Part shown: piece after piece, positions 1 through 64,000 of the stretch
Layout of the letters: each line of letters begins with the position of its first letter
How positions within the stretch are numbered: the first letter of the stretch is position 1
Source of the DNA: a candidate division LCP-89 bacterium B3_LCP
Lineage (GTDB): Bacteria > Electryoneota > B3-LCP
Assembly: GCA_005223185.1 (NCBI GenBank)
Contig: NJBN01000007.1
Coordinates: forward strand, 164,355-228,354
Direction: 5' to 3'
Length of the DNA: 64,000 nucleotides
The notes under the pieces: generated by a model
The model's database searches: none
Seen by the model: only the letters and a program-made list of their open reading frames with translations
What the model was told of the DNA's origin: nothing
Translations under genes and position numbers: made by a program

Positions 1-331
1 GTTCCACACCAGCGTTGAATAGATCCCGGGAGTGCTTTGCTTTGATATTATCGATATCAGCTTTATGTTTTTCGCTGATTGCTATGGACGCGTCGAATTC
101 TTCAATCATGGCCGGGTATTCTTTGTGATGGGAATGGATCGTTCCCAACAGGTAATGCGCCTGTGCATCGTTGGGATTTTCTTTCAATCCTAACTGAAGC
201 TGCTCCTTGGCGTTGTCCAGTTCGTTCTGTTGAAGATAGATCTTGGCTGAGGTTACATAGGTACTCTGACAGCCGTTCAATCCGAAAGCCAGCAAGCATC
301 CTAACGCCAAAATAGTGATGATAGTCTTCAT
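1..331 (-). CDS. TPR-containing lipoprotein, 3' part cut by the window edge
   Basis: The minus strand opens with ATG at 331 and stays open to the window edge (110 codons). The N-terminus is a lipoprotein signal: a short basic start, a hydrophobic stretch and the lipobox LNGC, with the acylated Cys at residue 21. A TPR-like segment follows at about residues 28-85, with the alternating pattern of tetratricopeptide helices (LQQNELDNAKEQL, then NDAQAHYLLG). A weak AGAGG ribosome site lies about 6 bases upstream. It is probably an outer- or inner-membrane-anchored scaffold; its partner is unknown. It is too incomplete to assign further. Confidence 0.7.
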   Translation of the reverse strand, partial: MKTIITILALGCLLAFGLNGCQSTYVTSAKIYLQQNELDNAKEQLQLGLKENPNDAQAHYLLGTIHSHHKEYPAMIEEFDASIAISEKHKADIDNIKAKHSRDLFNAGVE

Positions 332-392
332 TTAAGCCTCTGCTCTTTGTTTATATTATGGTGATTTTATTAGTCTCTCGATGAGTTCCTTT

Positions 393-1433
393 TTATCCCC
401 TTAAAAAAGAAAAATCGTACGGCGGCTTGTGTACGCCGCGTTCAGTGATGATAGCGGCTACCAACTCGTTGGGAGTTACGTCAAAAGCAGGATTGTACGT
501 TTTAATTCCATCCGGCGCCGTGCGGCAGCCGTCAAATCCGGCGACCTCTTCGGACGCTCGTTCCTCGATGGGGATTAAATCGCCGGAAGCTAAAGATGGA
601 TCGACTGTGGAAGTCGGCGCAGCGACGTAAAAAGGCACGTTGTGTTCCTTAGCTGCCAAAGCAACCGTATAAGTACCAATTTTATTAGCCACGTCACCGT
701 TGCAGGCGATACGGTCAGAACCCACGATAACGGCATTCACCCACCCTTTACGCATAACTACAGCCGCCATGTTGTCGCATATTAGAGTAACGTCTATGCC
801 GTTCTGCTGAAGTTCCCAGGAGGTTAATCTGGCGCCTTGCAGCAGGGGTCTGGTTTCATCAGCATAGACGTGGATTTTCTTACCCTGTTCATGAGCTACA
901 TAAACTGGAGCCAATGCGGTTCCCATCCCTCCAGTGGCTAAAGAACCGGCATTGCAGTGCGTCAATACGGACATTTCATCTGCCAAGAGCGTGGCACCAT
1001 TTTCACCGATACTTCTGCACATGGCGTCATCCTCTTCATGTATCGCCAGCGCTTCTTTCGTTAAGGCATCCAGTGCCGCGCGCGTGTCATTCTGCTGGTC
1101 TAAAACCGATTCCATGCGGTCGATAGCCCAGGGCAGGTTGACTGCTGTAGGGCGAGTGGCACGCAGTTCATCCATGATGCGACGGGTTTCTTTACTGAAA
1201 GAATCAAACCCGTCCTCTGCAAGTGAGAGCGCACCTATCAATACGCCATAGGCTCCGGCGCATCCCAGAGCAGGCGCACCTCGAACTGCCAGGCGGCGTA
1301 TGGCATCGCACATCACCAGGTAGTCATCCGTTTCTATGTATTCTATACTGCCCGGCAATTTGGTCTGTTCAATCAATCTTACCTTTTTCTCATCAGGCAG
1401 CCATTCTAAAGTCTTCAAGCGCATTGATTTCAT
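393..1433 (-). CDS. mtnA: S-methyl-5-thioribose-1-phosphate isomerase
   Basis: Converts 5-methylthioribose-1-phosphate to 5-methylthioribulose-1-phosphate in the methionine salvage pathway (cytoplasm). At 346 residues it has the usual family length. RGAPALG (51-57), THCNAGSLATGG (158-169) with the catalytic Cys160, and GSDRIACNGDVANKIGTY with Asp240 match the known catalytic pair. Start is ATG at 1433; a second ATG three codons on is also possible. No other salvage gene is adjacent, so the rest of the pathway lies elsewhere or the enzyme is used in a shortened salvage route. Confidence 0.95.
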   Translation of the reverse strand: MKSMRLKTLEWLPDEKKVRLIEQTKLPGSIEYIETDDYLVMCDAIRRLAVRGAPALGCAGAYGVLIGALSLAEDGFDSFSKETRRIMDELRATRPTAVNLPWAIDRMESVLDQQNDTRAALDALTKEALAIHEEDDAMCRSIGENGATLLADEMSVLTHCNAGSLATGGMGTALAPVYVAHEQGKKIHVYADETRPLLQGARLTSWELQQNGIDVTLICDNMAAVVMRKGWVNAVIVGSDRIACNGDVANKIGTYTVALAAKEHNVPFYVAAPTSTVDPSLASGDLIPIEERASEEVAGFDGCRTAPDGIKTYNPAFDVTPNELVAAIITERGVHKPPYDFSFLRG

Positions 1434-1658
1434 CCCTACAGAAGGTACTGAAGCGTTGTTGGTACTACTTGTCAGAGTTATTTCGACCTATCGGTGAAAT
1501 TTAACCGATTTATAGATGGAAGTCAAGCTAAAAGCGGAGGAAACATTTTGAAGGAGAAATAACAAAAGGGTCAATTAAATATCGACCCACACACGCGTAG
1601 GGGTCGGGCTTGCCCCGACCCGCATCCTTTAAAATCTCCCCCCTATTTTAAAAAGTGC
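1434..1658. other. Intergenic region with two hairpins
   Basis: No gene is visible between mtnA and the secreted propeller gene. It holds a GGGTC/GACCC hairpin (about 1568-1588) and a copy of the GGGTCGGG-cttgc-CCCGACCC palindrome (1595-1623) that also occurs inside two secreted-protein genes. Confidence 0.6.
1595..1623. repeat. Palindromic element, family A (intergenic copy)
   Basis: Inverted repeat GGGTCGGG (1601-1608) and CCCGACCC (1614-1621), preceded by cgcgtag. The same leader and stem occur at 3524 and 54208, where they sit inside coding sequence. This copy is outside genes and gives the ancestral-looking context. Confidence 0.75.
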
Positions 1659-1687
1659 TTGACAAATAGCGGAATTATTGCTATATT
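1659..1687 (+). promoter_or_regulatory. Sigma70-type promoter of the secreted propeller gene
   Basis: TTGACA (1659-1664), exactly 17 bp, then TATATT (1682-1687). An AAAGGTG ribosome site lies just before the ATG at 1731. The architecture matches that seen upstream of most other secreted-protein genes here. Confidence 0.8.
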
Positions 1688-1730
1688 GAAATTATGGTTT
1701 CAAAATTATTCATAAAAAAAAGGTGAAATC

Positions 1731-2726
1731 ATGAAATGGAAAATGTTGCTTATCGCTCTTTTAGCTTCCCTGTTCATATTGGTTTCTATTGTGAATGCGC
1801 AAGTGTGGGAGGAATGGGTGGCTATGTACAATGGGCCGGGAGACGATTGGGATCGCCCTTACTCTATTGGAATAGATGCAAACGGGAGTATATACGTAAC
1901 GGGATACAGTTATGGTGAAAGTGGATATGCAGACTATGCAACTATCAAGTACGACGCAGGTGGCAGGGAACTTTGGGTGGTAAGGTATGATGGCCCTATG
2001 AGCGCAGGTGATTATGCAAAATGTCTTGGTATAAGCAACGACGGATATATTTATGTTACCGGCTACAGTAATCACACTTCTTGTTATGATTACGCTACTG
2101 TGAAGTATGATTCTACGGGTGAAGAGTTGTGGGTTACAAGGTACAATAGTCAATATAACTACAAAGATTATGCACAATCGCTAGCGCTGGATGATGTTGG
2201 TAATGTATATGTAACGGGTTATAGTGGTAGTCCTGGAATTCCAGTTATTGATTATGATTGTGTAACAATTAAATATAATTCATTAGGGGAAGAACAGTGG
2301 GTAGCAACATACAGTGGAGCAGCAGAGGAAAATGATAAATCATTTGACGTTGCAGTCGATCATAACGATAATTCTTATATTACAGGATATACATACGGGG
2401 CTACAGGTTGGGATTTTCTGACAATTAAATATAATACAGATGGTGAAGAGCAGTGGGTATCAATTTGGGATAATCCAGGATTGTGGCCATCTCCCACAGA
2501 TTTAGCTTTGGATAATGACTGCAATGTGTTCATAACTGGATCAACAGAACCATATGTTGAGGGTCATGCAGTGACCATAAAATATAACTCCGATGGCGAG
2601 GAGCGTGGGTGGCAGAATATTTCGGTCCAGGTCCGTTTCAAGAAGCCTCAGCAAATTCAATTGCAGTTGATGATAGTGGTTACATTTATATTACAGGATG
2701 TACAAGAATCAATTCCCAAGATGTAA
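1731..2726 (+). CDS. Secreted SBBP-repeat beta-propeller protein, N-terminal part (frameshifted)
   Basis: N-terminal signal peptide (residues 1-23, ending VNAQ) followed by repeats of about 50 residues of the pattern IYVTGYS..DYATIKYD..GxELWVxRY. This is the SBBP (seven-bladed propeller) repeat of exported proteins. At codon 292 the reading leaves the repeat consensus: GEERGW replaces the expected GEEQWVAEYF. Inserting one A between 2604 and 2605 restores it and joins this frame to the one starting at 2609. The rest of this frame to 2726 is out-of-frame nonsense. The gene is either a recent pseudogene or carries an assembly error. It is expressed from the promoter at 1659. Confidence 0.8.
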   Translation: MKWKMLLIALLASLFILVSIVNAQVWEEWVAMYNGPGDDWDRPYSIGIDANGSIYVTGYSYGESGYADYATIKYDAGGRELWVVRYDGPMSAGDYAKCLGISNDGYIYVTGYSNHTSCYDYATVKYDSTGEELWVTRYNSQYNYKDYAQSLALDDVGNVYVTGYSGSPGIPVIDYDCVTIKYNSLGEEQWVATYSGAAEENDKSFDVAVDHNDNSYITGYTYGATGWDFLTIKYNTDGEEQWVSIWDNPGLWPSPTDLALDNDCNVFITGSTEPYVEGHAVTIKYNSDGEERGWQNISVQVRFKKPQQIQLQLMIVVTFILQDVQESIPKM

Positions 2727-3691
2727 GAAAGATTTTTACCATAAAATACAATACAAATGGAGAAGAACAATGGGTTGCCCTTGCTGGTGAAGAGTGGGGT
2801 TGGGGTGGGAATGCAATCGCATTAGATGACAATGGAAATGTGTATGTTACAGGCACTAACAGCATCGATTACGCGAATTGTTCTTCAGACTATATTACTA
2901 TCAAGTATAATAACAATGGTGTGGAACAATGGCTTATTACTTACAACGGATTAGCTAACGGGAATGATGAGCCTACAGAAATTGTAACTACTGATAACTT
3001 AGACATCTATATTACTGGACATTCTTCACCCTACCCTATAGGTGGACAAATAGAATATGACTACTGCACCATCAAATACTCCCAATCCGGACCACCCATG
3101 CCTGTGGAATTGGTCGGCTTTGATGCTGAAATCCTAACAAATGGAGTAGAACTCAACTGGCAGACGGCATCTGAGATGGATTGCTACGGCTGGAAAGTTG
3201 AACGAAGGCAGGGTGATGAACAATATCAAGACATAAGTCCGCTAATCCCTGGTAATGGCACAACAGAAGAGCCGCATAATTACAGTTACATAGACCAAAC
3301 GACCCAAACCGGTGAAACCTACGAATACCGCCTGGAACAGATAGATATAGGCGGTTCCATCACCTTCTCTGATCCGATTATGGTGTCCTTACCTCCCTTA
3401 ACAGCCGGAGATTTTCATCTTTTCCAAAACTCCCCCAACCCCTTCAACGCCACCACAGTTATCAGTTTCTCGCTGCCGGTGGCGAGTATGGTACAGTTGG
3501 ATGTTTTTGATGTAACCGGCGCCCGCGTAGGGGTCGGTCTTGCGCCGACCCGCCCCTACACACCAGGCACCCACCAGATTAAATTTGATGGATCTGGTTT
3601 GCCGTCGGGAATTTATCTTTATAGGCTAACAGCATCGGGGTCAGGGGCGACCCCGACTATGAAGGTGGGTAAGATGGTGCTGCTTAAGTAA
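2609..3691 (+). CDS. Secreted SBBP-repeat beta-propeller protein, C-terminal part with T9SS sorting domain
   Basis: Continuation of the gene that begins at 1731, in the next frame. It carries further SBBP repeats to about residue 155, then a fibronectin-like/pre-CTD segment beginning MPVELVGFDAE with LNWQTASE. It ends in a type A sorting domain with NSPNPFNATTVISFSLP, GSGLPSGIYLYRL and the final KMVLLK. Two palindromic elements are built into the sorting domain in frame: residues GVGLAPTRPY come from the element at 3524, and SGSGATPT from the palindrome at 3635. The ATG at 2609 is not a true start; the natural start is 1731. Confidence 0.8.
   Translation: MAEYFGPGPFQEASANSIAVDDSGYIYITGCTRINSQDVRKIFTIKYNTNGEEQWVALAGEEWGWGGNAIALDDNGNVYVTGTNSIDYANCSSDYITIKYNNNGVEQWLITYNGLANGNDEPTEIVTTDNLDIYITGHSSPYPIGGQIEYDYCTIKYSQSGPPMPVELVGFDAEILTNGVELNWQTASEMDCYGWKVERRQGDEQYQDISPLIPGNGTTEEPHNYSYIDQTTQTGETYEYRLEQIDIGGSITFSDPIMVSLPPLTAGDFHLFQNSPNPFNATTVISFSLPVASMVQLDVFDVTGARVGVGLAPTRPYTPGTHQIKFDGSGLPSGIYLYRLTASGSGATPTMKVGKMVLLK
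3524..3560 (+). repeat. Palindromic element, family A, inside the sorting-domain coding sequence
   Basis: The first 29 bases (3524-3552) are identical to 54208-54236 in another secreted-protein gene. An inner GGTCGG/CCGACC stem is framed by GTAGGGG (3528-3534) and CCCCTAC (3553-3559). It is translated in frame and lies directly after the DVTGARV strand of the sorting domain. Confidence 0.85.
3635..3656 (+). repeat. Perfect 8-bp palindrome inside the sorting-domain coding sequence
   Basis: TCGGGGTC (3635-3642), loop aggggc, GACCCCGA (3649-3656). It encodes the extra SGSGATPT between the last two strands of the sorting domain. The half-site gtcggggtcagggg also occurs intergenically near 42112, and with one change near 18731. 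Confidence 0.75.
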
Positions 3692-3721
3692 AAGGGAAAA
3701 AGGTCGGTTCAAAAGCAAAGA

Positions 3722-3803
3722 ATGTCATTCTGAGGCCCAATTTATTGGGGCGAAGAATCTCATTTTAAATATACTGAGACTCTTCGCTTCGCTCAGAGTG
3801 ACA
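3722..3803. repeat. Inverted-repeat element of the GTCATTCTGAG type
   Basis: Left end atgtcattctgagg (3722) and right end ctcagagtgacat (to 3803) are inverted copies, with cgaagaatctc and gagactcttcg arms between. It lies just downstream of the propeller gene and could act as a transcription end. Confidence 0.7.
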
Positions 3804-3813
3804 TATTCAGTTG

Positions 3814-3853
3814 TGTCAGGTCCTGTCCCGCCCGAGCGGGATGTGACCTGACA
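3814..3853. repeat. Nested palindrome, family E copy 1
   Basis: Perfect outer arms TGTCAGGTC (3814-3822) and GACCTGACA (3845-3853), with an inner palindrome cccgcccgagcggg. Other copies at 53129, 59472 and 63491 keep the outer arm but carry different inner palindromes. Confidence 0.75.
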
Positions 3854-3874
3854 TTATTTTTGTGCACATCCGCT

Positions 3875-4774
3875 TTAAAATTTTGTAATCTCTTCCAAAT
3901 AGCGGCGGCGTTCTTCAATCTCTACCATGGTAAGGTCTTTCAGTCTGTCCACTGAGAATTTCTCTACGGCGAATGATGCGGTAATGGTGCCGTAAACTAA
4001 TGCCCGGCGGAAGGATTGGTGCGAAAGATCGTCCACCTTAGACAGGTAGCCGATCAATCCACCGGCAAAGGAATCGCCTGCACCAGTGGGATCGTAGAGG
4101 CTTTCCAGAGGGTAAGCCGGCAAAGTGAAGAAATCATCTTCAGAAATGATGAAAGCGCCGTGCTCGCCCTTTTTAATTATAACCGTTTCCGGACCTAATT
4201 TAATCACTTCCCGGGCAGCTTTTATGACATTCAGTTCTCCCGTTATCTGGCGCGCTTCCTGATCGTTTAAAATTACTGCATCAACCTTAGCCAATACCTG
4301 CTTTAACACAGTTAAATCGGTGTCTATCCACAAGTTCATCGTATCTAGCATAACTAACTTGGGGTCTTCAACTTGAGAAAGCACTTCAAGTTGTAACCCC
4401 GGGTGGATATTTGCTAAAAAGACATAAGGCGTATTTCTCACCTGAGCGGGTATTTTTGGTGAAAACGTTTCGAAGACGTTTAAGTGGGTGAATAGAGTGT
4501 CACGCTGATTCATATCCTCATGATAGACTCCCCCCCACCTGAAGGTCTTCCCCTGGGCAACTTCCAAACCGGAGAGATCGACATTTCTACTCTTTAAAAA
4601 CTCAATACTCTGCATGGGGAAGTCTTCGCCCACAACGGCGACAATCTTCACAGGAGTGAAATAACTCGCTGTAGCCGCAAAAAAGAAGGCTGACCCGCCT
4701 AAACAATCATCAACCTTTCCGTAAGGTGTTTCTATTGAATCCAGCGCCGCAGATCCAACCACTAATACGCTCAT
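3875..4774 (-). CDS. PfkB-family carbohydrate kinase
   Basis: ATP-dependent sugar/nucleoside kinase of the ribokinase fold, 299 residues. It shows the N-terminal GG motif in DCLGGSAFFFA (23-33), ILNDQEARQ (168-176), and the C-terminal signature DPTGAGDSF (228-236) with catalytic base Asp234 and the anion hole GAGD. A strong AGGAGGAG ribosome site lies 4-5 bases before the ATG; the argS stop codon lies inside the same stretch, so the two are cotranscribed with argS upstream. The substrate cannot be read from the sequence. Confidence 0.88.
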   Translation of the reverse strand: MSVLVVGSAALDSIETPYGKVDDCLGGSAFFFAATASYFTPVKIVAVVGEDFPMQSIEFLKSRNVDLSGLEVAQGKTFRWGGVYHEDMNQRDTLFTHLNVFETFSPKIPAQVRNTPYVFLANIHPGLQLEVLSQVEDPKLVMLDTMNLWIDTDLTVLKQVLAKVDAVILNDQEARQITGELNVIKAAREVIKLGPETVIIKKGEHGAFIISEDDFFTLPAYPLESLYDPTGAGDSFAGGLIGYLSKVDDLSHQSFRRALVYGTITASFAVEKFSVDRLKDLTMVEIEERRRYLEEITKF

Positions 4775-4784
4775 TTTTCTCCTC

Positions 4785-6410
4785 CTACATGGCTTCCGGA
4801 GCGGACATGCCCAGTAAACGCAGTCCTTCCCCCAGTACTATCTTCACAGCGTGGCATATAGCCAGTCGCGCTCTGGTGAGATCATCGTCATCTGAAAGCA
4901 CACGGCATTCGTGATAAAATCTAGTGAATGACGTTGCCAGATCGTTAAGATAACTATTAATTCGGTTGGGCGCAAGCTGTAATGCGGCGCTTTCAACCGT
5001 ATCGGGGAAAACCGATAAATTACGCAGCAATTTCTGCTCTTCAGGAGCTGTCAGTTTCAGCAGACATTCCGAATCAGCTTCCTGAACGTCACCAGCCTTG
5101 CGAAAGATCGAACAGATACGAGCGTGCGCATATTGCAGGTAATATACCGGACTCTTTTCTGAACGGTCTTTGGCAGTTTCGATGTCAAAATCAAGGTGTG
5201 AAGACCAGCGCCGTGACAGAAATATCTGTTTGGCAGCATCAGGACCCACTTCTTCGATAAGCTCCTTTAAGGTGATTATCTCACCGGTGCGCTTGGACAT
5301 TTTTACCGGTTTGCCGCTGCGCATGAGATTGACCTGTTGAACGATCACCACTTCTAAGAAATCATCTGGCAATCCTACAGCCTTCATGGCTGCCTGCATC
5401 CTCAACCCATGACCATGGTGGTCAGGACCAAGCAGGTCTATCACCTTATCGTATCCCCTTTTGGATTTATTAACATGGTAAGCGATATCCGGCAGAAAAT
5501 AGGTCGGTCGTTCATCGGAAGTGATCAATACCCTGTCTTCATTATCCCCAAAACTGGTACTGCGGAAGAAGAGCGCGCCATCTTTGCTGTAAGTATGCTC
5601 TCTCTCTTCCAGTAATTTCAGCGCCGTCTGATGTTCGTTATTTCTTCTCAGTTCACTCTCTTTGAACCAGTTATCAAACTGAATTCCGTAATCTTCCAGG
5701 GTAGAACGCTGATTTTCAACGATTCTGTCAGCGCTCCAACACCCCAAATCCTCATCAGGTAAGGTGAAAAGCGCATCACCGAATTCATCAATAGCTTCTG
5801 CGGCAATCTGCTTGACATAACTGCCGTGATACCCGCCTTCGGGGATCTCCCGGCTATTACCTTTTACTTCCCCGGCACGAGCTTTAACAGAAGCTCCCAA
5901 AAGCATTATCTGCTTTCCAGCATCGTTGATGTAGAATTCACTATCTACTGAGAACCCTATCTTACGCTGTAGCTTCACCATGGAATCCCCCAGAGCAGCA
6001 GCCCGCGCACTAACCACGTTCATCGGCCCGGTGGGGTTGGCTGATACGTATTCGAACAACCGCCGCTGTCCAGCGCCTCTGTCAGAATTGCCGAAATCGC
6101 TATTTAATCTCAAGATGGCTTGCAACAGATGAATCAGGGCGTTTTCAGAAAAAAAGAAATTCAAGTAACCCGGACCGGCAATTTCAACTTTAGTTATTGG
6201 ATCCGAATCAATCGGAAGGACGTTTTTGATCTGTTCTGCTATTTGGCGGGGCGGTTGTTTCAACTGTTTCGCCAGACTAAGCGCCACCGTGCAGGATCGA
6301 TCACCCATATTAGGATCGGGCGGCACTTCGATGACGATAGGAACCTCAGGGAAGTCCAGATCACCTAAGGACTTTACTATCAGGCCCTTTACTATAAGCG
6401 TTAGATTCAC
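4785..6410 (-). CDS. argS: Arginyl-tRNA synthetase
   Basis: Class I aminoacyl-tRNA synthetase charging tRNA-Arg. It has 541 residues, close to the usual 550-590: N-terminal Add-1 domain (1-90), Rossmann catalytic core, KMSKR (370-374), DALR anticodon-binding domain, and the family-typical end LLGMSAPEAM. The start appears to be GTG at 6410. The HIGH signature, normally GPLHVGHGR, reads GPMNVVSAR here (residues 128-136), so both histidines are replaced although the flanking SANPTGP and YINDAGKQI are intact. It is a genuine ArgS, but with an unusual active site or a lineage-specific variant. Confidence 0.93.
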   Translation of the reverse strand: MNLTLIVKGLIVKSLGDLDFPEVPIVIEVPPDPNMGDRSCTVALSLAKQLKQPPRQIAEQIKNVLPIDSDPITKVEIAGPGYLNFFFSENALIHLLQAILRLNSDFGNSDRGAGQRRLFEYVSANPTGPMNVVSARAAALGDSMVKLQRKIGFSVDSEFYINDAGKQIMLLGASVKARAGEVKGNSREIPEGGYHGSYVKQIAAEAIDEFGDALFTLPDEDLGCWSADRIVENQRSTLEDYGIQFDNWFKESELRRNNEHQTALKLLEEREHTYSKDGALFFRSTSFGDNEDRVLITSDERPTYFLPDIAYHVNKSKRGYDKVIDLLGPDHHGHGLRMQAAMKAVGLPDDFLEVVIVQQVNLMRSGKPVKMSKRTGEIITLKELIEEVGPDAAKQIFLSRRWSSHLDFDIETAKDRSEKSPVYYLQYAHARICSIFRKAGDVQEADSECLLKLTAPEEQKLLRNLSVFPDTVESAALQLAPNRINSYLNDLATSFTRFYHECRVLSDDDDLTRARLAICHAVKIVLGEGLRLLGMSAPEAM

Positions 6411-6475
6411 TTTGCTTGATGTGGATTATAATCTGGTTGGATTAGTTTAAAATACGCTAAGGGAAATGTTCTCGA

Positions 6476-6841
6476 TCAATCACCGGTCACAAAGGGAAGC
6501 TCAACCTTCTCACCTTCCCCCCAGAGGGCTTCCAAATCGTAGAAATGCCGCACTTCCGGCATGAATATATTAACCAGCACGTTCAGGTAATCTATCAGGA
6601 TCCACTGTAGGTTATCGAGACCTTCCGTGTGATGCGGTCTGATACCATCTTCTTTCAGCGTATCCGATATATGGTTAGCGATAGCCTTTAGATGCTGTTC
6701 CACCTGACCGTTTATCAGAACCAGATAATGAGCGAACTGCGAGATCTGGCGCACATCCAAAACCGTTATCGCTTCGCCTTTCTTATCCAGGGCGATTTGG
6801 GCTATTTGTAAAGCAAGCTGCCGACTTGCTCCTTCTTCAAT
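6476..6841 (-). CDS. rsfS: Ribosomal silencing factor RsfS (Iojap family)
   Basis: Binds ribosomal protein uL14 and blocks subunit joining in starvation. The core LDVRQISQFAHYLVL, the WILIDYLNVLVNIF strand and the end FYDLEALWGEGE match the family. The homologous N-terminus (EEGASRQLALQIAQIALD) extends 27 codons upstream of the TTG at 6760. In that stretch there is no ATG, GTG or TTG; the frame opens directly behind the stop of the upstream gene. The best placed initiator is ATT at 6841, behind AAGAGG. Other options are the TTG at 6760, giving a truncated 94-residue protein, or a sequence error. Confidence 0.85.
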   Translation of the reverse strand: MEEGASRQLALQIAQIALDKKGEAITVLDVRQISQFAHYLVLINGQVEQHLKAIANHISDTLKEDGIRPHHTEGLDNLQWILIDYLNVLVNIFMPEVRHFYDLEALWGEGEKVELPFVTGD

Positions 6842-6862
6842 TGACCTCTTCTTTGGCGTTAT

Positions 6863-7456
6863 TTACTCCGTTTCTAAATTTAACTGTTTATGGTCCCTAC
6901 CAATTACCAGAGTAACCATGATGTCCACCAGCGATGAATTGACGTCCTTACTTATGTTATCCGCCTCTATACCAAGCGATTCCGCCAGCAATTTTGCGGC
7001 ATGTTCGCTATTAGTGCCATTCTTGCGGATTATCAATTGAGAGGCTGAATAGTTCTGACTGCGGGCATTGCCGTAGCTCATCACGTCAAAACCGCGATCC
7101 CGTAATACACCCTTTACGCGCGAGGCGATACCACGCACACCGCATCCGTTCAAGACTTGCACCTTAACGTCAGCTAATGAGATCGATTTTTGAACCACAG
7201 AGGCTGTCTCTTCAGGAATCTCTCTCTCCTGTAGTGGCTCTTCTTTTACCTCTACAGGTTTACTTTCTTCAGTAGTCTGTTGCTGAAGTGCTATTGGTTT
7301 CTGCTTTGTTTCAGGTGCGGGTTTGAAATGATCCAAATATAGATCGACAGCAGTAAGCAGCACCAATAGGCACAAAAGAATGATGATGTAATATTCCTTT
7401 CCACCGTAACTTGCTCTGGAAGGGGTTCGCGACCGACCGCGGGGAGGTTTCTTCAT
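6863..7456 (-). CDS. LytR_C-domain membrane protein
   Basis: 197 residues: basic N-terminus, one membrane segment (about 26-42), a Lys/Glu/Gln-rich linker, then the LytR/CpsA/Psr C-terminal domain (about 96-190) beginning VKVQVLNGCGVRGIASRV and ending VDIMVTLVIG. The domain is found in envelope proteins and is probably exposed to the periplasm here. It sits directly upstream of rsfS with one stop codon between them, an arrangement common for LytR-type genes with iojap. The catalytic LCP domain is absent. Confidence 0.8.
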   Translation of the reverse strand: MKKPPRGRSRTPSRASYGGKEYYIIILLCLLVLLTAVDLYLDHFKPAPETKQKPIALQQQTTEESKPVEVKEEPLQEREIPEETASVVQKSISLADVKVQVLNGCGVRGIASRVKGVLRDRGFDVMSYGNARSQNYSASQLIIRKNGTNSEHAAKLLAESLGIEADNISKDVNSSLVDIMVTLVIGRDHKQLNLETE

Positions 7457-7558
7457 GGTTTACTCGTTCACATTTAAAAGCGCCACACAGTTCAGCGCGG
7501 CGCTGCTCTTATAAATTTAATCTAAAGTAATAAAATGTGTTTTGTTCCACTTATATAC

Positions 7559-8110
7559 TTATTCGGTTTTTACTTCTGTAACAAATCCCTGGGTCTGCTC
7601 AACCGGTGTTACAGGAGAGTTGGCATTGGGGGAGGTTACCCACCAGGGATAGTAACCGTAATTGGAAGGCCTCCCGTAGTTGGCTACTTCAAAGTGCAGG
7701 AACATGTTCTCGGCAGGTTTCCAAGTGAGAGCTGCACCCCCCACGAAGGAACCCGATCCAGACCAGGCATCTCCCTGATTGAAGGAAGAATAGGGTTGGT
7801 GCAAATATCCCAGGTTGAGGATTAGCGTCAATGGATTGGAAAGACGGTAACCGATGGTTTCCATGAAGAGACCCTGCGCCAACCCTTGTCCACCTGATGA
7901 TAAATAACTCATGGAATAGGAATGCGACATAGTCATACGACTGGGATCCAACAACCCAAAGGTCTGGACGCCCAAATAACCATCGCTTCCGGAACGGAGA
8001 TAATCACTTATGCCCGTATCGACTACACCGCCCTCGGTCTGTGACCAGCACAGACCGGCGCTTGATAGAATCAGTAAGAAAGTGATTATTAGTGTGCAAC
8101 CGGTTTTCAT
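7559..8110 (-). CDS. Secreted outer-membrane-type protein of unknown function
   Basis: The start was chosen at the ATG at 8110, which has AAGGA 8 bases upstream and begins a clear signal peptide (MKTGCTLIITFLLILSSAGLCWSQ). The frame also runs further upstream, but that part covers the promoter. The mature 160 residues are rich in Ser, Gly, Tyr and aromatic residues with alternating strands (YRLSNPLTLILNLGYLHQ, ALTWKPAENMFLHFEVANYG), resembling part of an outer-membrane beta-barrel. No sorting domain. Not recognised as a named family. Confidence 0.65.
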   Translation of the reverse strand: MKTGCTLIITFLLILSSAGLCWSQTEGGVVDTGISDYLRSGSDGYLGVQTFGLLDPSRMTMSHSYSMSYLSSGGQGLAQGLFMETIGYRLSNPLTLILNLGYLHQPYSSFNQGDAWSGSGSFVGGAALTWKPAENMFLHFEVANYGRPSNYGYYPWWVTSPNANSPVTPVEQTQGFVTEVKTE

Positions 8111-8135
8111 CGGGCTTTCCTTCATATATAAAAAT

Positions 8136-8164
8136 ATAATAGCAAGAAGAGAACTGAAAGTCAA
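8136..8164 (-). promoter_or_regulatory. Sigma70-type promoter of the 8110 gene
   Basis: On the minus strand TTGACT (8164-8159), 17 bp, TATTAT (8141-8136). It lies 26 bases before the chosen ATG, which supports the shorter reading of the gene. Confidence 0.75.
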
Positions 8165-8219
8165 GCGCTTTTTCCAAAAAAATATTGAAATGCGGCGCTT
8201 TATCAGCTTATACACACTT

Positions 8220-8960
8220 CTATCCGCTTAGTTCCTTTTCTGCGGCTTGAAGTTCAGCGACCGTATTTATGCCTAAGGTCTCTCTGAAGTTTCCTTCAAA
8301 AGCAGCTATTATTTCGCCACTATCTGAAAGCAGACGAACGGCATCGGTCAAGTAATATTCTTTCTGGTCGTTATCGTCACTAAGTAAGGGTAATACTCGT
8401 CTTAAATGCTCTGCTTCAAAGACGTATATTCCACTGTTGATTTCGTTTATCTTGCGTATTTCATCGCTGGCGTCGCGTTCTTCGACTATGCCACTAAGGT
8501 GACCACCATTCTGGCGAATAATGCGCCCGTATCCGAAGGGTTCATCCATAGTGGCAGTCAAGACCGTTGCGGCAGCGCCCTCATCCCGGTGATGCTGCCA
8601 TAAACTCTTCAGAGTTCTAGTTTTGATCAGAGGCACGTCGCCGGACAAAATCATCACCGAACCGTCAAAATCTTCAAGTTGCGGCATGGCGCACCTTATC
8701 GCATGTCCCGTGCCTGCTTGAGGTTCCTGTATAACGAATTTAATCCCTATTCCGGTGAACTCCTTTATGACCTGTTCCTTCTTATGCCCGATTATGAGTA
8801 CTATAGGATCTGCCTTAAGTTCTCTGGCTGTATCCACCACATAGTGCGCCATCGCTCTGCCGCGCAACTTGTGCAGAACTTTGGGAAGGTCGGATTTCAT
8901 CCGCGTGCCCTTCCCCGCAGCCATTATCAACGTGGCAATTTTTCCTGAACTATCGTTCAT
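8220..8960 (-). CDS. GlmU-type N-acetylglucosamine-1-phosphate uridylyltransferase domain protein
   Basis: Nucleotidyltransferase making UDP-GlcNAc from UTP and GlcNAc-1-P. LIMAAGKGTRMKSDLPKVLH (12-31) is the UTP-binding loop; QEPQAGTGHAI, LSGDVPLI, IVEERDAS, EINSGIYVF and NDQKEYYLTDAV follow in the GlmU order. At 246 residues only the pyrophosphorylase domain is present; the left-handed beta-helix acetyltransferase half of GlmU (about 200 residues) is absent, and the gene ends cleanly after GINTVAELQAAEKEL. It overlaps panC by 4 bases. It could be a split GlmU or a related NTP transferase. Confidence 0.82.
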   Translation of the reverse strand: MNDSSGKIATLIMAAGKGTRMKSDLPKVLHKLRGRAMAHYVVDTARELKADPIVLIIGHKKEQVIKEFTGIGIKFVIQEPQAGTGHAIRCAMPQLEDFDGSVMILSGDVPLIKTRTLKSLWQHHRDEGAAATVLTATMDEPFGYGRIIRQNGGHLSGIVEERDASDEIRKINEINSGIYVFEAEHLRRVLPLLSDDNDQKEYYLTDAVRLLSDSGEIIAAFEGNFRETLGINTVAELQAAEKELSG

Positions 8961-9805
8961 TTGGGTTCTATAATAATATTATCTATCAGACGCGCTTTGC
9001 CCAACCATATAGCGCCTGCCAGCAGCGCCGGACGTTCGATTTTGTCTATCGGTTCCAGGGTTTGGGCATCCACAACTTCAATATAATCGATGCGTACTTC
9101 AGGTATCGTCAGAATCGCCTGCACCATTTCGTCACGCAGGCGGGCGGTGTGCAGTTCACCGAACTCGTAAAGCCTTCTGGCTCTCTGGAAAGCGTTAACC
9201 AGACATATTGCCCGCTTTCGTTCTTCAGGCTGCAAGTAACTGTTGCGTGAACTCATCGCCAGACCGTCTTCTTCTCTCACGGTGGGACAGATTAACACCT
9301 CAAGATCAAAATTCAAGTCTTCCACCATGCGGCGAATAATGATAGCCTGCTGATAATCTTTCTGTCCGAAAGCCACCACGTCACACTTGGTAATCAGAAA
9401 CAGCTTGGTAACTATGGTGGTCACGCCCTGAAAATGAGCAGGGCGGCTCCTGCCGCAGAGGATTTCTCCCAATTTATCCACCTGTATAAAAGTCAGGTAG
9501 TCCTCCGGATAGATCTCATCTGCTTTCGGAAAGAAAATAGCGTCCACACCCCTATCCTGCAACAGCGACTTATCCCGGTCGAAATTGCGGGGATACTTGT
9601 CCAGGTCTTCTCCGGGGCCGAACTGTTTGGGATTTATGAATATAGAGGTTATAATGAAATCACAATGCGCTTTTATATTATCGACAAGGGAGAGATGTCC
9701 TTCATGCAGAAACCCCATAGTGGGCACCAAACCAATTCGTTTGCCCGCCTGTTTTTCACGGCTAATGCAGTCTCTAAGGTCTGGGATAGTGCGGTATGTT
9801 TTCAT
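8957..9805 (-). CDS. panC: Pantothenate synthetase
   Basis: Condenses pantoate and beta-alanine with ATP to form pantothenate. It has 282 residues, the family length. PTMGFLHEGHLSLV (28-41) contains the HxGH pair His34/His37; SIFINPKQFGPGEDLDKYPR, FGQKDYQQ and MSSRNSYL complete the active site. The start ATG at 9805 lies within the end of panB (32-base overlap), indicating translational coupling. Together with panB it gives the committed steps to coenzyme A. Confidence 0.96.
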   Translation of the reverse strand: MKTYRTIPDLRDCISREKQAGKRIGLVPTMGFLHEGHLSLVDNIKAHCDFIITSIFINPKQFGPGEDLDKYPRNFDRDKSLLQDRGVDAIFFPKADEIYPEDYLTFIQVDKLGEILCGRSRPAHFQGVTTIVTKLFLITKCDVVAFGQKDYQQAIIIRRMVEDLNFDLEVLICPTVREEDGLAMSSRNSYLQPEERKRAICLVNAFQRARRLYEFGELHTARLRDEMVQAILTIPEVRIDYIEVVDAQTLEPIDKIERPALLAGAIWLGKARLIDNIIIEPK

Positions 9806-10619
9806 CTTCTTTGGTTTCGGTATAATAGCTCTCTTCAGCAGAAGGGAAATTCCCTTCCTTCACATCGGTAATAAACTCCTTCACCGCGCCGCGGACTTCC
9901 TCACCTAATTTTCGATACTGACGCACGAACTTCAGGCACATCTGTTCGTATAGACCCAGCATATCATAGTTTACCAACACCTGCCCGTCGCAATCAGGAC
10001 CGGAACCGATACCGATAGTGGGTATCTTCAGCGCCTGGCTGACCTTGGCGGCTAACTGCGCAGGGATCTTCTCCAGAACGATGGAAAACGCACCAGCCTC
10101 TTCTAAAGCTAAAGCATCTTCATAGAGTTGTGCTGCTTCTACTTTGCCCTTGGCACGAACGCCCCAGCCTCCGAATTTGTGGATGGATTGCGGCGTCAAA
10201 CCTAAATGCCCCATCACCGGAATGCCAGCATCGACCAACCTCTTCACCGTTTCGATGACGGGCTTGCCGCCTTCCAGTTTGACCGCTTCAGCGCTGGCTT
10301 CAGCTAAGAACATACCAGCATTTTCCAGTGTCTCTTCCGGCGTTATCTGAAAGGAGAGGAAAGGCATGTCAGCTACCAGTAGAGCCCGTTCGATGCCTTT
10401 GGAGACGCAACTGACGTGGTAGAGCATCTGGTCCATGGTGGCTGATAAAGTGGTAGAGTCACCAGCCATGACCATAGCTGCAGAATCACCCACTAAAATA
10501 ACGTCAATGCCCGCACGATCCTGAAGCTGGGCGAAGGTCGCGTCATAAGCGGTTAAAACCGCGATTCTTTCAGCGCGCTTCTTCATTTCAAGTAAAGAAG
10601 CGGTGGTAATCTTTTTCAT
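9774..10619 (-). CDS. panB: 3-methyl-2-oxobutanoate hydroxymethyltransferase
   Basis: Adds a hydroxymethyl group from methylene-THF to alpha-ketoisovalerate, the first step of pantothenate synthesis. Start ATG at 10619, behind AGAGG 8 bases upstream, gives MKKITTASLLEMK; the frame is open 11 codons further but without a ribosome site. Recognisable motifs: VLTAYDATFAQL, LVGDSAAMVMAG with metal-binding Asp, VMGHLGLTPQS, and IPTIGIGSGPDCDGQVLV. The C-terminus runs on about 15 residues past the usual end, over the start of panC. Confidence 0.95.
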   Translation of the reverse strand: MKKITTASLLEMKKRAERIAVLTAYDATFAQLQDRAGIDVILVGDSAAMVMAGDSTTLSATMDQMLYHVSCVSKGIERALLVADMPFLSFQITPEETLENAGMFLAEASAEAVKLEGGKPVIETVKRLVDAGIPVMGHLGLTPQSIHKFGGWGVRAKGKVEAAQLYEDALALEEAGAFSIVLEKIPAQLAAKVSQALKIPTIGIGSGPDCDGQVLVNYDMLGLYEQMCLKFVRQYRKLGEEVRGAVKEFITDVKEGNFPSAEESYYTETKEDENIPHYPRP

Positions 10620-10670
10620 GGGATAAACCTCTAAAGTTTCAGGGATTCCCAAATGAGTTGCACTGAGTGT

Positions 10671-11768
10671 TTAAAGGGGAAGAACTTCCCTTATTCTCCC
10701 ACCCCCGATTAACCTCTCATCGTTGAAATAAAAGACGGCAGATTGTCCCGGCGTTATCGCTTCAACCGGTTCGGTGAATTCTACTTTCCAACGTTTATCT
10801 TCATTATCGCTATCCTTCAGTGGAGATATCACCGCCGGAAACGCTCCCGAACGGTATCGTATCTGCACGTCAGCTTCCACTTCCCCTGCGGGCACTGGTA
10901 TCAACCAGTTGACTTGATCCACATGGAAAGTTCTGGCGTAAAGTTTTTCCTTGGCTCCTATAACAACCCGGTTTGATTCGGGTTCTATGCGAATAACATA
11001 GCGTGGATCAGGAAAACCGCCTCCCAAACCCTTCCTCTGCCCCACCGTGTAGTGAGGAAATCCTGGATGTTCTCCCAATTTCTGCAGACCCTCATCACCT
11101 TCACAAACCAGTTCGCCACTGCCCAGATCAGCGAAGAATTGCGGTTTCTGTTCTTTTAGAAAATCCACATAGTGACCATCCGGAACAAAGCAGATTTCCT
11201 GGCTTTCAGGCGTTTCGGCTGATTTCAACTTCAACCGGGAAGCTACCTTTCGCACCTGCGTCTTGGAATAGGTACCTAACGGCAAAAGCGTATCAGCCAG
11301 ACGATCCCGGGGGATTCCCCATAAGGCATAAGATTGATCTTTATATCTGGAATTAGCCCTTAATAGTTTAAAACTACCGCTATCCTCTGCTATTCTGGCG
11401 TAATGCCCTGTGGCTATTTTATCGCACCCTAACATCTTCGCCTTATCGAATAGTTTACCCCATTTCAAATAGCTGTTGCAGCGAATACAGGGATTGGGCG
11501 TTCTGCCGCTTAAATATTCATCGATGAAATCTTCGACTATAAAATTAAAGAAATCTTCTGCGAAATCCAACGGATAATGTGGAATTCCCAGTAAATGACA
11601 GACCGATCTCGCTCGCCCAATAGCATCTATATTGCAGCAGCCTCTCTCTGAAGAAAATACATCAGGGATCAGCTCCTTGTCGAACAGCTTCATGGTCAAT
11701 CCGACGACGTCGTACCCCTGGTCTTTTAGAAGCGCGGCTGTGACTGAACTATCCACACCGCCACTCAT
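10671..11768 (-). CDS. mnmA: tRNA-specific 2-thiouridylase
   Basis: Thiolates U34 of tRNA-Lys/Glu/Gln using a persulfide relay. PP-loop SGGVDSS (2-8), catalytic Cys94 in NPCIRCN and Cys193 in EICFVPDG, TVGQRKGLGG and YVIRIEPESNRV are all present. The ATG at 11768 begins right at the P-loop; homologues usually start a few residues earlier (MKVAVAMSGG). The frame does encode KVAVA upstream but preceded by CTG (11786), not ATG, so translation may begin at that CTG. The cysteine desulfurase two genes upstream could supply sulfur. Confidence 0.94.
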   Translation of the reverse strand: MSGGVDSSVTAALLKDQGYDVVGLTMKLFDKELIPDVFSSERGCCNIDAIGRARSVCHLLGIPHYPLDFAEDFFNFIVEDFIDEYLSGRTPNPCIRCNSYLKWGKLFDKAKMLGCDKIATGHYARIAEDSGSFKLLRANSRYKDQSYALWGIPRDRLADTLLPLGTYSKTQVRKVASRLKLKSAETPESQEICFVPDGHYVDFLKEQKPQFFADLGSGELVCEGDEGLQKLGEHPGFPHYTVGQRKGLGGGFPDPRYVIRIEPESNRVVIGAKEKLYARTFHVDQVNWLIPVPAGEVEADVQIRYRSGAFPAVISPLKDSDNEDKRWKVEFTEPVEAITPGQSAVFYFNDERLIGGGRIREVLPL

Positions 11769-11818
11769 GGCAACGGCAACTTTCAGGCAGCGATTGCCGC
11801 TTTTAGACAGATCACTTT

Positions 11819-12808
11819 TCAGAGTAACCCCACAGCACGAAATTCTTCATACGTAATAGCTATAATCTGATCGATCAAATCTTCTGTATCAGGCATAATA
11901 TGCCAGGAATCAACCCATACCAACTTTTTCGGTTCCTTCGCCGAATCGTAAAGCGTCAGAGCGCTGAACCGGGGTATCATTTCATCCTTGGTTCCGTTGA
12001 TCTGCAGGTAAAATCTGGGCGAGATATGACTCACATAATCCACCGGCTCCAGAGGGCGAATCATCCATGTGGCTAAGACCGCCGCCGGAAAGGATAGCAG
12101 TCGTGAAGAAAGATGACCACTCCGCCGTAAATTCCAGTCAAACAGGGATCGTAAGTGACCTCCGCCCATCACCGAAATGACGGCTTGGGGACGGTCATCG
12201 ACCCCGCCGGTAAAGACCGAATAGAAGGCACCCAGGGAAACGCCGATTATGGTAATCTGCTCCTCGTCAACATAGTCCAGCGACTCCAAATAGTCTATGG
12301 CTAAACGTACTGCTTCAACAGTGTCATACAGACTCTTCTTTATTCGGGGAATGTTCCGGATAAAATCCAAAGCTTCGAAATGCAACGGTCCATCATAGGG
12401 GTAATCCAGGGACAGGAATACTCCCAACCTGGCAATTTCGGGTCGTTTGGCAATTATATGAATGGCGTCTCGCCCGGTATTGATACCCCCGATCAGTATA
12501 AATGCGGGGAGTAGCTCCTGTACATCCTGTGGTTTACATTCGAAAGCGTCAAAAGTGACGTCATAATCGAAATTACCTGATTTCCTGAAACCTTCTATCC
12601 GCAGAGATTTCATCTGGGATCCCCTCTCATGCCAGGAGGATTCCACATCAAATTGAATCTTTTGCGACCTTCTCTTTTCAAAGAACTCCACTGGATCGGG
12701 CTGCCTGGAATAGATGAAGAACCAGGAAAGCGCAATCATGACCAGCAAGGCTAAATGCCATAACCGCCTGTAACGTTTAGGAGGTGACCTTTTTTCAACA
12801 TCCGACAT
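11819..12808 (-). CDS. Membrane-anchored alpha/beta hydrolase
   Basis: One N-terminal membrane segment (about 17-33), then an alpha/beta-hydrolase fold of about 280 residues. The nucleophile elbow GVSLG (189-193, Ser191) sits in ITIIGVSLGAFYSVF. An early strand ends ILIGGINTGRD, a likely oxyanion region; the late Asp (NGTKDEMIP) and His (WVDSWHIMPD) are candidates for the rest of the triad. It is anchored with the hydrolase outside the cytoplasm or at the membrane face. Lies between mnmA and the cysteine desulfurase. Substrate unknown; an esterase or dienelactone-hydrolase-like role is possible. Confidence 0.72.
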   Translation of the reverse strand: MSDVEKRSPPKRYRRLWHLALLVMIALSWFFIYSRQPDPVEFFEKRRSQKIQFDVESSWHERGSQMKSLRIEGFRKSGNFDYDVTFDAFECKPQDVQELLPAFILIGGINTGRDAIHIIAKRPEIARLGVFLSLDYPYDGPLHFEALDFIRNIPRIKKSLYDTVEAVRLAIDYLESLDYVDEEQITIIGVSLGAFYSVFTGGVDDRPQAVISVMGGGHLRSLFDWNLRRSGHLSSRLLSFPAAVLATWMIRPLEPVDYVSHISPRFYLQINGTKDEMIPRFSALTLYDSAKEPKKLVWVDSWHIMPDTEDLIDQIIAITYEEFRAVGLL

Positions 12809-12831
12809 GCCGGATAGAAAAATGTTATTGG

Positions 12832-13992
12832 TTACATATCAAATGACATCTGACGAAGCTTGGTTACCAGTTCGGGCACAACTTCTAAAAGGTAACCGAC
12901 TGCCTCGTCATCGTTCTCTCTGCCCATGGAAAATCTGATGGAAGACTGCGCAATTTCCGGGGTTATCCCCATAGATAATAGAACGTGAGAAGCGGTTGTT
13001 TTTCCAGAACTGCAGGCGGATCCGGTGGAAGCAGCGATACCTTTTAAATCCAGCGACAGAAGCAGAGCTTCGCCTTCAACTCCCGCGAAAGAAATGCTGT
13101 TCAATCCCGGCAGTCGCTTTTCAGGATGACCGTTTAAGTGTATGTCTGCAAGCTTGTCGGACAGACCGTTCCATAAACGGTCTCGCAACTTTGTCAACCG
13201 ACTGGATTCGTCTGCTATTTTTTCCTGACAGATTTTAGCTGCCTGTGCCAAACCCACAGCACCTGGGAGATTTTCAGTTCCCGTTCTAACATCCCTCTCC
13301 TGATGTCCGCCGAAAGTGCGAGGTGTGACGTCTACACCCTTGCGCAGATAGAGTGCTCCACAACCTTTGGGACCGTAGATCTTATGGCTGGAAATGGAGA
13401 GCAGATCTGCATTGATCTTCTCCACATCAACCTCGATTTTACCGAAGGACTGAACGGCGTCAGTGTGAAACAAGATATTCTTTTGCTGAGCTATCTTGCC
13501 TATCTCTTCAACCGGATTGATAGTTCCAATTTCATTGTTCACGTGCATGATGGATATTAGAACGGTATCCGGGGTGATGGCGTCTGCAACTTCTTCAGGT
13601 TGAATCATCCCGTAGCGATCCGGTGATACATAAGATACTTTGAATCCATGCTCTTCCAGGTAATGCGCTGCATCCAGGACGGCGTGGTGCTCTATCTTGC
13701 TGGTAATTATGTGATCGCCGCGCTTGCGGTTGGCTTCCATAACGCCAATCAAGGCGATATTGTCAGCTTCGGTGCCTCCGGAAGTGAAGAATACCTCAGC
13801 AGGATTAGCATTCAACGTACCCGCTATGATTTCGCGCGCATCTTCTAAAAGTACTCGAGCATCTCGACCGAAACTGTGCACTGATGAAGGGTTGCCAAAA
13901 TCCGTATTCATCGCTTTCACCATAGCTTCGCTGACTAAAGGGTCAACGCGCGTGGTGGCGCTATGATCGAAGTAAAACCGTGTCTCTTTCAT
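12832..13992 (-). CDS. Cysteine desulfurase (IscS/NifS family)
   Basis: PLP enzyme removing sulfur from cysteine as a persulfide for tRNA thiolation and Fe-S clusters. FDHSATTRVDPLV (8-20), HxxN region EHHAVLDA, Lys204 in SSHKIYGPKG as PLP Schiff base, and Cys327 in GSACSSGK as the persulfide carrier. 386 residues. It overlaps rdgB by 4 bases (ATGA) and is two genes from mnmA; no iscU or Rrf2 regulator is adjacent. iscS and nifS are both possible names, so no symbol is given. Confidence 0.92.
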   Translation of the reverse strand: MKETRFYFDHSATTRVDPLVSEAMVKAMNTDFGNPSSVHSFGRDARVLLEDAREIIAGTLNANPAEVFFTSGGTEADNIALIGVMEANRKRGDHIITSKIEHHAVLDAAHYLEEHGFKVSYVSPDRYGMIQPEEVADAITPDTVLISIMHVNNEIGTINPVEEIGKIAQQKNILFHTDAVQSFGKIEVDVEKINADLLSISSHKIYGPKGCGALYLRKGVDVTPRTFGGHQERDVRTGTENLPGAVGLAQAAKICQEKIADESSRLTKLRDRLWNGLSDKLADIHLNGHPEKRLPGLNSISFAGVEGEALLLSLDLKGIAASTGSACSSGKTTASHVLLSMGITPEIAQSSIRFSMGRENDDEAVGYLLEVVPELVTKLRQMSFDM

Positions 13993-14594
13993 TTAGAATC
14001 CGTGATGTGTATCTCTTTCCGCAGGTGATCGACCCAGGCATCAAGAGCAAGCCCTCTGTGCGATATGGCATTTTTCCTCTCGAGCTGCAATTCGGCAAAG
14101 GTTTTTCCTTCATCCGAAACGTAGAAAACAGGATCGTACCCGAAACCTGATTCACCGGCAGGGGTTTTACTGATAAATCCGTCAACCTTCCCTTCGAATG
14201 TATTCAACTGTCCATCCCTGATATAGGCTATCACACAACGAAACCGAGCGCCTCTCTGACCTTCAGGAACACCTTGCAGTTCCCTGATCAACTTGTCCAC
14301 ATTATCCTGATAGGTGGCATCAGGGCCGGCATAGCGAGCAGAATAGACTCCCGGTTGACCATTTAGAAAATCGACTTCAAGACCAGTATCATCCGCGATG
14401 GTGGGAACGCCGGTAAGTTGGTGAAGCGTTCGGGCTTTCTTGGAGGCATTTTCTTCCAGAGTATCGCCATCTTCAACAACTTCAGGCAGATCGGGGAAAT
14501 CATCGGGAGTCAGAATCTCGATATGCAGAGAGGACACCTTTTCTCTGATCTCTCTCTGTTTATCCCTGTTTCGTGATGCCAGTAGTATTTTCAT
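13989..14594 (-). CDS. rdgB: XTP/dITP diphosphatase (HAM1/RdgB)
   Basis: Hydrolyses non-canonical purine triphosphates (dITP, XTP) to monophosphates, protecting DNA. ILLASRNRDKQREI (3-16) is the substrate loop; LEENASKKARTL, TIADDTGLEVDFLNGQPGVYSARYAG and SGFGYDPVFY with a Phe-Gly-Tyr specificity motif follow, and NAISHRGLAL closes the domain. 201 residues, standard size. Coupled to the desulfurase gene by a 4-base overlap. Confidence 0.95.
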   Translation of the reverse strand: MKILLASRNRDKQREIREKVSSLHIEILTPDDFPDLPEVVEDGDTLEENASKKARTLHQLTGVPTIADDTGLEVDFLNGQPGVYSARYAGPDATYQDNVDKLIRELQGVPEGQRGARFRCVIAYIRDGQLNTFEGKVDGFISKTPAGESGFGYDPVFYVSDEGKTFAELQLERKNAISHRGLALDAWVDHLRKEIHITDSK

Positions 14595-14675
14595 GATTTG
14601 ATATTAAAAGGGCAACCGCTGCTAGAACCTTATGGTTGCCAATGTTGTACGAATACCCCGTTAATTATCTTTGTA

Positions 14676-14957
14676 TTATTCTGAATTACTGTAAACTTCT
14701 ACTCGGTCTATGATGCCCACAATTGCCGCATCGACAGGAGTCAACAGCGGTTCCGGAAAGCCCAGTGCAGCTTCTCTGGAAGTGACGTAGAAGACCACTT
14801 CATTCTGACCCGCACCGACAGTATCGACGGCAGTTAAAGGCTGCCCCATCTTCTCGCCTTTTTCATTCAAGGGCTGGATTATCTGCAGTTTGGAACCCTG
14901 CAGATGATCGTCCTTAACTGTCGCCCAGATGGTGCCTATGACCTTAGCGATGTTCAC
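14676..14957 (-). CDS. Bacterial microcompartment vertex protein (EutN/CcmL), copy 1
   Basis: 93 residues of the EutN/CcmL fold: NIAKVIGTIWATVKDDHLQG, the pore-side strand AVDTVGAGQNEVVFYVTS, then PVDAAIVGIIDRVEVYSN. Such proteins form the pentameric caps of microcompartment shells. The GTG start overlaps the TGA of the next copy upstream (14954). No hexameric shell (BMC-domain) gene or pathway enzyme is in the window. Copy 2 is about 40 percent alike, so the two may form mixed or alternative pentamers. Confidence 0.9.
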   Translation of the reverse strand: MNIAKVIGTIWATVKDDHLQGSKLQIIQPLNEKGEKMGQPLTAVDTVGAGQNEVVFYVTSREAALGFPEPLLTPVDAAIVGIIDRVEVYSNSE

Positions 14958-15253
14958 TTAAGCGCCTCTTCCCATTCTGATTCAGGAACTTCAACGTCCA
15001 GACGATCCACGATAGCCATGATGACGGCATCAACCGGTTTGTCCTTGGTCAGCCAGGTCAGGCGTCCCGATGAACCTTGTGCTATCAGGACGATTTCGCC
15101 AGCTCCAGCGCCTACGCTGTCCACTGCTACCAGAAAATTATTGAGTGGTCGATAGTCTAAATCGACAGCCCGTACTATCTGGAATTTCATCCCTTCCAGT
15201 TTTTCGTCTTTCTTCGTAGCCCAAATGGTTCCTACGACGCGGCCTAAAAGCAT
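14954..15253 (-). CDS. Bacterial microcompartment vertex protein (EutN/CcmL), copy 2
   Basis: 99 residues: MLLGRVVGTIWATKKDEKLEG, then AVDSVGAGAGEIVLIAQGSS, then PVDAVIMAIVDRLDVEV. The same fold and motif order as the copy at 14676, first of the two to be translated. Coupled by a 4-base overlap. It is a tandem pair without shell hexamers, downstream of a long repeat-rich gap and upstream of rdgB. Confidence 0.9.
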   Translation of the reverse strand: MLLGRVVGTIWATKKDEKLEGMKFQIVRAVDLDYRPLNNFLVAVDSVGAGAGEIVLIAQGSSGRLTWLTKDKPVDAVIMAIVDRLDVEVPESEWEEALK

Positions 15254-15709
15254 AGTATGCCTCAGGTTTGTATTTACTTATTGGATACTCTCACGTAATC
15301 GTTCTGTCGGATCATATCTCTTCAAGGAGTCAAGACCCAGCTGAACGGGAAATCCCCGAAGGGGATACACTATAGTAGCCGCAGGTGAAACCTGCGGAAG
15401 CATGAAATCACATTGTTTCTTACGATCCTGAAGGGATCGAATAGCAAACTGCACCTGGTTTGACCCTTTTAGGGTCAACTTTGGGTGTTCTGTCGGGTCT
15501 TGGCTCGCCATGTCTAAATAAGACCTGGTTAAGCTCACACGGGAATGAATTCCCGAGCTATTACATTTCTATCCCGCTTAAGCGGGATGTAAACTATTTG
15601 AAGCGTCCTACTTTAGTAGGACTGCATTGTACTAGTCCGGGAATTCATTCCCGGGCGGTGTAAGGCTATTTAGTCAAAAACCTTTTACGCAGAAAATATG
15701 AACCCCACA
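15254..15709. repeat. Gene-free stretch filled with short palindromes
   Basis: No convincing gene. Successive hairpins: ccccgaagggg (about 15355), ccgcaggtgaaacctgcgg (about 15379), gatcctgaagggatc (about 15424), gacccttttagggtc (about 15463), then gggaatgaattccc, cccgcttaagcggg, cctactttagtagg and gggaattcattccc (15541-15655). The first four, read on the minus strand, are the same boxes in the same order as at 63610-63735, so they form one composite repeat unit (family D). Confidence 0.75.
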
Positions 15710-17287
15710 CTACCACAAAACCTTCTTACCATCCTCAATGGTGAAAGGTCGCTCTTCTTCATCCGAATCAGTTTCTATCAGCCAATATAAAGCTCCCGCA
15801 GGAACTTCATCGAAGCTGAGCGCTTCTTCTCCGGCAGTAGTTTTGCCTAAAGACTGCCAATCCTCATCCCAATAGAACAATTCATATTCTGTCCCTTCAG
15901 TCAAGGATTTTTCTGCAATTCCATCAGTTGAGACAGCTAATACTCTCATGGTTGTACTGGCAATTTCAGCAGAGATCTTCTCTTCGCTCTGTGGCCGGAG
16001 TACCCTCTTGCTACCGTCATCACAGAGGATGAAGGGAGGTCCGTACGGCACTATCTCTTTATTCAGATATAGCGCTGGCAGATATAACACCCCTGGATTC
16101 ATATCCGTAAAAGTAGCTGCATTCTGCTTTATCCGTCCCCAATGAATCGGTTTCCATTCCCCGGAATTGAAAACACAAATATAAGCAATATCTACCGAAT
16201 CAGGCGTCTCCGACTGAAAAGAGATAGGAACGTCATGTACGTCGGCATATTCTTTAGTTACGTCTATGTAGTTCTTGCCTTTCAACCAGCGAGGTACATC
16301 TTCCTGCTTTCTATCCTGAAAAACAAGGTTGCCCTTCTGTTTAGCATACATCTTTCGGTAAATCTTACCGAATTTATGGCCTAAGCGATACTCACGGGGA
16401 TTAGCCTCTGCGCCCATAAAAGGTATGACTTTCCCGCCTGGAATTACTATAGAATTCCAGGCATGGTTGTTACCGGTATTAGCCCAATATGGCGTATAAT
16501 CACTGGTGACAGCCAGACCATTAGCTCGCAACGCATAGATGGTCAGATTGGTCATATCTTCACAGCGCCCCAATTTCGTGTCCATCATCTCTGACAGCCC
16601 CTGGTCGGTGGGATGCATATAATACCTTGCATCAAACCTGAACCAGGACCTTATATCGTTGTTGATCAGGGATGCTGCTTCGATGGGATCGGAAGCATCA
16701 TTCATCTGTTCTGATATGGTTTTGTGTTGCTCCAGAAAAAACGCGCGCCAGGGTTCAAGCGGCTCATTGCTGCCGCGATAAGGCAATATGTAATTGCAGA
16801 ACTGTTCAAATGAAAGATAGTGTGCCCAAGGTTTTTCTCGCCAGGCATGAAAGGCAAGATCAATCTGTTTAATTAGAAACGCTGCTGTAATCGTCTCTAC
16901 GTCCTGAATCTTTTCCTTCTTTTTGAAGTCGAGTTCTCCAACTTCTTCTTCTACCCCTCGAAAATGAGTCAATAGACTATCGAAGTTGGGATAATCCAGT
17001 ACGTCGAGTTCAATCTCAACACCGCTGCTATCCTGCAAACTGTATATAGCAAAACAGTGATCTTCCATGTTGGCGATGAGGAAAAAGGCAGCTTCAAGCT
17101 TTAATGTATCATCTTGTTCACTGTAATGCTCAATAACCTTTTCAAGCTCCATTCGGTTTTCGCCAGCTAGTTCTAACGTGGCATTTACTTCCGCTGGATT
17201 TTCATCATCACCGGCTAATGCGAAACCTGAGAAAACCAGTTGTATTGTTAATAATAGAATACAGATTTTGCCAGAAGTTTTTCTCAT
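15710..17287 (-). CDS. Secreted transglutaminase-like protein
   Basis: 525 residues with signal peptide (1-25, ending FALAG). A central transglutaminase core has the catalytic Cys242 in LGRCEDMTNL and His275 in NNHAWNSIV. The third residue, normally Asp after the next strand, is not obvious: the strand reads KVIPFMGAEANP, so Glu may substitute. A C-terminal beta-rich region (about 400-520) contains carboxypeptidase-like VPAGALYWLIETDSDEE. It has no T9SS sorting domain. Probably a periplasmic or surface protease or cross-linking-like enzyme. Confidence 0.78.
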   Translation of the reverse strand: MRKTSGKICILLLTIQLVFSGFALAGDDENPAEVNATLELAGENRMELEKVIEHYSEQDDTLKLEAAFFLIANMEDHCFAIYSLQDSSGVEIELDVLDYPNFDSLLTHFRGVEEEVGELDFKKKEKIQDVETITAAFLIKQIDLAFHAWREKPWAHYLSFEQFCNYILPYRGSNEPLEPWRAFFLEQHKTISEQMNDASDPIEAASLINNDIRSWFRFDARYYMHPTDQGLSEMMDTKLGRCEDMTNLTIYALRANGLAVTSDYTPYWANTGNNHAWNSIVIPGGKVIPFMGAEANPREYRLGHKFGKIYRKMYAKQKGNLVFQDRKQEDVPRWLKGKNYIDVTKEYADVHDVPISFQSETPDSVDIAYICVFNSGEWKPIHWGRIKQNAATFTDMNPGVLYLPALYLNKEIVPYGPPFILCDDGSKRVLRPQSEEKISAEIASTTMRVLAVSTDGIAEKSLTEGTEYELFYWDEDWQSLGKTTAGEEALSFDEVPAGALYWLIETDSDEEERPFTIEDGKKVLW

Positions 17288-17320
17288 TATGTCTTATCCT
17301 ATATTTGGGATTGAATCTGA

Positions 17321-18502
17321 TTATTCGTATATCTGAGGTAAAAAACTCACCCCTGCACCCGTTCCCCGTATTCCAAAATAATCCGCGATGGAAGCACCTA
17401 AATCTGCGAAGGATTTCCGCACGCCTATATCCACATCCGGCTTTAGTGACTTACCATAAATAATAATAGGAACATATTCACGGGAGTGGTCGGTAGAGAT
17501 AGTAGTCGGATCACAACCGTGATCGGCAGTAAAAATTAGCATATCTTCCGGCTTTAAAGCTTCCAATAAAGTCGGTAGGAATTGATCAACCTCACGAAGT
17601 CCACTATAATAGCCGTCGGGGTCGTTGCGATGTCCCCAGAGCATATCGAAGTCCACTAAATTTGTGAATATGAGACCGGTGCGTTCACTTTGAATTGCCT
17701 TAGTGGTTTCCTCCAATCCCTGCATATTGGATTTGGTATGAACAACTTCGCTTAAACCCCTCCCTCCGAAGAGGTCATCTATCTTGCCAATCCCCAGGAC
17801 TTCTATTCCTGCTTCAATCAGCAGGTCGAGCACAGTATTATCGGGCGCCTGCAGAGCGAAATCCTTGCGGTTAGTGGTGCGCACGAAATTGCCTTCTTCT
17901 CCCACAAAGGGCCGGGCGATTATCCTGCCCACAGCGTCCTTACCATCCATTATGCGGCGGGCAGTCCGGCAGATTTCGTAGAGTTCGTCCAGCGGAACGA
18001 TCTCTTCATGAGCAGCTAATTGCAGAACAGAATCCGCCGATGTGTAAAGGATGATCTCACCGGTGCGGACATGTTCACCGCCCAATTCTTTTATGATCTC
18101 CGTCCCGGAAGCAGGGTAGTTACCAATATACTGATGACCGGTTTCCTCCCTCAGACGGTTCACAATGCGTGCTGGAAAACCTTCCGGATAAGTCGGCTGC
18201 GCCCGGGATGCGACATGCCCCATCAGTTCCCAATGACCGGTAATACTATCCTTTCCCGGCGCCTTTTCCGCCATCAGTCCGTAAGCCGCCGTGGCTTTCA
18301 CCGTATCCGACAGCCCCGGTAGAGGGCTGATTTTGCCCAAGCCTAAAGCTTCGAAATTCGGCAATTGCAAACCACCAACGGCATATCCCAAATTGCGCAA
18401 GGTGTTTGACCCGATATCGCCATACTGATCAGCATCGGGCAGTTCTCCTATGCCAACGCTGTCCAGAATGATGACGATCAGGCGGCCGTTCGGCGGTTTC
18501 AA
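17321..18502 (-). CDS. deoB: Phosphopentomutase
   Basis: Interconverts ribose-1-phosphate and ribose-5-phosphate (and deoxy forms) in nucleoside breakdown. Alkaline-phosphatase-like metalloenzyme: ILDSVGIGELPDADQYGD with metal Asp, GSNTLRN, the GKDSITGHWELMG loop, and FTADHGCDPTTISTDHSREYVP with the metal-binding Asp/His. 393 residues, standard. The start is TTG at 18502, overlapping the TGA of the small zinc-ribbon gene (TTGA), so the two are translationally coupled. Confidence 0.95.
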   Translation of the reverse strand: MKPPNGRLIVIILDSVGIGELPDADQYGDIGSNTLRNLGYAVGGLQLPNFEALGLGKISPLPGLSDTVKATAAYGLMAEKAPGKDSITGHWELMGHVASRAQPTYPEGFPARIVNRLREETGHQYIGNYPASGTEIIKELGGEHVRTGEIILYTSADSVLQLAAHEEIVPLDELYEICRTARRIMDGKDAVGRIIARPFVGEEGNFVRTTNRKDFALQAPDNTVLDLLIEAGIEVLGIGKIDDLFGGRGLSEVVHTKSNMQGLEETTKAIQSERTGLIFTNLVDFDMLWGHRNDPDGYYSGLREVDQFLPTLLEALKPEDMLIFTADHGCDPTTISTDHSREYVPIIIYGKSLKPDVDIGVRKSFADLGASIADYFGIRGTGAGVSFLPQIYE

Positions 18503-18696
18503 CTCCCCATCAGTTCGGTATTACTGCACTTGCAGATCTTTTCCATCCTGGGACGAAAGCGAAACTGACCTCCCGGTAACTGCACTGGATCAATCACCTT
18601 CACGTAACTTAAAGCAGCTCCGCAAACGGGACAGGTCTTCTGCTGTTTCAATTGAGCTTTGGCGACCTTCTCACCAAATGTCTGTGCTTTTGCCAT
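18499..18696 (-). CDS. Small zinc-ribbon protein
   Basis: 65 residues with two cysteine knuckles: CPVC (residues 22-25) and CKC (about 55-57), around a QLPGGQFRFRPR strand. It resembles a rubredoxin-like or zinc-ribbon fold of unknown role. ATG at 18696; its promoter is at 18784-18811. The stop overlaps deoB. Conserved small zinc ribbons of this sort are found in FCB genomes but have no assigned function. Confidence 0.72.
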   Translation of the reverse strand: MAKAQTFGEKVAKAQLKQQKTCPVCGAALSYVKVIDPVQLPGGQFRFRPRMEKICKCSNTELMGS

Positions 18697-18783
18697 TTAT
18701 TCCTCGGTTTTTTTATGTTCGTTATATACTGTCGGGGTCAGAGGCACCATAGGCGCAAGCGACACCGATTACGGGAAAGATAT

Positions 18784-18811
18784 AATATAACAAATAGACA
18801 GGCAAAGTCAA
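18784..18811 (-). promoter_or_regulatory. Sigma70-type promoter of the zinc-ribbon/deoB operon
   Basis: Minus strand TTGACT (18811-18806), 16 bp, TATATT (18789-18784). The -35 box abuts the terminator of the upstream anti-sigma gene. The leader carries a gtcggggtcagaggc repeat half-site. Confidence 0.65.
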
Positions 18812-18848
18812 CAAAAAATCCGTCCATTCACAAATGGACGGATTTTCA
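18812..18848 (-). terminator. Rho-independent terminator after the anti-sigma factor gene
   Basis: Minus strand: AAAATCCGTCCAT, short loop, ATGGACGGATTTT (13 bp stem, 18815-18846), followed by a run of T. It separates the sigma/anti-sigma operon from zinc-ribbon/deoB. Confidence 0.88.
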
Positions 18849-18869
18849 AATATTCGCTTATAATTCTAT

Positions 18870-19469
18870 TTAATTATCATCAGGAGTGGTTGATACCTGG
18901 TTTAACTGCCAGAAATCGTCTTCTACCGGAATGGGAATCGAATCCTGGCCCGCAGGTTCAGGAAGACGATGTTGAGAAGTGTCAATCTGAACATTATCGG
19001 CAGCTAACCAATCCTGGGAATAGTCTATGGGGGAGGTTTCTTCCAACGTGGCGTCAGAAGCGCCATCCTGTAGGGATCGTTCAGCCGTAATTGAAGGGTC
19101 TGTCTGCAAGAAGCCGGGCTGATGATTGCCTTGCTGCAGAAACAGAAAACCACAAATTAAGGCTAAAGCAAAACCTGAAGCCACAGAGGCAAAACGTGGT
19201 AGTAAACTCGCATTAAAACTTGGCTTCTTCTGCCCGCTTTCTATCCGGTTGATCTCTCGTTTGAGATTCGTCCAGAAATAGGGAGGCGTTTTCATTTCCG
19301 GCAAGGTTCGCAAGGCATCCCTTACCAAATGCTGGGATTGGGTGTAAAGTCTGCAAGCAGGGCAGGTGGTCAGGTGTTCTTCCAGCGCCTTCGCCTTTGA
19401 AGAATCTAATTGACCTCCGGAGAAGTCCTCATATCCTCTCTCGAAATCTTCGCAGCTTACTTTCATCAT
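18870..19469 (-). CDS. Anti-sigma factor with zinc-finger domain
   Basis: 199 residues. N-terminal zf-HC2 domain with CEDFERGYEDF and HLTTCPACRLY (His, CxxC), one membrane segment (about residues 90-110, SVASGFALALICGFLFLQ), and an extracytoplasmic acidic tail. It would hold the upstream ECF sigma factor at the membrane until a signal. Two consecutive ATGs at 19469/19466. Positioned downstream of the sigma gene with a 155-base gap. Confidence 0.85.
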   Translation of the reverse strand: MMKVSCEDFERGYEDFSGGQLDSSKAKALEEHLTTCPACRLYTQSQHLVRDALRTLPEMKTPPYFWTNLKREINRIESGQKKPSFNASLLPRFASVASGFALALICGFLFLQQGNHQPGFLQTDPSITAERSLQDGASDATLEETSPIDYSQDWLAADNVQIDTSQHRLPEPAGQDSIPIPVEDDFWQLNQVSTTPDDN

Positions 19470-19624
19470 AGAATCAGTCTCACGTCAATCCATATCGGTG
19501 TTTTTTTGCCTGTATTGCCTCCACCGTTTTTCAGGGATCCACTTATTTGAACACCTCCAGATCGGTCAGGGTTCCCGAATTTATTAAATTATTTCCCTCA
19601 ATTTCCTTTAGTTTATGAATAATT

Positions 19625-20233
19625 CTACAGCCGTCCTTTGAGTTTCTTCTGAATTTGCGTCCTTCCGCGATTGACGCGTGATTTCACGGTTCCCAGAGGA
19701 ACTTTCAATATATTACTGATCTCTTCATAGGAAAGATCCTGAACGTCCCGCAGGATTATCACTTCCCGAAAATAGACCGGCAATGTGGTGATCGCCTTCA
19801 TTACTTGTTCTTTGTTGATCTTTCTCTCCACCTGTTTTTCAACGTCGATACTTGTATCTGGGATTTCATAATCCTTCTCGGTATCTCCGCGCTGTGATAT
19901 GGAGAAGAAATTTCTGATCTTCCTACGGCGAAGTTCAGTTCTGGCTAAGTTTCCCGCAATGGTATAGATCCAGGTGGAAAAACGTGCAATTTCCCGGTAT
20001 CGATGTTTATTTCTGTAAACCCGTAGGAAAGTTTCCTGAACAATATCTTCTGCCGCTATGCGGTCATTTAGGAGTCGCCCCACGAAATTGATCAACTGCC
20101 CCTGATATCTGTAAACGATCTCCTCAAAAGCAGACAGATCACCATTTTGAAAGTCGGCGATAAGTCTCTCATCGGTTATCCGCTCAGAATTTGTCTTGGG
20201 GATAATGATGTTTTTTATCACTTTATCGGTCAT
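19625..20233 (-). CDS. ECF-family RNA polymerase sigma factor
   Basis: 202 residues with region 2 (LIADFQNGDLSAFEEIVYRYQG through AEDIVQETFLRVYRN and RFSTWIYTIAGNLAR) and region 4 (LPVYFREVIILRDVQDLSYEEISNILKVPLGTVKSRVNRGR). It directs transcription in response to an extracytoplasmic signal and is controlled by the downstream anti-sigma factor. Overlaps holA by 4 bases. The regulon cannot be deduced; the promoters visible in the window are of housekeeping type. Confidence 0.95.
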   Translation of the reverse strand: MTDKVIKNIIIPKTNSERITDERLIADFQNGDLSAFEEIVYRYQGQLINFVGRLLNDRIAAEDIVQETFLRVYRNKHRYREIARFSTWIYTIAGNLARTELRRRKIRNFFSISQRGDTEKDYEIPDTSIDVEKQVERKINKEQVMKAITTLPVYFREVIILRDVQDLSYEEISNILKVPLGTVKSRVNRGRTQIQKKLKGRL

Positions 20234-21258
20234 GGTTGTAATAATTTTTCTGTGAGAGTCTGCAGGATGAAATCATCCTGCACGGCAGAAGTTTTTCGTT
20301 GTCTATCCGCTTCTTCAATAATCTCCAGAGACCGTCCCAGTTCTCCTCTGGAATAATTGGGAAGATATTTTCTGTACCGGTTCAGAAGAAAAGTGGGCCA
20401 AATGGCAAGATTCTGCTGCCACTTCCCAAACGGAACCTTCCTTTCCTGTAGATACTTCATCCGAAACATAGCCCAGATCTGCCGGTAAAGCATATGGAAT
20501 AGCGAGCCTATTTCCACTTTTCCACGGAGCAATTGTTCACAGGTGTCACGCGTTTCGATCCGATTCCGGTCGCCGATAGCTTGCAGCAGTTTATAAATAT
20601 TAACTTCGCGCGTAAAGACCGTACATTGCTCCACATCCTCCAAATCAATAGTTTTCTTGTCGCCTGAGTAGAAAACCAGCACTTCCATCTTCGATAGTAA
20701 TTCGCGTAACCCGGGATTGGTCTGAGTTAGAATCCTTTCGATGGCAGCATCGGAAAGTTCCTTGCTAAATCCAGAAGCGAAATCCTTGAGGTGCATTTGC
20801 AATTCTGCGGGTTTTACTTCGGGGAATGTCACACAAATGCTTTTTTCTAGCAGTTGTTTAAAAAAAGCATTACGCAGATCAGGGTTCTCTTCGATTAAAA
20901 TGAGCGTTAAATCCGGCGCTGGTTCCTGGACGTTAGATTCTATCAGTTTAATTACGGACTTATTACGAAGAACCTTATTTAGCTTCTTAAGAACGACAAC
21001 GCGGCGTGAAGGAATCAGAGGAATTGCGGTCAAAGCATCAGCGAAAAGGGGCCAGTCCATTCCATCTGCATCAGCGTGAAAGACCGACCAGTTGAAATCC
21101 TCCGATGATTGGTCAATGGCGGCTTCCTTAATCCGTTCCAGTGCGCGATCGATTAACACACCCTCAGGACCGAAGAGGAAATACGTTGAATCAATCTGTC
21201 CTCCTTCGACTCGCTTAAGGAACGAAGTGTAAGTCAACGTGTTTGCGGGTGCGTACAT
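20230..21258 (-). CDS. holA: DNA polymerase III delta subunit
   Basis: Clamp-loader subunit that opens the sliding clamp. 342 residues: YFLFGPEGVLIDRALERI (an AAA-type domain without a Walker A), IPSRRVVVLKKLNK, then the ALRELxxxL-like segment NPGLRELLSKMEVLVFY and the C-terminal collar (LFHMLYRQIWAMFRMKYL). ATG at 21258. Confidence 0.9.
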   Translation of the reverse strand: MYAPANTLTYTSFLKRVEGGQIDSTYFLFGPEGVLIDRALERIKEAAIDQSSEDFNWSVFHADADGMDWPLFADALTAIPLIPSRRVVVLKKLNKVLRNKSVIKLIESNVQEPAPDLTLILIEENPDLRNAFFKQLLEKSICVTFPEVKPAELQMHLKDFASGFSKELSDAAIERILTQTNPGLRELLSKMEVLVFYSGDKKTIDLEDVEQCTVFTREVNIYKLLQAIGDRNRIETRDTCEQLLRGKVEIGSLFHMLYRQIWAMFRMKYLQERKVPFGKWQQNLAIWPTFLLNRYRKYLPNYSRGELGRSLEIIEEADRQRKTSAVQDDFILQTLTEKLLQP

Positions 21259-21285
21259 AGTATAAAAAGTATCTCTGTGGCTAAT

Positions 21286-22074
21286 TTAGGTTAGGAGTAA
21301 TCCCAGCAGACCGACAACGAACAGATAGATGGAAAACTTCCATAGTTTTCTCTTAATGACCATTTTCATCAGGATATCGATAGCCAGATAACCGGAATAA
21401 AATGCAGTTAGGGCAGCTAAAGAATATGGTAGATAATCTTGTGCGCCTATATTAACAATTTCCCCGAATTCCAAAATGGTCGCACCCATAATCGCGGGTA
21501 CGGACAGTAAGAATGAGAACCGGGCAGCTATTTGGGGATTCAACCCGCTGAACAACCCCATCGAAATAGTTGATCCCGACCGGGAAATCCCGGGAATTAT
21601 GGCTAATCCCTGAACTATTCCGACCATTATTGCACGCGGAACGGTCAACCTACTCCGGGATGAATTGACTTTCACGCGCACTCGGTCCGAAGCGATGAGG
21701 ATTATCGCTGTTACCCACAGCATAACTGCAGTCAGTTTGGGCGTGGCAAAGATCGCTTCAAACTGCTCTCTAAAGGTAAAACCGATGATTGCAGTGGGAA
21801 CGGTTCCAATGGCAATCATTAAAAGCCAGCGGCGACCATCAATATTATCATCCGATCTGGCCAATGCAGAGCTAAAAATGCTTAAGATATCTTTGCGAAA
21901 ATATAAAACTACTGCAAACAGCGTAGCCAGATGAACCAGTACGTCAAAGGCTAAGTTGGGACCGTGAAATCCCAGCAGATGTTGCGACAATACTAAATGT
22001 CCGGAACTGGAAACAGGTAGAAATTCGGTTAATCCCTGAATAAGTCCCAATAGTATAGCCGAAAGAATATCCAT
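21286..22074 (-). CDS. uppP: Undecaprenyl-diphosphatase
   Basis: BacA/UppP recycles the undecaprenyl carrier lipid for peptidoglycan and O-antigen synthesis. 262 residues with about eight membrane segments. Signature GLIQGLTEFLPVSSSGHLVL (11-30) contains Glu17 and Ser residues of the active site; IIPGISRSGSTISMG carries the second motif with catalytic Arg. ATG at 22074. Confidence 0.96.
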   Translation of the reverse strand: MDILSAILLGLIQGLTEFLPVSSSGHLVLSQHLLGFHGPNLAFDVLVHLATLFAVVLYFRKDILSIFSSALARSDDNIDGRRWLLMIAIGTVPTAIIGFTFREQFEAIFATPKLTAVMLWVTAIILIASDRVRVKVNSSRSRLTVPRAIMVGIVQGLAIIPGISRSGSTISMGLFSGLNPQIAARFSFLLSVPAIMGATILEFGEIVNIGAQDYLPYSLAALTAFYSGYLAIDILMKMVIKRKLWKFSIYLFVVGLLGLLLT

Positions 22075-22099
22075 TTAATTTGTTAATATCTTTTAGGAA

Positions 22100-22825
22100 T
22101 CAGGCTTTATTTATACCGATCATTGCGGTCATTCTGCCTGTATCAGAACCATCTCTTCGGTAGCTGAAGAAGATATCAGGTTGACAGCTTGTGCAGGAAG
22201 GATCGGAAAAAATGGATTCTTCTTCCAAACCCGCACCCAAAAGCTGGCGATAATTGGCTTCTCTGATGTCTAAATAATGACGTCCATCAGAATGCGTATC
22301 GACACACGCTGGATCGAACTTATCCGCAACTTCAGACCCCACTTGATAGCAGGATTGACATACACAAGGACCTAAGAGCGCGCCGATTTGCGCTGGTAGT
22401 ACATTATAAGTCTCCGATAGACTCTTGACGCCCTCCCCGGCAATGTTCCCAACACTTCCTCTCCAGCCTGCGTGCAGCAGTGCAATATATTTTCCTTTCT
22501 TATCCCAGAGATAGATGGGCAGGCAATCAGCAACCCTGATCGTCAGCATCACTTCAGGAGCATCGGTCATCACGCCATCTACTCCGTAAACATAATTCCT
22601 CTCACCCGCGGGTGCGACCTTATTGCCATGCACCTGTTCTGCCATAATAACAAAAGTTTTCGGAATGCGCAGAACAGTTGCCAAACGCCATCCCAATGCT
22701 TCATCGTGGGCCCTGCTACGCCTTTCTGAGAAAGCCCGCAGGGACAGCACCGGAATTATGTTCTTGGGACACAAATCGTAGTATCGGCGATATTCCGTCT
22801 CGCTAAAATAATCTGCAGTTATCAT
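22100..22825 (-). CDS. pgeF: Purine nucleoside phosphorylase / laccase-domain protein (PgeF, YfiH)
   Basis: 241 residues of the DUF152/YfiH family: VHGNKV (metal His), RVADCLPIYLWD (Cys), LLHAGWRGSVGNI (His), LGPCVCQSCYQVG and SYRRDGSDTGRMTAMIGI. The family is linked to nucleoside phosphorylase activity and to peptidoglycan fidelity in E. coli. It overlaps larE by 4 bases. Confidence 0.9.
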   Translation of the reverse strand: MITADYFSETEYRRYYDLCPKNIIPVLSLRAFSERRSRAHDEALGWRLATVLRIPKTFVIMAEQVHGNKVAPAGERNYVYGVDGVMTDAPEVMLTIRVADCLPIYLWDKKGKYIALLHAGWRGSVGNIAGEGVKSLSETYNVLPAQIGALLGPCVCQSCYQVGSEVADKFDPACVDTHSDGRHYLDIREANYRQLLGAGLEEESIFSDPSCTSCQPDIFFSYRRDGSDTGRMTAMIGINKA

Positions 22826-23652
22826 ATTAAAGTTTTGGTAGATTGAGCTATCCCTTCGTTCATGCTGCCGGTGCGATAGCCTTCAAGATCAACGGTGATG
22901 TAGTTATACCCCGCATCCTTCAATATATGGACCAGATCTTCTTTGATATTATCTTCGAAAAGTCTTGGTAGTTCATCAGGTGCGAGTTCTATGCGCGCCA
23001 TATCCCCATAATGCCTCACCCGAACCAAGCGGAAACCGCGCTCGAAAAAAGCATTCTCCGCCGTTTCCACTTTCCGAAGAGCTTCCGGGGTTATCTCTGT
23101 ACCGTAGGGAAAGCGGGAAGCCAAACATGCAAATGAGGGCAGATCCCAGGTTTCCAATCCCAGTTCCCGGGAACGTTCACGAATGTCAGCTTTGGTCATC
23201 CCGCACTGACGTAGAGGGCTGATTACACCCAGCTCACTCAAAGCCTTCATCCCGGGGCGATGGTCTCCCAGGTCATCCAAATTAGACCCATCAGCCACGT
23301 GGTTTATTCCTTCCGCCTGAGCACGCTGAATTAACTTATCAAACAGCGTAGTTTTACAGTAATAACACCGATCAGTTGGATTGGATGTGAAATCCTCACA
23401 ATCCATTTCATCCGTCTCGATGGTGAAAATGCGTATGCCCAATTCCTGCCCCATGCGAGAAGCACGCTGATGTTCCCTCTGAGGATAGGTAGGTGATACT
23501 GCGATGACGCCAATAGCATTATCCCTTAACTCTTCTGATGCTACTTTCAGGAGATAGCTGGAATCGACGCCACCGGAAAAAGCAACGGCTAAATCGCCGT
23601 TTTCACGCAGCATCAAGCGGAGTTCATTCTCTTTTTCCAGAGGTGTTCTCAT
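22822..23652 (-). CDS. larE: ATP-dependent sacrificial sulfur transferase LarE
   Basis: 276 residues, ATP-PP-loop AVAFSGGVDSSYLLKVA (23-39). NPTDRCYYCKTTLF, GSNLDDLGDHRPGMKA and FACLASRFPYGTEI are diagnostic; the Cys in FACLASRFP corresponds to the residue that becomes dehydroalanine or binds the cluster in known LarE. It makes the sulfur groups of the nickel-pincer cofactor of lactate racemase-type enzymes. larB, larC and larA are absent here, so either they lie elsewhere or it serves another sulfur transfer. Overlaps pgeF and the 23649 gene by 4 bases each. Confidence 0.9.
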   Translation of the reverse strand: MRTPLEKENELRLMLRENGDLAVAFSGGVDSSYLLKVASEELRDNAIGVIAVSPTYPQREHQRASRMGQELGIRIFTIETDEMDCEDFTSNPTDRCYYCKTTLFDKLIQRAQAEGINHVADGSNLDDLGDHRPGMKALSELGVISPLRQCGMTKADIRERSRELGLETWDLPSFACLASRFPYGTEITPEALRKVETAENAFFERGFRLVRVRHYGDMARIELAPDELPRLFEDNIKEDLVHILKDAGYNYITVDLEGYRTGSMNEGIAQSTKTLI

Positions 23653-25430
23653 TTATACAAACTAACCGTTTCTTCAGGACTGCGTAGCTGATGAAATTCT
23701 CCATCTTGGAACGTTAAGACATACATGGAGAGATTGACATGTCCCTCTTCGGAAAAGTGCATGGAGATCCTCTCCCCATCGAATGATGAAATTGCGCCCA
23801 AACGTTTGCTGATCTCCATTGCATTCAAATAACCTGCACCCCTGAAAACTTCAGCAAGGTAATTAAACGCATCCCATCCGATTATATTCCATTGGTTCGC
23901 TACTGGTGCAGGGTAGTCGCTGTATTCCTTCATGAAACCGGAACCGGTCTGCAGTTCAGGCGGCGACTTGAAGTGAGCGGGAAAGATAATTCCATTATAA
24001 TACCGCCAGTCCTTTTCCAGGGATATTTGATCCAAGCAATTGGAACTGCACACTATGTAGCCATGAAAGCCGCTAGCGGCTATTTGCGGAGCCAAATAGG
24101 ATATCTCTTCACCCTGAATGGGCACGTACAAGGCGTCGAAGTAATTAATCGGTGATATATAAACTTCTAACAGTGAATCCAGAAAGGAGACCTCTAATAC
24201 TGAATCAATCTCAGCTTCAAGTTCTTCTTCAACTTCTTCATCTTTATCTGCATCCCATTCGATGAATTCTAATATCTCCTCCTCTGTCAGTAACGTATCA
24301 CCTAACGCATAAGCACCGATCTCTTTCAGAGCATCTAACTGCCTTTTATAATTAGTCGCTCCCCGGTAATACCACTGTACAGAATCTATTTCACCGCCTA
24401 AAGACGAAAAAAGTAATTCAAATCCTTCTGACCGCGTTTTCCCGCTTTCGTTAGCCGGAGCTAATATAGCAGCGCGTTCAGAATCGTATTCATTACACAA
24501 CAGCGCCGCGCATACTGCACCTTCACGAAAAGCACCGGGCATAAGTTGAAAGATATTCTGACCAATATCTGTGAAATCGGCATGCTGGATGTATGGCACT
24601 ATCTGCGGCACACCAGTCTCTGAAGTTACACCCGCTATCGCTGCGGTACACTCATCTGACAGATCACCAATTATAACGCTGACTTCTTCATCGTGTATCA
24701 AGGCGCGAACTGCCTTGACCGCTTCTTCAACCTGACCTTCACTGTCCCTAACGATGAGTTCTAATCCCATGGAACTGGAAACGTTCGAATGGGAATGCGC
24801 CGCTTCCAGACCATCTAACACTCCTTGACCAGCCACAGCGTTTCTGCCGCTCAGATCCAATATTAGTCCAATCTTCAGTGAAGGCTTATACCCACGCATT
24901 ACCGCTTGAAGTTCACGCTTGATCTGCGGCAACTTCACCCAACGCAGGATTTCTTCGCATTCCCGTGTGCCTAAATGCGCTTCGAAGAGTCCTGCCAGTT
25001 TCTCCCGCGCTAACAGTTCCAGTTCATTGTCTCGCGTTATCTGCGCACATGTCAACAGGTACATAGCGCTATCGAAGTAGTTCTTTTTACGGAATTCAAC
25101 CTGGGCAAGAACGTATTTCCCATGTGCTTCATAGCGGCTGTTGGGGAATTTCTGGATCAGTTCCTTAGCCGATATCTCCGCAAATTCTAACTTTTTCAGG
25201 CTGAGATAGCACTTCGCCAACAATAGTCGTGCGGAACTTTCATAACCCGAAATCCCGGCTTCTATTAAACCTTTCAGATCAACTACAGCGGCTTTATATC
25301 GTCCTTTTTCGTACTTATCCTGAGCGGACAGCCAGAGTGCTTCATCGCCAGTTCCAGCGCTACTCAAACTTGTCAGGAGCAGCAAAACTGCCAACATTAT
25401 CAAGGGAAACGTATGTTTTCTATACATCAT
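23649..25430 (-). CDS. TPR plus periplasmic-binding (LpoA/ABC substrate-type) exported protein
   Basis: 593 residues: signal peptide (1-25, LLLTSLSSAG), TPR-like helices (about 30-180, YLSLKKLEFAEISAKELIQKFPNSRY), then a receptor-family ligand-binding domain (about 195-590) starting LKIGLILDLSGRNAVAGQGV. A very acidic insert (about 378-415, DADKDEEVEEELEAE) lies in the middle. This order (TPR, then Peripla_BP_6) resembles LppC/LpoA activators of peptidoglycan synthases, but ligand binding is not excluded. Coupled to larE by a 4-base overlap and next to glmS, consistent with an envelope role. Confidence 0.78.
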   Translation of the reverse strand: MMYRKHTFPLIMLAVLLLLTSLSSAGTGDEALWLSAQDKYEKGRYKAAVVDLKGLIEAGISGYESSARLLLAKCYLSLKKLEFAEISAKELIQKFPNSRYEAHGKYVLAQVEFRKKNYFDSAMYLLTCAQITRDNELELLAREKLAGLFEAHLGTRECEEILRWVKLPQIKRELQAVMRGYKPSLKIGLILDLSGRNAVAGQGVLDGLEAAHSHSNVSSSMGLELIVRDSEGQVEEAVKAVRALIHDEEVSVIIGDLSDECTAAIAGVTSETGVPQIVPYIQHADFTDIGQNIFQLMPGAFREGAVCAALLCNEYDSERAAILAPANESGKTRSEGFELLFSSLGGEIDSVQWYYRGATNYKRQLDALKEIGAYALGDTLLTEEEILEFIEWDADKDEEVEEELEAEIDSVLEVSFLDSLLEVYISPINYFDALYVPIQGEEISYLAPQIAASGFHGYIVCSSNCLDQISLEKDWRYYNGIIFPAHFKSPPELQTGSGFMKEYSDYPAPVANQWNIIGWDAFNYLAEVFRGAGYLNAMEISKRLGAISSFDGERISMHFSEEGHVNLSMYVLTFQDGEFHQLRSPEETVSLYK

Positions 25431-25432
25431 AC

Positions 25433-27259
25433 CTATTCTACGGTTACGCTTTTTGCCAGGTTACGCGGCTGATCAACGTCGCATCCGCGCATCACCGCGA
25501 TATGATAAGCCAGAAGCTGCAAGGGGATTACAGCCAAGATTGGCATTAAAAAATTCATAGTGCGTGGTATTTCAATGGTGAAGTCGGCTTTGCTCTTCAT
25601 CTCCTTATCCCCTTCAGTGCAGATTGCTATCACCGTCCCCTGCCTCGCCTTAACCTCCTCGATGTTGGATAAAACCTTCTCGTAAGTGCCGTCTTGCGTC
25701 GCAATAAATACTACAGGCATATCCTTGTCGATCAAAGCGATCGGTCCGTGTTTCATTTCAGCAGCAGGATAACCTTCAGCGTGTATGTAGCTGATTTCCT
25801 TCAATTTCAATGCACCTTCAAGAGCAATAGGGAAGTTGAATCCCCGCCCTAAGTAGAGGAAATTGGGGTGATCTTTAAGTTTCGCCGCTAGTTCTTTGAT
25901 GGGTTCCATATTTTCAAGAACCTGGGTTACCATGTTGGGGAGCTGCTTGAGTTCGCGCACCATCCACCTCCCCTGGGCAGCGGAAATCCCTTTCATACGT
26001 CCCAATAGGATCGCTAACAGTGCCAGTACCGTAACCTGCGAAGAAAACGCCTTAGTCGAAGCGACGCCGATCTCCGGCCCTGCGTGGATATAAATACCCG
26101 CTTCCGCTTCGCGCGCGATACTAGAACCTACCACGTTGCAGATCGCCAGGGTGGAAGCGCCCTTCCGCCTCGCTTCCCGCAAAGCGGCTAAAGTATCGGC
26201 AGTCTCACCTGATTGCGTGATGGCGATAACGATAGTTCTCTCTTCGATGATGGGATCGCGATAACGGAACTCGGAAGCATATTCTACTTCAACGGGAACT
26301 CTGGCAAACTCTTCCAACATATATTCACCGATCAAGGCTGAATGCCAGGAAGTTCCACATGCCACGATGATAATCCGCTTGGCAGAAGATAGTTTGTCTA
26401 TATACTGCCTGATCCCGCCAAGTTTAGTAGTTCCTTCTTCTTCCAGCAGCCTACCACGCATGGAATCTTCCAGCGTGCGGGGCTGTTCCATGATCTCTTT
26501 CAACATGAAGTGGTCGTAACCGCCCTTTTCTATTTCTTCCAACTGGAAGCTAACTGACTCAACTTTGTTCAGTACTTTCTCGTTGGATAGCGTTCGGCTC
26601 TGGATGCTATCCGCAGTTATCATAGCCACTTCTTCATCTTCTAAGTATATGGCATTACGGGTATAAGGTATGATAGCCGCTAAATCGGAAGCTACGAAGT
26701 TTTCATCTTCACCAACGCCGATGATCAGGGGACTGCCCATGCGCGCAGCAATGATCTTATCCGGCTCCATATCGGAAATAACGGCTAATCCATAGGTACC
26801 CTGAACCTGGGCAAGCGCCATTTGAACCGCTTCCAGCAGGTCACCGTGATAAGCGTCCTCAATCAGGTGCGCCAGAGTTTCCGTGTCCGTTTCAGTACGG
26901 AATTTATGCCCCTTCTTCTCCAATCTCTGCCGCAATGACATATAATTCTCAATGATACCGTTGTGGATCAGAGCTATGTTTCCCTTAGAATCAATGTGAG
27001 GATGTGCGTTTATTTGTGTAGGCATACCATGTGTAGCCCAGCGCGTATGCCCTAAACCGATATTGCCGGGGATGCTGTTTCCATCTAACGATTTCTCAAG
27101 TTCAGAGATTTTTCCGACTTTCTTCTCAACTTGAATGGTCCCATCATTAAGAATCGCCAGACCGGAAGAGTCATAACCCCGATATTCCATCCGCTTCAGT
27201 CCTGATAAGAGAATCGGAACTGCCTCTTTCTTCCCGATGTAACCGATTATTCCGCACAT
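25433..27259 (-). CDS. glmS: Glutamine-fructose-6-phosphate aminotransferase
   Basis: First step of hexosamine synthesis: fructose-6-P plus glutamine to GlcN-6-P. 608 residues: Ntn glutaminase domain with nucleophile Cys2 (MCGIIGYIG), GHTRWATHG; two SIS domains with IVACGTSWHSALIGEYM and TQSGETADTLAALREAR; the C-terminal DQPRNLAKSVTVE is the usual end. It supplies the substrate line for peptidoglycan precursors along with the GlmU domain gene at 8220. No ribozyme is evident upstream. Confidence 0.98.
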   Translation of the reverse strand: MCGIIGYIGKKEAVPILLSGLKRMEYRGYDSSGLAILNDGTIQVEKKVGKISELEKSLDGNSIPGNIGLGHTRWATHGMPTQINAHPHIDSKGNIALIHNGIIENYMSLRQRLEKKGHKFRTETDTETLAHLIEDAYHGDLLEAVQMALAQVQGTYGLAVISDMEPDKIIAARMGSPLIIGVGEDENFVASDLAAIIPYTRNAIYLEDEEVAMITADSIQSRTLSNEKVLNKVESVSFQLEEIEKGGYDHFMLKEIMEQPRTLEDSMRGRLLEEEGTTKLGGIRQYIDKLSSAKRIIIVACGTSWHSALIGEYMLEEFARVPVEVEYASEFRYRDPIIEERTIVIAITQSGETADTLAALREARRKGASTLAICNVVGSSIAREAEAGIYIHAGPEIGVASTKAFSSQVTVLALLAILLGRMKGISAAQGRWMVRELKQLPNMVTQVLENMEPIKELAAKLKDHPNFLYLGRGFNFPIALEGALKLKEISYIHAEGYPAAEMKHGPIALIDKDMPVVFIATQDGTYEKVLSNIEEVKARQGTVIAICTEGDKEMKSKADFTIEIPRTMNFLMPILAVIPLQLLAYHIAVMRGCDVDQPRNLAKSVTVE

Positions 27260-27328
27260 ATTTGCTCCCGATAATTTATGCGTCTGCTATGTTGCAGTTT
27301 ATACAATACACACCCTGAGTTCCATACT

Positions 27329-28873
27329 CTATTCCCACTCAACAGTCGCGGGCGGTTTTGAAGATACGTCATAAACGACACGATTGATGCCGCGCACTTC
27401 ATTGATTATTCTGTTGGCTACTTTCCCCAAAAGGTCATACGGTAACCTGGTAAAATCTGCGGTCATCCAATCATCAGAATCAACCGAACGCAAAGCCGCA
27501 ACCTGTTCATAGGTGCGTTCGTCGCCCATCACACCGACGGATCTCACCGGCAGAAGCACTACCAAAGCCTGTGAACTTTTATTATACCAGTCGTTCCTCT
27601 TAAGCTCTTCTATAAAGATATGATCAGCTTGTTTTAACAGATCAAGTCTTTGGGCATTTACTTCTCCGATTATTCGCACCGCCAGACCCGGACCGGGAAA
27701 GGGGTGCCTGCCAACCAGCTCTTCCGAAAGACCTAACTCCTTACCGACCGCTCGCACCTCATCCTTAAAAAGCTCTTTTAACGGCTCTATGAGTTTCAAA
27801 TTCATTCGATCGGGTAATCCACCTACATTGTGGTGGCTTTTAATAACTGCCGAAGGACCACCACTTGCGGAACGGCTCTCGATAAGATCGGGATAGAGCG
27901 TGCCCTGGGCTAAATAATTCACATCACCTATTCCGTGTGCTGCCTCTTCGAAGACCTCAATGAACACCCGACCTATTATCTTGCGTTTCTCCTCTGGATC
28001 TTCCACGCCTTTAAGCGCGTCTAAGAACCTATCTTCAGCTTCAGCTACCCTTAAATCCAGACCGAACTGATCGCTGAAAAGAATTTCGACTTGCTCTCTT
28101 TCGCCTAAACGAAGAAGACCGTTGTCAACCAGGACGCAATGGAGATTATCCCCGATAGCTTCATGCAGCATCAAGGCGGTTACAGATGAATCGACGCCGC
28201 CTGAGAGACCGCAGATTACCTGACCCTTTCCCACTTCAGCGCGGATGTTTTCGATGCTGTTTTCGATGAAACTGCGGGCATTCCAGATTTTCTCGCACCT
28301 GCAGATATGTCGGACAAAATTGTCCAGAATTTTTGTGCCATGTTCGGTGTGAGAAACTTCAGGATGAAACTGCACACCGAAATACTGCTTTTCGCTGTTC
28401 TCGACAGCAGCGTAGGGAGAACCAACGGATGTACCGATAGCGTGATATCCCGGTGGTGGTTTAAGTAGTTTATCACCGTGGCTCATCCAGACTGCCTGTT
28501 CTTTATCCAGACCCTTGAAGAGTGATGAATCATTCACGATATCCAGTTCCGTCCTGCCATACTCACGGTGATCCGAACGATCCACCTCCCCACCCTGCTG
28601 GTAAGCGATTAACTGCAAACCGTAGCATATCCCCAGTACCGGTATTCCTAAATCAAATATTGCCGGATCCGGATGTGGTGCGTCAGGGTCATAAACCGCA
28701 GATGGTCCACCTGAAAGGATCAATCCATTTGGCTGTTGCTGAGCGATTTTATCAGCGGAACTGTCCGGAAGCCATATTTCACTGAATACTCCCAGTTCGC
28801 GCACGCGGCGTGCTATCAACTGGGTTGTTTGTGAACCGAAATCGAGAATTATTATTTTTTCAGCTTTATGCAT
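27329..28873 (-). CDS. guaA: GMP synthase (glutamine-hydrolysing)
   Basis: Converts XMP to GMP. 514 residues: class I glutamine amidotransferase with GICYGLQL (Cys triad) and FHPEVSHTEHG (His/Glu); ATP-PPase with VICGLSGGVDSSVTALM; the dimer end RGINRVVYDVSSKPPATVEWE. Complete and single-chain. Downstream of surE. Confidence 0.98.
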   Translation of the reverse strand: MHKAEKIIILDFGSQTTQLIARRVRELGVFSEIWLPDSSADKIAQQQPNGLILSGGPSAVYDPDAPHPDPAIFDLGIPVLGICYGLQLIAYQQGGEVDRSDHREYGRTELDIVNDSSLFKGLDKEQAVWMSHGDKLLKPPPGYHAIGTSVGSPYAAVENSEKQYFGVQFHPEVSHTEHGTKILDNFVRHICRCEKIWNARSFIENSIENIRAEVGKGQVICGLSGGVDSSVTALMLHEAIGDNLHCVLVDNGLLRLGEREQVEILFSDQFGLDLRVAEAEDRFLDALKGVEDPEEKRKIIGRVFIEVFEEAAHGIGDVNYLAQGTLYPDLIESRSASGGPSAVIKSHHNVGGLPDRMNLKLIEPLKELFKDEVRAVGKELGLSEELVGRHPFPGPGLAVRIIGEVNAQRLDLLKQADHIFIEELKRNDWYNKSSQALVVLLPVRSVGVMGDERTYEQVAALRSVDSDDWMTADFTRLPYDLLGKVANRIINEVRGINRVVYDVSSKPPATVEWE

Positions 28874-28874
28874 G

Positions 28875-29636
28875 CTAAAAGAAAGAGTCCTCCTGACCGT
28901 ATAACTTTTCGAATGCCTGATAGTTGGTCAAATCGTAATGAATGGGCGTTATGGATATATATCCAGCCTTAACGGCAAGCGCGTCGATGTCAGGGTCATC
29001 TCCATCTTTTTGTAGTTCACCATCTAACCAAAAATAAACCCTTCCTTTGGGATCGGTGCGCCTGTGGAAGATTTCATCATAGACAGCTACACTCTGCCGG
29101 GTGAATTTCACGCCCTTGATCTCCTCTTCAGGTATTGCAGGCACGTTCACATTGAGGGAGACGCCTTTGGGTAATCTCATATCCGGAAGTTTCTGCGCTA
29201 ATTCTGCTGCGAATCGTGCAGCCGGTAAAAAATCCTTGTTTGTATAAGAGGTTAGAGATATGGCGAAAGACAGCATGCCGTTCATTCTGCCCTCTGTCGA
29301 TGCGGACACTGTACCGGAATAGATAGTATTAATTCCGGTATTGGAACCCTGATTGATACCGGAAATCAACATATCGGGCCGCTCATCCAGCAAGGCAAAC
29401 AGAGCTAATTTCACTGCATCTGCTGGCGTGCCGTAAACTCCCCAGCCGAAAAACTCACCATTGCGAAAGAACTCTTCGGCGCGCAGGGGATCAGTCATGG
29501 TGATAGCATGACCCATAGCTGACTGTTCGCGTGCGGGCGCAACCACCACTACATCAGCGATTTTCTTTATCTCATCTGCCAGAGTAGCCAGGCCCGGAGC
29601 GTGTATTCCATCATCGTTGCAAAGAAGTACTTTCAT
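28875..29636 (-). CDS. surE: 5'/3'-nucleotidase SurE
   Basis: Metal-dependent phosphatase for nucleotides, linked to stress survival. 253 residues: VLLCNDDGIHAPGL (3-16) with the metal Asp pair, APAREQSAMGHAIT, YGTPADAVKLAL, DMLISGINQGSNTG and YSGTVSASTEG. ATG at 29636. Sits two bases from accD and is cotranscribed. Confidence 0.96.
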   Translation of the reverse strand: MKVLLCNDDGIHAPGLATLADEIKKIADVVVVAPAREQSAMGHAITMTDPLRAEEFFRNGEFFGWGVYGTPADAVKLALFALLDERPDMLISGINQGSNTGINTIYSGTVSASTEGRMNGMLSFAISLTSYTNKDFLPAARFAAELAQKLPDMRLPKGVSLNVNVPAIPEEEIKGVKFTRQSVAVYDEIFHRRTDPKGRVYFWLDGELQKDGDDPDIDALAVKAGYISITPIHYDLTNYQAFEKLYGQEDSFF

Positions 29637-29638
29637 AA

Positions 29639-30520
29639 TTAGTCAACAGTTGAAACCTGTTCTTCACTTTCTGAATCATCCGCATCGTGTAAATGCATAA
29701 TTAGAGTGCTTAAAGTGCCCCGCAAGCGCGTTCGATCAACAATCATATCTAAAAATCCGTGCTGAAGCAGAAATTCAGCTCTTTGAAACCCGGGTGGCAG
29801 ATCCTGACCTATGGTCTGCTTGATCACGCGGGGTCCGGCAAACCCGATCAGTGCGCCTGGTTCTGCGATAATGACGTCTCCCAACATAGCGAAGCTGGCT
29901 GTGGTTCCGCCGGTCGTCGGGTGGGTTAGAACGGTGATAAACGGCAGTCTCGTCTGTGCGAATTCCGCCAGTTCGCATGACGTCTTCGCCATCTGCATCA
30001 AGCTGAACAGACCTTCCTGCATGCGCATACCACCGGAAGCGCAGATAAGGATAAAAGGGTAATTGCCTTCCTTGGCTCTGCGCGTTGCCTGAACGATTTT
30101 TTCTCCAACTACAGAACCCACACTCCCGCCAAAGAAGTTAAAATCCATTATGCCTAATACTATTTTACGATCATTTAAAAGAGCAATACCAGTACGAATA
30201 GCGTCATTCATTCCCGCTTTCTTAGTCGATTTTTGAATTCGGTCGGGGTAGCGTTTGGTATCTTTGAATTTTAATGGATCGGATGACTTCATGTCTGCGT
30301 TGAATTCGCGATATGACCCCTCGTCCGCTATCATCTCGATATATTCACGACTGCTGATGCGAAAATGAAAACGGCACTTCTGACATACCGAAGCGTTCTT
30401 CTGCAGTTCTCTACGGAATATTATCTCGCCACAATTGTCGCATTTGAGCCACAATCCGTCCGGAAGTTCAGCCTTCTTCTGGGTGGATTGGATCTTTTTT
30501 GATTTCTGAAACCAGGGCAT
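29639..30520 (-). CDS. accD: Acetyl-CoA carboxylase carboxyltransferase subunit beta
   Basis: Transfers CO2 from carboxybiotin to acetyl-CoA for fatty acid synthesis. 293 residues: zinc ribbon with KCDNCGEIIF and CQKCRFHF (CxxC-x15-CxxC), crotonase core with GKIP-like GKERYPD/DAIRTGI, FNFFGGSVGSVVGEK, ASGGMRMQEGLFSLMQM and the C-terminal LIGFAGPRVIKQTIG. accA is not in the window. Confidence 0.97.
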   Translation of the reverse strand: MPWFQKSKKIQSTQKKAELPDGLWLKCDNCGEIIFRRELQKNASVCQKCRFHFRISSREYIEMIADEGSYREFNADMKSSDPLKFKDTKRYPDRIQKSTKKAGMNDAIRTGIALLNDRKIVLGIMDFNFFGGSVGSVVGEKIVQATRRAKEGNYPFILICASGGMRMQEGLFSLMQMAKTSCELAEFAQTRLPFITVLTHPTTGGTTASFAMLGDVIIAEPGALIGFAGPRVIKQTIGQDLPPGFQRAEFLLQHGFLDMIVDRTRLRGTLSTLIMHLHDADDSESEEQVSTVD

Positions 30521-30563
30521 ACAGACCTGTTGTTAGTGGCGGGTTGTGAATAATATTATTCGA

Positions 30564-31022
30564 TTAAAACTGTCTTGCCAATATCAAGGCGTCCTCACCA
30601 TCGGGATAGTAATTCTTGCGTACGGTTATCGGGGCAAAGCCATATTTAAAGTAGAGCTTTTGTGCCGGTAGATTACTGGCTCTCACTTCCAGATAGCAGA
30701 TATTAACCACTCGCTCACGGATACGATTTAAGAGACGATGCATGAGTTCAGCCGCTAACCCCTTGCGGCGATATCCACTTCTCACACCGAAGTTCAGGAT
30801 ATGCGCTTCATCCTCAACATATTGTACGAATACGTAAGCTATTATCTCATTTTTACAGATAGCAACTTCACCCTCTACATCACTCAACGTCAGGAAAGAA
30901 CGCAAGCTCTGTTCACTCCAGGGAATAGGAAATATTTCCAGCTCGATATAGGCAATATCCCGGGCATCGCCCGGCGTCATGGGACGAAATGTTAAACCGG
31001 GAATCTGCTTAAATACGTTCAC
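30564..31022 (-). CDS. rimI: Ribosomal-protein-alanine N-acetyltransferase
   Basis: GNAT family, acetylating the N-terminal alanine of S18 (or similar targets). 152 residues: IAYIELEIFPIPWSEQSLRSFL, the acetyl-CoA loop NFGVRSGYRRKGLAAELMHRLL, and LEVRASNLPAQKLYFKYGF, which is the RimI signature. GTG start at 31022 overlaps the folP stop. Confidence 0.9.
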   Translation of the reverse strand: MNVFKQIPGLTFRPMTPGDARDIAYIELEIFPIPWSEQSLRSFLTLSDVEGEVAICKNEIIAYVFVQYVEDEAHILNFGVRSGYRRKGLAAELMHRLLNRIRERVVNICYLEVRASNLPAQKLYFKYGFAPITVRKNYYPDGEDALILARQF

Positions 31023-31888
31023 GTACTGACAGTCTCCCCCCTATCCGCAGTTGTCATACATCTACTGGTAATCTTTATCACCTGAACCATTTCTTTAACG
31101 TCATGAACGCGAATGACGTCAGCGCCGTTTAGAGTGACTACGGATACCGCAGCCGCAGTGCCATACTGCCTCTCTTCAACAGGCAGATTTAAGGTGTTCC
31201 CAATAAAGCTCTTTCGGGAAGGTCCAATCAAAACCGGAGCCAGATCACTGAATTCGCCCAACCTGCCGAGGATTTCGAAATTATCCTGCAAGCGTTTGCC
31301 AAAACCAATCCCAGGGTCGATGAGGATTCTATCCGCAGCAATACCCGCATCCAGAGCAACCGAAAGACGATCTGACAGGAAAGAATGCACTTCACTTATG
31401 AGGTCGTCATAATAGGGATTGTCCTGCATGGATCGCGGTGTGCCCAGCATATGCATCAAGATCACCGTTGCTCCCGATGAAGCCACTACCGAAGGCATTT
31501 TCGGATCTTCACGCATTGCCGAAACATCATTAACGATTGTAGCTCCAGTGGACAGAGCCTCTCGCGCAACTTCAGCCTTGGTGGTATCTACGGAAATGGG
31601 AACGCTGATCGATCCAGATAGTTTTTCAATGACCGGAATTACCCTGTGCATCTCCTCAGCAAGTGAAACTGGTTCCGCGCCGGGACGCGATGATTCTCCA
31701 CCAACATCGATGAAATCAGCGCCTTCATCGACCATGAAGTGAGCTTGTTCCAGAGCTTCATCCACACTGAAGTATTTGCCCCCATCTGAAAAGGAATCAG
31801 GGGTAACGTTCAGTATGCCCATTACGTATGGCTGCTCAGTGCGGCTGTAGGTACGTTCGCCTACTTTGAATACCTTACCTCCAGACAT
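31019..31888 (-). CDS. folP: Dihydropteroate synthase
   Basis: Joins pABA to dihydropterin pyrophosphate in folate synthesis; sulfonamide target. 289 residues: YVMGILNVTPDSFSDGGKY (20-38), DVGGESSRPGAEPV, VPISVDTTKAEVA, PVLIGPSRKSFIG and the C-terminal VIRVHDVKEMVQVIK. Next to a folE gene further upstream in the same direction, indicating a local folate module. Confidence 0.97.
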   Translation of the reverse strand: MSGGKVFKVGERTYSRTEQPYVMGILNVTPDSFSDGGKYFSVDEALEQAHFMVDEGADFIDVGGESSRPGAEPVSLAEEMHRVIPVIEKLSGSISVPISVDTTKAEVAREALSTGATIVNDVSAMREDPKMPSVVASSGATVILMHMLGTPRSMQDNPYYDDLISEVHSFLSDRLSVALDAGIAADRILIDPGIGFGKRLQDNFEILGRLGEFSDLAPVLIGPSRKSFIGNTLNLPVEERQYGTAAAVSVVTLNGADVIRVHDVKEMVQVIKITSRCMTTADRGETVST

Positions 31889-33370
31889 TTAATTTATCGC
31901 CTCGGATAGTTCTTTCGCTTTGATGGCAAAATAATCATCATCATCTTCGCGGAATTCCCATCTCTTGTTGAAGAACAGTTTAGCTCTGGCCAAGTCATCC
32001 GTTTTCTGATACAGTAATCCTAAATAGTAAAAACAATCAACAGGTCCATCCCACGCCATAGAATTGCGGAAGTTCTTTATGGCGCTGTCATAATCCTTCG
32101 TTTTGTAATCCACTATACCTAAGTTAAACGCGGCGATGGCGCTTTGTGGTTCAAGCGTCATTATTTTGTCATAATAATCGCGAGCAACTTCAATATTTCC
32201 ACTGTTCAGTTCCAGTGCTCCCATTTTAAGCAGAAGATCGATGGATAGCGGATTTATATCCAATCCTTCCGTTAAAAGTTTGCGAGCCCTGTACACCTTG
32301 CCCTGTTTTACCAGCGGTCCGGTTAAAGCGATGCGGGCATTCTCAAAAGCTGGATCCAAGCGAATAGCTTCCACCAGCAATTTATCCGGAGTATCCAGAC
32401 GAAGGTCCTTTAACCTTTCGGGATGGATACGCGCTAAACCTAAGCATGCTCGTATCGCTAAAGGATCGTCAGTCAGCACTATTTTTAATGGTGGCTCCGC
32501 ATCTTCCCAATTTAAACTGCGCAGAAACAGTTCACCCAAGCAAAGTAACGCTTCAGAAGATTTAATTTCTGTCTGAGCGACTGACAGCATCTCTATACTG
32601 GCGTTTCCGTGATCACCTGCGATTTCGTATGAATGCGCCAAACCGATGCGCGCCTGCAGAAAAGTACTATCGCTATCAATTGCAGATTTAAAAAACGCAG
32701 CAGCGGAATCAGAAGATTCCATTTTCAGGTATTCACAACCCTGGTAATAAGCTTCTAATGCTTCGTTTGCATACTGATTGCCGAAAGGTTCGCTTAACTC
32801 ATTATCCCTATTCAGATAGTCCAGTATCCACCTTGAAACAGCATGAGAAAGCTTTAATAAATCGCTGTTTTTATAAACGAAATGAACGCTTGCATCTGCT
32901 GATTCATCAGGATATACACCAATTCTGATGGAATCACCTGATGATTGCCTCTGCAATTGAAACACACGATAGCCGGAACGAATCAGCACATCTGCCGATG
33001 GCTGAGAATATTCGCCTCTCGATCCGATCCAGGGATTGACGACTGCCTTAGTAAGTGTATTATCAATCCTCCTCGCAGTAAGATCAACGGTCGCTGAAAG
33101 CCTCCAATCTGTTTCATTATCACTCTGCAGAGGGATAACAGCTACCCGCAAAGGATCTATCTTTGGCGGAGCCTGCAGCCAGAAGAGCGCATAAATAAAG
33201 ATAATTGCTGAAGGACCCAACCAACGCCACCTAAGATAAGTGGAACGTTTCATGTATTCACCCGCTTTGTAAACAAAAACGAGTACGGGGAAAAATGCGA
33301 TGATTAACACCAGAGGCACGGCAAAACCGCCTGGTACTTCACCACATAAGAAATTCCATACAGCACTCAT
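31889..33370 (-). CDS. TPR membrane protein
   Basis: 493 residues: two membrane segments (about 16-35 and 49-66), a domain beginning PLRVAVIPLQSDNETDW (as in adenylate-cyclase-associated TPR proteins of the FlgO/CadC-type TolB-like fold), then six or more TPRs (about 208-490; NEALEAYYQGCEYLK, YYDKIMTLEPQSAIAAFNLGIVDYK). It ends one base before folP. The TolB-like/TPR order suggests a signalling or scaffold protein; no enzymatic domain is seen. Confidence 0.75.
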   Translation of the reverse strand: MSAVWNFLCGEVPGGFAVPLVLIIAFFPVLVFVYKAGEYMKRSTYLRWRWLGPSAIIFIYALFWLQAPPKIDPLRVAVIPLQSDNETDWRLSATVDLTARRIDNTLTKAVVNPWIGSRGEYSQPSADVLIRSGYRVFQLQRQSSGDSIRIGVYPDESADASVHFVYKNSDLLKLSHAVSRWILDYLNRDNELSEPFGNQYANEALEAYYQGCEYLKMESSDSAAAFFKSAIDSDSTFLQARIGLAHSYEIAGDHGNASIEMLSVAQTEIKSSEALLCLGELFLRSLNWEDAEPPLKIVLTDDPLAIRACLGLARIHPERLKDLRLDTPDKLLVEAIRLDPAFENARIALTGPLVKQGKVYRARKLLTEGLDINPLSIDLLLKMGALELNSGNIEVARDYYDKIMTLEPQSAIAAFNLGIVDYKTKDYDSAIKNFRNSMAWDGPVDCFYYLGLLYQKTDDLARAKLFFNKRWEFREDDDDYFAIKAKELSEAIN

Positions 33371-33472
33371 TATTCAACCTGATCTAAAATAAAAGCAGCG
33401 ACCTTAAGATCGCTCGCCTCAAGACTATTACATTCATGAATCCATCCGGCACTGTTTCCCGAATGAAATTCA

Positions 33473-34045
33473 TCAGGATACATTCTTCTCACCCATCAGT
33501 GATAAAGCTTCAAGTCTGGTCGCCTGTTTTCTCATAATGCCGCGCATACTCGAAGTTACCGTCCGCGCTCCGGTTTTCTTCACTCCGCGCATGGTCATAC
33601 AGAGGTGCTGTGCACGAATAATCACAAAAACGCCCAGAGGTTTCAAAACGCGCATCAAGGCGTCTGCAATGTCGGTAGTCATGCGTTCCTGCAGTTGGGG
33701 ACGGTTCGCCACCATGTCAACTACGCGTGCTAACGAAGAAAACCCCGTAATTCTGTTATTATCCGGAATATATGCGATAGATACAGTTCCATAAAAGGGC
33801 AGCAGATGATGCTCGCACATCGAATGAAAAGGAACGTCACGCAGAAGGATCATCTCATCTTGATTTTTAGTGGTAAAAATGGCAATTTCCGGATCGACGT
33901 CGCGGCCTATCCCTGAGAAAATCTCCTCGTACATTTCGGCAACTCTCTCCGGGGTACGCTGAAGTCCCTCCCTTTCTGGATCCTCACCAATCGCCAATAT
34001 CAGTTCACGAACGGCGGAAATAATCCTTTGACGATCGATAGCCAC
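33473..34045 (-). CDS. folE: GTP cyclohydrolase I
   Basis: Opens GTP to 7,8-dihydroneopterin triphosphate, first step of folate synthesis. 190 residues: LQRTPERVAEMYEE, PFHSMCEHHLLPFYG with zinc Cys/His, SSLARVVDMVANRPQLQERMT and HLCMTMRGVKKTGART with the third zinc Cys. The start is GTG at 34045, overlapping the TAG of the PEGA gene. Confidence 0.96.
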   Translation of the reverse strand: MAIDRQRIISAVRELILAIGEDPEREGLQRTPERVAEMYEEIFSGIGRDVDPEIAIFTTKNQDEMILLRDVPFHSMCEHHLLPFYGTVSIAYIPDNNRITGFSSLARVVDMVANRPQLQERMTTDIADALMRVLKPLGVFVIIRAQHLCMTMRGVKKTGARTVTSSMRGIMRKQATRLEALSLMGEKNVS

Positions 34046-34719
34046 TACTGACCAGCCCCCTCTTTAGCCTGAACAGCCGCTTCTGTTTCATCTTGTTCCT
34101 GAACCACATCCGGCACTAAAGTAAAGGAAACAAGCATGCTTTCCCCGGCTTTAAGGTCAATCCGTTGGATGATATCACCTTCTATCTTAAACCCCGCTTT
34201 TTCAACTGTGATTAGATGCTTCCCTGCAGCAACTTCTTCCAGGACAAAATCAGCATAGTAACCGGTATTGACAGCATCGATAATGATGGTAGCTTCCGGA
34301 ATGTTGCACTCCACTCTGATGCTGCCCTTGCCTTCATGCAAAACAGCATATAAGCCGATAGCTATTCCTAAGAATAATATTATTGCAACTAAAACCCAGG
34401 CTTTCTGCATTTTCATGGCGTTGGAAGGATCTTCTATGTCTGCGTCATACAGTTGACCATTTTCTGATACTTCCTCCTTGGTGATCCACTCCGTTTCACC
34501 ATCTTCGTTAATTATCTCCTTGTAGCCGGGACGATTTTCATAGTAACGGCGCAGCTCTTCACGGTAGATATCCCTCTTCCTATCAGCTATGGCGCCGGCT
34601 GCCTTCTGCGATTCCTTCTTCAGCTTAGCCTTCTGTTTTTCCCGGTCGCGTTGTTCTATTTCAGCGCGAATAGCCTTGCGCAGTTCTTCGTCGTCGAATT
34701 GTTTCGGTTGTTCGTTCAT
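34045..34719 (-). CDS. PEGA-domain membrane protein
   Basis: 224 residues: a long charged N-terminal helix (1-95, likely coiled coil: AEIEQRDREKQKAKLKKE), one membrane segment (about 107-127), then a PEGA domain (about 130-200: SIRVECNIPEATIIIDAVNTGYYA with AAGKHLITVEKAGFK), the surface-carbohydrate-associated repeat. The domain faces the periplasm. Role unknown; between ftsH and folE. Confidence 0.78.
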   Translation of the reverse strand: MNEQPKQFDDEELRKAIRAEIEQRDREKQKAKLKKESQKAAGAIADRKRDIYREELRRYYENRPGYKEIINEDGETEWITKEEVSENGQLYDADIEDPSNAMKMQKAWVLVAIILFLGIAIGLYAVLHEGKGSIRVECNIPEATIIIDAVNTGYYADFVLEEVAAGKHLITVEKAGFKIEGDIIQRIDLKAGESMLVSFTLVPDVVQEQDETEAAVQAKEGAGQ

Positions 34720-34728
34720 ATTATAAAC

Positions 34729-36750
34729 TTAAGCTGTTGCAGGTGAAGGTTCCTCACCGCCTTCGGGAACTATATCCTCTTTTTTCTTCTTGCGCCTGGT
34801 ACGGGCGGCTTTCTGCTGCATTTCTTCGGATTCTTGTGTTTTTCCCGCGGGAGGATCTTCAAGAGGTTTTCCATCCAACAGCCGGTCTATTTCTTCACCA
34901 TCTAAGATTTCCCGTTCTAATAAAGCGCCTGCCAAGGCATGCAACTTGTCAACGTTTCCAGATAGCACTTTGTACGACTGTTCCTCAGCTTCGGTAACAA
35001 TTCTACGGACTTCTTCGTCAATATCCATAGCAGTTTTTTCGCTGTAATCGCGGTGTTTTGCTATCTCACGGCCTAAGAAGATTTCCTCCTCTTTTTTTCC
35101 AAAGCTAAGAGGTCCTAACTTTTGAGACATCCCCCATTCGCAAACCATCTTGCGCGCAACCTCGGTGGCGCGTTCAATGTCATTGCCAGCGCCTGTCGTC
35201 TGTTGTTTAAATATAATCAGTTCTGCAGCCCTGCCGCCCAAAAGGTGAGTTAGAACAGCTTCTAAGTATTCTTTTGAGTAATTATGTTTCTCATCTATGG
35301 GCAGATAGTGAGTCAATCCCAAAGCCCGCCCTCTGGGGATGATGGTTACCTTATGCACCGGATCAGCGCCCGGCACCAGTTTCGATACCAATACATGTCC
35401 GGCTTCGTGGTAAGCTGTGGTCTTCTTCTCCTCCTCGCTGATAAGAAGGCTCTTGCGCTCAACTCCCATCATCACTTTGTCCTTGGCTTCCTCGAAGTCA
35501 GTCATGACGACTCTGTCACCGTCACGCTTGGCAGCCAACAATGCCGCTTCGTTGGCTAAGTTAGCCAAATCGGCTCCAGCCAGCCCCGGCGTACCCTTGG
35601 CTAAAACTTTCAGGTTGACGTCTTCATCAAGTGGAATCTCTTTTGTATGAACTTTAAGGATTCCCTCGCGGCCGCGCACATCAGGGCGATCCACAACGAT
35701 CTGACGGTCGAATCTCCCCGGTCTCATTAAGGCTGGATCCAGAACGTCCGGTCTGTTGGTAGCGGCTATCAGAATTACGCCTTCATTGGATTCAAATCCA
35801 TCCATTTCAACCAGAAGTTGATTCAAGGTCTGTTCACGCTCGTCATGACCGCCGCCTAAACCTGCGCCGCGATGCCTGCCCACTGCATCGATTTCATCGA
35901 TGAAAATTATGCAGGGGGCGTTCTTCTTTCCCTGTTCAAACAGATCGCGTACACGGGAAGCGCCCACTCCCACAAACATTTCCACGAAATCCGCGCCGGA
36001 CATGGAGAAAAAGGGAACTTCAGCTTCACCGGCTATGGCGCGAGCCAGGAGAGTTTTACCGGTTCCAGGAGGTCCCAAAAGAAGAGCTCCCTTGGGAATC
36101 TTGCCTCCCAACCGTTGAAATTTCTTGGGGTCCTTTAAGAAGTCTATAATCTCGTTGAGTTCTTCTTTCGCTTCATCAGCGCCAGCCACGTCAGCAAAGG
36201 TAACTTTAGGTCGGTTCTCGGTCAACAGTTTCGCTCGACTTTTACCGAAAGAGAAGACCCCTTTGGGACCACCACCCTGGATACGCCGCATGAAGAAGAT
36301 CCAGATTCCGATCAAGATCAGCCAGGGAAAGATTGCGGTGAAAAACCAGCCTAAGACGTTAGTGGCTTTTTCTCGAAACTCGTAGTCAACGCCCTTTTCA
36401 TCCCATTCATCCAACATCCAGTTCTCGATAAACGGCAGGATAGTCTGGAAATGGATAGCCTCAGAATCCGGATTTAGAACGTCAGTTCGATAGATCCCAT
36501 GAAATTCATTATCTACGATATATCCGGATTCAACCCGCCCTGCATCAAGAATTTGGCGATATTCAGTATAGGGAATCTTGACTTCCTTGCGTTCACCGAA
36601 GTTGAACGCCTGTGCTATAACAATCGAAGCCAAAAAGATAAGTACCCAGAAAGCGACCGTTCTGGTAGCTTTCTTCCATTCGAACTTGTCATCGGGATTG
36701 GGTCTTTTACCCCGATTATTTCGTTTGTTTTTATCGTTATCGTTAGCCAT
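34729..36750 (-). CDS. ftsH: ATP-dependent zinc metalloprotease FtsH
   Basis: 673 residues. Two membrane segments (about 30-50 and 135-154) flank a periplasmic loop; AAA core with Walker A GPPGTGKT (226-233), Walker B IIFIDEID, sensor/SRH region [10 protein letters not shown], and the HEAGH zinc motif in [12 protein letters not shown] Lys/Arg-rich tail follows. Membrane protein quality control. Downstream of tilS, as in many bacteria. Confidence 0.98.
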
Positions 36751-36786
36751 GATAATTCACAGTTTTACATCTTCCCGGACATATCA

Positions 36787-38178
36787 TCAGTCAGGGATAA
36801 TTTGTACACGCCAGGTATGCTCGCCCAAGGAATTAACTCGCACTGCTTCAGAAATGCGATGACCTATCACCCAGATGACGGTCTCGTCCTTCACAATTAC
36901 CGGTGTGGTCAACTTTTCAAATCGGGGAACTCTCCTATCAGCTAAAAAGCGAAATAGTCTCTTTGAACCACTTGCTCCCAAAGGGTGAAAACGATCTCCT
37001 TCACGGGCATAGCGAATTGCCAGATCTTTGCATTCAGTTCCTAAGTCAATATCAGCAACATATCCATCGCCGGAAGTAAGTTGCTCTGGGATCGGTTTTC
37101 CCCAGGTTATCCGGGCACCCATTTCCGGTATTTCGGATTCAACGCCCGGAACCAGTTCTCGCTGAAACGGTTCGCTCGATTCTGAAGATATAATCAGCGA
37201 TTGACGATCGCGCAGCAGGCGAACATCACCTGTAAGTTCGAGAAACTTTCCCGTTTTACTCTGATCGATAAAACGGGCGATTGCGTCAAGATCGTCAGAC
37301 GTCACGTTGAAGTCTTTACCGAGCAGTTCAGAGACCGCTTTGATAACCACATACTTCCTTATCGTTGTAAAGTAAGTTAAAATGGTGGTAATATCAAGGA
37401 TAATTTTGTTTTTTTGGAAAATTACCAGTGATTCATCCCAGCACTGCAAAGTTAGCTTATCGATGATTTCATAGGCTTCAGTGGCTCGTTCTCCTAAACG
37501 AATCAAGGCTTGTTCGATTGCAGGATTCAGATCGTCCTTGATAGATGGTAACAGCTTGTGTCTTAAATAGTTACGCGGGCGGTTTAGTTTTACGTTCGTA
37601 GGGTCTTGGCTATATGGTATTTGTTTGCTATGAACATAATTAGTTAAATCTTCCTTTTTTAGAATCAGAAAAGGGCGGATCACCTTACCACGCCGGGCAG
37701 GAATGCCGGAAAGACCCTTAATGCCGGTTCCACTGATGATACGCATTAAGACCGTTTCAGCCTGATCGTCCGCATGATGACCGGTTAGAATAAAATCACA
37801 ATTTTGCTCTTCCGCTGTACTTTCCAGGAACTTGTAACGCGCTTTGCGCATTCTCTCTTCAGGGGATAGTTCTCTTTCACTATTATCCGACAGGCTTTCG
37901 ATACTGAGATGGATACCCCGCTGAGCGCAGTATTCTTCAACCAAGTTGGCTCGGTGACGAGCTTCCCGCAAATCAGGATGATGAATCAGGTGCGCGGCTT
38001 TCAGTTTGATTCTTCCTTGACCGGATAATTCATTGGCGGAATCCAGCAATGCCATAGAATCACTTCCGCCTGAAACCGCCACAAGTACGACAGGATTCCC
38101 GGCAGAAACGCCGGTGAGTTCTACCAGGCGATCAAATAATATTTTGGGCAGGTTAATATTTTCAGTATTAATGGACAT
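36787..38178 (-). CDS. tilS: tRNA(Ile)-lysidine synthase
   Basis: Modifies C34 of tRNA-Ile(CAU) to lysidine. 463 residues: PP-loop VLVAVSGGSDSMALLD (30-45), GHHADDQAETVLMRI, GIKGLSG, and a C-terminal TilS_C-like domain with ATRYAREGDRF-type LAIRYAREGDRFHPLG and RLFRFLADRRVPR. The tilS-ftsH order is common. Confidence 0.95.
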   Translation of the reverse strand: MSINTENINLPKILFDRLVELTGVSAGNPVVLVAVSGGSDSMALLDSANELSGQGRIKLKAAHLIHHPDLREARHRANLVEEYCAQRGIHLSIESLSDNSERELSPEERMRKARYKFLESTAEEQNCDFILTGHHADDQAETVLMRIISGTGIKGLSGIPARRGKVIRPFLILKKEDLTNYVHSKQIPYSQDPTNVKLNRPRNYLRHKLLPSIKDDLNPAIEQALIRLGERATEAYEIIDKLTLQCWDESLVIFQKNKIILDITTILTYFTTIRKYVVIKAVSELLGKDFNVTSDDLDAIARFIDQSKTGKFLELTGDVRLLRDRQSLIISSESSEPFQRELVPGVESEIPEMGARITWGKPIPEQLTSGDGYVADIDLGTECKDLAIRYAREGDRFHPLGASGSKRLFRFLADRRVPRFEKLTTPVIVKDETVIWVIGHRISEAVRVNSLGEHTWRVQIIPD

Positions 38179-38224
38179 CTTAATTAACTCAGTAAAGCAA
38201 AAAGCGTACCTTTGCTTTTAAAAA

Positions 38225-38241
38225 CTGCCCGAACAGGGCAG
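38225..38241 (+). repeat. Hairpin before the M36-like protease gene
   Basis: CTGCCC, loop gaaca, GGGCAG. It lies 12 bases before the ATG in the divergent tilS/protease spacer (74 bp) and could influence the leader. No clear sigma70 boxes are seen in the spacer. Confidence 0.5.
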
Positions 38242-38252
38242 AGTTCCCCACT

Positions 38253-41207
38253 ATGATGCGAATAAAGCGAAAATCCCACAGTAATATGCATCGCTACATC
38301 GTGCCTGCGTTAGCGATATTTCTGGCATTTCCTGCCATTATGGCAGTATCGGGGGAAAATGCGGGCACGATAAAGTTGAAGCAGGGAATGCTGCTTCGTT
38401 CGTGGGCTGAAATGAACCTTCCGGCAGGCACTTCGGAAGTTGACGGAGTAGAACGATTTATCAGCGACAATCGGGCACTATTAGGCATTCGCCAAAATTC
38501 AGATGTAATTTTAGATGCTGATAGAATCGTCGCCACTTTAGTAGGCAGACGATACGTCTTCAACCAGTTCGCTTTTGGTCTTCCCGTCTTCGATGCACAA
38601 CTTGTTATGGTGATAAATGACGGGCAGATAATTTCTCTCTTCAACGCTCTATCCAGCACGAATTTTAAGCAGCAATCACCTTTTATTACCAGAAATAAGG
38701 CTCTACAATCAGCATTGACCTTCCTGGAAATAGACCAATACCGGAAGCCCCCAACGGTAGCGTTAGGCTATAATTCTACAGGAGTGCTGGTGTACAGAAT
38801 TCGCATTCCCGGTAAAGACCCTCCTGCAGACTGGGAACTGTACGTAAACTCAACGAACGGCACAGTTATTTCTCACCGTGACCGGCGTCTGTTTATTGAC
38901 GGCAGCGGTCAGGTCTTCGATCCTGATCCCAAAACCGCAACGGGAGATACAACACTGACCGATCAAAACGACTCCAACGCAGCGATACCGCCCGAAGCTT
39001 ACAGCATCGTTGCCCTGTTCGATCTGGATGATCCAGTAGAAGATCTTTATTACTTGGACGGCCCCTACGTGAGCACCGATTTCACCGAAAACAGGGTATC
39101 ATCGACCACCCCTGAGTTCATCTTCCTGCGCGAAAATGACGCTTTCGAAGAGGTCATGGTTTATTACCATATTGACAGAATGCAGCGCTATTTCCAGGAC
39201 GATCTACAGACTTTTAATGCCAACAATCGCCAACAGCATTGCAACGTGAACGGTACGCCTTTCGATCAATCCTGGTACAGCTTCTTCGACAGCTCTTTGA
39301 CCTACGGGTACGGCGGCGTCGATGACGCTGAAGACGCCGACGTCATTCTGCATGAATACGGGCATGCAGTGCAGGATAATATCAATCCGGGATGGACGGG
39401 TGGTAATACCGATCCCATGGGCGAAGGCTTCGGAGATTATTTAGCCGGATCCTACAGTCTCACCATCGATTCCGGTTTCCAACCGGACTGGGTGTTCAAC
39501 TGGGATGGACACAATGAATTCTGGCCCGGACGGATACTGAATGCCCCCTATCACTACCCGGAAGATACCACCTTAAGTTTATATCAAGCCGGAGAACTCT
39601 GGTCCGCAGGTTTGATTGACGTTTGGTGGGATATTCCGGACGTCATCGCCTGGGACAGAATCGTTTTGCAGCATCACTTCTTAATCGGAAACGGCGCTCT
39701 GATGGAAGATGCAGCGCAGGCGATTTTAGTCACAGAACTGGCACTGTACGGTGGTCAATATCGTTCCATCATCGTGGACAACTTTTCCGAGAGAGGATTT
39801 ATCGATCCATCTGCATATTCCCCCTTAATCGTACATGATCCTTTGGGTGACACTGAAGACACTCTGAAGACGGATTTTGAGATTGTCACATTTATCACTT
39901 CATCGCAGCCCTTAGACACCACTTCACTACAGTTGTTCTGGCGAACGGGGGAAGATCCTTTCACACAAGAACTACTTTGGGCTACTGGCAACCCGGATGA
40001 ATTCGGTTCCATTATATCGGGTCCGTTTAATGGTGATACTGTATCTTATTATTTCACTGCTGCCGATATGGTAGGGATGGGGACATTCCTACCCGCGGGA
40101 GCGCCCACAGAGGTCTTCGTATTTTATGTGGGGACTGACCTGGTGCCCCCGGAAATCACCTGGGTGGATTCGCTGGGCGAAACCGTCCTTCGCTCAGCAT
40201 CATTCGAGGTGAGTGCGGCGGCTAATGACAACATCGGCGTTGATTATGCTGAACTGATATGGAGGGTAAATTCAGGGTACTGGTTTTTTGAACTTATGGC
40301 TCATGTTTCAGCCGATACTTTTAAAGGGGAATTTTCTTATCAGAATCTGTCCGTGGGCGATGCGATTGAATACTTCGTCAGAGTAACTGATTCATCAAGC
40401 CAATCCAATACAGCGGACAGCCCGGTGCAGGGTTTTTCGGTGGAAGTCAGCGCTGAATTGGATGATTTCGAAGGACCCATCGGGCCATGGGTATTTACCG
40501 GTGAATGGGGTATCACTGAGGAATTCTCTCACAGCGGATCATCCAGCATGGAAGACAGCCCATGGACGCAGTACGCCCCCAGTTCGGATTCTTGGGCTCA
40601 ATGGGGGCAGACCTGGAATCTTTCCGGTTTTATTCAGGCGCACCTGACCTTCTGGGAGAAACATCTGTTAGCGCCCAATTCCGATTGGGGATTCTTGGAA
40701 ATATCAGCAGACGGCGGACCCTGGGAATCTCTGTTTGCCATTACCGGCACCGATCCGGAATGGTACATGCGGGAGATTTCCTTAAACGATTACTGCGGTG
40801 GCGTTTGTTCCGATCTGCAGTTTCGCTTCCGGCTGGTAACAGATTCCACCGGATCTTCTTTTGGCTGGTACATCGATGATCTATCCATCTGGGTGGAAAA
40901 TGTCGTTCCCATCGAAGGCGATGAACGTAGCGATCAAATTCCCCATAAATACGCCTTAGGACCCATCTTCCCCAATCCGTTCAATCCTGTCGTTCATATA
41001 GGGTTCGACTTGCCGGAAGACGCCCAGGTCAAATTAAGAATATATAATATCAGCGGGCAACTAATAGAGAACTTAGCGGAAGATCTATTTCCTGCGGGAT
41101 CCCACCAGATTTCTTTCAATGGCGCTTATCTGCCTTCTGGAATCTATCTCTGTGAATTTTCAGCGGGTAGTTTTACTTCATATAAAAAGATAATCCTGAT
41201 CAAATGA
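38253..41207 (+). CDS. Secreted M36/M4-like metalloprotease with T9SS sorting domain
   Basis: 984 residues: signal peptide (an ATG at residue 12 gives a cleaner one), FTP/PepSY-type propeptide (about 45-210), then a fungalysin/thermolysin-type catalytic domain. The zinc motif HEYGH is at 367-371, and the third ligand Glu391 follows in GEGFGDYLAGS at the thermolysin spacing of 24 residues. A beta-sandwich with Ig-like strands follows, then a MAM-like domain (about 730-890, LDDFEGPIGPWVFTGEWG) shared with the M14 protein at 56539. It ends in a sorting domain with PNPFNPVVHIGF and KKIILIK. Probably digests extracellular protein. Confidence 0.88.
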   Translation: MMRIKRKSHSNMHRYIVPALAIFLAFPAIMAVSGENAGTIKLKQGMLLRSWAEMNLPAGTSEVDGVERFISDNRALLGIRQNSDVILDADRIVATLVGRRYVFNQFAFGLPVFDAQLVMVINDGQIISLFNALSSTNFKQQSPFITRNKALQSALTFLEIDQYRKPPTVALGYNSTGVLVYRIRIPGKDPPADWELYVNSTNGTVISHRDRRLFIDGSGQVFDPDPKTATGDTTLTDQNDSNAAIPPEAYSIVALFDLDDPVEDLYYLDGPYVSTDFTENRVSSTTPEFIFLRENDAFEEVMVYYHIDRMQRYFQDDLQTFNANNRQQHCNVNGTPFDQSWYSFFDSSLTYGYGGVDDAEDADVILHEYGHAVQDNINPGWTGGNTDPMGEGFGDYLAGSYSLTIDSGFQPDWVFNWDGHNEFWPGRILNAPYHYPEDTTLSLYQAGELWSAGLIDVWWDIPDVIAWDRIVLQHHFLIGNGALMEDAAQAILVTELALYGGQYRSIIVDNFSERGFIDPSAYSPLIVHDPLGDTEDTLKTDFEIVTFITSSQPLDTTSLQLFWRTGEDPFTQELLWATGNPDEFGSIISGPFNGDTVSYYFTAADMVGMGTFLPAGAPTEVFVFYVGTDLVPPEITWVDSLGETVLRSASFEVSAAANDNIGVDYAELIWRVNSGYWFFELMAHVSADTFKGEFSYQNLSVGDAIEYFVRVTDSSSQSNTADSPVQGFSVEVSAELDDFEGPIGPWVFTGEWGITEEFSHSGSSSMEDSPWTQYAPSSDSWAQWGQTWNLSGFIQAHLTFWEKHLLAPNSDWGFLEISADGGPWESLFAITGTDPEWYMREISLNDYCGGVCSDLQFRFRLVTDSTGSSFGWYIDDLSIWVENVVPIEGDERSDQIPHKYALGPIFPNPFNPVVHIGFDLPEDAQVKLRIYNISGQLIENLAEDLFPAGSHQISFNGAYLPSGIYLCEFSAGSFTSYKKIILIK

Positions 41208-41396
41208 TCAGGGGTAAGTGCATAAGAAGCGCCCTCTCAGTTAGAAGGCGGTCGGGTGGCATACTTCTGGCTCCAATTCATTGGAGACGAAGCATGTACT
41301 TTCTAACATATGTATTTTGCATGCTTCGTTCCCGCTGAAACGGAACCAAAAGCATTCCATCCATCGATAAGTTCTATAGTGTTATAAAAACTTAGT
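41208..41396. repeat. Spacer with nested palindrome, family F copy 1
   Basis: The element runs 41255-41297: ggtggcatacttctgg, an inner ctccaattcattggag palindrome, then gacgaagcatg. A further cgaagcatg/catgcttcg pair spans 41288-41328, followed by a cccgctgaaacggg-like hairpin. The same outer arms with a different inner palindrome occur at 50258. No gene seen. Confidence 0.65.
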
Positions 41397-41597
41397 TTAC
41401 TGTTCGTTTAACATTCTCATCAGTTTGCGCATCTTACGGCGAGCCTGATTGCTCTTGCGCTTCTTGGCTTCTGACGGCTTTTCATAGCGTTGATGCTTGC
41501 GGATTTCTGCCATTAATCCGGACTTTTCACAAGATTTGGTAAAGCGCCGGAAAGCTCTTTCAAATGGTTCGCCTTCGCGTACTTTGACGTAAGTCAT
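41397..41597 (-). CDS. rpsU: Ribosomal protein bS21
   Basis: 66 residues: YVKVREGEPFERAFRRFTKSCEKSGLMAEIRKHQRYEKPSE is the S21 core (binds the 30S platform near the anti-Shine-Dalgarno), with a basic tail AKKRKSNQARRKMRK. A strong AAAGGAGGG ribosome site lies upstream. It has its own promoter (41643). It sits alone here, away from dnaG/rpoD. Confidence 0.95.
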   Translation of the reverse strand: MTYVKVREGEPFERAFRRFTKSCEKSGLMAEIRKHQRYEKPSEAKKRKSNQARRKMRKLMRMLNEQ

Positions 41598-41642
41598 GGA
41601 CTATCAGTCCCTCCTTTCGGTTAAGTAATTATAAAGCTTTAA

Positions 41643-41671
41643 AAGATAGCTCTATATTACAGCCAAGTCAA
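41643..41671 (-). promoter_or_regulatory. Sigma70-type promoter of rpsU
   Basis: Minus strand TTGACT (41671-41666), 17 bp, TATCTT (41648-41643), 46 bases before the ATG. Confidence 0.65.
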
Positions 41672-41775
41672 GTATATTTCCTGCTTTTTTTGTTTGGGAT
41701 ATGACAGAAGCCCCCGTTATTGCCAGCCCTAAATGGGGGGATTTTTTATGTGTGAAAAACCGATTATTTTACATT

Positions 41776-42111
41776 TCAGGCTGGCGACATATTTGACAAA
41801 GGCGATTTGATTCTTCAGCACAAAAACGACAGAATTTTAAACTCCCACGCACGAAATCTGGAATTGCGCCAAATCTGTCGTTTTTGGGGGTTATGTGATT
41901 GGTTTTCAGGTGGTTTAGGTTGTCAGTCATATTTGTCGCCGATGACAGATGTGTCGTTGTCAAGAAATTGTTAATGGGGTGCTTTAGGATGAAGGATAAA
42001 CCGAGGAAAAGTTGTATATAGCAGTGGTATTTTCAGGGTTTGTAAGGATTATATATATAATATACAACAATAGTTCAGGGAATGCAAGGCTTAAAGAGGT
42101 GAATTTAAGGT
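41776..42111. repeat. Duplicated non-coding module J, copy 1
   Basis: About 330 bases without a supported gene. It contains repeated gacatatttg/catatttgtcg-type words, then the AT-rich palindrome ttatatatataatatacaac (about 42047), then a conserved gcaag..gaggtgaattt tail. The same sequence of words occurs at 61117-61362. The 64-codon frame across it (41769-41963, minus) contains CxxC pairs but looks accidental. Confidence 0.55.
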
Positions 42112-42149
42112 GTCGGGGTCAGGGGCCGCTAAGGGTAAGCTATCCCTAC

Positions 42150-42340
42150 TACGAAAAAATCCCCCTTAATCCCCCTTTTTTAAAGGGGGAAACTGCAACG
42201 CTCCCTGCATACCCACTGATTCCCCCCCCTTTCCCAAAGGGGGGAGTTCCGACGTGTCGGGACGGGGGGATTTGTCATTCTGGCTTATCCAGAATCTGAC
42301 ATGAACACGCCGTCTGATTCCAGACAAGCTGGAATGACGG
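42150..42340. repeat. Cluster of palindromic repeats (CCCCTT-type and GTCATTCTGG-type)
   Basis: Contains aatcccccttaatccccc with tttttaaaggggga, ccccccctttcccaaagggggg, and 42273-42340 gtcattctgg..ccagaatctgacat..ccagacaagctggaatgac. The last part is almost identical to 56191-56267. Lies between rpsU and the end of the 42353 gene. Confidence 0.7.
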
Positions 42341-42352
42341 CTTTTCTTATTT

Positions 42353-44026
42353 CTACCTCACCACCACCATCTTGGCGACATGGCTGCCGGTGGGGGTGTG
42401 TAACCGCAAGAAGTAGATGCCAGAGGAGAGGGAGGATTGGTCTATGTGAATGGTGTAGCTGCCGGGCTGCTGGTAGGAGTTTTTTATAGTTTTTGCATGT
42501 TGGCCAAGAAGATTATAAAGCTCTATCTTAACAACACTTGCCCGATGAATTTCATATTGTATATTCCCATTCAATGATCCAGAAATTTGGGAAGTAGGCT
42601 CATCAGGTCGTCTACTTGGATCAGCACCGCCAAGCGTGCCATCAGCATTGCAGCGTTTGGCCATAATGTCAAAGTGGTTGTCGCCAGCTTCTTCACACCA
42701 GACTCCCACTGCTCCACCATCTTCAGAGGGGGCAATACCGAAGTGATGAACTTCCAACATGTCAGGACTGTTATCTAACATCGTGATGAGTACACCATTA
42801 TCACTATAGCTTTTCCTACCTGATAAATCCAGAGCCTGAATATACAAGTATTTGGGGTGTAAGAGCGGATTCTCTGTGTACTGAAAAACGTTGAAAGAGT
42901 AGAAATAAGGATATCTAAAGTGCCATGCTCGGCTATTTCCGTTAATCAAATGACTAAAATAACCAAATTCTGCGCCCACTTGTCCGCTACCCCAGGTCGG
43001 CCAATAAGTGTGGCCTTGAATATCCATCCGTTGCCCGTAGATCCCCCATCCTTCGGATTCATTACCGTATAGAAAACCCAAATAGAAAAATCCAGGTTCA
43101 CCTGGAAAGATATCCGTCCAAACATACCAGCTCACATGATCCCGATTCCATAAGACCTGCCCATCTGGACTTACACGCTTAGCGTTGTTATAATAAGGAT
43201 TTTCGGGATTGGCATGTAATATAAAACCTCCTTCGCCATCAGGTATAATCTGATGAAAGAGGGTACTTTGACAGAGAAAAACACCATCGCGGGGGGACCA
43301 CATCGGATTTCCTTCTGAATCGAATCTCTGCATATGGAGGGAACCCCAGATATTATAAGGCGGACGCCAATCATCCCAGACTACGTAGAAACCACCGCTG
43401 CCGTCCTGAGTTACTTTAGGAAATCGTTCAAGCTGTGGACCAGCTAAAACAACGCGTCCACTATCCCCATATAGAGGATTGCCCATCTCATCAATGTGTT
43501 GGGCTACAATATTATCATCATCGTTATCTATCGCTAAGAAAAATCCGCCGTTTCCATCACTGCTTATGTCAATATAGCCACCTAGAAATGTCTTTAAGAC
43601 TAACGAAGCTGAATCCCCCCACAATCGATTTCCCTGTGAATCCAATTTTTGGGCATAATAATCGAATTGATTCATGCCTGGGTTTATACGCCAACAGATA
43701 ATAGCACCGTCTTCTCCATCAGGGATGGTTATTAATTGATTGGTATTGAAGTAAGGCATAAGGGGGTAGACTGACTCTGGTTCAGCATACTTAAGTTGAC
43801 CATATTTATCTACTATCTGATACCTACCAGCTAACCAACCGCCGTTATAGACTATTAGAGTACTGTTATCAGGATAAGGCAATGCAAAAGGATATCTTTC
43901 ATGAAGAGAATCAGTGGTTGCTACAGGAAGGTTTTCCCTTATAGTGGCTGGCCAGTAAGCCTGGCTATTATACATAAAAGCCAGGGATATTAGAAGGGTA
44001 AGTAGAATGAAGATCTTGAAGCGCAT
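42353..44026 (-). CDS. Secreted beta-propeller-like protein with T9SS sorting domain (paralogue 1)
   Basis: The start was chosen at the ATG at 44026 (MRFKIFILLTLLISLAFMYNSQA), since the promoter boxes lie at 44049-44077 and the paralogue at 48130 begins identically. The earlier in-frame ATG would run over the promoter. About 557 residues: signal peptide, repeated IPDGEGGxxIxW / LDSQGNRLWG blades, and a sorting domain ending SSGIYFLRLHTPTGSHVAKMVVVR (written here in part). The extreme C-terminus is far more similar to the 48130 protein than the body. Function unknown; surface exposed. Confidence 0.8.
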   Translation of the reverse strand: MRFKIFILLTLLISLAFMYNSQAYWPATIRENLPVATTDSLHERYPFALPYPDNSTLIVYNGGWLAGRYQIVDKYGQLKYAEPESVYPLMPYFNTNQLITIPDGEDGAIICWRINPGMNQFDYYAQKLDSQGNRLWGDSASLVLKTFLGGYIDISSDGNGGFFLAIDNDDDNIVAQHIDEMGNPLYGDSGRVVLAGPQLERFPKVTQDGSGGFYVVWDDWRPPYNIWGSLHMQRFDSEGNPMWSPRDGVFLCQSTLFHQIIPDGEGGFILHANPENPYYNNAKRVSPDGQVLWNRDHVSWYVWTDIFPGEPGFFYLGFLYGNESEGWGIYGQRMDIQGHTYWPTWGSGQVGAEFGYFSHLINGNSRAWHFRYPYFYSFNVFQYTENPLLHPKYLYIQALDLSGRKSYSDNGVLITMLDNSPDMLEVHHFGIAPSEDGGAVGVWCEEAGDNHFDIMAKRCNADGTLGGADPSRRPDEPTSQISGSLNGNIQYEIHRASVVKIELYNLLGQHAKTIKNSYQQPGSYTIHIDQSSLSSGIYFLRLHTPTGSHVAKMVVVR

Positions 44027-44048
44027 AGCATTTTCCAGAACACATAAC

Positions 44049-44077
44049 AATATACGAAATAAATAGCCAAAAGTCAA
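44049..44077 (-). promoter_or_regulatory. Sigma70-type promoter of the 42353 gene
   Basis: Minus strand TTGACT (44077-44072), 17 bp, TATATT (44054-44049). Spacer and flanks are almost identical to the promoter of the paralogue at 49817, so gene and promoter duplicated together. Confidence 0.8.
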
Positions 44078-44139
44078 GCGGGGAAATATTTTTGGAGGTG
44101 GTTTTCTTCTGAACCGTTGATTCCAAAGATTAAGATACC

Positions 44140-45600
44140 CTACGAAAACCTCGATCGCTTCTTTTTTCCATCAGCATATTGATATTTATCACCAATTACT
44201 TCCGCTGCATGCTTGAAAAATGTTACCAGACACAGCGTGTAGAGCTTACTGAAGAAGAAATGATGGATAGGGGTTGTGCTGATAAAACGCCATAATCGTA
44301 TGGGATGCAAATAATATCTCAGATAAGCTAATTTTACCATTCGCTGAAGTTTTTTATCGGACATAGCGCTCAAGTTAACGCTTAGTGAATATAGATGGCT
44401 GTAAACCATACGCTTGGTAATTTTTCCATCTTTAACAGCTTGTTCATAGATTTCTGTGCTTGGATAGGGATTCAGTATTAAAAACGATACCGTCGATAGT
44501 TTCAGCTTGAAAGCATAATCCAGAGTAATTCTCGCCTGCTCCGCTGTTTCGCCCGGAAAACCTACGATAACCGACAGACCGACGGAAATCCCCCTTGATG
44601 AAGTATAGTTGATTATCTCACAGGTTTTTTTAAGGTCATGTACGCGATTGATTTTCTTCTGAATAACTGGCGATCCGGTATCGATAACGTAACATATACG
44701 AAAAGTGCCCATTTCAATGAGTTGATCCACTAAATCCGGTGTTATCAAATCGGCTTTTAATCCGTTAGAGAAGCAAAACTTGAGACCATAATTGCCTGCA
44801 GAAATGCGTTTGGCGATGTTTGAAGTTCTGCGTCTATCATAATTGAATATGTCATCGACAAATTCTACTTCCTCCACCCCATTTTCTGTTTTAAGATACT
44901 CGATTTCCTCTATTATCTTATCGACCGAACGAGCCCTGACCTTTTTTCCAAATATATTATGACAGTAGGTACATTTGTAAACGCAGCCTCTGGTTGAGGC
45001 GATCGGAACGCACCGTCGCGACGTTACATGGAGATTCATGCTGCACTGCCGACGATTATAGAAATACCTCTCTAAATCGATCAGATCCCAGGCTGGCATA
45101 GGTATCTCATCCAGATCATCAACTACTTCAAGCTGATTTGGTAAATTTACACCTTCTCCCGTTTTATACACAAGACCTTTTATTTCGCTTACGTTACCCT
45201 CCTGATCCAGAGCCTTTAGCAATTTAGTAAGAGCTATTTCCCCCTCACCAACAATAACATAATCTACCGCAGGATCGTCAATTGCTTCTGAGGGTTCGCT
45301 GGAGGCGTAGGGTCCGCCCAACACGATTTTTATTTCGGGAAAGAGCTCTTTTATTAAATTCGCGGTGTGGTGCGCTTCGATTTGTTCACAGCTTAGTGAA
45401 CCTATACCGATAACGTCAGGTTGGAAAGATTCGATTGCCTGGATTACCTGGCTGTCTTCGGCACTCTTCTCGACGCCATCAAAGATGCCGATCTGGTGGT
45501 CGGAATAATGACGAATATAAGCTGCAAGAGATAACAATCCGAGGGGAGGGAGGGCGCAATAAATACCGGAATCGGGGCGTAATAGTAATAATCTCTGCAT
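44140..45600 (-). CDS. B12-binding-domain radical SAM protein
   Basis: 486 residues: N-terminal cobalamin-binding-like domain (about 1-140, ALPPLGLLSLAAYIR, VDYVIVGEGE), then a radical SAM barrel with CVYKCTYC (Cys206, Cys210, Cys213) and EEVEFVDDIFNYDRRR. Class B methylases and related enzymes have this order. ATG at 45600. No modifying target is adjacent; it lies among secreted-protein genes, so it might tailor envelope glycans or lipids. Substrate unknown. Confidence 0.85.
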   Translation of the reverse strand: MQRLLLLRPDSGIYCALPPLGLLSLAAYIRHYSDHQIGIFDGVEKSAEDSQVIQAIESFQPDVIGIGSLSCEQIEAHHTANLIKELFPEIKIVLGGPYASSEPSEAIDDPAVDYVIVGEGEIALTKLLKALDQEGNVSEIKGLVYKTGEGVNLPNQLEVVDDLDEIPMPAWDLIDLERYFYNRRQCSMNLHVTSRRCVPIASTRGCVYKCTYCHNIFGKKVRARSVDKIIEEIEYLKTENGVEEVEFVDDIFNYDRRRTSNIAKRISAGNYGLKFCFSNGLKADLITPDLVDQLIEMGTFRICYVIDTGSPVIQKKINRVHDLKKTCEIINYTSSRGISVGLSVIVGFPGETAEQARITLDYAFKLKLSTVSFLILNPYPSTEIYEQAVKDGKITKRMVYSHLYSLSVNLSAMSDKKLQRMVKLAYLRYYLHPIRLWRFISTTPIHHFFFSKLYTLCLVTFFKHAAEVIGDKYQYADGKKKRSRFS

Positions 45601-45756
45601 TGCAACTTAAGGAAGCTGGATTTTACACGCGTTAAGATGAGATTATCTGTTGAGTCAGGGTGGCCGGGACTGTCCGTAAGGACCCTTAAGTGGTTTCCCC
45701 AAAGGGGCGGCTGACGAAGTCAGGATATCCCAGTCAGGCCCCACAACATGTTATAA

Positions 45757-45783
45757 GGGCGTTCCACTGAAACGAGAACGCCC
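45757..45783 (-). terminator. Hairpin after the 45811 beta-helix gene
   Basis: Minus strand GGGCGTTC, 11-base loop, GAACGCCC (8 bp), then only TTATAA. A plausible but weak rho-independent terminator. Confidence 0.5.
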
Positions 45784-45810
45784 CTGGTTCATCCTTTATA
45801 ATTTGTATTT

Positions 45811-47745
45811 TTACTTCATCAGTACCATCTTGCCGGTAGCAGTGTATGCACCTGCCTGAAGACGATAAATGTACAGACCGGACGCCATTTGCGACCCGTC
45901 GAAGGTTTCACTGTGAAATCCGGGCTGCATGCTGCGGTCTAAAAGCGTCATCACTTTCTGACCGGCAACATTGTAAACTTCCAGGTGAACCTTCTCTGGC
46001 GTTGCCAGATTGAAGTTGATTGAAGCCTGCGGATTGAACGGTTCGGGGAAATGCCCCAGCAGTTCGGTTGCCTCAGGAACAACAGTCCCCTTTAACGCGA
46101 AGGTTTCCTCGACTTCACCATCAAAGAAAGTTGCTGTTCCACCGGTTTGTGAACCATCTCCACCAGCAGCTTTCTCAAATTCAAAACTGCTCCAGCTTTC
46201 GATGATATTGGGGTGTTCACCGGTATATGCCGTCACCGTATATGTACCCGGCATGGAAATTCCGCTGATCGTGATATAGAGCGTTCTCGCAGCGGATCCT
46301 CCTGGAGGCATATAGAGATCTTCACGCAGCACCAGGGGGATTATCTGCATATCCGGCTGTTGCAGGTTGTACCAGCCATCGTACAGGTTATAGTAAATTG
46401 TTGACGAATTAGTGAGGCTTAAGCCAAACCACACAGTACCACCCTGTGGCGGTAGAACTACCGGCGCTCCAAAGAGCGTGAGGTCCATTATGGTTATACT
46501 CTGCGGCTGAGTCTGATCGAAGTAGTGCGCGCCCTGGTCAACTATGGTTCCATCAGGGTCAAGGGGAGAAGTTGGATCACCGGCATCGATGCAGGGGCTG
46601 TAGGGCTGCAGTTCGAAATTACCGGCGTTGGGATCGACGAAATAAGGAGGCCGGTCCATATTGCCGATTCCTGCCCAGCCACCTTGAATATCACTATAGG
46701 TCATGGTCATGGAACAGCCTCCAGGCACGTAGAAAGCGCTGTTATTACCCATAATGATGTTGTTTTTACCCCAGGGATTGGAATTCAGATACAGTTTTAC
46801 GGCATAACCTGCATTTCCGTAGATGGTATTGTTGGTAATTTCAGGAGAGCAATGATCTCCAAGATAAATGGCGGTATGATTGTTTGCCCAAAGCTCATTG
46901 TAGGTTATTACCGGACTGGAGTAGTGATGAGCGTAAATACCTGTACCATTGCTACTCGAAGAGACATTCACGTTTATCTGATTGTCATGGATAACAGGTG
47001 AACTGTGATCTAAGAGTAATCCTCCACCACTACCGGATGATGCGCGATTGTGGATAATCCCGTTCCCTTCCAGGATACCGTGGCTATAGTCATAGTACAG
47101 TCCACCAGCGTTATCAGCATCATTATCTTCCAGGAAATTGTTGCCGAGGTAGGGGTTATTACATTCCAACAGATAGATTCCGCCGCCATCGTCATAAGCG
47201 AAATTATCAACTATTACGTTGTTGAAGACCTCAGAATCAGTCTGAAAAAGGTAGATAGCTCCACCATCATCATCAGCCTTATTATCCGAGAAACGGCAAT
47301 CATGGACTATAGCGTAGGTGTTGTAAATGTGAAGTCCGCCACCCTTACTATAGGGCTCGGAAGAGGGCCCCTGGGCGTATCCCCATTCGATTACACAGTA
47401 AGCAACTTCGGATACACCTTCTGTGTTCAACAGGTTGAGACCTGCCCAGGTTTCGGTTTCATAGGGTAAGCTGTGGGTCATGACTATTGAATCTCCAGGT
47501 GCGCCGACAGCTTGCAGATTCCCATGTGCGATGAACTTGAAATGCGCGGTGAATTTCACTTCAACGCCAGGCTCAATCGTCAGGACAGAGCCGAAGGGGA
47601 CTTCCATATCAGCTATGACGTAATAAGGAGATCCGGCTGCAGTCCACGTTCCGCTCACCTGTCCACCGATGTAAGTTTCTGCTAAGACGTTTGACCCGAA
47701 AACCAGGAAGAGCACAGTAATTAGAAAAAACGTAATCTTTTTCAT
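45811..47745 (-). CDS. Secreted parallel beta-helix protein with T9SS sorting domain
   Basis: 644 residues: signal peptide (1-22), right-handed parallel beta-helix (about 60-390) with repeated VHDCRFSDNKADDDGGAIYL / YLGNNFLEDNDADNAGG coils, a beta domain of about 110 residues (IMDLTLFGAPVVLPPQGG to SFEFEKAAG) shared with three other cargo proteins, then the sorting domain with EPFNPQASINFNL and YTATGKMVLMK. Strong GGAGGTGA ribosome site 5 bases before the ATG. Likely a surface protein with a possible glycan-binding helix; no catalytic residues identified. Confidence 0.85.
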   Translation of the reverse strand: MKKITFFLITVLFLVFGSNVLAETYIGGQVSGTWTAAGSPYYVIADMEVPFGSVLTIEPGVEVKFTAHFKFIAHGNLQAVGAPGDSIVMTHSLPYETETWAGLNLLNTEGVSEVAYCVIEWGYAQGPSSEPYSKGGGLHIYNTYAIVHDCRFSDNKADDDGGAIYLFQTDSEVFNNVIVDNFAYDDGGGIYLLECNNPYLGNNFLEDNDADNAGGLYYDYSHGILEGNGIIHNRASSGSGGGLLLDHSSPVIHDNQINVNVSSSSNGTGIYAHHYSSPVITYNELWANNHTAIYLGDHCSPEITNNTIYGNAGYAVKLYLNSNPWGKNNIIMGNNSAFYVPGGCSMTMTYSDIQGGWAGIGNMDRPPYFVDPNAGNFELQPYSPCIDAGDPTSPLDPDGTIVDQGAHYFDQTQPQSITIMDLTLFGAPVVLPPQGGTVWFGLSLTNSSTIYYNLYDGWYNLQQPDMQIIPLVLREDLYMPPGGSAARTLYITISGISMPGTYTVTAYTGEHPNIIESWSSFEFEKAAGGDGSQTGGTATFFDGEVEETFALKGTVVPEATELLGHFPEPFNPQASINFNLATPEKVHLEVYNVAGQKVMTLLDRSMQPGFHSETFDGSQMASGLYIYRLQAGAYTATGKMVLMK

Positions 47746-48129
47746 GATTCACCTCCAAAGTGAATTAAGGGTACGTTTGGCATATTTGAAAGATCGTAAA
47801 GAGTTAGTTGTACTATTATAATAAATTTTTATGTAAAAGTCAAGTCTTTTTTTCTTATCAGGCAAAAAAAGTATATATTTTCGGTTTTATTGGTTCATAA
47901 AACATTACTTTCGTGCTACTTGGACGCTGAAAGCGAGGAGCTTGTCAGTCGGCTGACTGATGATCTGAGGCAACATATAGTGAGGAGGTTGGACATTCTT
48001 GTCCGACTTTGGCTTCGAACATAAGACAGGCAAGGATACCTGTCCTCCCCACATAGTAGGACTGCCGAACTACACCTCCTTCGACAACTAACCACGACTC
48101 AGGGTAGTGCGGAGGGTGGCCCCCGCTCC
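47746..48129. other. Gap with promoter and hairpins
   Basis: Carries the promoter at 47815 and, at about 47930-48110, a series of imperfect hairpins (acgctgaaagcg, ttgtcagtcggctgac, gacattcttgtc, acaggcaaggatacctgt). No gene seen. Confidence 0.6.
47815..47843 (-). promoter_or_regulatory. Sigma70-type promoter of the 45811 gene
   Basis: Minus strand TTGACT (47843-47838), 17 bp, TATAAT (47820-47815). Confidence 0.8.
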
Positions 48130-49773
48130 CTACCTCACCACCACCATCTTCGCAACCTGACTGCCAATGGGGGTGTGCAGACGGAGGAAGTAGATACCAG
48201 AGGAGAGTGAGGATTGGTTTATGTGGGTGGTGTGGATGCCGGGCTGCTGGTAGGAGTTCTGTACAGTATTTACATGCCGTCCCAAAATGTTATATAGATC
48301 TATTTTGACCATGCCCGCCTTCTCAATTTCATAGTTTACCCTTCCTTCAGACAGGCTCGATATCTGGGCTCTTGTGGGTGGTATAACCTTAGCAGGCTTA
48401 AGTCCACCCAATGTGCCGTCCGAAAAACAGTGTTTCGAATATACGTCCCTCTCAATTGAATTACTCTCGACCAGATAAATGCCTGTAATTCCTCCATTCT
48501 CATCTGGGACGCAATTGTAAAGTTGGGTGGAGTAGAATAATGAATCATGATGATGGCACATATATATGCCTTCATCACCCCAGCAGCGGTTACCATTCCA
48601 ATCCATCTTTTGTGCGCATATCCACTCATCGTAATAGGCACCTACGCTAAATAATCCGTAGAAGTGTGAATCAACATAACAATAAGCAGTTTGTCCTGAA
48701 AGCTCCAAACTAGGGATTGCCATAACATTTCCCTCGAGACTACCAAGAGTCGGCCAGTAGGTGTTACCTTCCATATCCAATTTCTGAGCTTTTAGGTCGT
48801 TATGATAAAAACCGAGATAATAAATACCCGGTTCGCCCTGTACCATATGAGCGCCTGCTCCATAGCTTATGTTATCGATGGACCACAGAACTTGGGCATC
48901 CTCATTAATTCGAGCTACGAAATTATTTAAAGTAACCTTGTGTATCAGAACCCCCCCCTCTCCATCAGGGTACAGCTCACTGTAGGTGTGATTTCCCGGT
49001 TGAACCAATTCACCATTAGGTGACCAGGTAACATTGCCTGCTGCATCAATATGCTGCATCCACACCGAACCTACCCATCCACCGTAAGGTGGTCGATAGT
49101 CGTTCCAAACGACATAAGCACCACCATTGCCGTCATGGGTGACTGCTGCATGGTCCATTTGATATTCATGCCTACAAGCAGTGACACCGTTTTCATCCCA
49201 TAACTGTTGACCAGAACTATTCAGACGGTGTACAACTGTTCTGCCACAGCCCGTTATGGGAATAAAAAGTCCACCCTGTCCATCTGCGCTTAGATTTGTA
49301 TAAATGTCAGCTCTTGGAGAAACATGAATTGCCGATTCCCCCCACAACAAATTACCTAGTGAATCAATCCTTTGTGCCCAGGTACCTGTTAATAAGCCGC
49401 CGCTCGAACCATAATACCAAACAGCAAAAACGCCACCGGCACCATCAGGTACGATTTCAGCATTATAGGAATAGCTAGAAAAAGTATCAGCTTTCATTGG
49501 CTGTGGATCAGGAAATACCAGTTGTCCGTAAGGATCGATAAGGTGATAGCAATTGCCCCATCGACTGTCATAGTAGGTTACAAAGGTGTAATCATTTGGT
49601 AGGGGTAATGCTTCAGGGTGACCCTCATATATACCTGAATCATTAGCAACAGGTCGGTTCAGTTCCGGAGTATCGTAGGCAAACCAGTAGTTGGAGTAGG
49701 CTAATTCCTGACTGTTGCAGACAGAAACCAGCATAAGGAAAGCAATAAGCGGTAAGAATATTTTGAAGCGCAT
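48130..49773 (-). CDS. Secreted beta-propeller-like protein with T9SS sorting domain (paralogue 2)
   Basis: 547 residues beginning MRFKIFLPLIAFLMLVSVCNSQ. It is a paralogue of the 42353 protein: the same blade pattern (IVPDGAGGVFAVWYY, RIDSLGNLLWGESA) and the same end (GIYFLRLHTPIGSQVAKMVVVR in part). GGAGG ribosome site 6-7 bases before ATG. The body is only moderately similar (by eye about a third), whereas the last 60 residues and their DNA are about three-quarters alike, which suggests tail homogenisation. Function unknown. Confidence 0.82.
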   Translation of the reverse strand: MRFKIFLPLIAFLMLVSVCNSQELAYSNYWFAYDTPELNRPVANDSGIYEGHPEALPLPNDYTFVTYYDSRWGNCYHLIDPYGQLVFPDPQPMKADTFSSYSYNAEIVPDGAGGVFAVWYYGSSGGLLTGTWAQRIDSLGNLLWGESAIHVSPRADIYTNLSADGQGGLFIPITGCGRTVVHRLNSSGQQLWDENGVTACRHEYQMDHAAVTHDGNGGAYVVWNDYRPPYGGWVGSVWMQHIDAAGNVTWSPNGELVQPGNHTYSELYPDGEGGVLIHKVTLNNFVARINEDAQVLWSIDNISYGAGAHMVQGEPGIYYLGFYHNDLKAQKLDMEGNTYWPTLGSLEGNVMAIPSLELSGQTAYCYVDSHFYGLFSVGAYYDEWICAQKMDWNGNRCWGDEGIYMCHHHDSLFYSTQLYNCVPDENGGITGIYLVESNSIERDVYSKHCFSDGTLGGLKPAKVIPPTRAQISSLSEGRVNYEIEKAGMVKIDLYNILGRHVNTVQNSYQQPGIHTTHINQSSLSSGIYFLRLHTPIGSQVAKMVVVR

Positions 49774-49816
49774 GGTAACCTCCAGAAAAAGGGACTATGA
49801 CAAGTACCCAAATAAC

Positions 49817-49845
49817 AATATACGAAATAAATAGCCAAAAGTCAA
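49817..49845 (-). promoter_or_regulatory. Sigma70-type promoter of the 48130 gene
   Basis: Minus strand TTGACT (49845-49840), 17 bp, TATATT (49822-49817). Nearly the same spacer as at 44049. Confidence 0.8.
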
Positions 49846-49873
49846 GAGGGGAGATATTTTGGGGGGATTTTTC

Positions 49874-50156
49874 GAGCATTGCCCTGCCCTGAAGAACAGG
49901 GCTACGGATAAAAAAGCCCCCTGAACGGGGCTCTAGATTCGATTACAGCCCGCTTCAGCGGGGTTTTAGTAATATCCGTAGACCAGTGCTTCAGCGCTGG
50001 GCGTGATCACTGGATTCTCTATAGGTCCGTAGGACTCCTGCGGAGAGTGCTGCGTACCGGGGCAAGCCCGGAATGACAAATACTTTAGCCGCCCTGTCAT
50101 CCCTGCCTGCCCCCACGGGGCCTGCCCCTTCGGGGCGAACGCAGGAATGACATTTC
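49874..50156. repeat. Mosaic of short palindromes
   Basis: In succession: gccctgccctgaagaacagggc, gccccctgaacggggc, cagcccgcttcagcggggt, agtgcttcagcgctgg, ccgtaggactcctgcgg, then ctgtcatccctgcc..gcaggaatgacat. Many share a TGAA/TTCA loop. No gene or protein-coding potential. The tail of the gap holds a fragment of a sorting domain (50230). Confidence 0.7.
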
Positions 50157-50159
50157 CCC

Positions 50160-50220
50160 GTTAATCTGCGAAATCTGTGAAATCTGAGGAACTTGTCCGC
50201 CTCTGGCGGATCTGTGGTTC
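50160..50220 (+). repeat. AATCTGCG-type iterated repeat, copy 1
   Basis: Consecutive words aatctgcgaaatctgtgaaatctgag and ggatctgtggttcag. Copies at 56467 and 59793. It directly abuts the fossil end of a sorting-domain gene here and the end of the 59842 gene at 59836. Confidence 0.7.
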
Positions 50221-50229
50221 AGTTTTCCC

Positions 50230-50256
50230 CTACCGCACCACCACCATCTTGGTGAC
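50230..50256 (-). pseudogene. Fossil 3' end of a T9SS sorting-domain gene
   Basis: On the minus strand the bases encode VTKMVVVR followed by TAG, the same last residues as the 42353 and 48130 proteins (VAKMVVVR). Everything upstream is replaced by the family F palindrome (50258-50299). Short, but the match in codons and stop is exact enough to read as a truncated gene copy. Confidence 0.6.
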
Positions 50257-50257
50257 G

Positions 50258-50299
50258 GGTGGCATGCTTCTGGATCGCCGTAGGTGATACGAAGCATGT
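50258..50299. repeat. Nested palindrome, family F copy 2
   Basis: CATGCTTC (50263) and GAAGCATG (to 50298) outer arms with an inner atcgccgtaggtgat. It matches the element at 41255 in its outer arms but has a different inner palindrome. It cuts the sorting-domain fossil. Confidence 0.7.
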
Positions 50300-50385
50300 C
50301 TATTCCAGGCCAATTAATATCTATTGTATCAGATTTTTGATACCGAAGGTGGTACGACCAAGAAGACAATACCTGTCACAACATA

Positions 50386-50415
50386 CTAAAAAAAAGCGTC
50401 CCGCCGCAGCGGGAC
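50386..50415 (-). terminator. Rho-independent terminator after the 50445 gene
   Basis: Minus strand GCGTCCCGC, tgc, GGCGGGACGC, then eight T. A textbook intrinsic terminator 30 bases after the stop codon. Confidence 0.92.
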
Positions 50416-50444
50416 GCCCCTTATTATCCTTTAGAATTTATCCT

Positions 50445-52889
50445 TTATTTCATCAGTACCATCTTGCCAGTGACGTTGAATTCACCTGCTTCAAGACGGT
50501 ACAGGTAAATACCTGATGCCAGATCAGAAGCATTGAAAGTGACGTCGTGGACACCGGCATTGCGGTGACCGTCAACCAGGGTTGTAACCAACCTGCCGTT
50601 CACGTCATAGACGGAAAGCAGCACCTTCGCATCTGCAGGCAGAGCAAAGCTGATGTTGGTGGTCGGGTTGAACGGATTCGGGTAAGCACCGATGACCTCG
50701 AAGGCTTCCGGTACAATCAGTTCAGCAGTGTTCGTGATGATCTTATCGAACGGATTCGGGAAACTGGCAGTCGGCATGTTAGCTTCAAAGTCGAAGTCAA
50801 GATCCACTGCGCCAGCTTTCGACCAGTCGAAATAGTCCTCTTCCCAAACTACATTCGGAAGCACACCGGTACGCACGAACCACTGGTAGTTACCGCCAGG
50901 CCAGCCTGCCGATACCGGATACCAGTTATCAGGACGGTTGATCGTCCAGCCCGGCTGGTAGTTAACCAGAGCACGTTCGATAACCTGGATAGTCGTAGTA
51001 CCTTCGTAGACTGCGTCGATCCAGACGTCGCCATTTAACACCTGACCGCTGGTGTTCTCAGCCAAGACACCCCAATCGAGGTTGCCACCACCGGATGGGA
51101 CTGGTGAGCCACCGATTAACCAGGTATCGATGGACCAGCTTGGGGGTGGAGGAGGTGCTTGACCGAAGTATGTAAAGATTTCAGTTAATACTTCTTCCCG
51201 GGTATTGGTAGTATTCAAGCCATTGATTGCCTCAAATGGGAAGGCTAAGAAACAGAGCTTGCCATTACTGGGGTGGTCATAAGTCAGAGCGCCGTATGAA
51301 GCACTGCCATCGTAACTGAAAGCTTCTTCGGCGGGAGCTAACACTTGAATCCCATCGGGCGAGGTACAGGTTCCCGATCCTGCGCCGCCGGGATTGCAAT
51401 CTACAGTTAAACCATCACCTACTGGATTACCGGTCATACCGGTCAGTTCTTTGATTCCAGTACTCGGCGCATCCAATGTAGCGTGTAGCACATCCTGCAG
51501 ATACGTTGGCGCTATTGCAGTCAGCCCCTGGGCAACATTCTGCCCGCTGAGGAAGAGCATCCCGCCTGCGCTAAGGTAATCTTCAACGATCACCTGCTCG
51601 CTGGCATTAAGCGCGTCAACAGTAGCCCACCCTGTCAACCAGATCAGTATGGGATATTGGTTAACCCAGGCGGAAGTGGGAGTACCCAATTCATTGATGT
51701 CCCAATTCTCGTAGCTCTTGCTGAGATTATCCAATGCAGACTGATAGTAAGTCTCGATTATTCCCAATCCATCGTCATCGATCAGCAGAACGTCCGGCCA
51801 GCCGATGTAGATTTCGATATTGTAGTTCATCACTGTCGCTTGAGGATCGGCAACTACTTCCAGGTTGAGTGTGCTGTAATGCGGCAGAGCAGCCGGATCC
51901 ACTTCGAAGACGAACGGAAGGGTGTTTGTTGCCTGGCTACCGTTGGGGACATCCGGATAATTCACGACGGAAGTGGTGAAGTTCAGATCCGGATCGGTAG
52001 TGCTCAGCGTGGCTACAACGTTGGTGGCAGGCTGATAGGAAACACCATTTTCCAGGGTGATATATACCGAAGCAGTCTCACCCGGTTCAGCTCTACCGTC
52101 CATATTGCCATCATCTTCGATTACATGTTCCACATAATTGAGATTGGGAAAATCAACCGGTACTTGTCCAACTTTTGCCTGCAATATCTCCCTGTTGGAA
52201 TTATCCTGAATAAAGCAGGCAACATCCAAATTCTCCACTAGCCAGCTCGGATCCATAGGGCTGGTACCGTACCAATATGCAGTATCATTAGCCGTGGAAG
52301 TAAATGCCTGTCCCGAAGAAGAAGGCACCATGTCCAGCATGGCGTGGTAGTGGTGAGGATTGCCGTTAGGAGAAGCGGGCAGATAGGTGTAGCGATCCAA
52401 AACTACTAAATGGATGGCTTTATTCCCAGTTATGTTCACGTCGGATACTGTGGTACAGACGATGTCTAAGTTGTTTCCTGATACTGTGACATCGAGATCC
52501 ATCCATACATGAGAGGGGATCGCCAATCTGGAATTAATTGATGATTCCATCTGGTATTGTTGGGTTCCCATGCTGAATCCATCACACCACATAGCAGGAA
52601 CAGCATTAACGTTATAATAGCTGCGTCGAGCATTATTATCTGCCGGATTCGCCAGATAGAAAGGATCGTTTGAAGAGGGCCAACTCATGTGGTAAGCGAT
52701 ATCAAAGACCTGATCCTCACCATAGGCTACCATCACGTTGTGTAGTGTAGCATTTGGTGTTGCACATGGACCGCAGCCCCAGTTGGTGTGATCTTCTACC
52801 AGCACTGTTCGATCATAGGCTGAAGCAAGGTTTGCCAGCCCCATGAATAACAGTGTCGCGGCAAATAGAACCATTAGTTTTTTTCTCAT
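50445..52889 (-). CDS. Secreted Omp28/thioredoxin-like protein with T9SS sorting domain
   Basis: 814 residues: signal peptide (1-24), thioredoxin-like domain (about 28-215) beginning VLVEDHTNWGCGPCATPNA with a CxxC (GCGPC), as in Omp28-related outer-membrane proteins; a CARDB-like Ig domain (about 240-360); a Rossmann-like segment (VLLIDDDGLGIIETYY to LSGQNVAQGL); the shared pre-sorting domain (about 590-690); and the sorting domain (NPFNPTTNISFALP ... VTGKMVLMK). Two tandem promoters and a strong terminator make it an independent unit. Redox role of the CxxC unproven. Confidence 0.85.
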   Translation of the reverse strand: MRKKLMVLFAATLLFMGLANLASAYDRTVLVEDHTNWGCGPCATPNATLHNVMVAYGEDQVFDIAYHMSWPSSNDPFYLANPADNNARRSYYNVNAVPAMWCDGFSMGTQQYQMESSINSRLAIPSHVWMDLDVTVSGNNLDIVCTTVSDVNITGNKAIHLVVLDRYTYLPASPNGNPHHYHAMLDMVPSSSGQAFTSTANDTAYWYGTSPMDPSWLVENLDVACFIQDNSNREILQAKVGQVPVDFPNLNYVEHVIEDDGNMDGRAEPGETASVYITLENGVSYQPATNVVATLSTTDPDLNFTTSVVNYPDVPNGSQATNTLPFVFEVDPAALPHYSTLNLEVVADPQATVMNYNIEIYIGWPDVLLIDDDGLGIIETYYQSALDNLSKSYENWDINELGTPTSAWVNQYPILIWLTGWATVDALNASEQVIVEDYLSAGGMLFLSGQNVAQGLTAIAPTYLQDVLHATLDAPSTGIKELTGMTGNPVGDGLTVDCNPGGAGSGTCTSPDGIQVLAPAEEAFSYDGSASYGALTYDHPSNGKLCFLAFPFEAINGLNTTNTREEVLTEIFTYFGQAPPPPPSWSIDTWLIGGSPVPSGGGNLDWGVLAENTSGQVLNGDVWIDAVYEGTTTIQVIERALVNYQPGWTINRPDNWYPVSAGWPGGNYQWFVRTGVLPNVVWEEDYFDWSKAGAVDLDFDFEANMPTASFPNPFDKIITNTAELIVPEAFEVIGAYPNPFNPTTNISFALPADAKVLLSVYDVNGRLVTTLVDGHRNAGVHDVTFNASDLASGIYLYRLEAGEFNVTGKMVLMK

Positions 52890-52951
52890 AGCATCTCCAT
52901 CATTTGTTTTTATCTGTATTTCTTTGTCATTCCATTTTTTCCCGAAATATT

Positions 52952-52980
52952 AATATAATAAAATTTGCGGCGAAAAGCAA
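52952..52980 (-). promoter_or_regulatory. Proximal sigma70-type promoter of the 50445 gene
   Basis: Minus strand TTGCTT (52980-52975), 17 bp, TATATT (52957-52952). Confidence 0.65.
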
Positions 52981-53043
52981 GCCCTGTTTGTAAAAAAAGC
53001 TCTTTTTTACTGTTTTATCACCGGGGTGGTAAGTATAGCTTAT

Positions 53044-53072
53044 AATATAACATTTTTATGAAGCAATGTCAA
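53044..53072 (-). promoter_or_regulatory. Distal sigma70-type promoter of the 50445 gene
   Basis: Minus strand TTGACA (53072-53067), 17 bp, TATATT (53049-53044). Together with the proximal one this gives two tandem promoters 92 bp apart. Confidence 0.7.
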
Positions 53073-53128
53073 GCGCTTTTTTTTGCGGATGGGAAAAATC
53101 AGTTTATTTAAGGAGCGCCACCCGTTTC

Positions 53129-53167
53129 GTCAAGTCACACTTCCCTAAGGGAAACCAGGACCTAACG
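53129..53167. repeat. Nested palindrome, family E copy 2
   Basis: Outer gtcaagtcacac and aggacctaacgc arms around ccctaaggg. Degenerate outer stem. It is the second member of the family at 3814. Confidence 0.55.
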
Positions 53168-53172
53168 CAACT

Positions 53173-53200
53173 TTAAAAGGCGGGGGAAACACCCCCGCCC
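53173..53200 (-). terminator. Hairpin after the deoxynucleoside kinase gene
   Basis: Minus strand GGGCGGGGG-tgttt-CCCCCGCC then TTTTAAAG. The same sequence type recurs at 59366, so it is also a repeated element. Confidence 0.65.
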
Positions 53201-53231
53201 TACGGCTTATAACTGTATATGCAGAGTCGAA

Positions 53232-53972
53232 CTAATGCCCTTCCTTAGGCGAACTGACAGGGATGTTCGGATTTTTGCCCAACGCCAGCGACAGCTGGCG
53301 GTATCGTGTATCCGATGCTCCTGCCATCTCCAGTATTCGGTTCCAGAGTTCAACCGGTGGTCCGAATTCGGTCCAATCGACGGAAAGCGTTCTGATCCCC
53401 CGGTACTTCATCTCCTCTATCAATAACTTGTAGTTTTTATCGAGTTGCTGAAGGTAATCCAGAGGTACACCTTCCTCACTTTTGCGGGCGCGGATTGCCA
53501 TACGCCTGTCGCACTCTTCCGGAGGAACGTCCAGGTAAACGAACACGTCAGGCGGCATAATATCACGGCTCATGTTGCGGTACAAGCTCTCGTAAAGTTC
53601 AAACTCCTCCTGAGACATGAAGCCTCGCTCCTTTGCTGTGGCAGCGAAAACGGTATCGCCATAGATCGGACGATCCTGAATTATGACCATTCCGCTTTCT
53701 CCCCATGCCATTTCCACAGCCAGCCGATGTTGTTCATAACGGCGGCTGAGCATGAACAACTGCATAGCAAAACCGCCGCCACGGTTTTCTTTGGAGCGTA
53801 AGTCATCATAATAACGCTGGAGAAAGTAGGCAAAGGCGGAATCGTGGGTCGGTTCTTCTAAGACGCGAACTTGGCGTCCACTGCTCCCTACAGCAGAAGC
53901 TATTGCGTGGCAAGCGTTTGTTTTCCCTGCACCGATATTGGCATCTACTGCAATGAATAGTCCTTTTCTCAT
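53232..53972 (-). CDS. Deoxynucleoside kinase
   Basis: 246 residues: P-loop AVDANIGAGKTNAC (8-21), IQDRPIYGDTVF (lid/DR motif), YLDVPPEECDRRMAIRARKSE and LDYLQQLDKNYKLL. Phosphorylates a deoxynucleoside (dAdo/dGuo/dCyd type) for salvage. ATG at 53972. A lone salvage gene among secreted-protein genes; specificity not readable. Confidence 0.87.
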   Translation of the reverse strand: MRKGLFIAVDANIGAGKTNACHAIASAVGSSGRQVRVLEEPTHDSAFAYFLQRYYDDLRSKENRGGGFAMQLFMLSRRYEQHRLAVEMAWGESGMVIIQDRPIYGDTVFAATAKERGFMSQEEFELYESLYRNMSRDIMPPDVFVYLDVPPEECDRRMAIRARKSEEGVPLDYLQQLDKNYKLLIEEMKYRGIRTLSVDWTEFGPPVELWNRILEMAGASDTRYRQLSLALGKNPNIPVSSPKEGH

Positions 53973-54078
53973 TTTTCCACAATATTTTTTAGATTAATGT
54001 ATCCTTAATATAAAAAATGGAAGGCAACTTATACAAGGGAAACTTGGGGGAATGAGGGATGACGGTGTGGGGAGGATT

Positions 54079-56127
54079 CTATTTCACCAACACCATCTTG
54101 CCTGAAGCGGTGAAGTCGTCTACTGTCAGGCGGTAAAGGTAGATGCCGGAAGGCAGACCTGAGCCGTCGAAGGTGATTTCGTATGTGCCGGAGGGATAGT
54201 ATACCTCCGCGTAGGGGTCGGTCTTGCGCCGACCCGAGGGCGAGGCATGCCTCGCCCCTACAGAAACCCTACGCCCATTTATATCAAACACATCCAACTT
54301 CACCCAACTTGCAACTGGCAACTGGAAACTGATAGTAGTGGTGGGATTAAACGGATTAGGATAATTCCTCGCAATTATCTGCTCAGCAGATAGCGCGGCA
54401 GCTTGTCTGCCGCCTATTTCATCAAACATCTCCCCCGAATTAAACCAACCTGATGCATAATCCAACCCGCTGGAACCTGACTTGGTGAAAGTGAAACTAT
54501 CAAAGGAAGTATCTACTCCCGCCACCGCATAGGCATTATAAGAATAAGTTCCTGATGGAGCACCTGCAGGGACATTCTGGCTTCTTTCTCTGGAAATGGT
54601 CTGTTCTGATCCCATTGTTATTGACACCGGCCCCAAAACCGGCCCATAGATGCTGCCATTAGGTAGGGTCACATCGCACCAGACAGTGACAGATTGTGAT
54701 GATGGATCAATATTAGTTGCCTGGATGGTATAATCAAAACTGCCACCTGTAGATGGGATTTCTATGGGTGTGTTGTGGGGTGTAAGCAGGATACGGACAG
54801 GGATACTCTGATCATAGTAGTAAGCCCCCATATCAGCCTGCGTTCCGTCCGGATCATTATATTGCGGATCTGGATCACCAGTATCGATACAGGGGGAATC
54901 CCACTGCAGGCGGTAATCCCCCCAGGTTGTATCAACGAATACAGGGTATTCATCAATGTTGCCTAAACCTGGCCAGCCGCCTTGAATATCGCAGAAATTG
55001 ATTTCAGGATTTGAACTCGTGCCGATATGGATTTCATTTGGTCTATCATTCCATAAGATACAGTTATATAGGGACGTTCCTGAACTGAAGTTATAGAAAT
55101 AAACTCCTCCACCAGAGTTAGTAGCGAGATTTTCACTAATAGTACACTTATCTATCAAAAGATTAGAAAAATCCAGATGAAAGCCACCACCCCAACTTGC
55201 AGAATTCTGTTCAATCAAACAGTGGCTTATGGTTGCATCTGAATACCAGCAGAAAATACCTCCACCTCGAGTATAAGTACCAACACAAGAGTTACCAGTT
55301 ATATTACAAGCGTTAATGACCGGATCTGATGAAATACAATGGATTCCTGCGCCATAGAGTTCGGCCAAATTTCCAATGATGTAACAGTGGTTTATTGTCG
55401 GATTGGCATATTCACAGCCCAAACCTCCTCCGAATTGGCCGGCGATGTTCTCACCAATGCTGCTATAATCAATAATCGAATTGGATAAATGAGAAAGATA
55501 AATTCCACCACCATCGAATTCGGCATTATTATTATAAATAATACAGGAAATAATTCTTGGATTTGAGTATTGATTACAACAGATTCCAGCCCCCCACTCT
55601 GCAAAATTTTCCTCTATATCGCACATTGTTATAATTGGACTGGATTGATGAAGGTACATCCCACCACCGCATCCTGCAGAGTTATTATTTATCGAGCATT
55701 TATAAATTGTAGGGTTTGAGTTTTGGCAGAATATACCACCTCCATCATTATCCGATGAAGCACCAGTTGCCTGTCCATATTGTACTATGCAATAAGTCAA
55801 TTGACTACTATCAGGCGCATCGATAAACCGTATCCCATGCCAGCCAACACTGGTATCTGCCGCTGTAAAGAGAATCGAGTCGCTTTCGGTGCCTTCCGCC
55901 AGAAGCCAGCCGTTTACTATCAGCTTATAGTGCCCCTGAAAGATAACGTCCACACCGGGTTCTATCAGAAGTGTGTCGCTGCTGATTATGGTAATTTCTC
56001 CTTCAATCAGGTAGGGAGAACCGGCTGCTTCCCAGGTACCGGAAACATTGCCACCGGGTATAGTGGTTTGGGAGTGAGTGATAGAGCAGAGCAAAAGTAG
56101 GCAGAAAATTGTTTTAGAAGCTTTCAT
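54079..56127 (-). CDS. Secreted parallel beta-helix protein with T9SS sorting domain and in-frame palindromes
   Basis: The start was taken at ATG 56127, with AAAGGAGG 8 bases upstream; the TTG seven codons earlier lies over the ribosome site. About 682 residues: signal peptide (MKASKTIFCLLLLCSITHSQ), beta-helix (about 50-400, YGAGIHC / GGGIFCWYSD coils), the shared pre-sorting domain (RILLTPHNTPIEIPSTGGSF to FTFTKSG), a linker and the sorting domain. The linker and domain carry four palindromes read in frame: ALSAEQI (54377), GGRQAA (54395), ARHAS (54238) and GRRKTDPYA (54208). Ends ASGKMVLVK. Confidence 0.87.
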   Translation of the reverse strand: MKASKTIFCLLLLCSITHSQTTIPGGNVSGTWEAAGSPYLIEGEITIISSDTLLIEPGVDVIFQGHYKLIVNGWLLAEGTESDSILFTAADTSVGWHGIRFIDAPDSSQLTYCIVQYGQATGASSDNDGGGIFCQNSNPTIYKCSINNNSAGCGGGMYLHQSSPIITMCDIEENFAEWGAGICCNQYSNPRIISCIIYNNNAEFDGGGIYLSHLSNSIIDYSSIGENIAGQFGGGLGCEYANPTINHCYIIGNLAELYGAGIHCISSDPVINACNITGNSCVGTYTRGGGIFCWYSDATISHCLIEQNSASWGGGFHLDFSNLLIDKCTISENLATNSGGGVYFYNFSSGTSLYNCILWNDRPNEIHIGTSSNPEINFCDIQGGWPGLGNIDEYPVFVDTTWGDYRLQWDSPCIDTGDPDPQYNDPDGTQADMGAYYYDQSIPVRILLTPHNTPIEIPSTGGSFDYTIQATNIDPSSQSVTVWCDVTLPNGSIYGPVLGPVSITMGSEQTISRERSQNVPAGAPSGTYSYNAYAVAGVDTSFDSFTFTKSGSSGLDYASGWFNSGEMFDEIGGRQAAALSAEQIIARNYPNPFNPTTTISFQLPVASWVKLDVFDINGRRVSVGARHASPSGRRKTDPYAEVYYPSGTYEITFDGSGLPSGIYLYRLTVDDFTASGKMVLVK
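54208..54257. repeat. Two adjoining palindromic elements inside the sorting-domain coding sequence
   Basis: 54208-54236 is identical over 29 bases to 3524-3552 (family A, opposite orientation relative to the reading frame of its host gene). 54238-54257 is a perfect 20-bp palindrome GGGCGAGGCA/TGCCTCGCCC. Both are translated in frame, after the DINGRRV strand of the sorting domain. Confidence 0.88.
54377..54413. repeat. Two palindromes in the linker before the sorting domain
   Basis: ATCTGCT-c-AGCAGAT (54377-54391) and GCGGCA-gcttgtc-TGCCGC (54395-54413). Also read in frame, giving IGGRQAAALSAEQII just before ARNYPNPFNP. Their density in one gene is remarkable. Confidence 0.75.
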
Positions 56128-56190
56128 GGTGGGTTTCCTCCTTTGCAAATCTCATGATCAGGGCATCGGAATCGCCCCTGTTATCGTTCA

Positions 56191-56267
56191 TGTCATTCTG
56201 GCAAACGAAGTGCGTCCAGAATCTGACATGAACACGCCGTCAGATTCCAGACAAGCTGGAATGACGG
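56191..56267. repeat. GTCATTCTGG-type repeat, second copy
   Basis: From tgtcattctgg to gctggaatgacgg; the 48 bases from about 56219 differ from 42294-42340 at one or two positions. Inverted ends gtcattctgg / ccagaat. Confidence 0.75.
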
Positions 56268-56304
56268 TATAAAAGCCCGTAGTCGCCACTGTCCCCAACG
56301 TAAC

Positions 56305-56333
56305 AATATACACAATCATTTCATATTTGTCAA
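56305..56333 (-). promoter_or_regulatory. Sigma70-type promoter of the 54079 gene
   Basis: Minus strand TTGACA (56333-56328), 17 bp, TATATT (56310-56305). It fires away from the M14 gene. Confidence 0.78.
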
Positions 56334-56380
56334 GTGCTATTTTTTTCACTGGTAATTTTTCCTGATATTTTCAACATCGC

Positions 56381-56409
56381 TTGACTTTTCGGTTTGTTTT
56401 TCGTATATT
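56381..56409 (+). promoter_or_regulatory. Sigma70-type promoter of the M14 carboxypeptidase gene
   Basis: TTGACT (56381-56386), 17 bp, TATATT (56404-56409). Spacer resembles those of the 44049 and 49817 promoters. The leader of about 120 bases carries the AATCTGCG repeat. Confidence 0.8.
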
Positions 56410-56466
56410 TATATACACCAGTGGGTCGATACAAGATCTCCGAAGGGGCAGGCGTCCCCTACGTTT

Positions 56467-56507
56467 CAATCTGCGAAATCCGTGTAATCTGTGGGAATCT
56501 GCGGTTA
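56467..56507 (+). repeat. AATCTGCG-type iterated repeat, copy 2
   Basis: aatctgcgaaatccgtgtaa then tctgtgggaatctgcggtt; same word order as 59793. Lies in the 5' leader of the M14 gene. Confidence 0.72.
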
Positions 56508-56538
56508 AGACAAATAATATCCAACTCTGGAGTCTTCC

Positions 56539-59337
56539 ATGCGTAAGATAGTAGTTATTTCTATAATAGCCATAATGACCGCCTCGGTGCAAATCAGCGT
56601 GGCATCAGTTGACCAGCAGGGTGAACCATTTACTCGCACTCTGCATAAAATCTATCTTCAGGATGATGCAACCCTGCGGGAGCTGGCGCAATACAACTTA
56701 GACATAGTCCGCTCTTCGGTTGACGGCAGCCTGTCGGTGGAAGCCTTCCTTAACGAAGATGAAGCGGAACTGTTGCGCGCACTGGGTTATCGTGCCGTGC
56801 CGACCCCTAACCTTGCCCGGGAGATGTTTCTGAAGCTGAAATCCGAAACCGAAGGCACAGATGACCCCCTGCGCGAATACCACACTTATGATGAAATGCT
56901 GATTGAACTGCAGGCTATCGCCGCTGCTAATCCGAGTATATGCGAACTGCACAATGTCGGTCCTACTGTGCAGAGACGGGCTCTGTGGTTCATGAATATT
57001 TCCGACAACGTCGGCGTGGAAGAGGATGAACTGGAATTCAAATACATATCCACCATGCACGGTGACGAACCGGTGGGCACGGAAATGTGCATGTATTTCA
57101 TCAATCTGCTGGTTGACGAATACGGCATCGATCCTGAACTGACCGAACTGGTGAATGAAACCGAAATTTGGATTATGCCCTTGATGAACCCCGACGGCAA
57201 CTCCATGGGCAGCCGCTACAATGCCAACGGAGTGGACTTAAACCGCAACTTCCCCGACCGGGTGGACGACCCGGTCAACACTACTGCCGGCAGAGAGATC
57301 GAAACCGCGGACGTCATGAACTGGAATTTCGGTCACCAGCCGGTATTCTCAGCCAACTTTCATACAGGAGCGTTAGTCGCCAATTACCCCTGGGATCACG
57401 GCTTCGATCCGCAGGCAAATGCCGTCTACTGCGATAATCATGACGTCGTCCTGGCAGCGTCAGAAACATATTCATGGAACAATTCTCCCATGTGGAATAA
57501 CAACTTCGGATCCTTCACCAATGGTACTGTCAATGGTGCGGACTGGTATCAGATTTCCGGCGGTATGCAGGACTGGAACTACCACTGGATGGGCGATATG
57601 GACATCACCATGGAGCTGTCCAACACCGCCTGGCCCTCACCGTCTGCTATACCAGGACTCTGGGATGACAACCGTGAATCGATGATAGCATATATGCAGT
57701 TCGCTCACAGGGGGATAAGAGGAGTCGTTACCGATGCTGTTACCAGCTTGCCCCTGCTGGCTGACGTTAAAGTTGTAGGTCGGGATGATTTTGTCACTTT
57801 CACCGATCCAGATGTGGGTGATTATCACAGCACTCTGATGCCCGGAACATACGATCTGGACATAACCAGATTCGGCTACTGGCCTGCCCATTTGACAGAT
57901 GTTGTGGTACTGCAAGGGACGGTTACCCGTGAAGATGTGGCGCTGCAACCGGCTGATCAGATGACTTTTACAGGAACTCTGCATCATCCCGTTGGGGGAG
58001 GGCTTTCTGCACGGCTAACTCTGGTGGATACACCCTATAATCCGACAGAGACCAACGTCAACGGAGAATTCACTTTTGCTGATGTATATGAGGGGGAATA
58101 CACTCTGCGTATCATGAGTCTTAGCGATGGTTCGATCATCGAATTTCCCATAATCTTAAGTGCCTGGATGACTCCGTTGGAGTTATGGGGACCGATAAGC
58201 ATCTTCTATGATGGATTTGAAGCTGGACTGGGCTCATGGAATGCGGAAGGTAGTTGGGGAACTTCAGGTAATTCTTACTCTGGATCACTTTCCGCTGCGG
58301 ACAGCCCTTCTGGCGAATACGGTAACAACCTGAACATATCTCTGACAAACAACGGTTCCTTCGATCTGACTGAATATGACTATGCAGCTCTGTCTTACTA
58401 CATCACCTACAACTGTGAAACCAACTACGATTCTCTCTTCGCGGAAATTTCAACCGATGGCAGCAACTGGCAGAAGGTGAACTACCACAACAGCAAACAG
58501 GACTGGTGGACCTTGGAGATTTTCGACCTGGATGAACAGCTTTCCGCGACCAATTTACAGGTGCGCTACAGGCTGCAGACCGATGGAAGCGTAACCCGCG
58601 ACGGTGGTTTTATAGATGAAGTGCGCTTGAGCGTTGCCAGCATAACTCCGATTACACAGGAGGTAACCATCGCTCTGGCACCCTACGGAACGCCCATCCA
58701 GATTCCTGCCGCTGGTGGCAGTTTCGATTACAATATTGAAGCATCCAACAGTGGATCGACATCGGTGAATGCGGACGTCTGGTGCGATGTAACGCTGCCA
58801 TCAAGCAGCCAGTATGGTCCTACCTTAGGTCCCGTGAATGTTACCTTAGGAGCCGGCGTAACTATCGATCGTGACAGAACTCAAACCGTGCCGGGAGCCG
58901 CTCCTGCCGGGGATTATACCTATCACGCCTACATCGGTGACTACCCCAATGTGATCTATTCGCAAGATAGCTTCCACTTCGAAAAGATCGGTGTCGATGA
59001 TTCCGGTTTGGGCGATTGGTTGAACACGGGAGAGGAATTCAGCGGAAGCACAGAATTACTTTCTGCATTACCGCAAGAATGCATCTTGGCACAGAACTAT
59101 CCTAACCCCTTCAATCCGGTAACAATGATTCACTTTGCGCTGCCGGAAGCGGGAGTCGTAAACCTGAAGGTTTACAACACTGCCGGTCAACTTATCACAA
59201 CGCTAGTCAATGGATACAGAGAAACCGGCTGGCACGCGGTGAGTTGGAATGCTTCTGATCTGGCGACGGGGTTGTATGTGTATCGGCTGGAAGCAGGGGG
59301 AAGTACCTTCACCCAGAAGGCAGTGCTAATTAAGTAG
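56539..59337 (+). CDS. Secreted M14 zinc carboxypeptidase with T9SS sorting domain
   Basis: 932 residues: signal peptide (about 1-22), a propeptide-like region, M14 catalytic domain with zinc ligands His174/Glu177 (STMHGDEPVG) and His275 (ANFHTG), catalytic Glu359 (TMELSN) and the substrate motif NPDGNSMGSRYNANGVDLNRN. Then a carboxypeptidase-regulatory-like domain (about 393-470), a MAM-like domain (about 553-700) shared with the M36-like protease, the pre-sorting domain (about 705-820), and the sorting domain with NYPNPFNPVTMIHF and FTQKAVLIK. Removes C-terminal residues from peptides outside the cell. Confidence 0.93.
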   Translation: MRKIVVISIIAIMTASVQISVASVDQQGEPFTRTLHKIYLQDDATLRELAQYNLDIVRSSVDGSLSVEAFLNEDEAELLRALGYRAVPTPNLAREMFLKLKSETEGTDDPLREYHTYDEMLIELQAIAAANPSICELHNVGPTVQRRALWFMNISDNVGVEEDELEFKYISTMHGDEPVGTEMCMYFINLLVDEYGIDPELTELVNETEIWIMPLMNPDGNSMGSRYNANGVDLNRNFPDRVDDPVNTTAGREIETADVMNWNFGHQPVFSANFHTGALVANYPWDHGFDPQANAVYCDNHDVVLAASETYSWNNSPMWNNNFGSFTNGTVNGADWYQISGGMQDWNYHWMGDMDITMELSNTAWPSPSAIPGLWDDNRESMIAYMQFAHRGIRGVVTDAVTSLPLLADVKVVGRDDFVTFTDPDVGDYHSTLMPGTYDLDITRFGYWPAHLTDVVVLQGTVTREDVALQPADQMTFTGTLHHPVGGGLSARLTLVDTPYNPTETNVNGEFTFADVYEGEYTLRIMSLSDGSIIEFPIILSAWMTPLELWGPISIFYDGFEAGLGSWNAEGSWGTSGNSYSGSLSAADSPSGEYGNNLNISLTNNGSFDLTEYDYAALSYYITYNCETNYDSLFAEISTDGSNWQKVNYHNSKQDWWTLEIFDLDEQLSATNLQVRYRLQTDGSVTRDGGFIDEVRLSVASITPITQEVTIALAPYGTPIQIPAAGGSFDYNIEASNSGSTSVNADVWCDVTLPSSSQYGPTLGPVNVTLGAGVTIDRDRTQTVPGAAPAGDYTYHAYIGDYPNVIYSQDSFHFEKIGVDDSGLGDWLNTGEEFSGSTELLSALPQECILAQNYPNPFNPVTMIHFALPEAGVVNLKVYNTAGQLITTLVNGYRETGWHAVSWNASDLATGLYVYRLEAGGSTFTQKAVLIK

Positions 59338-59365
59338 TTTACCAATAAATCCCTAATATTCCGTA

Positions 59366-59392
59366 GGGCGGGGGTGCTTCCCCCGCCCTTTC
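59366..59392 (+). terminator. Hairpin after the M14 gene
   Basis: GGGCGGGGG (59366-59374), tgctt, CCCCCGCCC (59380-59388), then TTTCT. Terminator-like, and of the same type as the hairpin at 53173. Confidence 0.72.
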
Positions 59393-59400
59393 TAATGTAG

Positions 59401-59446
59401 CTCAGTAGGGTGGACTAAGTCCGTCTGCTGATGGACGCAGTCCACT
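59401..59446. repeat. Nested palindrome, family G copy 1
   Basis: gtggactaagtccgtc and gacgcagtccac arms around a variable centre (tgctgatg). Related elements: 59755-59792, and in the reverse sense inside both 143-bp repeats (ends at 61505 and 63787). Confidence 0.7.
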
Positions 59447-59471
59447 AATTACCTAATTCAGACAAAAAAGC

Positions 59472-59511
59472 ATCAGGTCACACTTCCTTAAAAGGAACCA
59501 AGACCTGACGC
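59472..59511. repeat. Nested palindrome, family E copy 3
   Basis: tcaggtcacac and agacctgacgc arms around an inner ccttaaaagg. Same outer arms as 3814 and 63491. Confidence 0.65.
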
Positions 59512-59792
59512 AACATTAAAGAGGTCCTTCCTGCTGTTGTAGGGGCGAACCTCTGTGTCCGCCTGGTGTTATGCTATTAACCCTCTGGATCCCTGCGTCC
59601 GCCCCGAAGGGGCAGGCAGGGATGACAGGATGGCTGGAGTATTTGTCATTACGGGAAGGCTTTTGCCTTATCCGGAATCCAGTGAATAAATAATAAAGCC
59701 GTCATTCTGGCTTGCCCAGAATCTGGCGGCTTTATTATGTCAGTCTCGCAGAGCAGACTAAGTCCGTCAATCGACGGTAGCAGTCCACCAAT

Positions 59793-59836
59793 AAATCTGT
59801 GCAATCTGTGTTATCTGCGTGAATCTGCGGTTCAGC
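59793..59836 (+). repeat. AATCTGCG-type iterated repeat, copy 3
   Basis: aatctgtgcaatctgtgtta, then tctgcgtgaatctgcggtt, then cagctttc, directly before the stop codon of the 59842 gene. The same arrangement stands at 50160-50230 before the sorting-domain fossil. Confidence 0.7.
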
Positions 59837-59841
59837 TTTCT

Positions 59842-60957
59842 CTACTTCAAATACACCAACGAAACCTGTTCCACCTGATCGCCAGCTTGAAGCCGCATGA
59901 AATACAGCCCCGCAGACAGGTTTTGCGGCTTCCAGGTTACTTCGGATACCCCCGCCTGATGATGACTTTGATCCAACACTTCCACCTGCCTCCCCATCAC
60001 GTCGAAAATCCTCAAATCGATGTTTGCCGATTCAGTGAGACTATATGAGATCACCGTTTCCCCATTGAAGGGATTAGGATAGTTGCAGATGAGTTCAATG
60101 GTCTCAGGCATCTGAACGGTTGAGGCAACCGGCTGTACCTGCGTATCTCCCGCAGTAGTTGTGCTATTCATCAACCTGCGCACCGATTTGGCGTAGCTGA
60201 AGTAGGGATCCATCGAATCGCTGGTGATGTGCAGGACGGTGCCCACATCCGCGGCACGCCATTCGTAGTTGATGGCTTCCTTGTGTTCTTCGTATATTGG
60301 AACCCAAACCCAAAGGAGACGGATGTAAACTGTAAGATCGTATATGACGTCGTTACGCATCCTGAGCGATTCATATCTTCCCAGAGGAACTATGGTGGTA
60401 CCATAAGCGTCAACTTCACTGTCCATGGTGGCATGAAGTTCTATCCTGATGTCATATTCGGGAAACTCGAATATCTCATCGTAATCAATGGTATTCGACC
60501 AGGTTCGACCGAAGTAGAGGGGTAGATTGTACGCATTGAGATAAGGATTAAAGATCAGCAACAGCTCTTCACCCTCAATCTCTGCCAGCACTCCCCCGAC
60601 GATCAAACGCATGGGATGGAGATATGCATACATGATGCCGGCTTCAGTGAGCCCCACCTGATTTAACTGCGAGGTCTCTATCACCAAATTAGCCCGCGAC
60701 AGTTCCGGAGGTGCAACTGACGGGTCCAAATATGTATCGGTGCTTATGTTGCTGGTATCGCCGATGGCGTAATCCCAGGTTTGAGGTCCACCGGGCACAC
60801 CCACGTTCACCGGTATCGAATCCCCATCTTCCGAATAATATTCGAATACCATACCAGCGGTGCTGGGGAAATCCGGTGCTCTAAGAACTATTTGAGCCTG
60901 ACTTAACGCTACTGACATCGGCAACAGCAACAGGCAGAATTTAAATACACGCATCAT
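59842..60957 (-). CDS. Secreted protein of unknown function with T9SS sorting domain
   Basis: 371 residues: signal peptide (MMRVFKFCLLLLPMSVALSQAQ), a beta-rich body with GDSIPVNVGVPGGPQTWDYAIGDTSN and YLNAYNLPLYFGRTW, then a sorting domain (NYPNPFNGETVISYSL to QVSLVYLK). It has no recognised enzymatic motif. AAGGAAGG ribosome site; promoter at 61047. Likely a surface or released protein. Confidence 0.8.
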   Translation of the reverse strand: MMRVFKFCLLLLPMSVALSQAQIVLRAPDFPSTAGMVFEYYSEDGDSIPVNVGVPGGPQTWDYAIGDTSNISTDTYLDPSVAPPELSRANLVIETSQLNQVGLTEAGIMYAYLHPMRLIVGGVLAEIEGEELLLIFNPYLNAYNLPLYFGRTWSNTIDYDEIFEFPEYDIRIELHATMDSEVDAYGTTIVPLGRYESLRMRNDVIYDLTVYIRLLWVWVPIYEEHKEAINYEWRAADVGTVLHITSDSMDPYFSYAKSVRRLMNSTTTAGDTQVQPVASTVQMPETIELICNYPNPFNGETVISYSLTESANIDLRIFDVMGRQVEVLDQSHHQAGVSEVTWKPQNLSAGLYFMRLQAGDQVEQVSLVYLK

Positions 60958-61046
60958 TTGATCCTTCCTTTCTAAGATGACGAACTGAATTAACCTGGAA
61001 TCGTCACTGTTTAAGCAGCGCGGCAGGGTTATGATCGATTACCAAT

Positions 61047-61075
61047 AATATAATAATAAAAAAGGCTAAAATCAA
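61047..61075 (-). promoter_or_regulatory. Sigma70-type promoter of the 59842 gene
   Basis: Minus strand TTGATT (61075-61070), 17 bp, TATATT (61052-61047). Confidence 0.72.
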
Positions 61076-61116
61076 GTAGAGAATAAAATTCCCGCTCATT
61101 ACCCTTAGAGGCAGGG

Positions 61117-61362
61117 AGTGTGACAGATTTGGCGGACAAATTGTGGCGGTCAGTTTTGTCCGACATATTTGTCTTGCAATTCGTGCTGGAATTGGGTGGG
61201 TGATTTTAGGCTGCGACATTATTGACGCTACGGGGAGATGGTAGCGTATGGATGTGGTGCATTGTTGGGATGTGTTTTTAGGTAAGATTGTTGAGGATAT
61301 TAGATGTTATATATATAATATACAACGGTTATAGGGAAAAAGCAAGAGAATTTGGGGTGAAT
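61117..61362. repeat. Duplicated non-coding module J, copy 2
   Basis: Same words as at 41776-42111: gacagatttgg, gtccgacatatttgtc, gctggaattgg, gattttaggctgcgacatta, then ttatatatataatatacaac (about 61304) and gcaag..ggtgaattt. A 71-codon minus frame (61004-61219) across it seems accidental. Meaning unknown. Confidence 0.55.
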
Positions 61363-61505
61363 TTCGATCCCTTCAGGATCGTACGGGGTATTTTGATTGC
61401 ACTGTTCCGCAGGTTTCACCTGCGGCTATTATTGTATATCCCCTTCGGGGATAGGTTTATCGGTGGACTGCACTACGACTTCGTCTTCACTTAGTCCACC
61501 CTACT
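61363..61505. repeat. 143-bp direct repeat upstream of the TPR gene
   Basis: Copy of 63645-63787, six mismatches and no gaps (about 96 percent). Contains gatcccttcaggatc, ccgcaggtttcacctgcgg, tccccttcgggga hairpins and a GGTGGACT element. It lies 97 bases before the TPR ATG. Confidence 0.85.
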
Positions 61506-61543
61506 CGGCTACCCCCCCATCACAACAATACCCACCAAACCCA

Positions 61544-61572
61544 TTGACATTTGACAACAGAAGCCGTATATT
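61544..61572 (+). promoter_or_regulatory. Sigma70-type promoter of the TPR gene
   Basis: TTGACA (61544-61549), 17 bp, TATATT (61567-61572), 31 bases before the ATG at 61603. Confidence 0.8.
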
Positions 61573-61602
61573 ACCCTCACCAGAAAACGAACGAGGTTTT
61601 GG

Positions 61603-63306
61603 ATGTTAATTATCATTCTCAGATTGATCGGAATTATTGCTGCTATTGCGACAGCAGTAATGGGTCTTAAATCAAGCGGCCCAAAGCATAGATATTTTTT
61701 ATTAGCCATTCTTCTGCTCCTCCTGCAGGGGATACCGCAAGGCTTTGATGTATTTAAACCAGATCTGTCAGAAGAGACCATCCGGAAAATCGCCGAAACC
61801 ACTAAGGATATATTACTGGAAGCACAGCATTCTAAGAAAATTCTGAACGATACTGAAAACGATGAGCTACGTCGCCTTGCAGAAAAAGGCTTAGAAGAGG
61901 AGGCACGAGCTGAGAAGATAGCTACTGCCATTCAACAGGGCTATGAGGAAGCCGCTAAGCAATATGCAGAAGCTACTCTGCGAGCCATAAAGTATTACCG
62001 CCAGGGTTTATCAGCCAATCCCAAAACCAGCGAACGCTGCGCGCTGTATAATCTGATAGGTATTGCTCATTACCGCATCTCTCAGTTGAATGAGGCAGCA
62101 GATGCCTGGGAAGAATCCGCCAGATTAGCTGGAGAATTGATTTCAGATGAGGAGAATTCTGAAGAAGAACAGATCGCTCTGGCTATTGCTGTAGGCAACT
62201 TAGGCATAGTCTATAAAACCCGCGGCGATCTGAAGCTAGCCGAAGAGATGCACCTTAAAGCGCTGAAGATCAACGAGGAGCTTGGTCGCAAGGTGGGAAT
62301 GGCTTCAAATTACGGCAACTTAGGATTGGTCTATGGTACCCGCGGTGATCTTGATAGAGCCGAAGAGATGCACCTTAAAGCGCTGAAGATCAACGAGGAG
62401 CTTGGTCGCAAGGTGGGAATGGCTTCAAATTACGGCAACTTAGGATTGGTCTATGGTACCCGCGGCGATCTGAACAGAGCCGAAGAGATGCACCTTAAAT
62501 CATTAGAGATAGAGAAATCTCTGGGTCACAAGAAAGGTATGGCTTCTGATTACGGCAACTTAGGCAATGTCTATCAAATCCGCGGCGATCTTGACAAAGC
62601 CGAAGAGATGTACCAAAAAGCGTTGAAAATACATGATGAGATGGGCAATAAGGAAGGCGTGGCTTCAGATTACAGCAACTTAGGCAACGTCTATCAAACC
62701 CGCGGCGATCTGAAAAAGGCGGAAGAGATGTACCAGAAAGCGCTGGAGATCAACAAGGAGCTTGGTTGCAAAGAGGGCATGGCAATTCAGCGTGGCAACT
62801 TAGGCGTACTCTATAAAACACGCGGCGACCTAAACAAAGCCGAAGAGATGTACCAGAAAGCGCTGGAGATCAACGAGGAGCTTGGACGCAAGGAGGGCAT
62901 GGCTAACCATTACGGCAACTTAGGCAATGTCTATCAAATCCGCGGCGACCTAAAAAAAGCCGAAGAGATGTACCTGAAATCGCTGGAGATCAACGAGGAA
63001 CTTGGAAGCAAAGAGGGTATGGCTAACCAGTATGGAAACTTGGGTAATGTCTTCGGAATCCGCGGCGACCTCAACCGTGCCGAAGAGATGTACCAGAAAG
63101 CCTTGAAGATCAACGAGGAGCTTGGTCGAAAAGAAGGGATGGCTATCCAGTACGGCAACTTAGGCATAGTCTATAAAACCAGCGGTGACCTTAAGAAAGC
63201 AGAAGAGTATTACCGCCAGGCGCTGACATTGTATAGAGAAGTCGGTGCGGAACCTAAAATTGAGTGGGCTATAGAGCGGTTGAAGGAAATCGGTGTAGAA
63301 CCGTGA
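61603..63306 (+). CDS. Membrane-anchored TPR protein with nine near-identical repeats
   Basis: 567 residues. Two N-terminal membrane helices (about 3-22, 31-47), a charged coiled-coil-prone region (about 55-125), a degenerate TPR start, then nine TPR units of 40 residues (about 205-560) of the pattern RGDLxxAEEMYxKALxINEELGRKEGMAxxYGNLGxVY. DNA units are 120 bases; the second and third (about 62222-62460) are almost identical, showing recent homogenisation. The Kinesin-light-chain-like pattern suggests protein-protein binding. No effector domain is present. Flanked by 143-bp direct repeats. Confidence 0.85.
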   Translation: MLIIILRLIGIIAAIATAVMGLKSSGPKHRYFLLAILLLLLQGIPQGFDVFKPDLSEETIRKIAETTKDILLEAQHSKKILNDTENDELRRLAEKGLEEEARAEKIATAIQQGYEEAAKQYAEATLRAIKYYRQGLSANPKTSERCALYNLIGIAHYRISQLNEAADAWEESARLAGELISDEENSEEEQIALAIAVGNLGIVYKTRGDLKLAEEMHLKALKINEELGRKVGMASNYGNLGLVYGTRGDLDRAEEMHLKALKINEELGRKVGMASNYGNLGLVYGTRGDLNRAEEMHLKSLEIEKSLGHKKGMASDYGNLGNVYQIRGDLDKAEEMYQKALKIHDEMGNKEGVASDYSNLGNVYQTRGDLKKAEEMYQKALEINKELGCKEGMAIQRGNLGVLYKTRGDLNKAEEMYQKALEINEELGRKEGMANHYGNLGNVYQIRGDLKKAEEMYLKSLEINEELGSKEGMANQYGNLGNVFGIRGDLNRAEEMYQKALKINEELGRKEGMAIQYGNLGIVYKTSGDLKKAEEYYRQALTLYREVGAEPKIEWAIERLKEIGVEP

Positions 63307-63490
63307 GCTGATAACTAAATTGATCCCCTCTTTCTCCCCCCTTGAAAAAAAGAGACTTTTAAATTATTGTATAAATGTTGCAAGCATGTCACTCCCGTGA
63401 AAACGGGAGTCCAGTGAATGTTCGTTAGAATTCATCCACTGGATTCCCGATCGGGGTCGGGAATGACACTGTGGCGAATATTTCTGTTGC

Positions 63491-63530
63491 CTCAGGTCTT
63501 GGAGCCCTTTAGGGCGGTGTAACCTGACGC
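63491..63530. repeat. Nested palindrome, family E copy 4
   Basis: tcaggtctt and aacctgacgc outer arms with an inner gccctttagggc. The inner part differs from the other three copies. Confidence 0.65.
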
Positions 63531-63644
63531 TAAAAGATTCAAGCCCCGCAGGGGCGTAACAATGGTAACCGCAGGCGCAGCCTGTGGTATAGGTCCCGAG
63601 TATACGCTAGACCCTGAAAGGGTCAAATTAAATGCAGTTTGCTA

Positions 63645-63787
63645 TTCGATCCCTTCAGGATCGTATGGGGTGTTTTGATTGCCCTGTTCCGCAGGTTTTA
63701 CCTGCGGCTATTATTGTATATCCCCTTTGGGGATAGGTTTATCGGTGGACTGCACTGCGACTTCGTCTTCACTTAGTCCACCCTACT
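63645..63787. repeat. 143-bp direct repeat downstream of the TPR gene
   Basis: Pair of 61363-61505. Preceded at 63610-63644 by gaccctgaaagggtc and gcagtttgctattc, which also occur (reversed) at 15436-15478, showing that the composite is one mobile or amplified repeat family. Confidence 0.85.
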
Positions 63788-63839
63788 CCTCTGGGTGGTC
63801 ATGAACCACTCCGGAACCGCTTTTTATCATAGCAGTTTA

Positions 63840-63865
63840 GGAGTCAGACGAGGGGTTCTGACTCC
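63840..63865. repeat. Perfect inverted repeat near the transposase tail
   Basis: GGAGTCAGA, 8-base loop, TCTGACTCC. Lies 47 bases outside the end of the partial frame; may belong to an insertion-sequence end or a terminator. Confidence 0.5.
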
Positions 63866-63912
63866 ACCTCGACTGTAAAAGTCAATAGCTTACCGGACAG
63901 TTTTTTATCAGA

Positions 63913-64000
63913 TTAAGCGACCTTTTTCTCGTTTTGTTCTTTGAATTCGTTAAACGATAATAATGGTGTTTTGCCGTTATTTCGATATCCCAGATGAGGG
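63913..64000 (-). CDS. C-terminal end of a probable transposase, cut by the window edge
   Basis: 29 codons: ...PHLGYRNNGKTPLLSFNEF-KEQNEKKVA then TAA. The PHLGYR and KTP words resemble the tails of IS481/IS3-type DDE integrases, where the last helix follows a similar HxGxxxxTP pattern. An ACTGTCCGGTAA-type end sequence follows about 17 bases after the stop. The identification is tentative because only the last residues are visible. Confidence 0.4.
   Translation of the reverse strand, partial: PHLGYRNNGKTPLLSFNEFKEQNEKKVA

Follow-up and report, generated by a model that had tools for sequence, protein, structure and literature searches.

Palindromic repeats of GTAG type, probably REPs, recur in one beta-hairpin of T9SS sorting domains in an LCP-89-type bacterium and its relatives

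The 64,000-nucleotide stretch of DNA analyzed here (the window) contains two cargo genes whose T9SS sorting domains carry short palindromes in frame. The first host gene (1731-3691, plus strand) encodes repeats of the SBBP/propeller kind and has a frameshift near 2605 in the assembly used; the reading frame changes at 2595-2615 by the apparent loss of one base, and the gene is therefore either a pseudogene or affected by an assembly error. Its T9SS type A sorting domain (3431-3688, plus strand) scores 34.7 bits against TIGR04183 (cut-off 23) and 36 bits against PF18962. Within the hairpin of this domain a 29-base element, R1, lies in frame (3524-3552, plus strand, orientation A) and encodes RVGVGLAPTR. 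The original prediction that GVGLAPTRPY is added at a short loop after the DVTGARV strand was correct as to the frame and the sorting-domain loop; the insert, though, takes the place of part of the strand, so that about six native residues give way to eight and the loop lengthens from 9 to 11 residues. The further palindrome proposed to add SGSGATPT is present as well: R2 (3635-3656, minus strand) occupies the domain's last hairpin without breaking the frame, measures 22 nt with arms TCGGGGTC/GACCCCGA, folds as a hairpin, and has the foot ATAG on the minus strand. A third window copy of R1, with 2 mismatches, is intergenic, 5' of the first host gene (1594-1622, plus strand). In an AlphaFold2 model of the first domain (mean pLDDT 82.7) the strands are predicted to stay in place with the element present, and R1 forms mostly loop at a pLDDT of about 72. 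The closest solved structures by sequence profile are the T9SS domains 8glj/8glk, FlgD and RgpB 5hfs, and Foldseek run on the model returned generic beta-sandwiches only, with weak E-values.

The second host gene (54079-56127, minus strand) ends in a T9SS sorting domain (54082-54363, minus strand) with a 24-residue loop built from two elements. R1 (54208-54236, plus strand) is inverted relative to the gene (orientation B) and encodes GRRKTDPYA on the minus strand; it is joined to a third palindrome, R3 (GTAGGGGCGAGGCATGCCTCGCC; 54239-54261, minus strand), which encodes GARHASP. The predicted identity to 3524-3552 is exact at 29 of 29 bases, and shuffled sequence is expected to give 0.00 matches to a 29-mer; the inversion, the different peptide and the fusion to R3 had not been foreseen. 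In the AlphaFold2 model of this domain (the second of two models, both of element-bearing domains) the insert has a pLDDT of 54-69 and the core is still high. The best full-length matches of the second cargo in two related genomes, G003 (44%) and G004 (48%), have a native 9-residue loop, so that orthologues of this gene lack the element. The match in G001 (46%) keeps GARLPRP as a short remnant, and its last hairpin contains an R2-like stretch. These matches differ across the rest of the domain too, and therefore a swap of the whole domain could also account for the difference.

R1 (CGC-GTAG-GGGTCGG-TCTTGCG-CCGACCC-G) is a short GC-rich imperfect palindrome with a GTAG foot. Allowing up to 3 mismatches, we found 41 copies in the window's genome (3.8 Mb, of candidate-division LCP-89 type) and none of a reversed control pattern; an Rfam scan of the window gave no matches. 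The copy number lies in the tens to hundreds of dispersed copies that characterize GTAG REPs, and although these usually exceed 100 copies, 41 is within the range of published tables (PMC2817692, PMC3733652). Nineteen of the 41 copies lie where no sorting domain is recognizable, and among the reading frames of this genome, which were used in place of annotation, we recognized R1 in no gene other than sorting-domain cargo. The remaining 22 are intragenic, where GTAG REPs are usually, if not necessarily, mostly extragenic. By manual reading, R1 is open in five of its six frames and meets GCG TAG in the other. Five of the six genomes of the window's family contain R1, G002 lacking it at the stringency used, and the 55 other relatives searched gave no copy. 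Records of candidate division LCP-89 (JALGVT) contain it too, as do those of an unclassified marine MAG (JAHJDJ); a single stray match came from a Cloacimonetes MAG. An R1-bearing amidohydrolase provides no empty site because the relatives hold no orthologue of it (best 33%). In G004 a variant of R1 is in frame (C6:12189-12213, L140) in an open reading frame that resembles dnaE (DNA polymerase III alpha). Intragenic REPs in genes of this type have already been reported.

Two observations connect R1 to a transposase. First, a transposase gene of the window's genome (C18:282924-283472) lies between two inverted R1 copies; its product scores 97 bits against NF047646, the NCBIfam profile of the REP-associated tyrosine transposase or RAYT (cut-off 80), and matches the solved TnpArep structure PDB 4er8 with an E-value of 2.8e-7. 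Secondly, G001 has a related transposase, likewise between inverted R1 copies, that is identical to it at 84 of about 152 aligned positions. R2 in turn flanks a second RAYT 2 kb from the first (C18:285 kb), for which an incomplete query reached 79.2 bits, just below the NF047646 cut-off of 80. Judged by these sequences, R1 and R2 appear to be GTAG-class REPs with cognate RAYTs in this genome. No other Y1_Tnp gene of the genome has R1 on both sides (L060 only has one nearby R1-like match), and no RAYT was found for R3. A pair of R1-like sequences 570 bp apart on contig C10 of G004 was considered as a RAYT-enclosing unit and rejected, there being no RAYT between them. The window's family is rich in RAYTs and REPs. 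Each of the six genomes holds 5-11 Y1_Tnp/RAYT-like genes (L052-L061, L197-L226), several of which have inverted GTAG hairpins of their own with other sequences (for example GTAG-CCCGGGAAT..ATTCCCGGG and GTAG-CCACCGGCGAAGCCGGTGG).

The distribution of R1 is far from even. All 22 copies in sorting domains of the window's genome occupy the same hairpin, and all 22 are in frame. The original prediction had thus set the scale too low at two genes, as there are at least 22 R1-bearing sorting domains in this genome and more in the five other genera. The genome encodes at least 150 T9SS type A sorting domains together with the secretion machinery (PorU, 744 bits, cut-off 420; SprA, 819 bits counting in-frame neighbours, cut-off 200), and the window's domains are above the profile cut-offs and C-terminal. 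Sorting domains make up some 1-1.5% of the genome, so that R1 is enriched 35- to 58-fold; the binomial probability of the concentration in the hairpin, at the larger domain estimate of about 1.5%, is p ∼ 3e-29, a value to be taken only as a guide because the R1 copies are not all independent. Six R1-bearing cargo genes are clustered at C16:92-109 kb (L094), apparently by gene duplication.

We compared the loops of 148 sorting domains of this genome, 124 of them element-free and 24 element-bearing. A 9-residue loop, [AT][ET]LV[ND]GWRD, is present in 115 of the 124 element-free domains. With R1 in orientation A the loop has 11 residues (GVGLAPTR and three more), with R1 in orientation B it has 14 (GSAQDRPLR and five more), and where R1 is joined to R3 it reaches 22-24 (GARHASPSGRRKTDPYA plus native residues). 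As a rule the element displaces native residues and does not just add to them, about six in orientation A and four in orientation B. All five exact R3 copies of the genome are in the same hairpin as R1. Three domains of this genome, the one in the window among them, have R2 in the last hairpin, and two in G003 have R1 there. Altogether four palindrome families account for at least eight configurations of the loop, which differ in their junctions and in how much native sequence is left. Across 26 orientation A domains the mean synonymous heterozygosity is 0.11 in the element codons, against 0.44 to the left and 0.50 to the right; the element codons are almost without synonymous variation, and it is therefore the DNA itself, and not merely the peptide, that is the same. 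The possibility that the 29 bases are merely a conserved part of the sorting-domain family, which the resemblance of the orientation A peptide RVGVGL to the native strand RVATLV might suggest, can be dismissed on this near-absence of synonymous variation, on the identical DNA in non-coding and RAYT-flanking copies, and on the unrelated peptides that orientation B encodes at the same place.

Every genus of the family, six in all, has palindromes in this hairpin; they occur in either orientation, in three reading frames and with several junctions. R3 sits there in G001 and G002 as well, and in variant form in G004, with differing junctions, and G003 and G005 likewise have palindromes in the hairpin. 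The center of R3 varies by genus and agrees inside and outside the sorting domains. We dropped the corresponding generalization that R1 in the domains is always the genus's own R1 variant, as in G005 the domain copies have GGCCTTGCGCC and other copies GGGCTTGNCCC. On a tree of the domains built without the loop, which has low support in places and would be disturbed by gene conversion, the presence or absence of an element changes 6 times and the type of element 20 times. With no more than 6 changes of presence or absence, a count of 20 independent insertions was rejected. We read the pattern as several insertions, probably with frequent turnover, inversion and copying inside domains that were already invaded. 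In G001 two sorting-domain remnants with R3 and R1 (L117, L113) have lost the upstream half or have it out of frame, that is, they are decaying invaded domains.

Among known systems the closest are the GTAG REPs and their RAYTs, or REPtrons (PMC2817692, PMC3733652). Shared features are the GTAG foot, the short GC-rich imperfect palindrome, the dispersed copies, the RAYT between two inverted copies and occasional in-frame intragenic positions. The intragenic GTAG REPs described in 2013 are in unrelated genes, many of them for replication or repair, and were suggested to encode loops or linkers (PMC3733652); in contrast, intragenic copies make up over half of R1, and without exception they lie in the same hairpin of a single domain family. 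The precedent first named for R1 was the Rickettsia palindromic elements, which are likewise palindromic repeats in frame in protein genes (here 22 of 22). The GTAG-class REPs with cognate RAYTs are nearer kin, as R1 measures about 28 nt, has a GTAG foot and is paired with a cognate transposase. The short REPs of Rickettsia carry the tag CGTC, and RPE-1 exceeds R1 in length (PMC3733652); R1 has neither the CGTC tag nor a long palindrome of the RPE-1 type. The enterobacterial RU/MITE-like repeats are also small and non-autonomous and can contribute codons, but they measure 103-168 bp, and the abstract of the source (PMC2759123) describes neither a RAYT nor a concentration in one domain. The host domain resembles the T9SS type A C-terminal sorting domain (TIGR04183, PF18962) in its PNPFN start and its SGIY and terminal-strand motifs, and departs from it in that one hairpin is replaced by REP-encoded residues. 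In the literature searched, mostly outside subscription journals, we found no concentration of REPs of several families in one secretion-signal loop across six genera.

Our results favor the explanation that the palindromes are GTAG-class REPs of at least three families (R1-R3) which have repeatedly been inserted or exchanged in one beta-hairpin of the T9SS type A domain, and we consider this likely. It draws on the observed identity of the element and its RAYT, the in-frame state, the enrichment, the varied orientations, frames and junctions, and the native loops in orthologues. Most likely these are RAYT-mobilized REPs tolerated in a highly redundant tag. The elements would move by RAYT-dependent single-strand transposition or copying, and an insertion would mostly cost some native codons at the junction; a clean IS608-like insertion would not lead one to expect such a loss, which counts against this explanation. 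The last hairpin would be invaded too, less often than the main one. Inserts in the hairpin probably survive because most frames of the element are open, because the genome has at least 150 copies of the tag and because the conserved motifs of the domain do not include the hairpin. Their survival may be aided by loop tolerance and by removal of the domain after export, as in Porphyromonas gingivalis, whose sorting domain is cleaved off once the protein has been exported (PMC8545088). Some copies could then spread between sorting domains by gene duplication or gene conversion. The element-bearing domains cluster on the tree, with the 6 changes noted above, and therefore new insertions may be fewer than copies. 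Of the two outcomes offered at the outset, surface variation finds no support and tolerated selfish DNA is the better supported.

The alternative that deserves most attention is that one or a few ancient insertions gave rise to a REP-bearing subfamily, later spread by duplication and gene conversion, with palindromes flipped or swapped by REP recombination. This has an appreciable chance, if short of even. The element-bearing domains do form few clades, the tandem paralogues on C16 share one type, and near-identical element DNA would also be expected from gene conversion; against it stand the number of loop configurations and palindrome families, with their differing junctions and native remainders, the genus-specific R3 center that is alike inside and outside domains, and the native loops in orthologues of the second cargo. 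We think it rather unlikely that RAYT-mediated insertion is drawn to the hairpin as a preferred target in the DNA, by GTAG at the V-A/V-G codons or by local single-strand structure. GTAG is the foot of the REPs and occurs at this codon position in 16 of the 124 element-free and 18 of the 24 element-bearing domains; the 18, however, are not independent evidence because GTAG is part of the element, GTAG is common in any genome, and the junctions vary. A benefit of the inserts, as an mRNA-stabilizing hairpin near the 3' end or as a loop altering recognition or exchange of the tag, seems doubtful: REPs have been described close to the 3' ends of genes and as RNA elements (PMC3733652), and some 80-160 nt separate the insert from the stop codon, yet 124 of the 148 sorting domains manage without an element.

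Tolerance of RAYT-mobilized REPs alone leaves unexplained why it is this loop, when the proteome offers many other permissive ones. It is conceivable, though we hold it improbable, that the hairpin has evolved, or is targeted, as a landing pad, to which RAYTs would preferentially deliver REPs, or where REPs would serve as recombination handles. If this were true, a transposase system would keep secretion tags, and the combinations of cargo and tag, turning over in LCP-89-type bacteria. The elements also show a secretion signal being reshaped by mobile DNA, of which we found no description in the literature searched. The six genera provide a natural series in which the same mobile DNA has repeatedly entered a protein in frame at a structurally equivalent site, in varied orientation, frame and junction, and this series makes two questions testable, namely how REPs move and choose their sites, and which parts of a T9SS signal secretion needs.

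Other repeats occur in the window. A further palindrome, GGCGGGGG..CCCCCGCCCTACGG, is present in inverted copies 6 kb apart (53175-53210 and 59356-59391) and is possibly one more REP family, and an array of 120-nt direct repeats, 65-84% alike, extends from 62074 to 63213.
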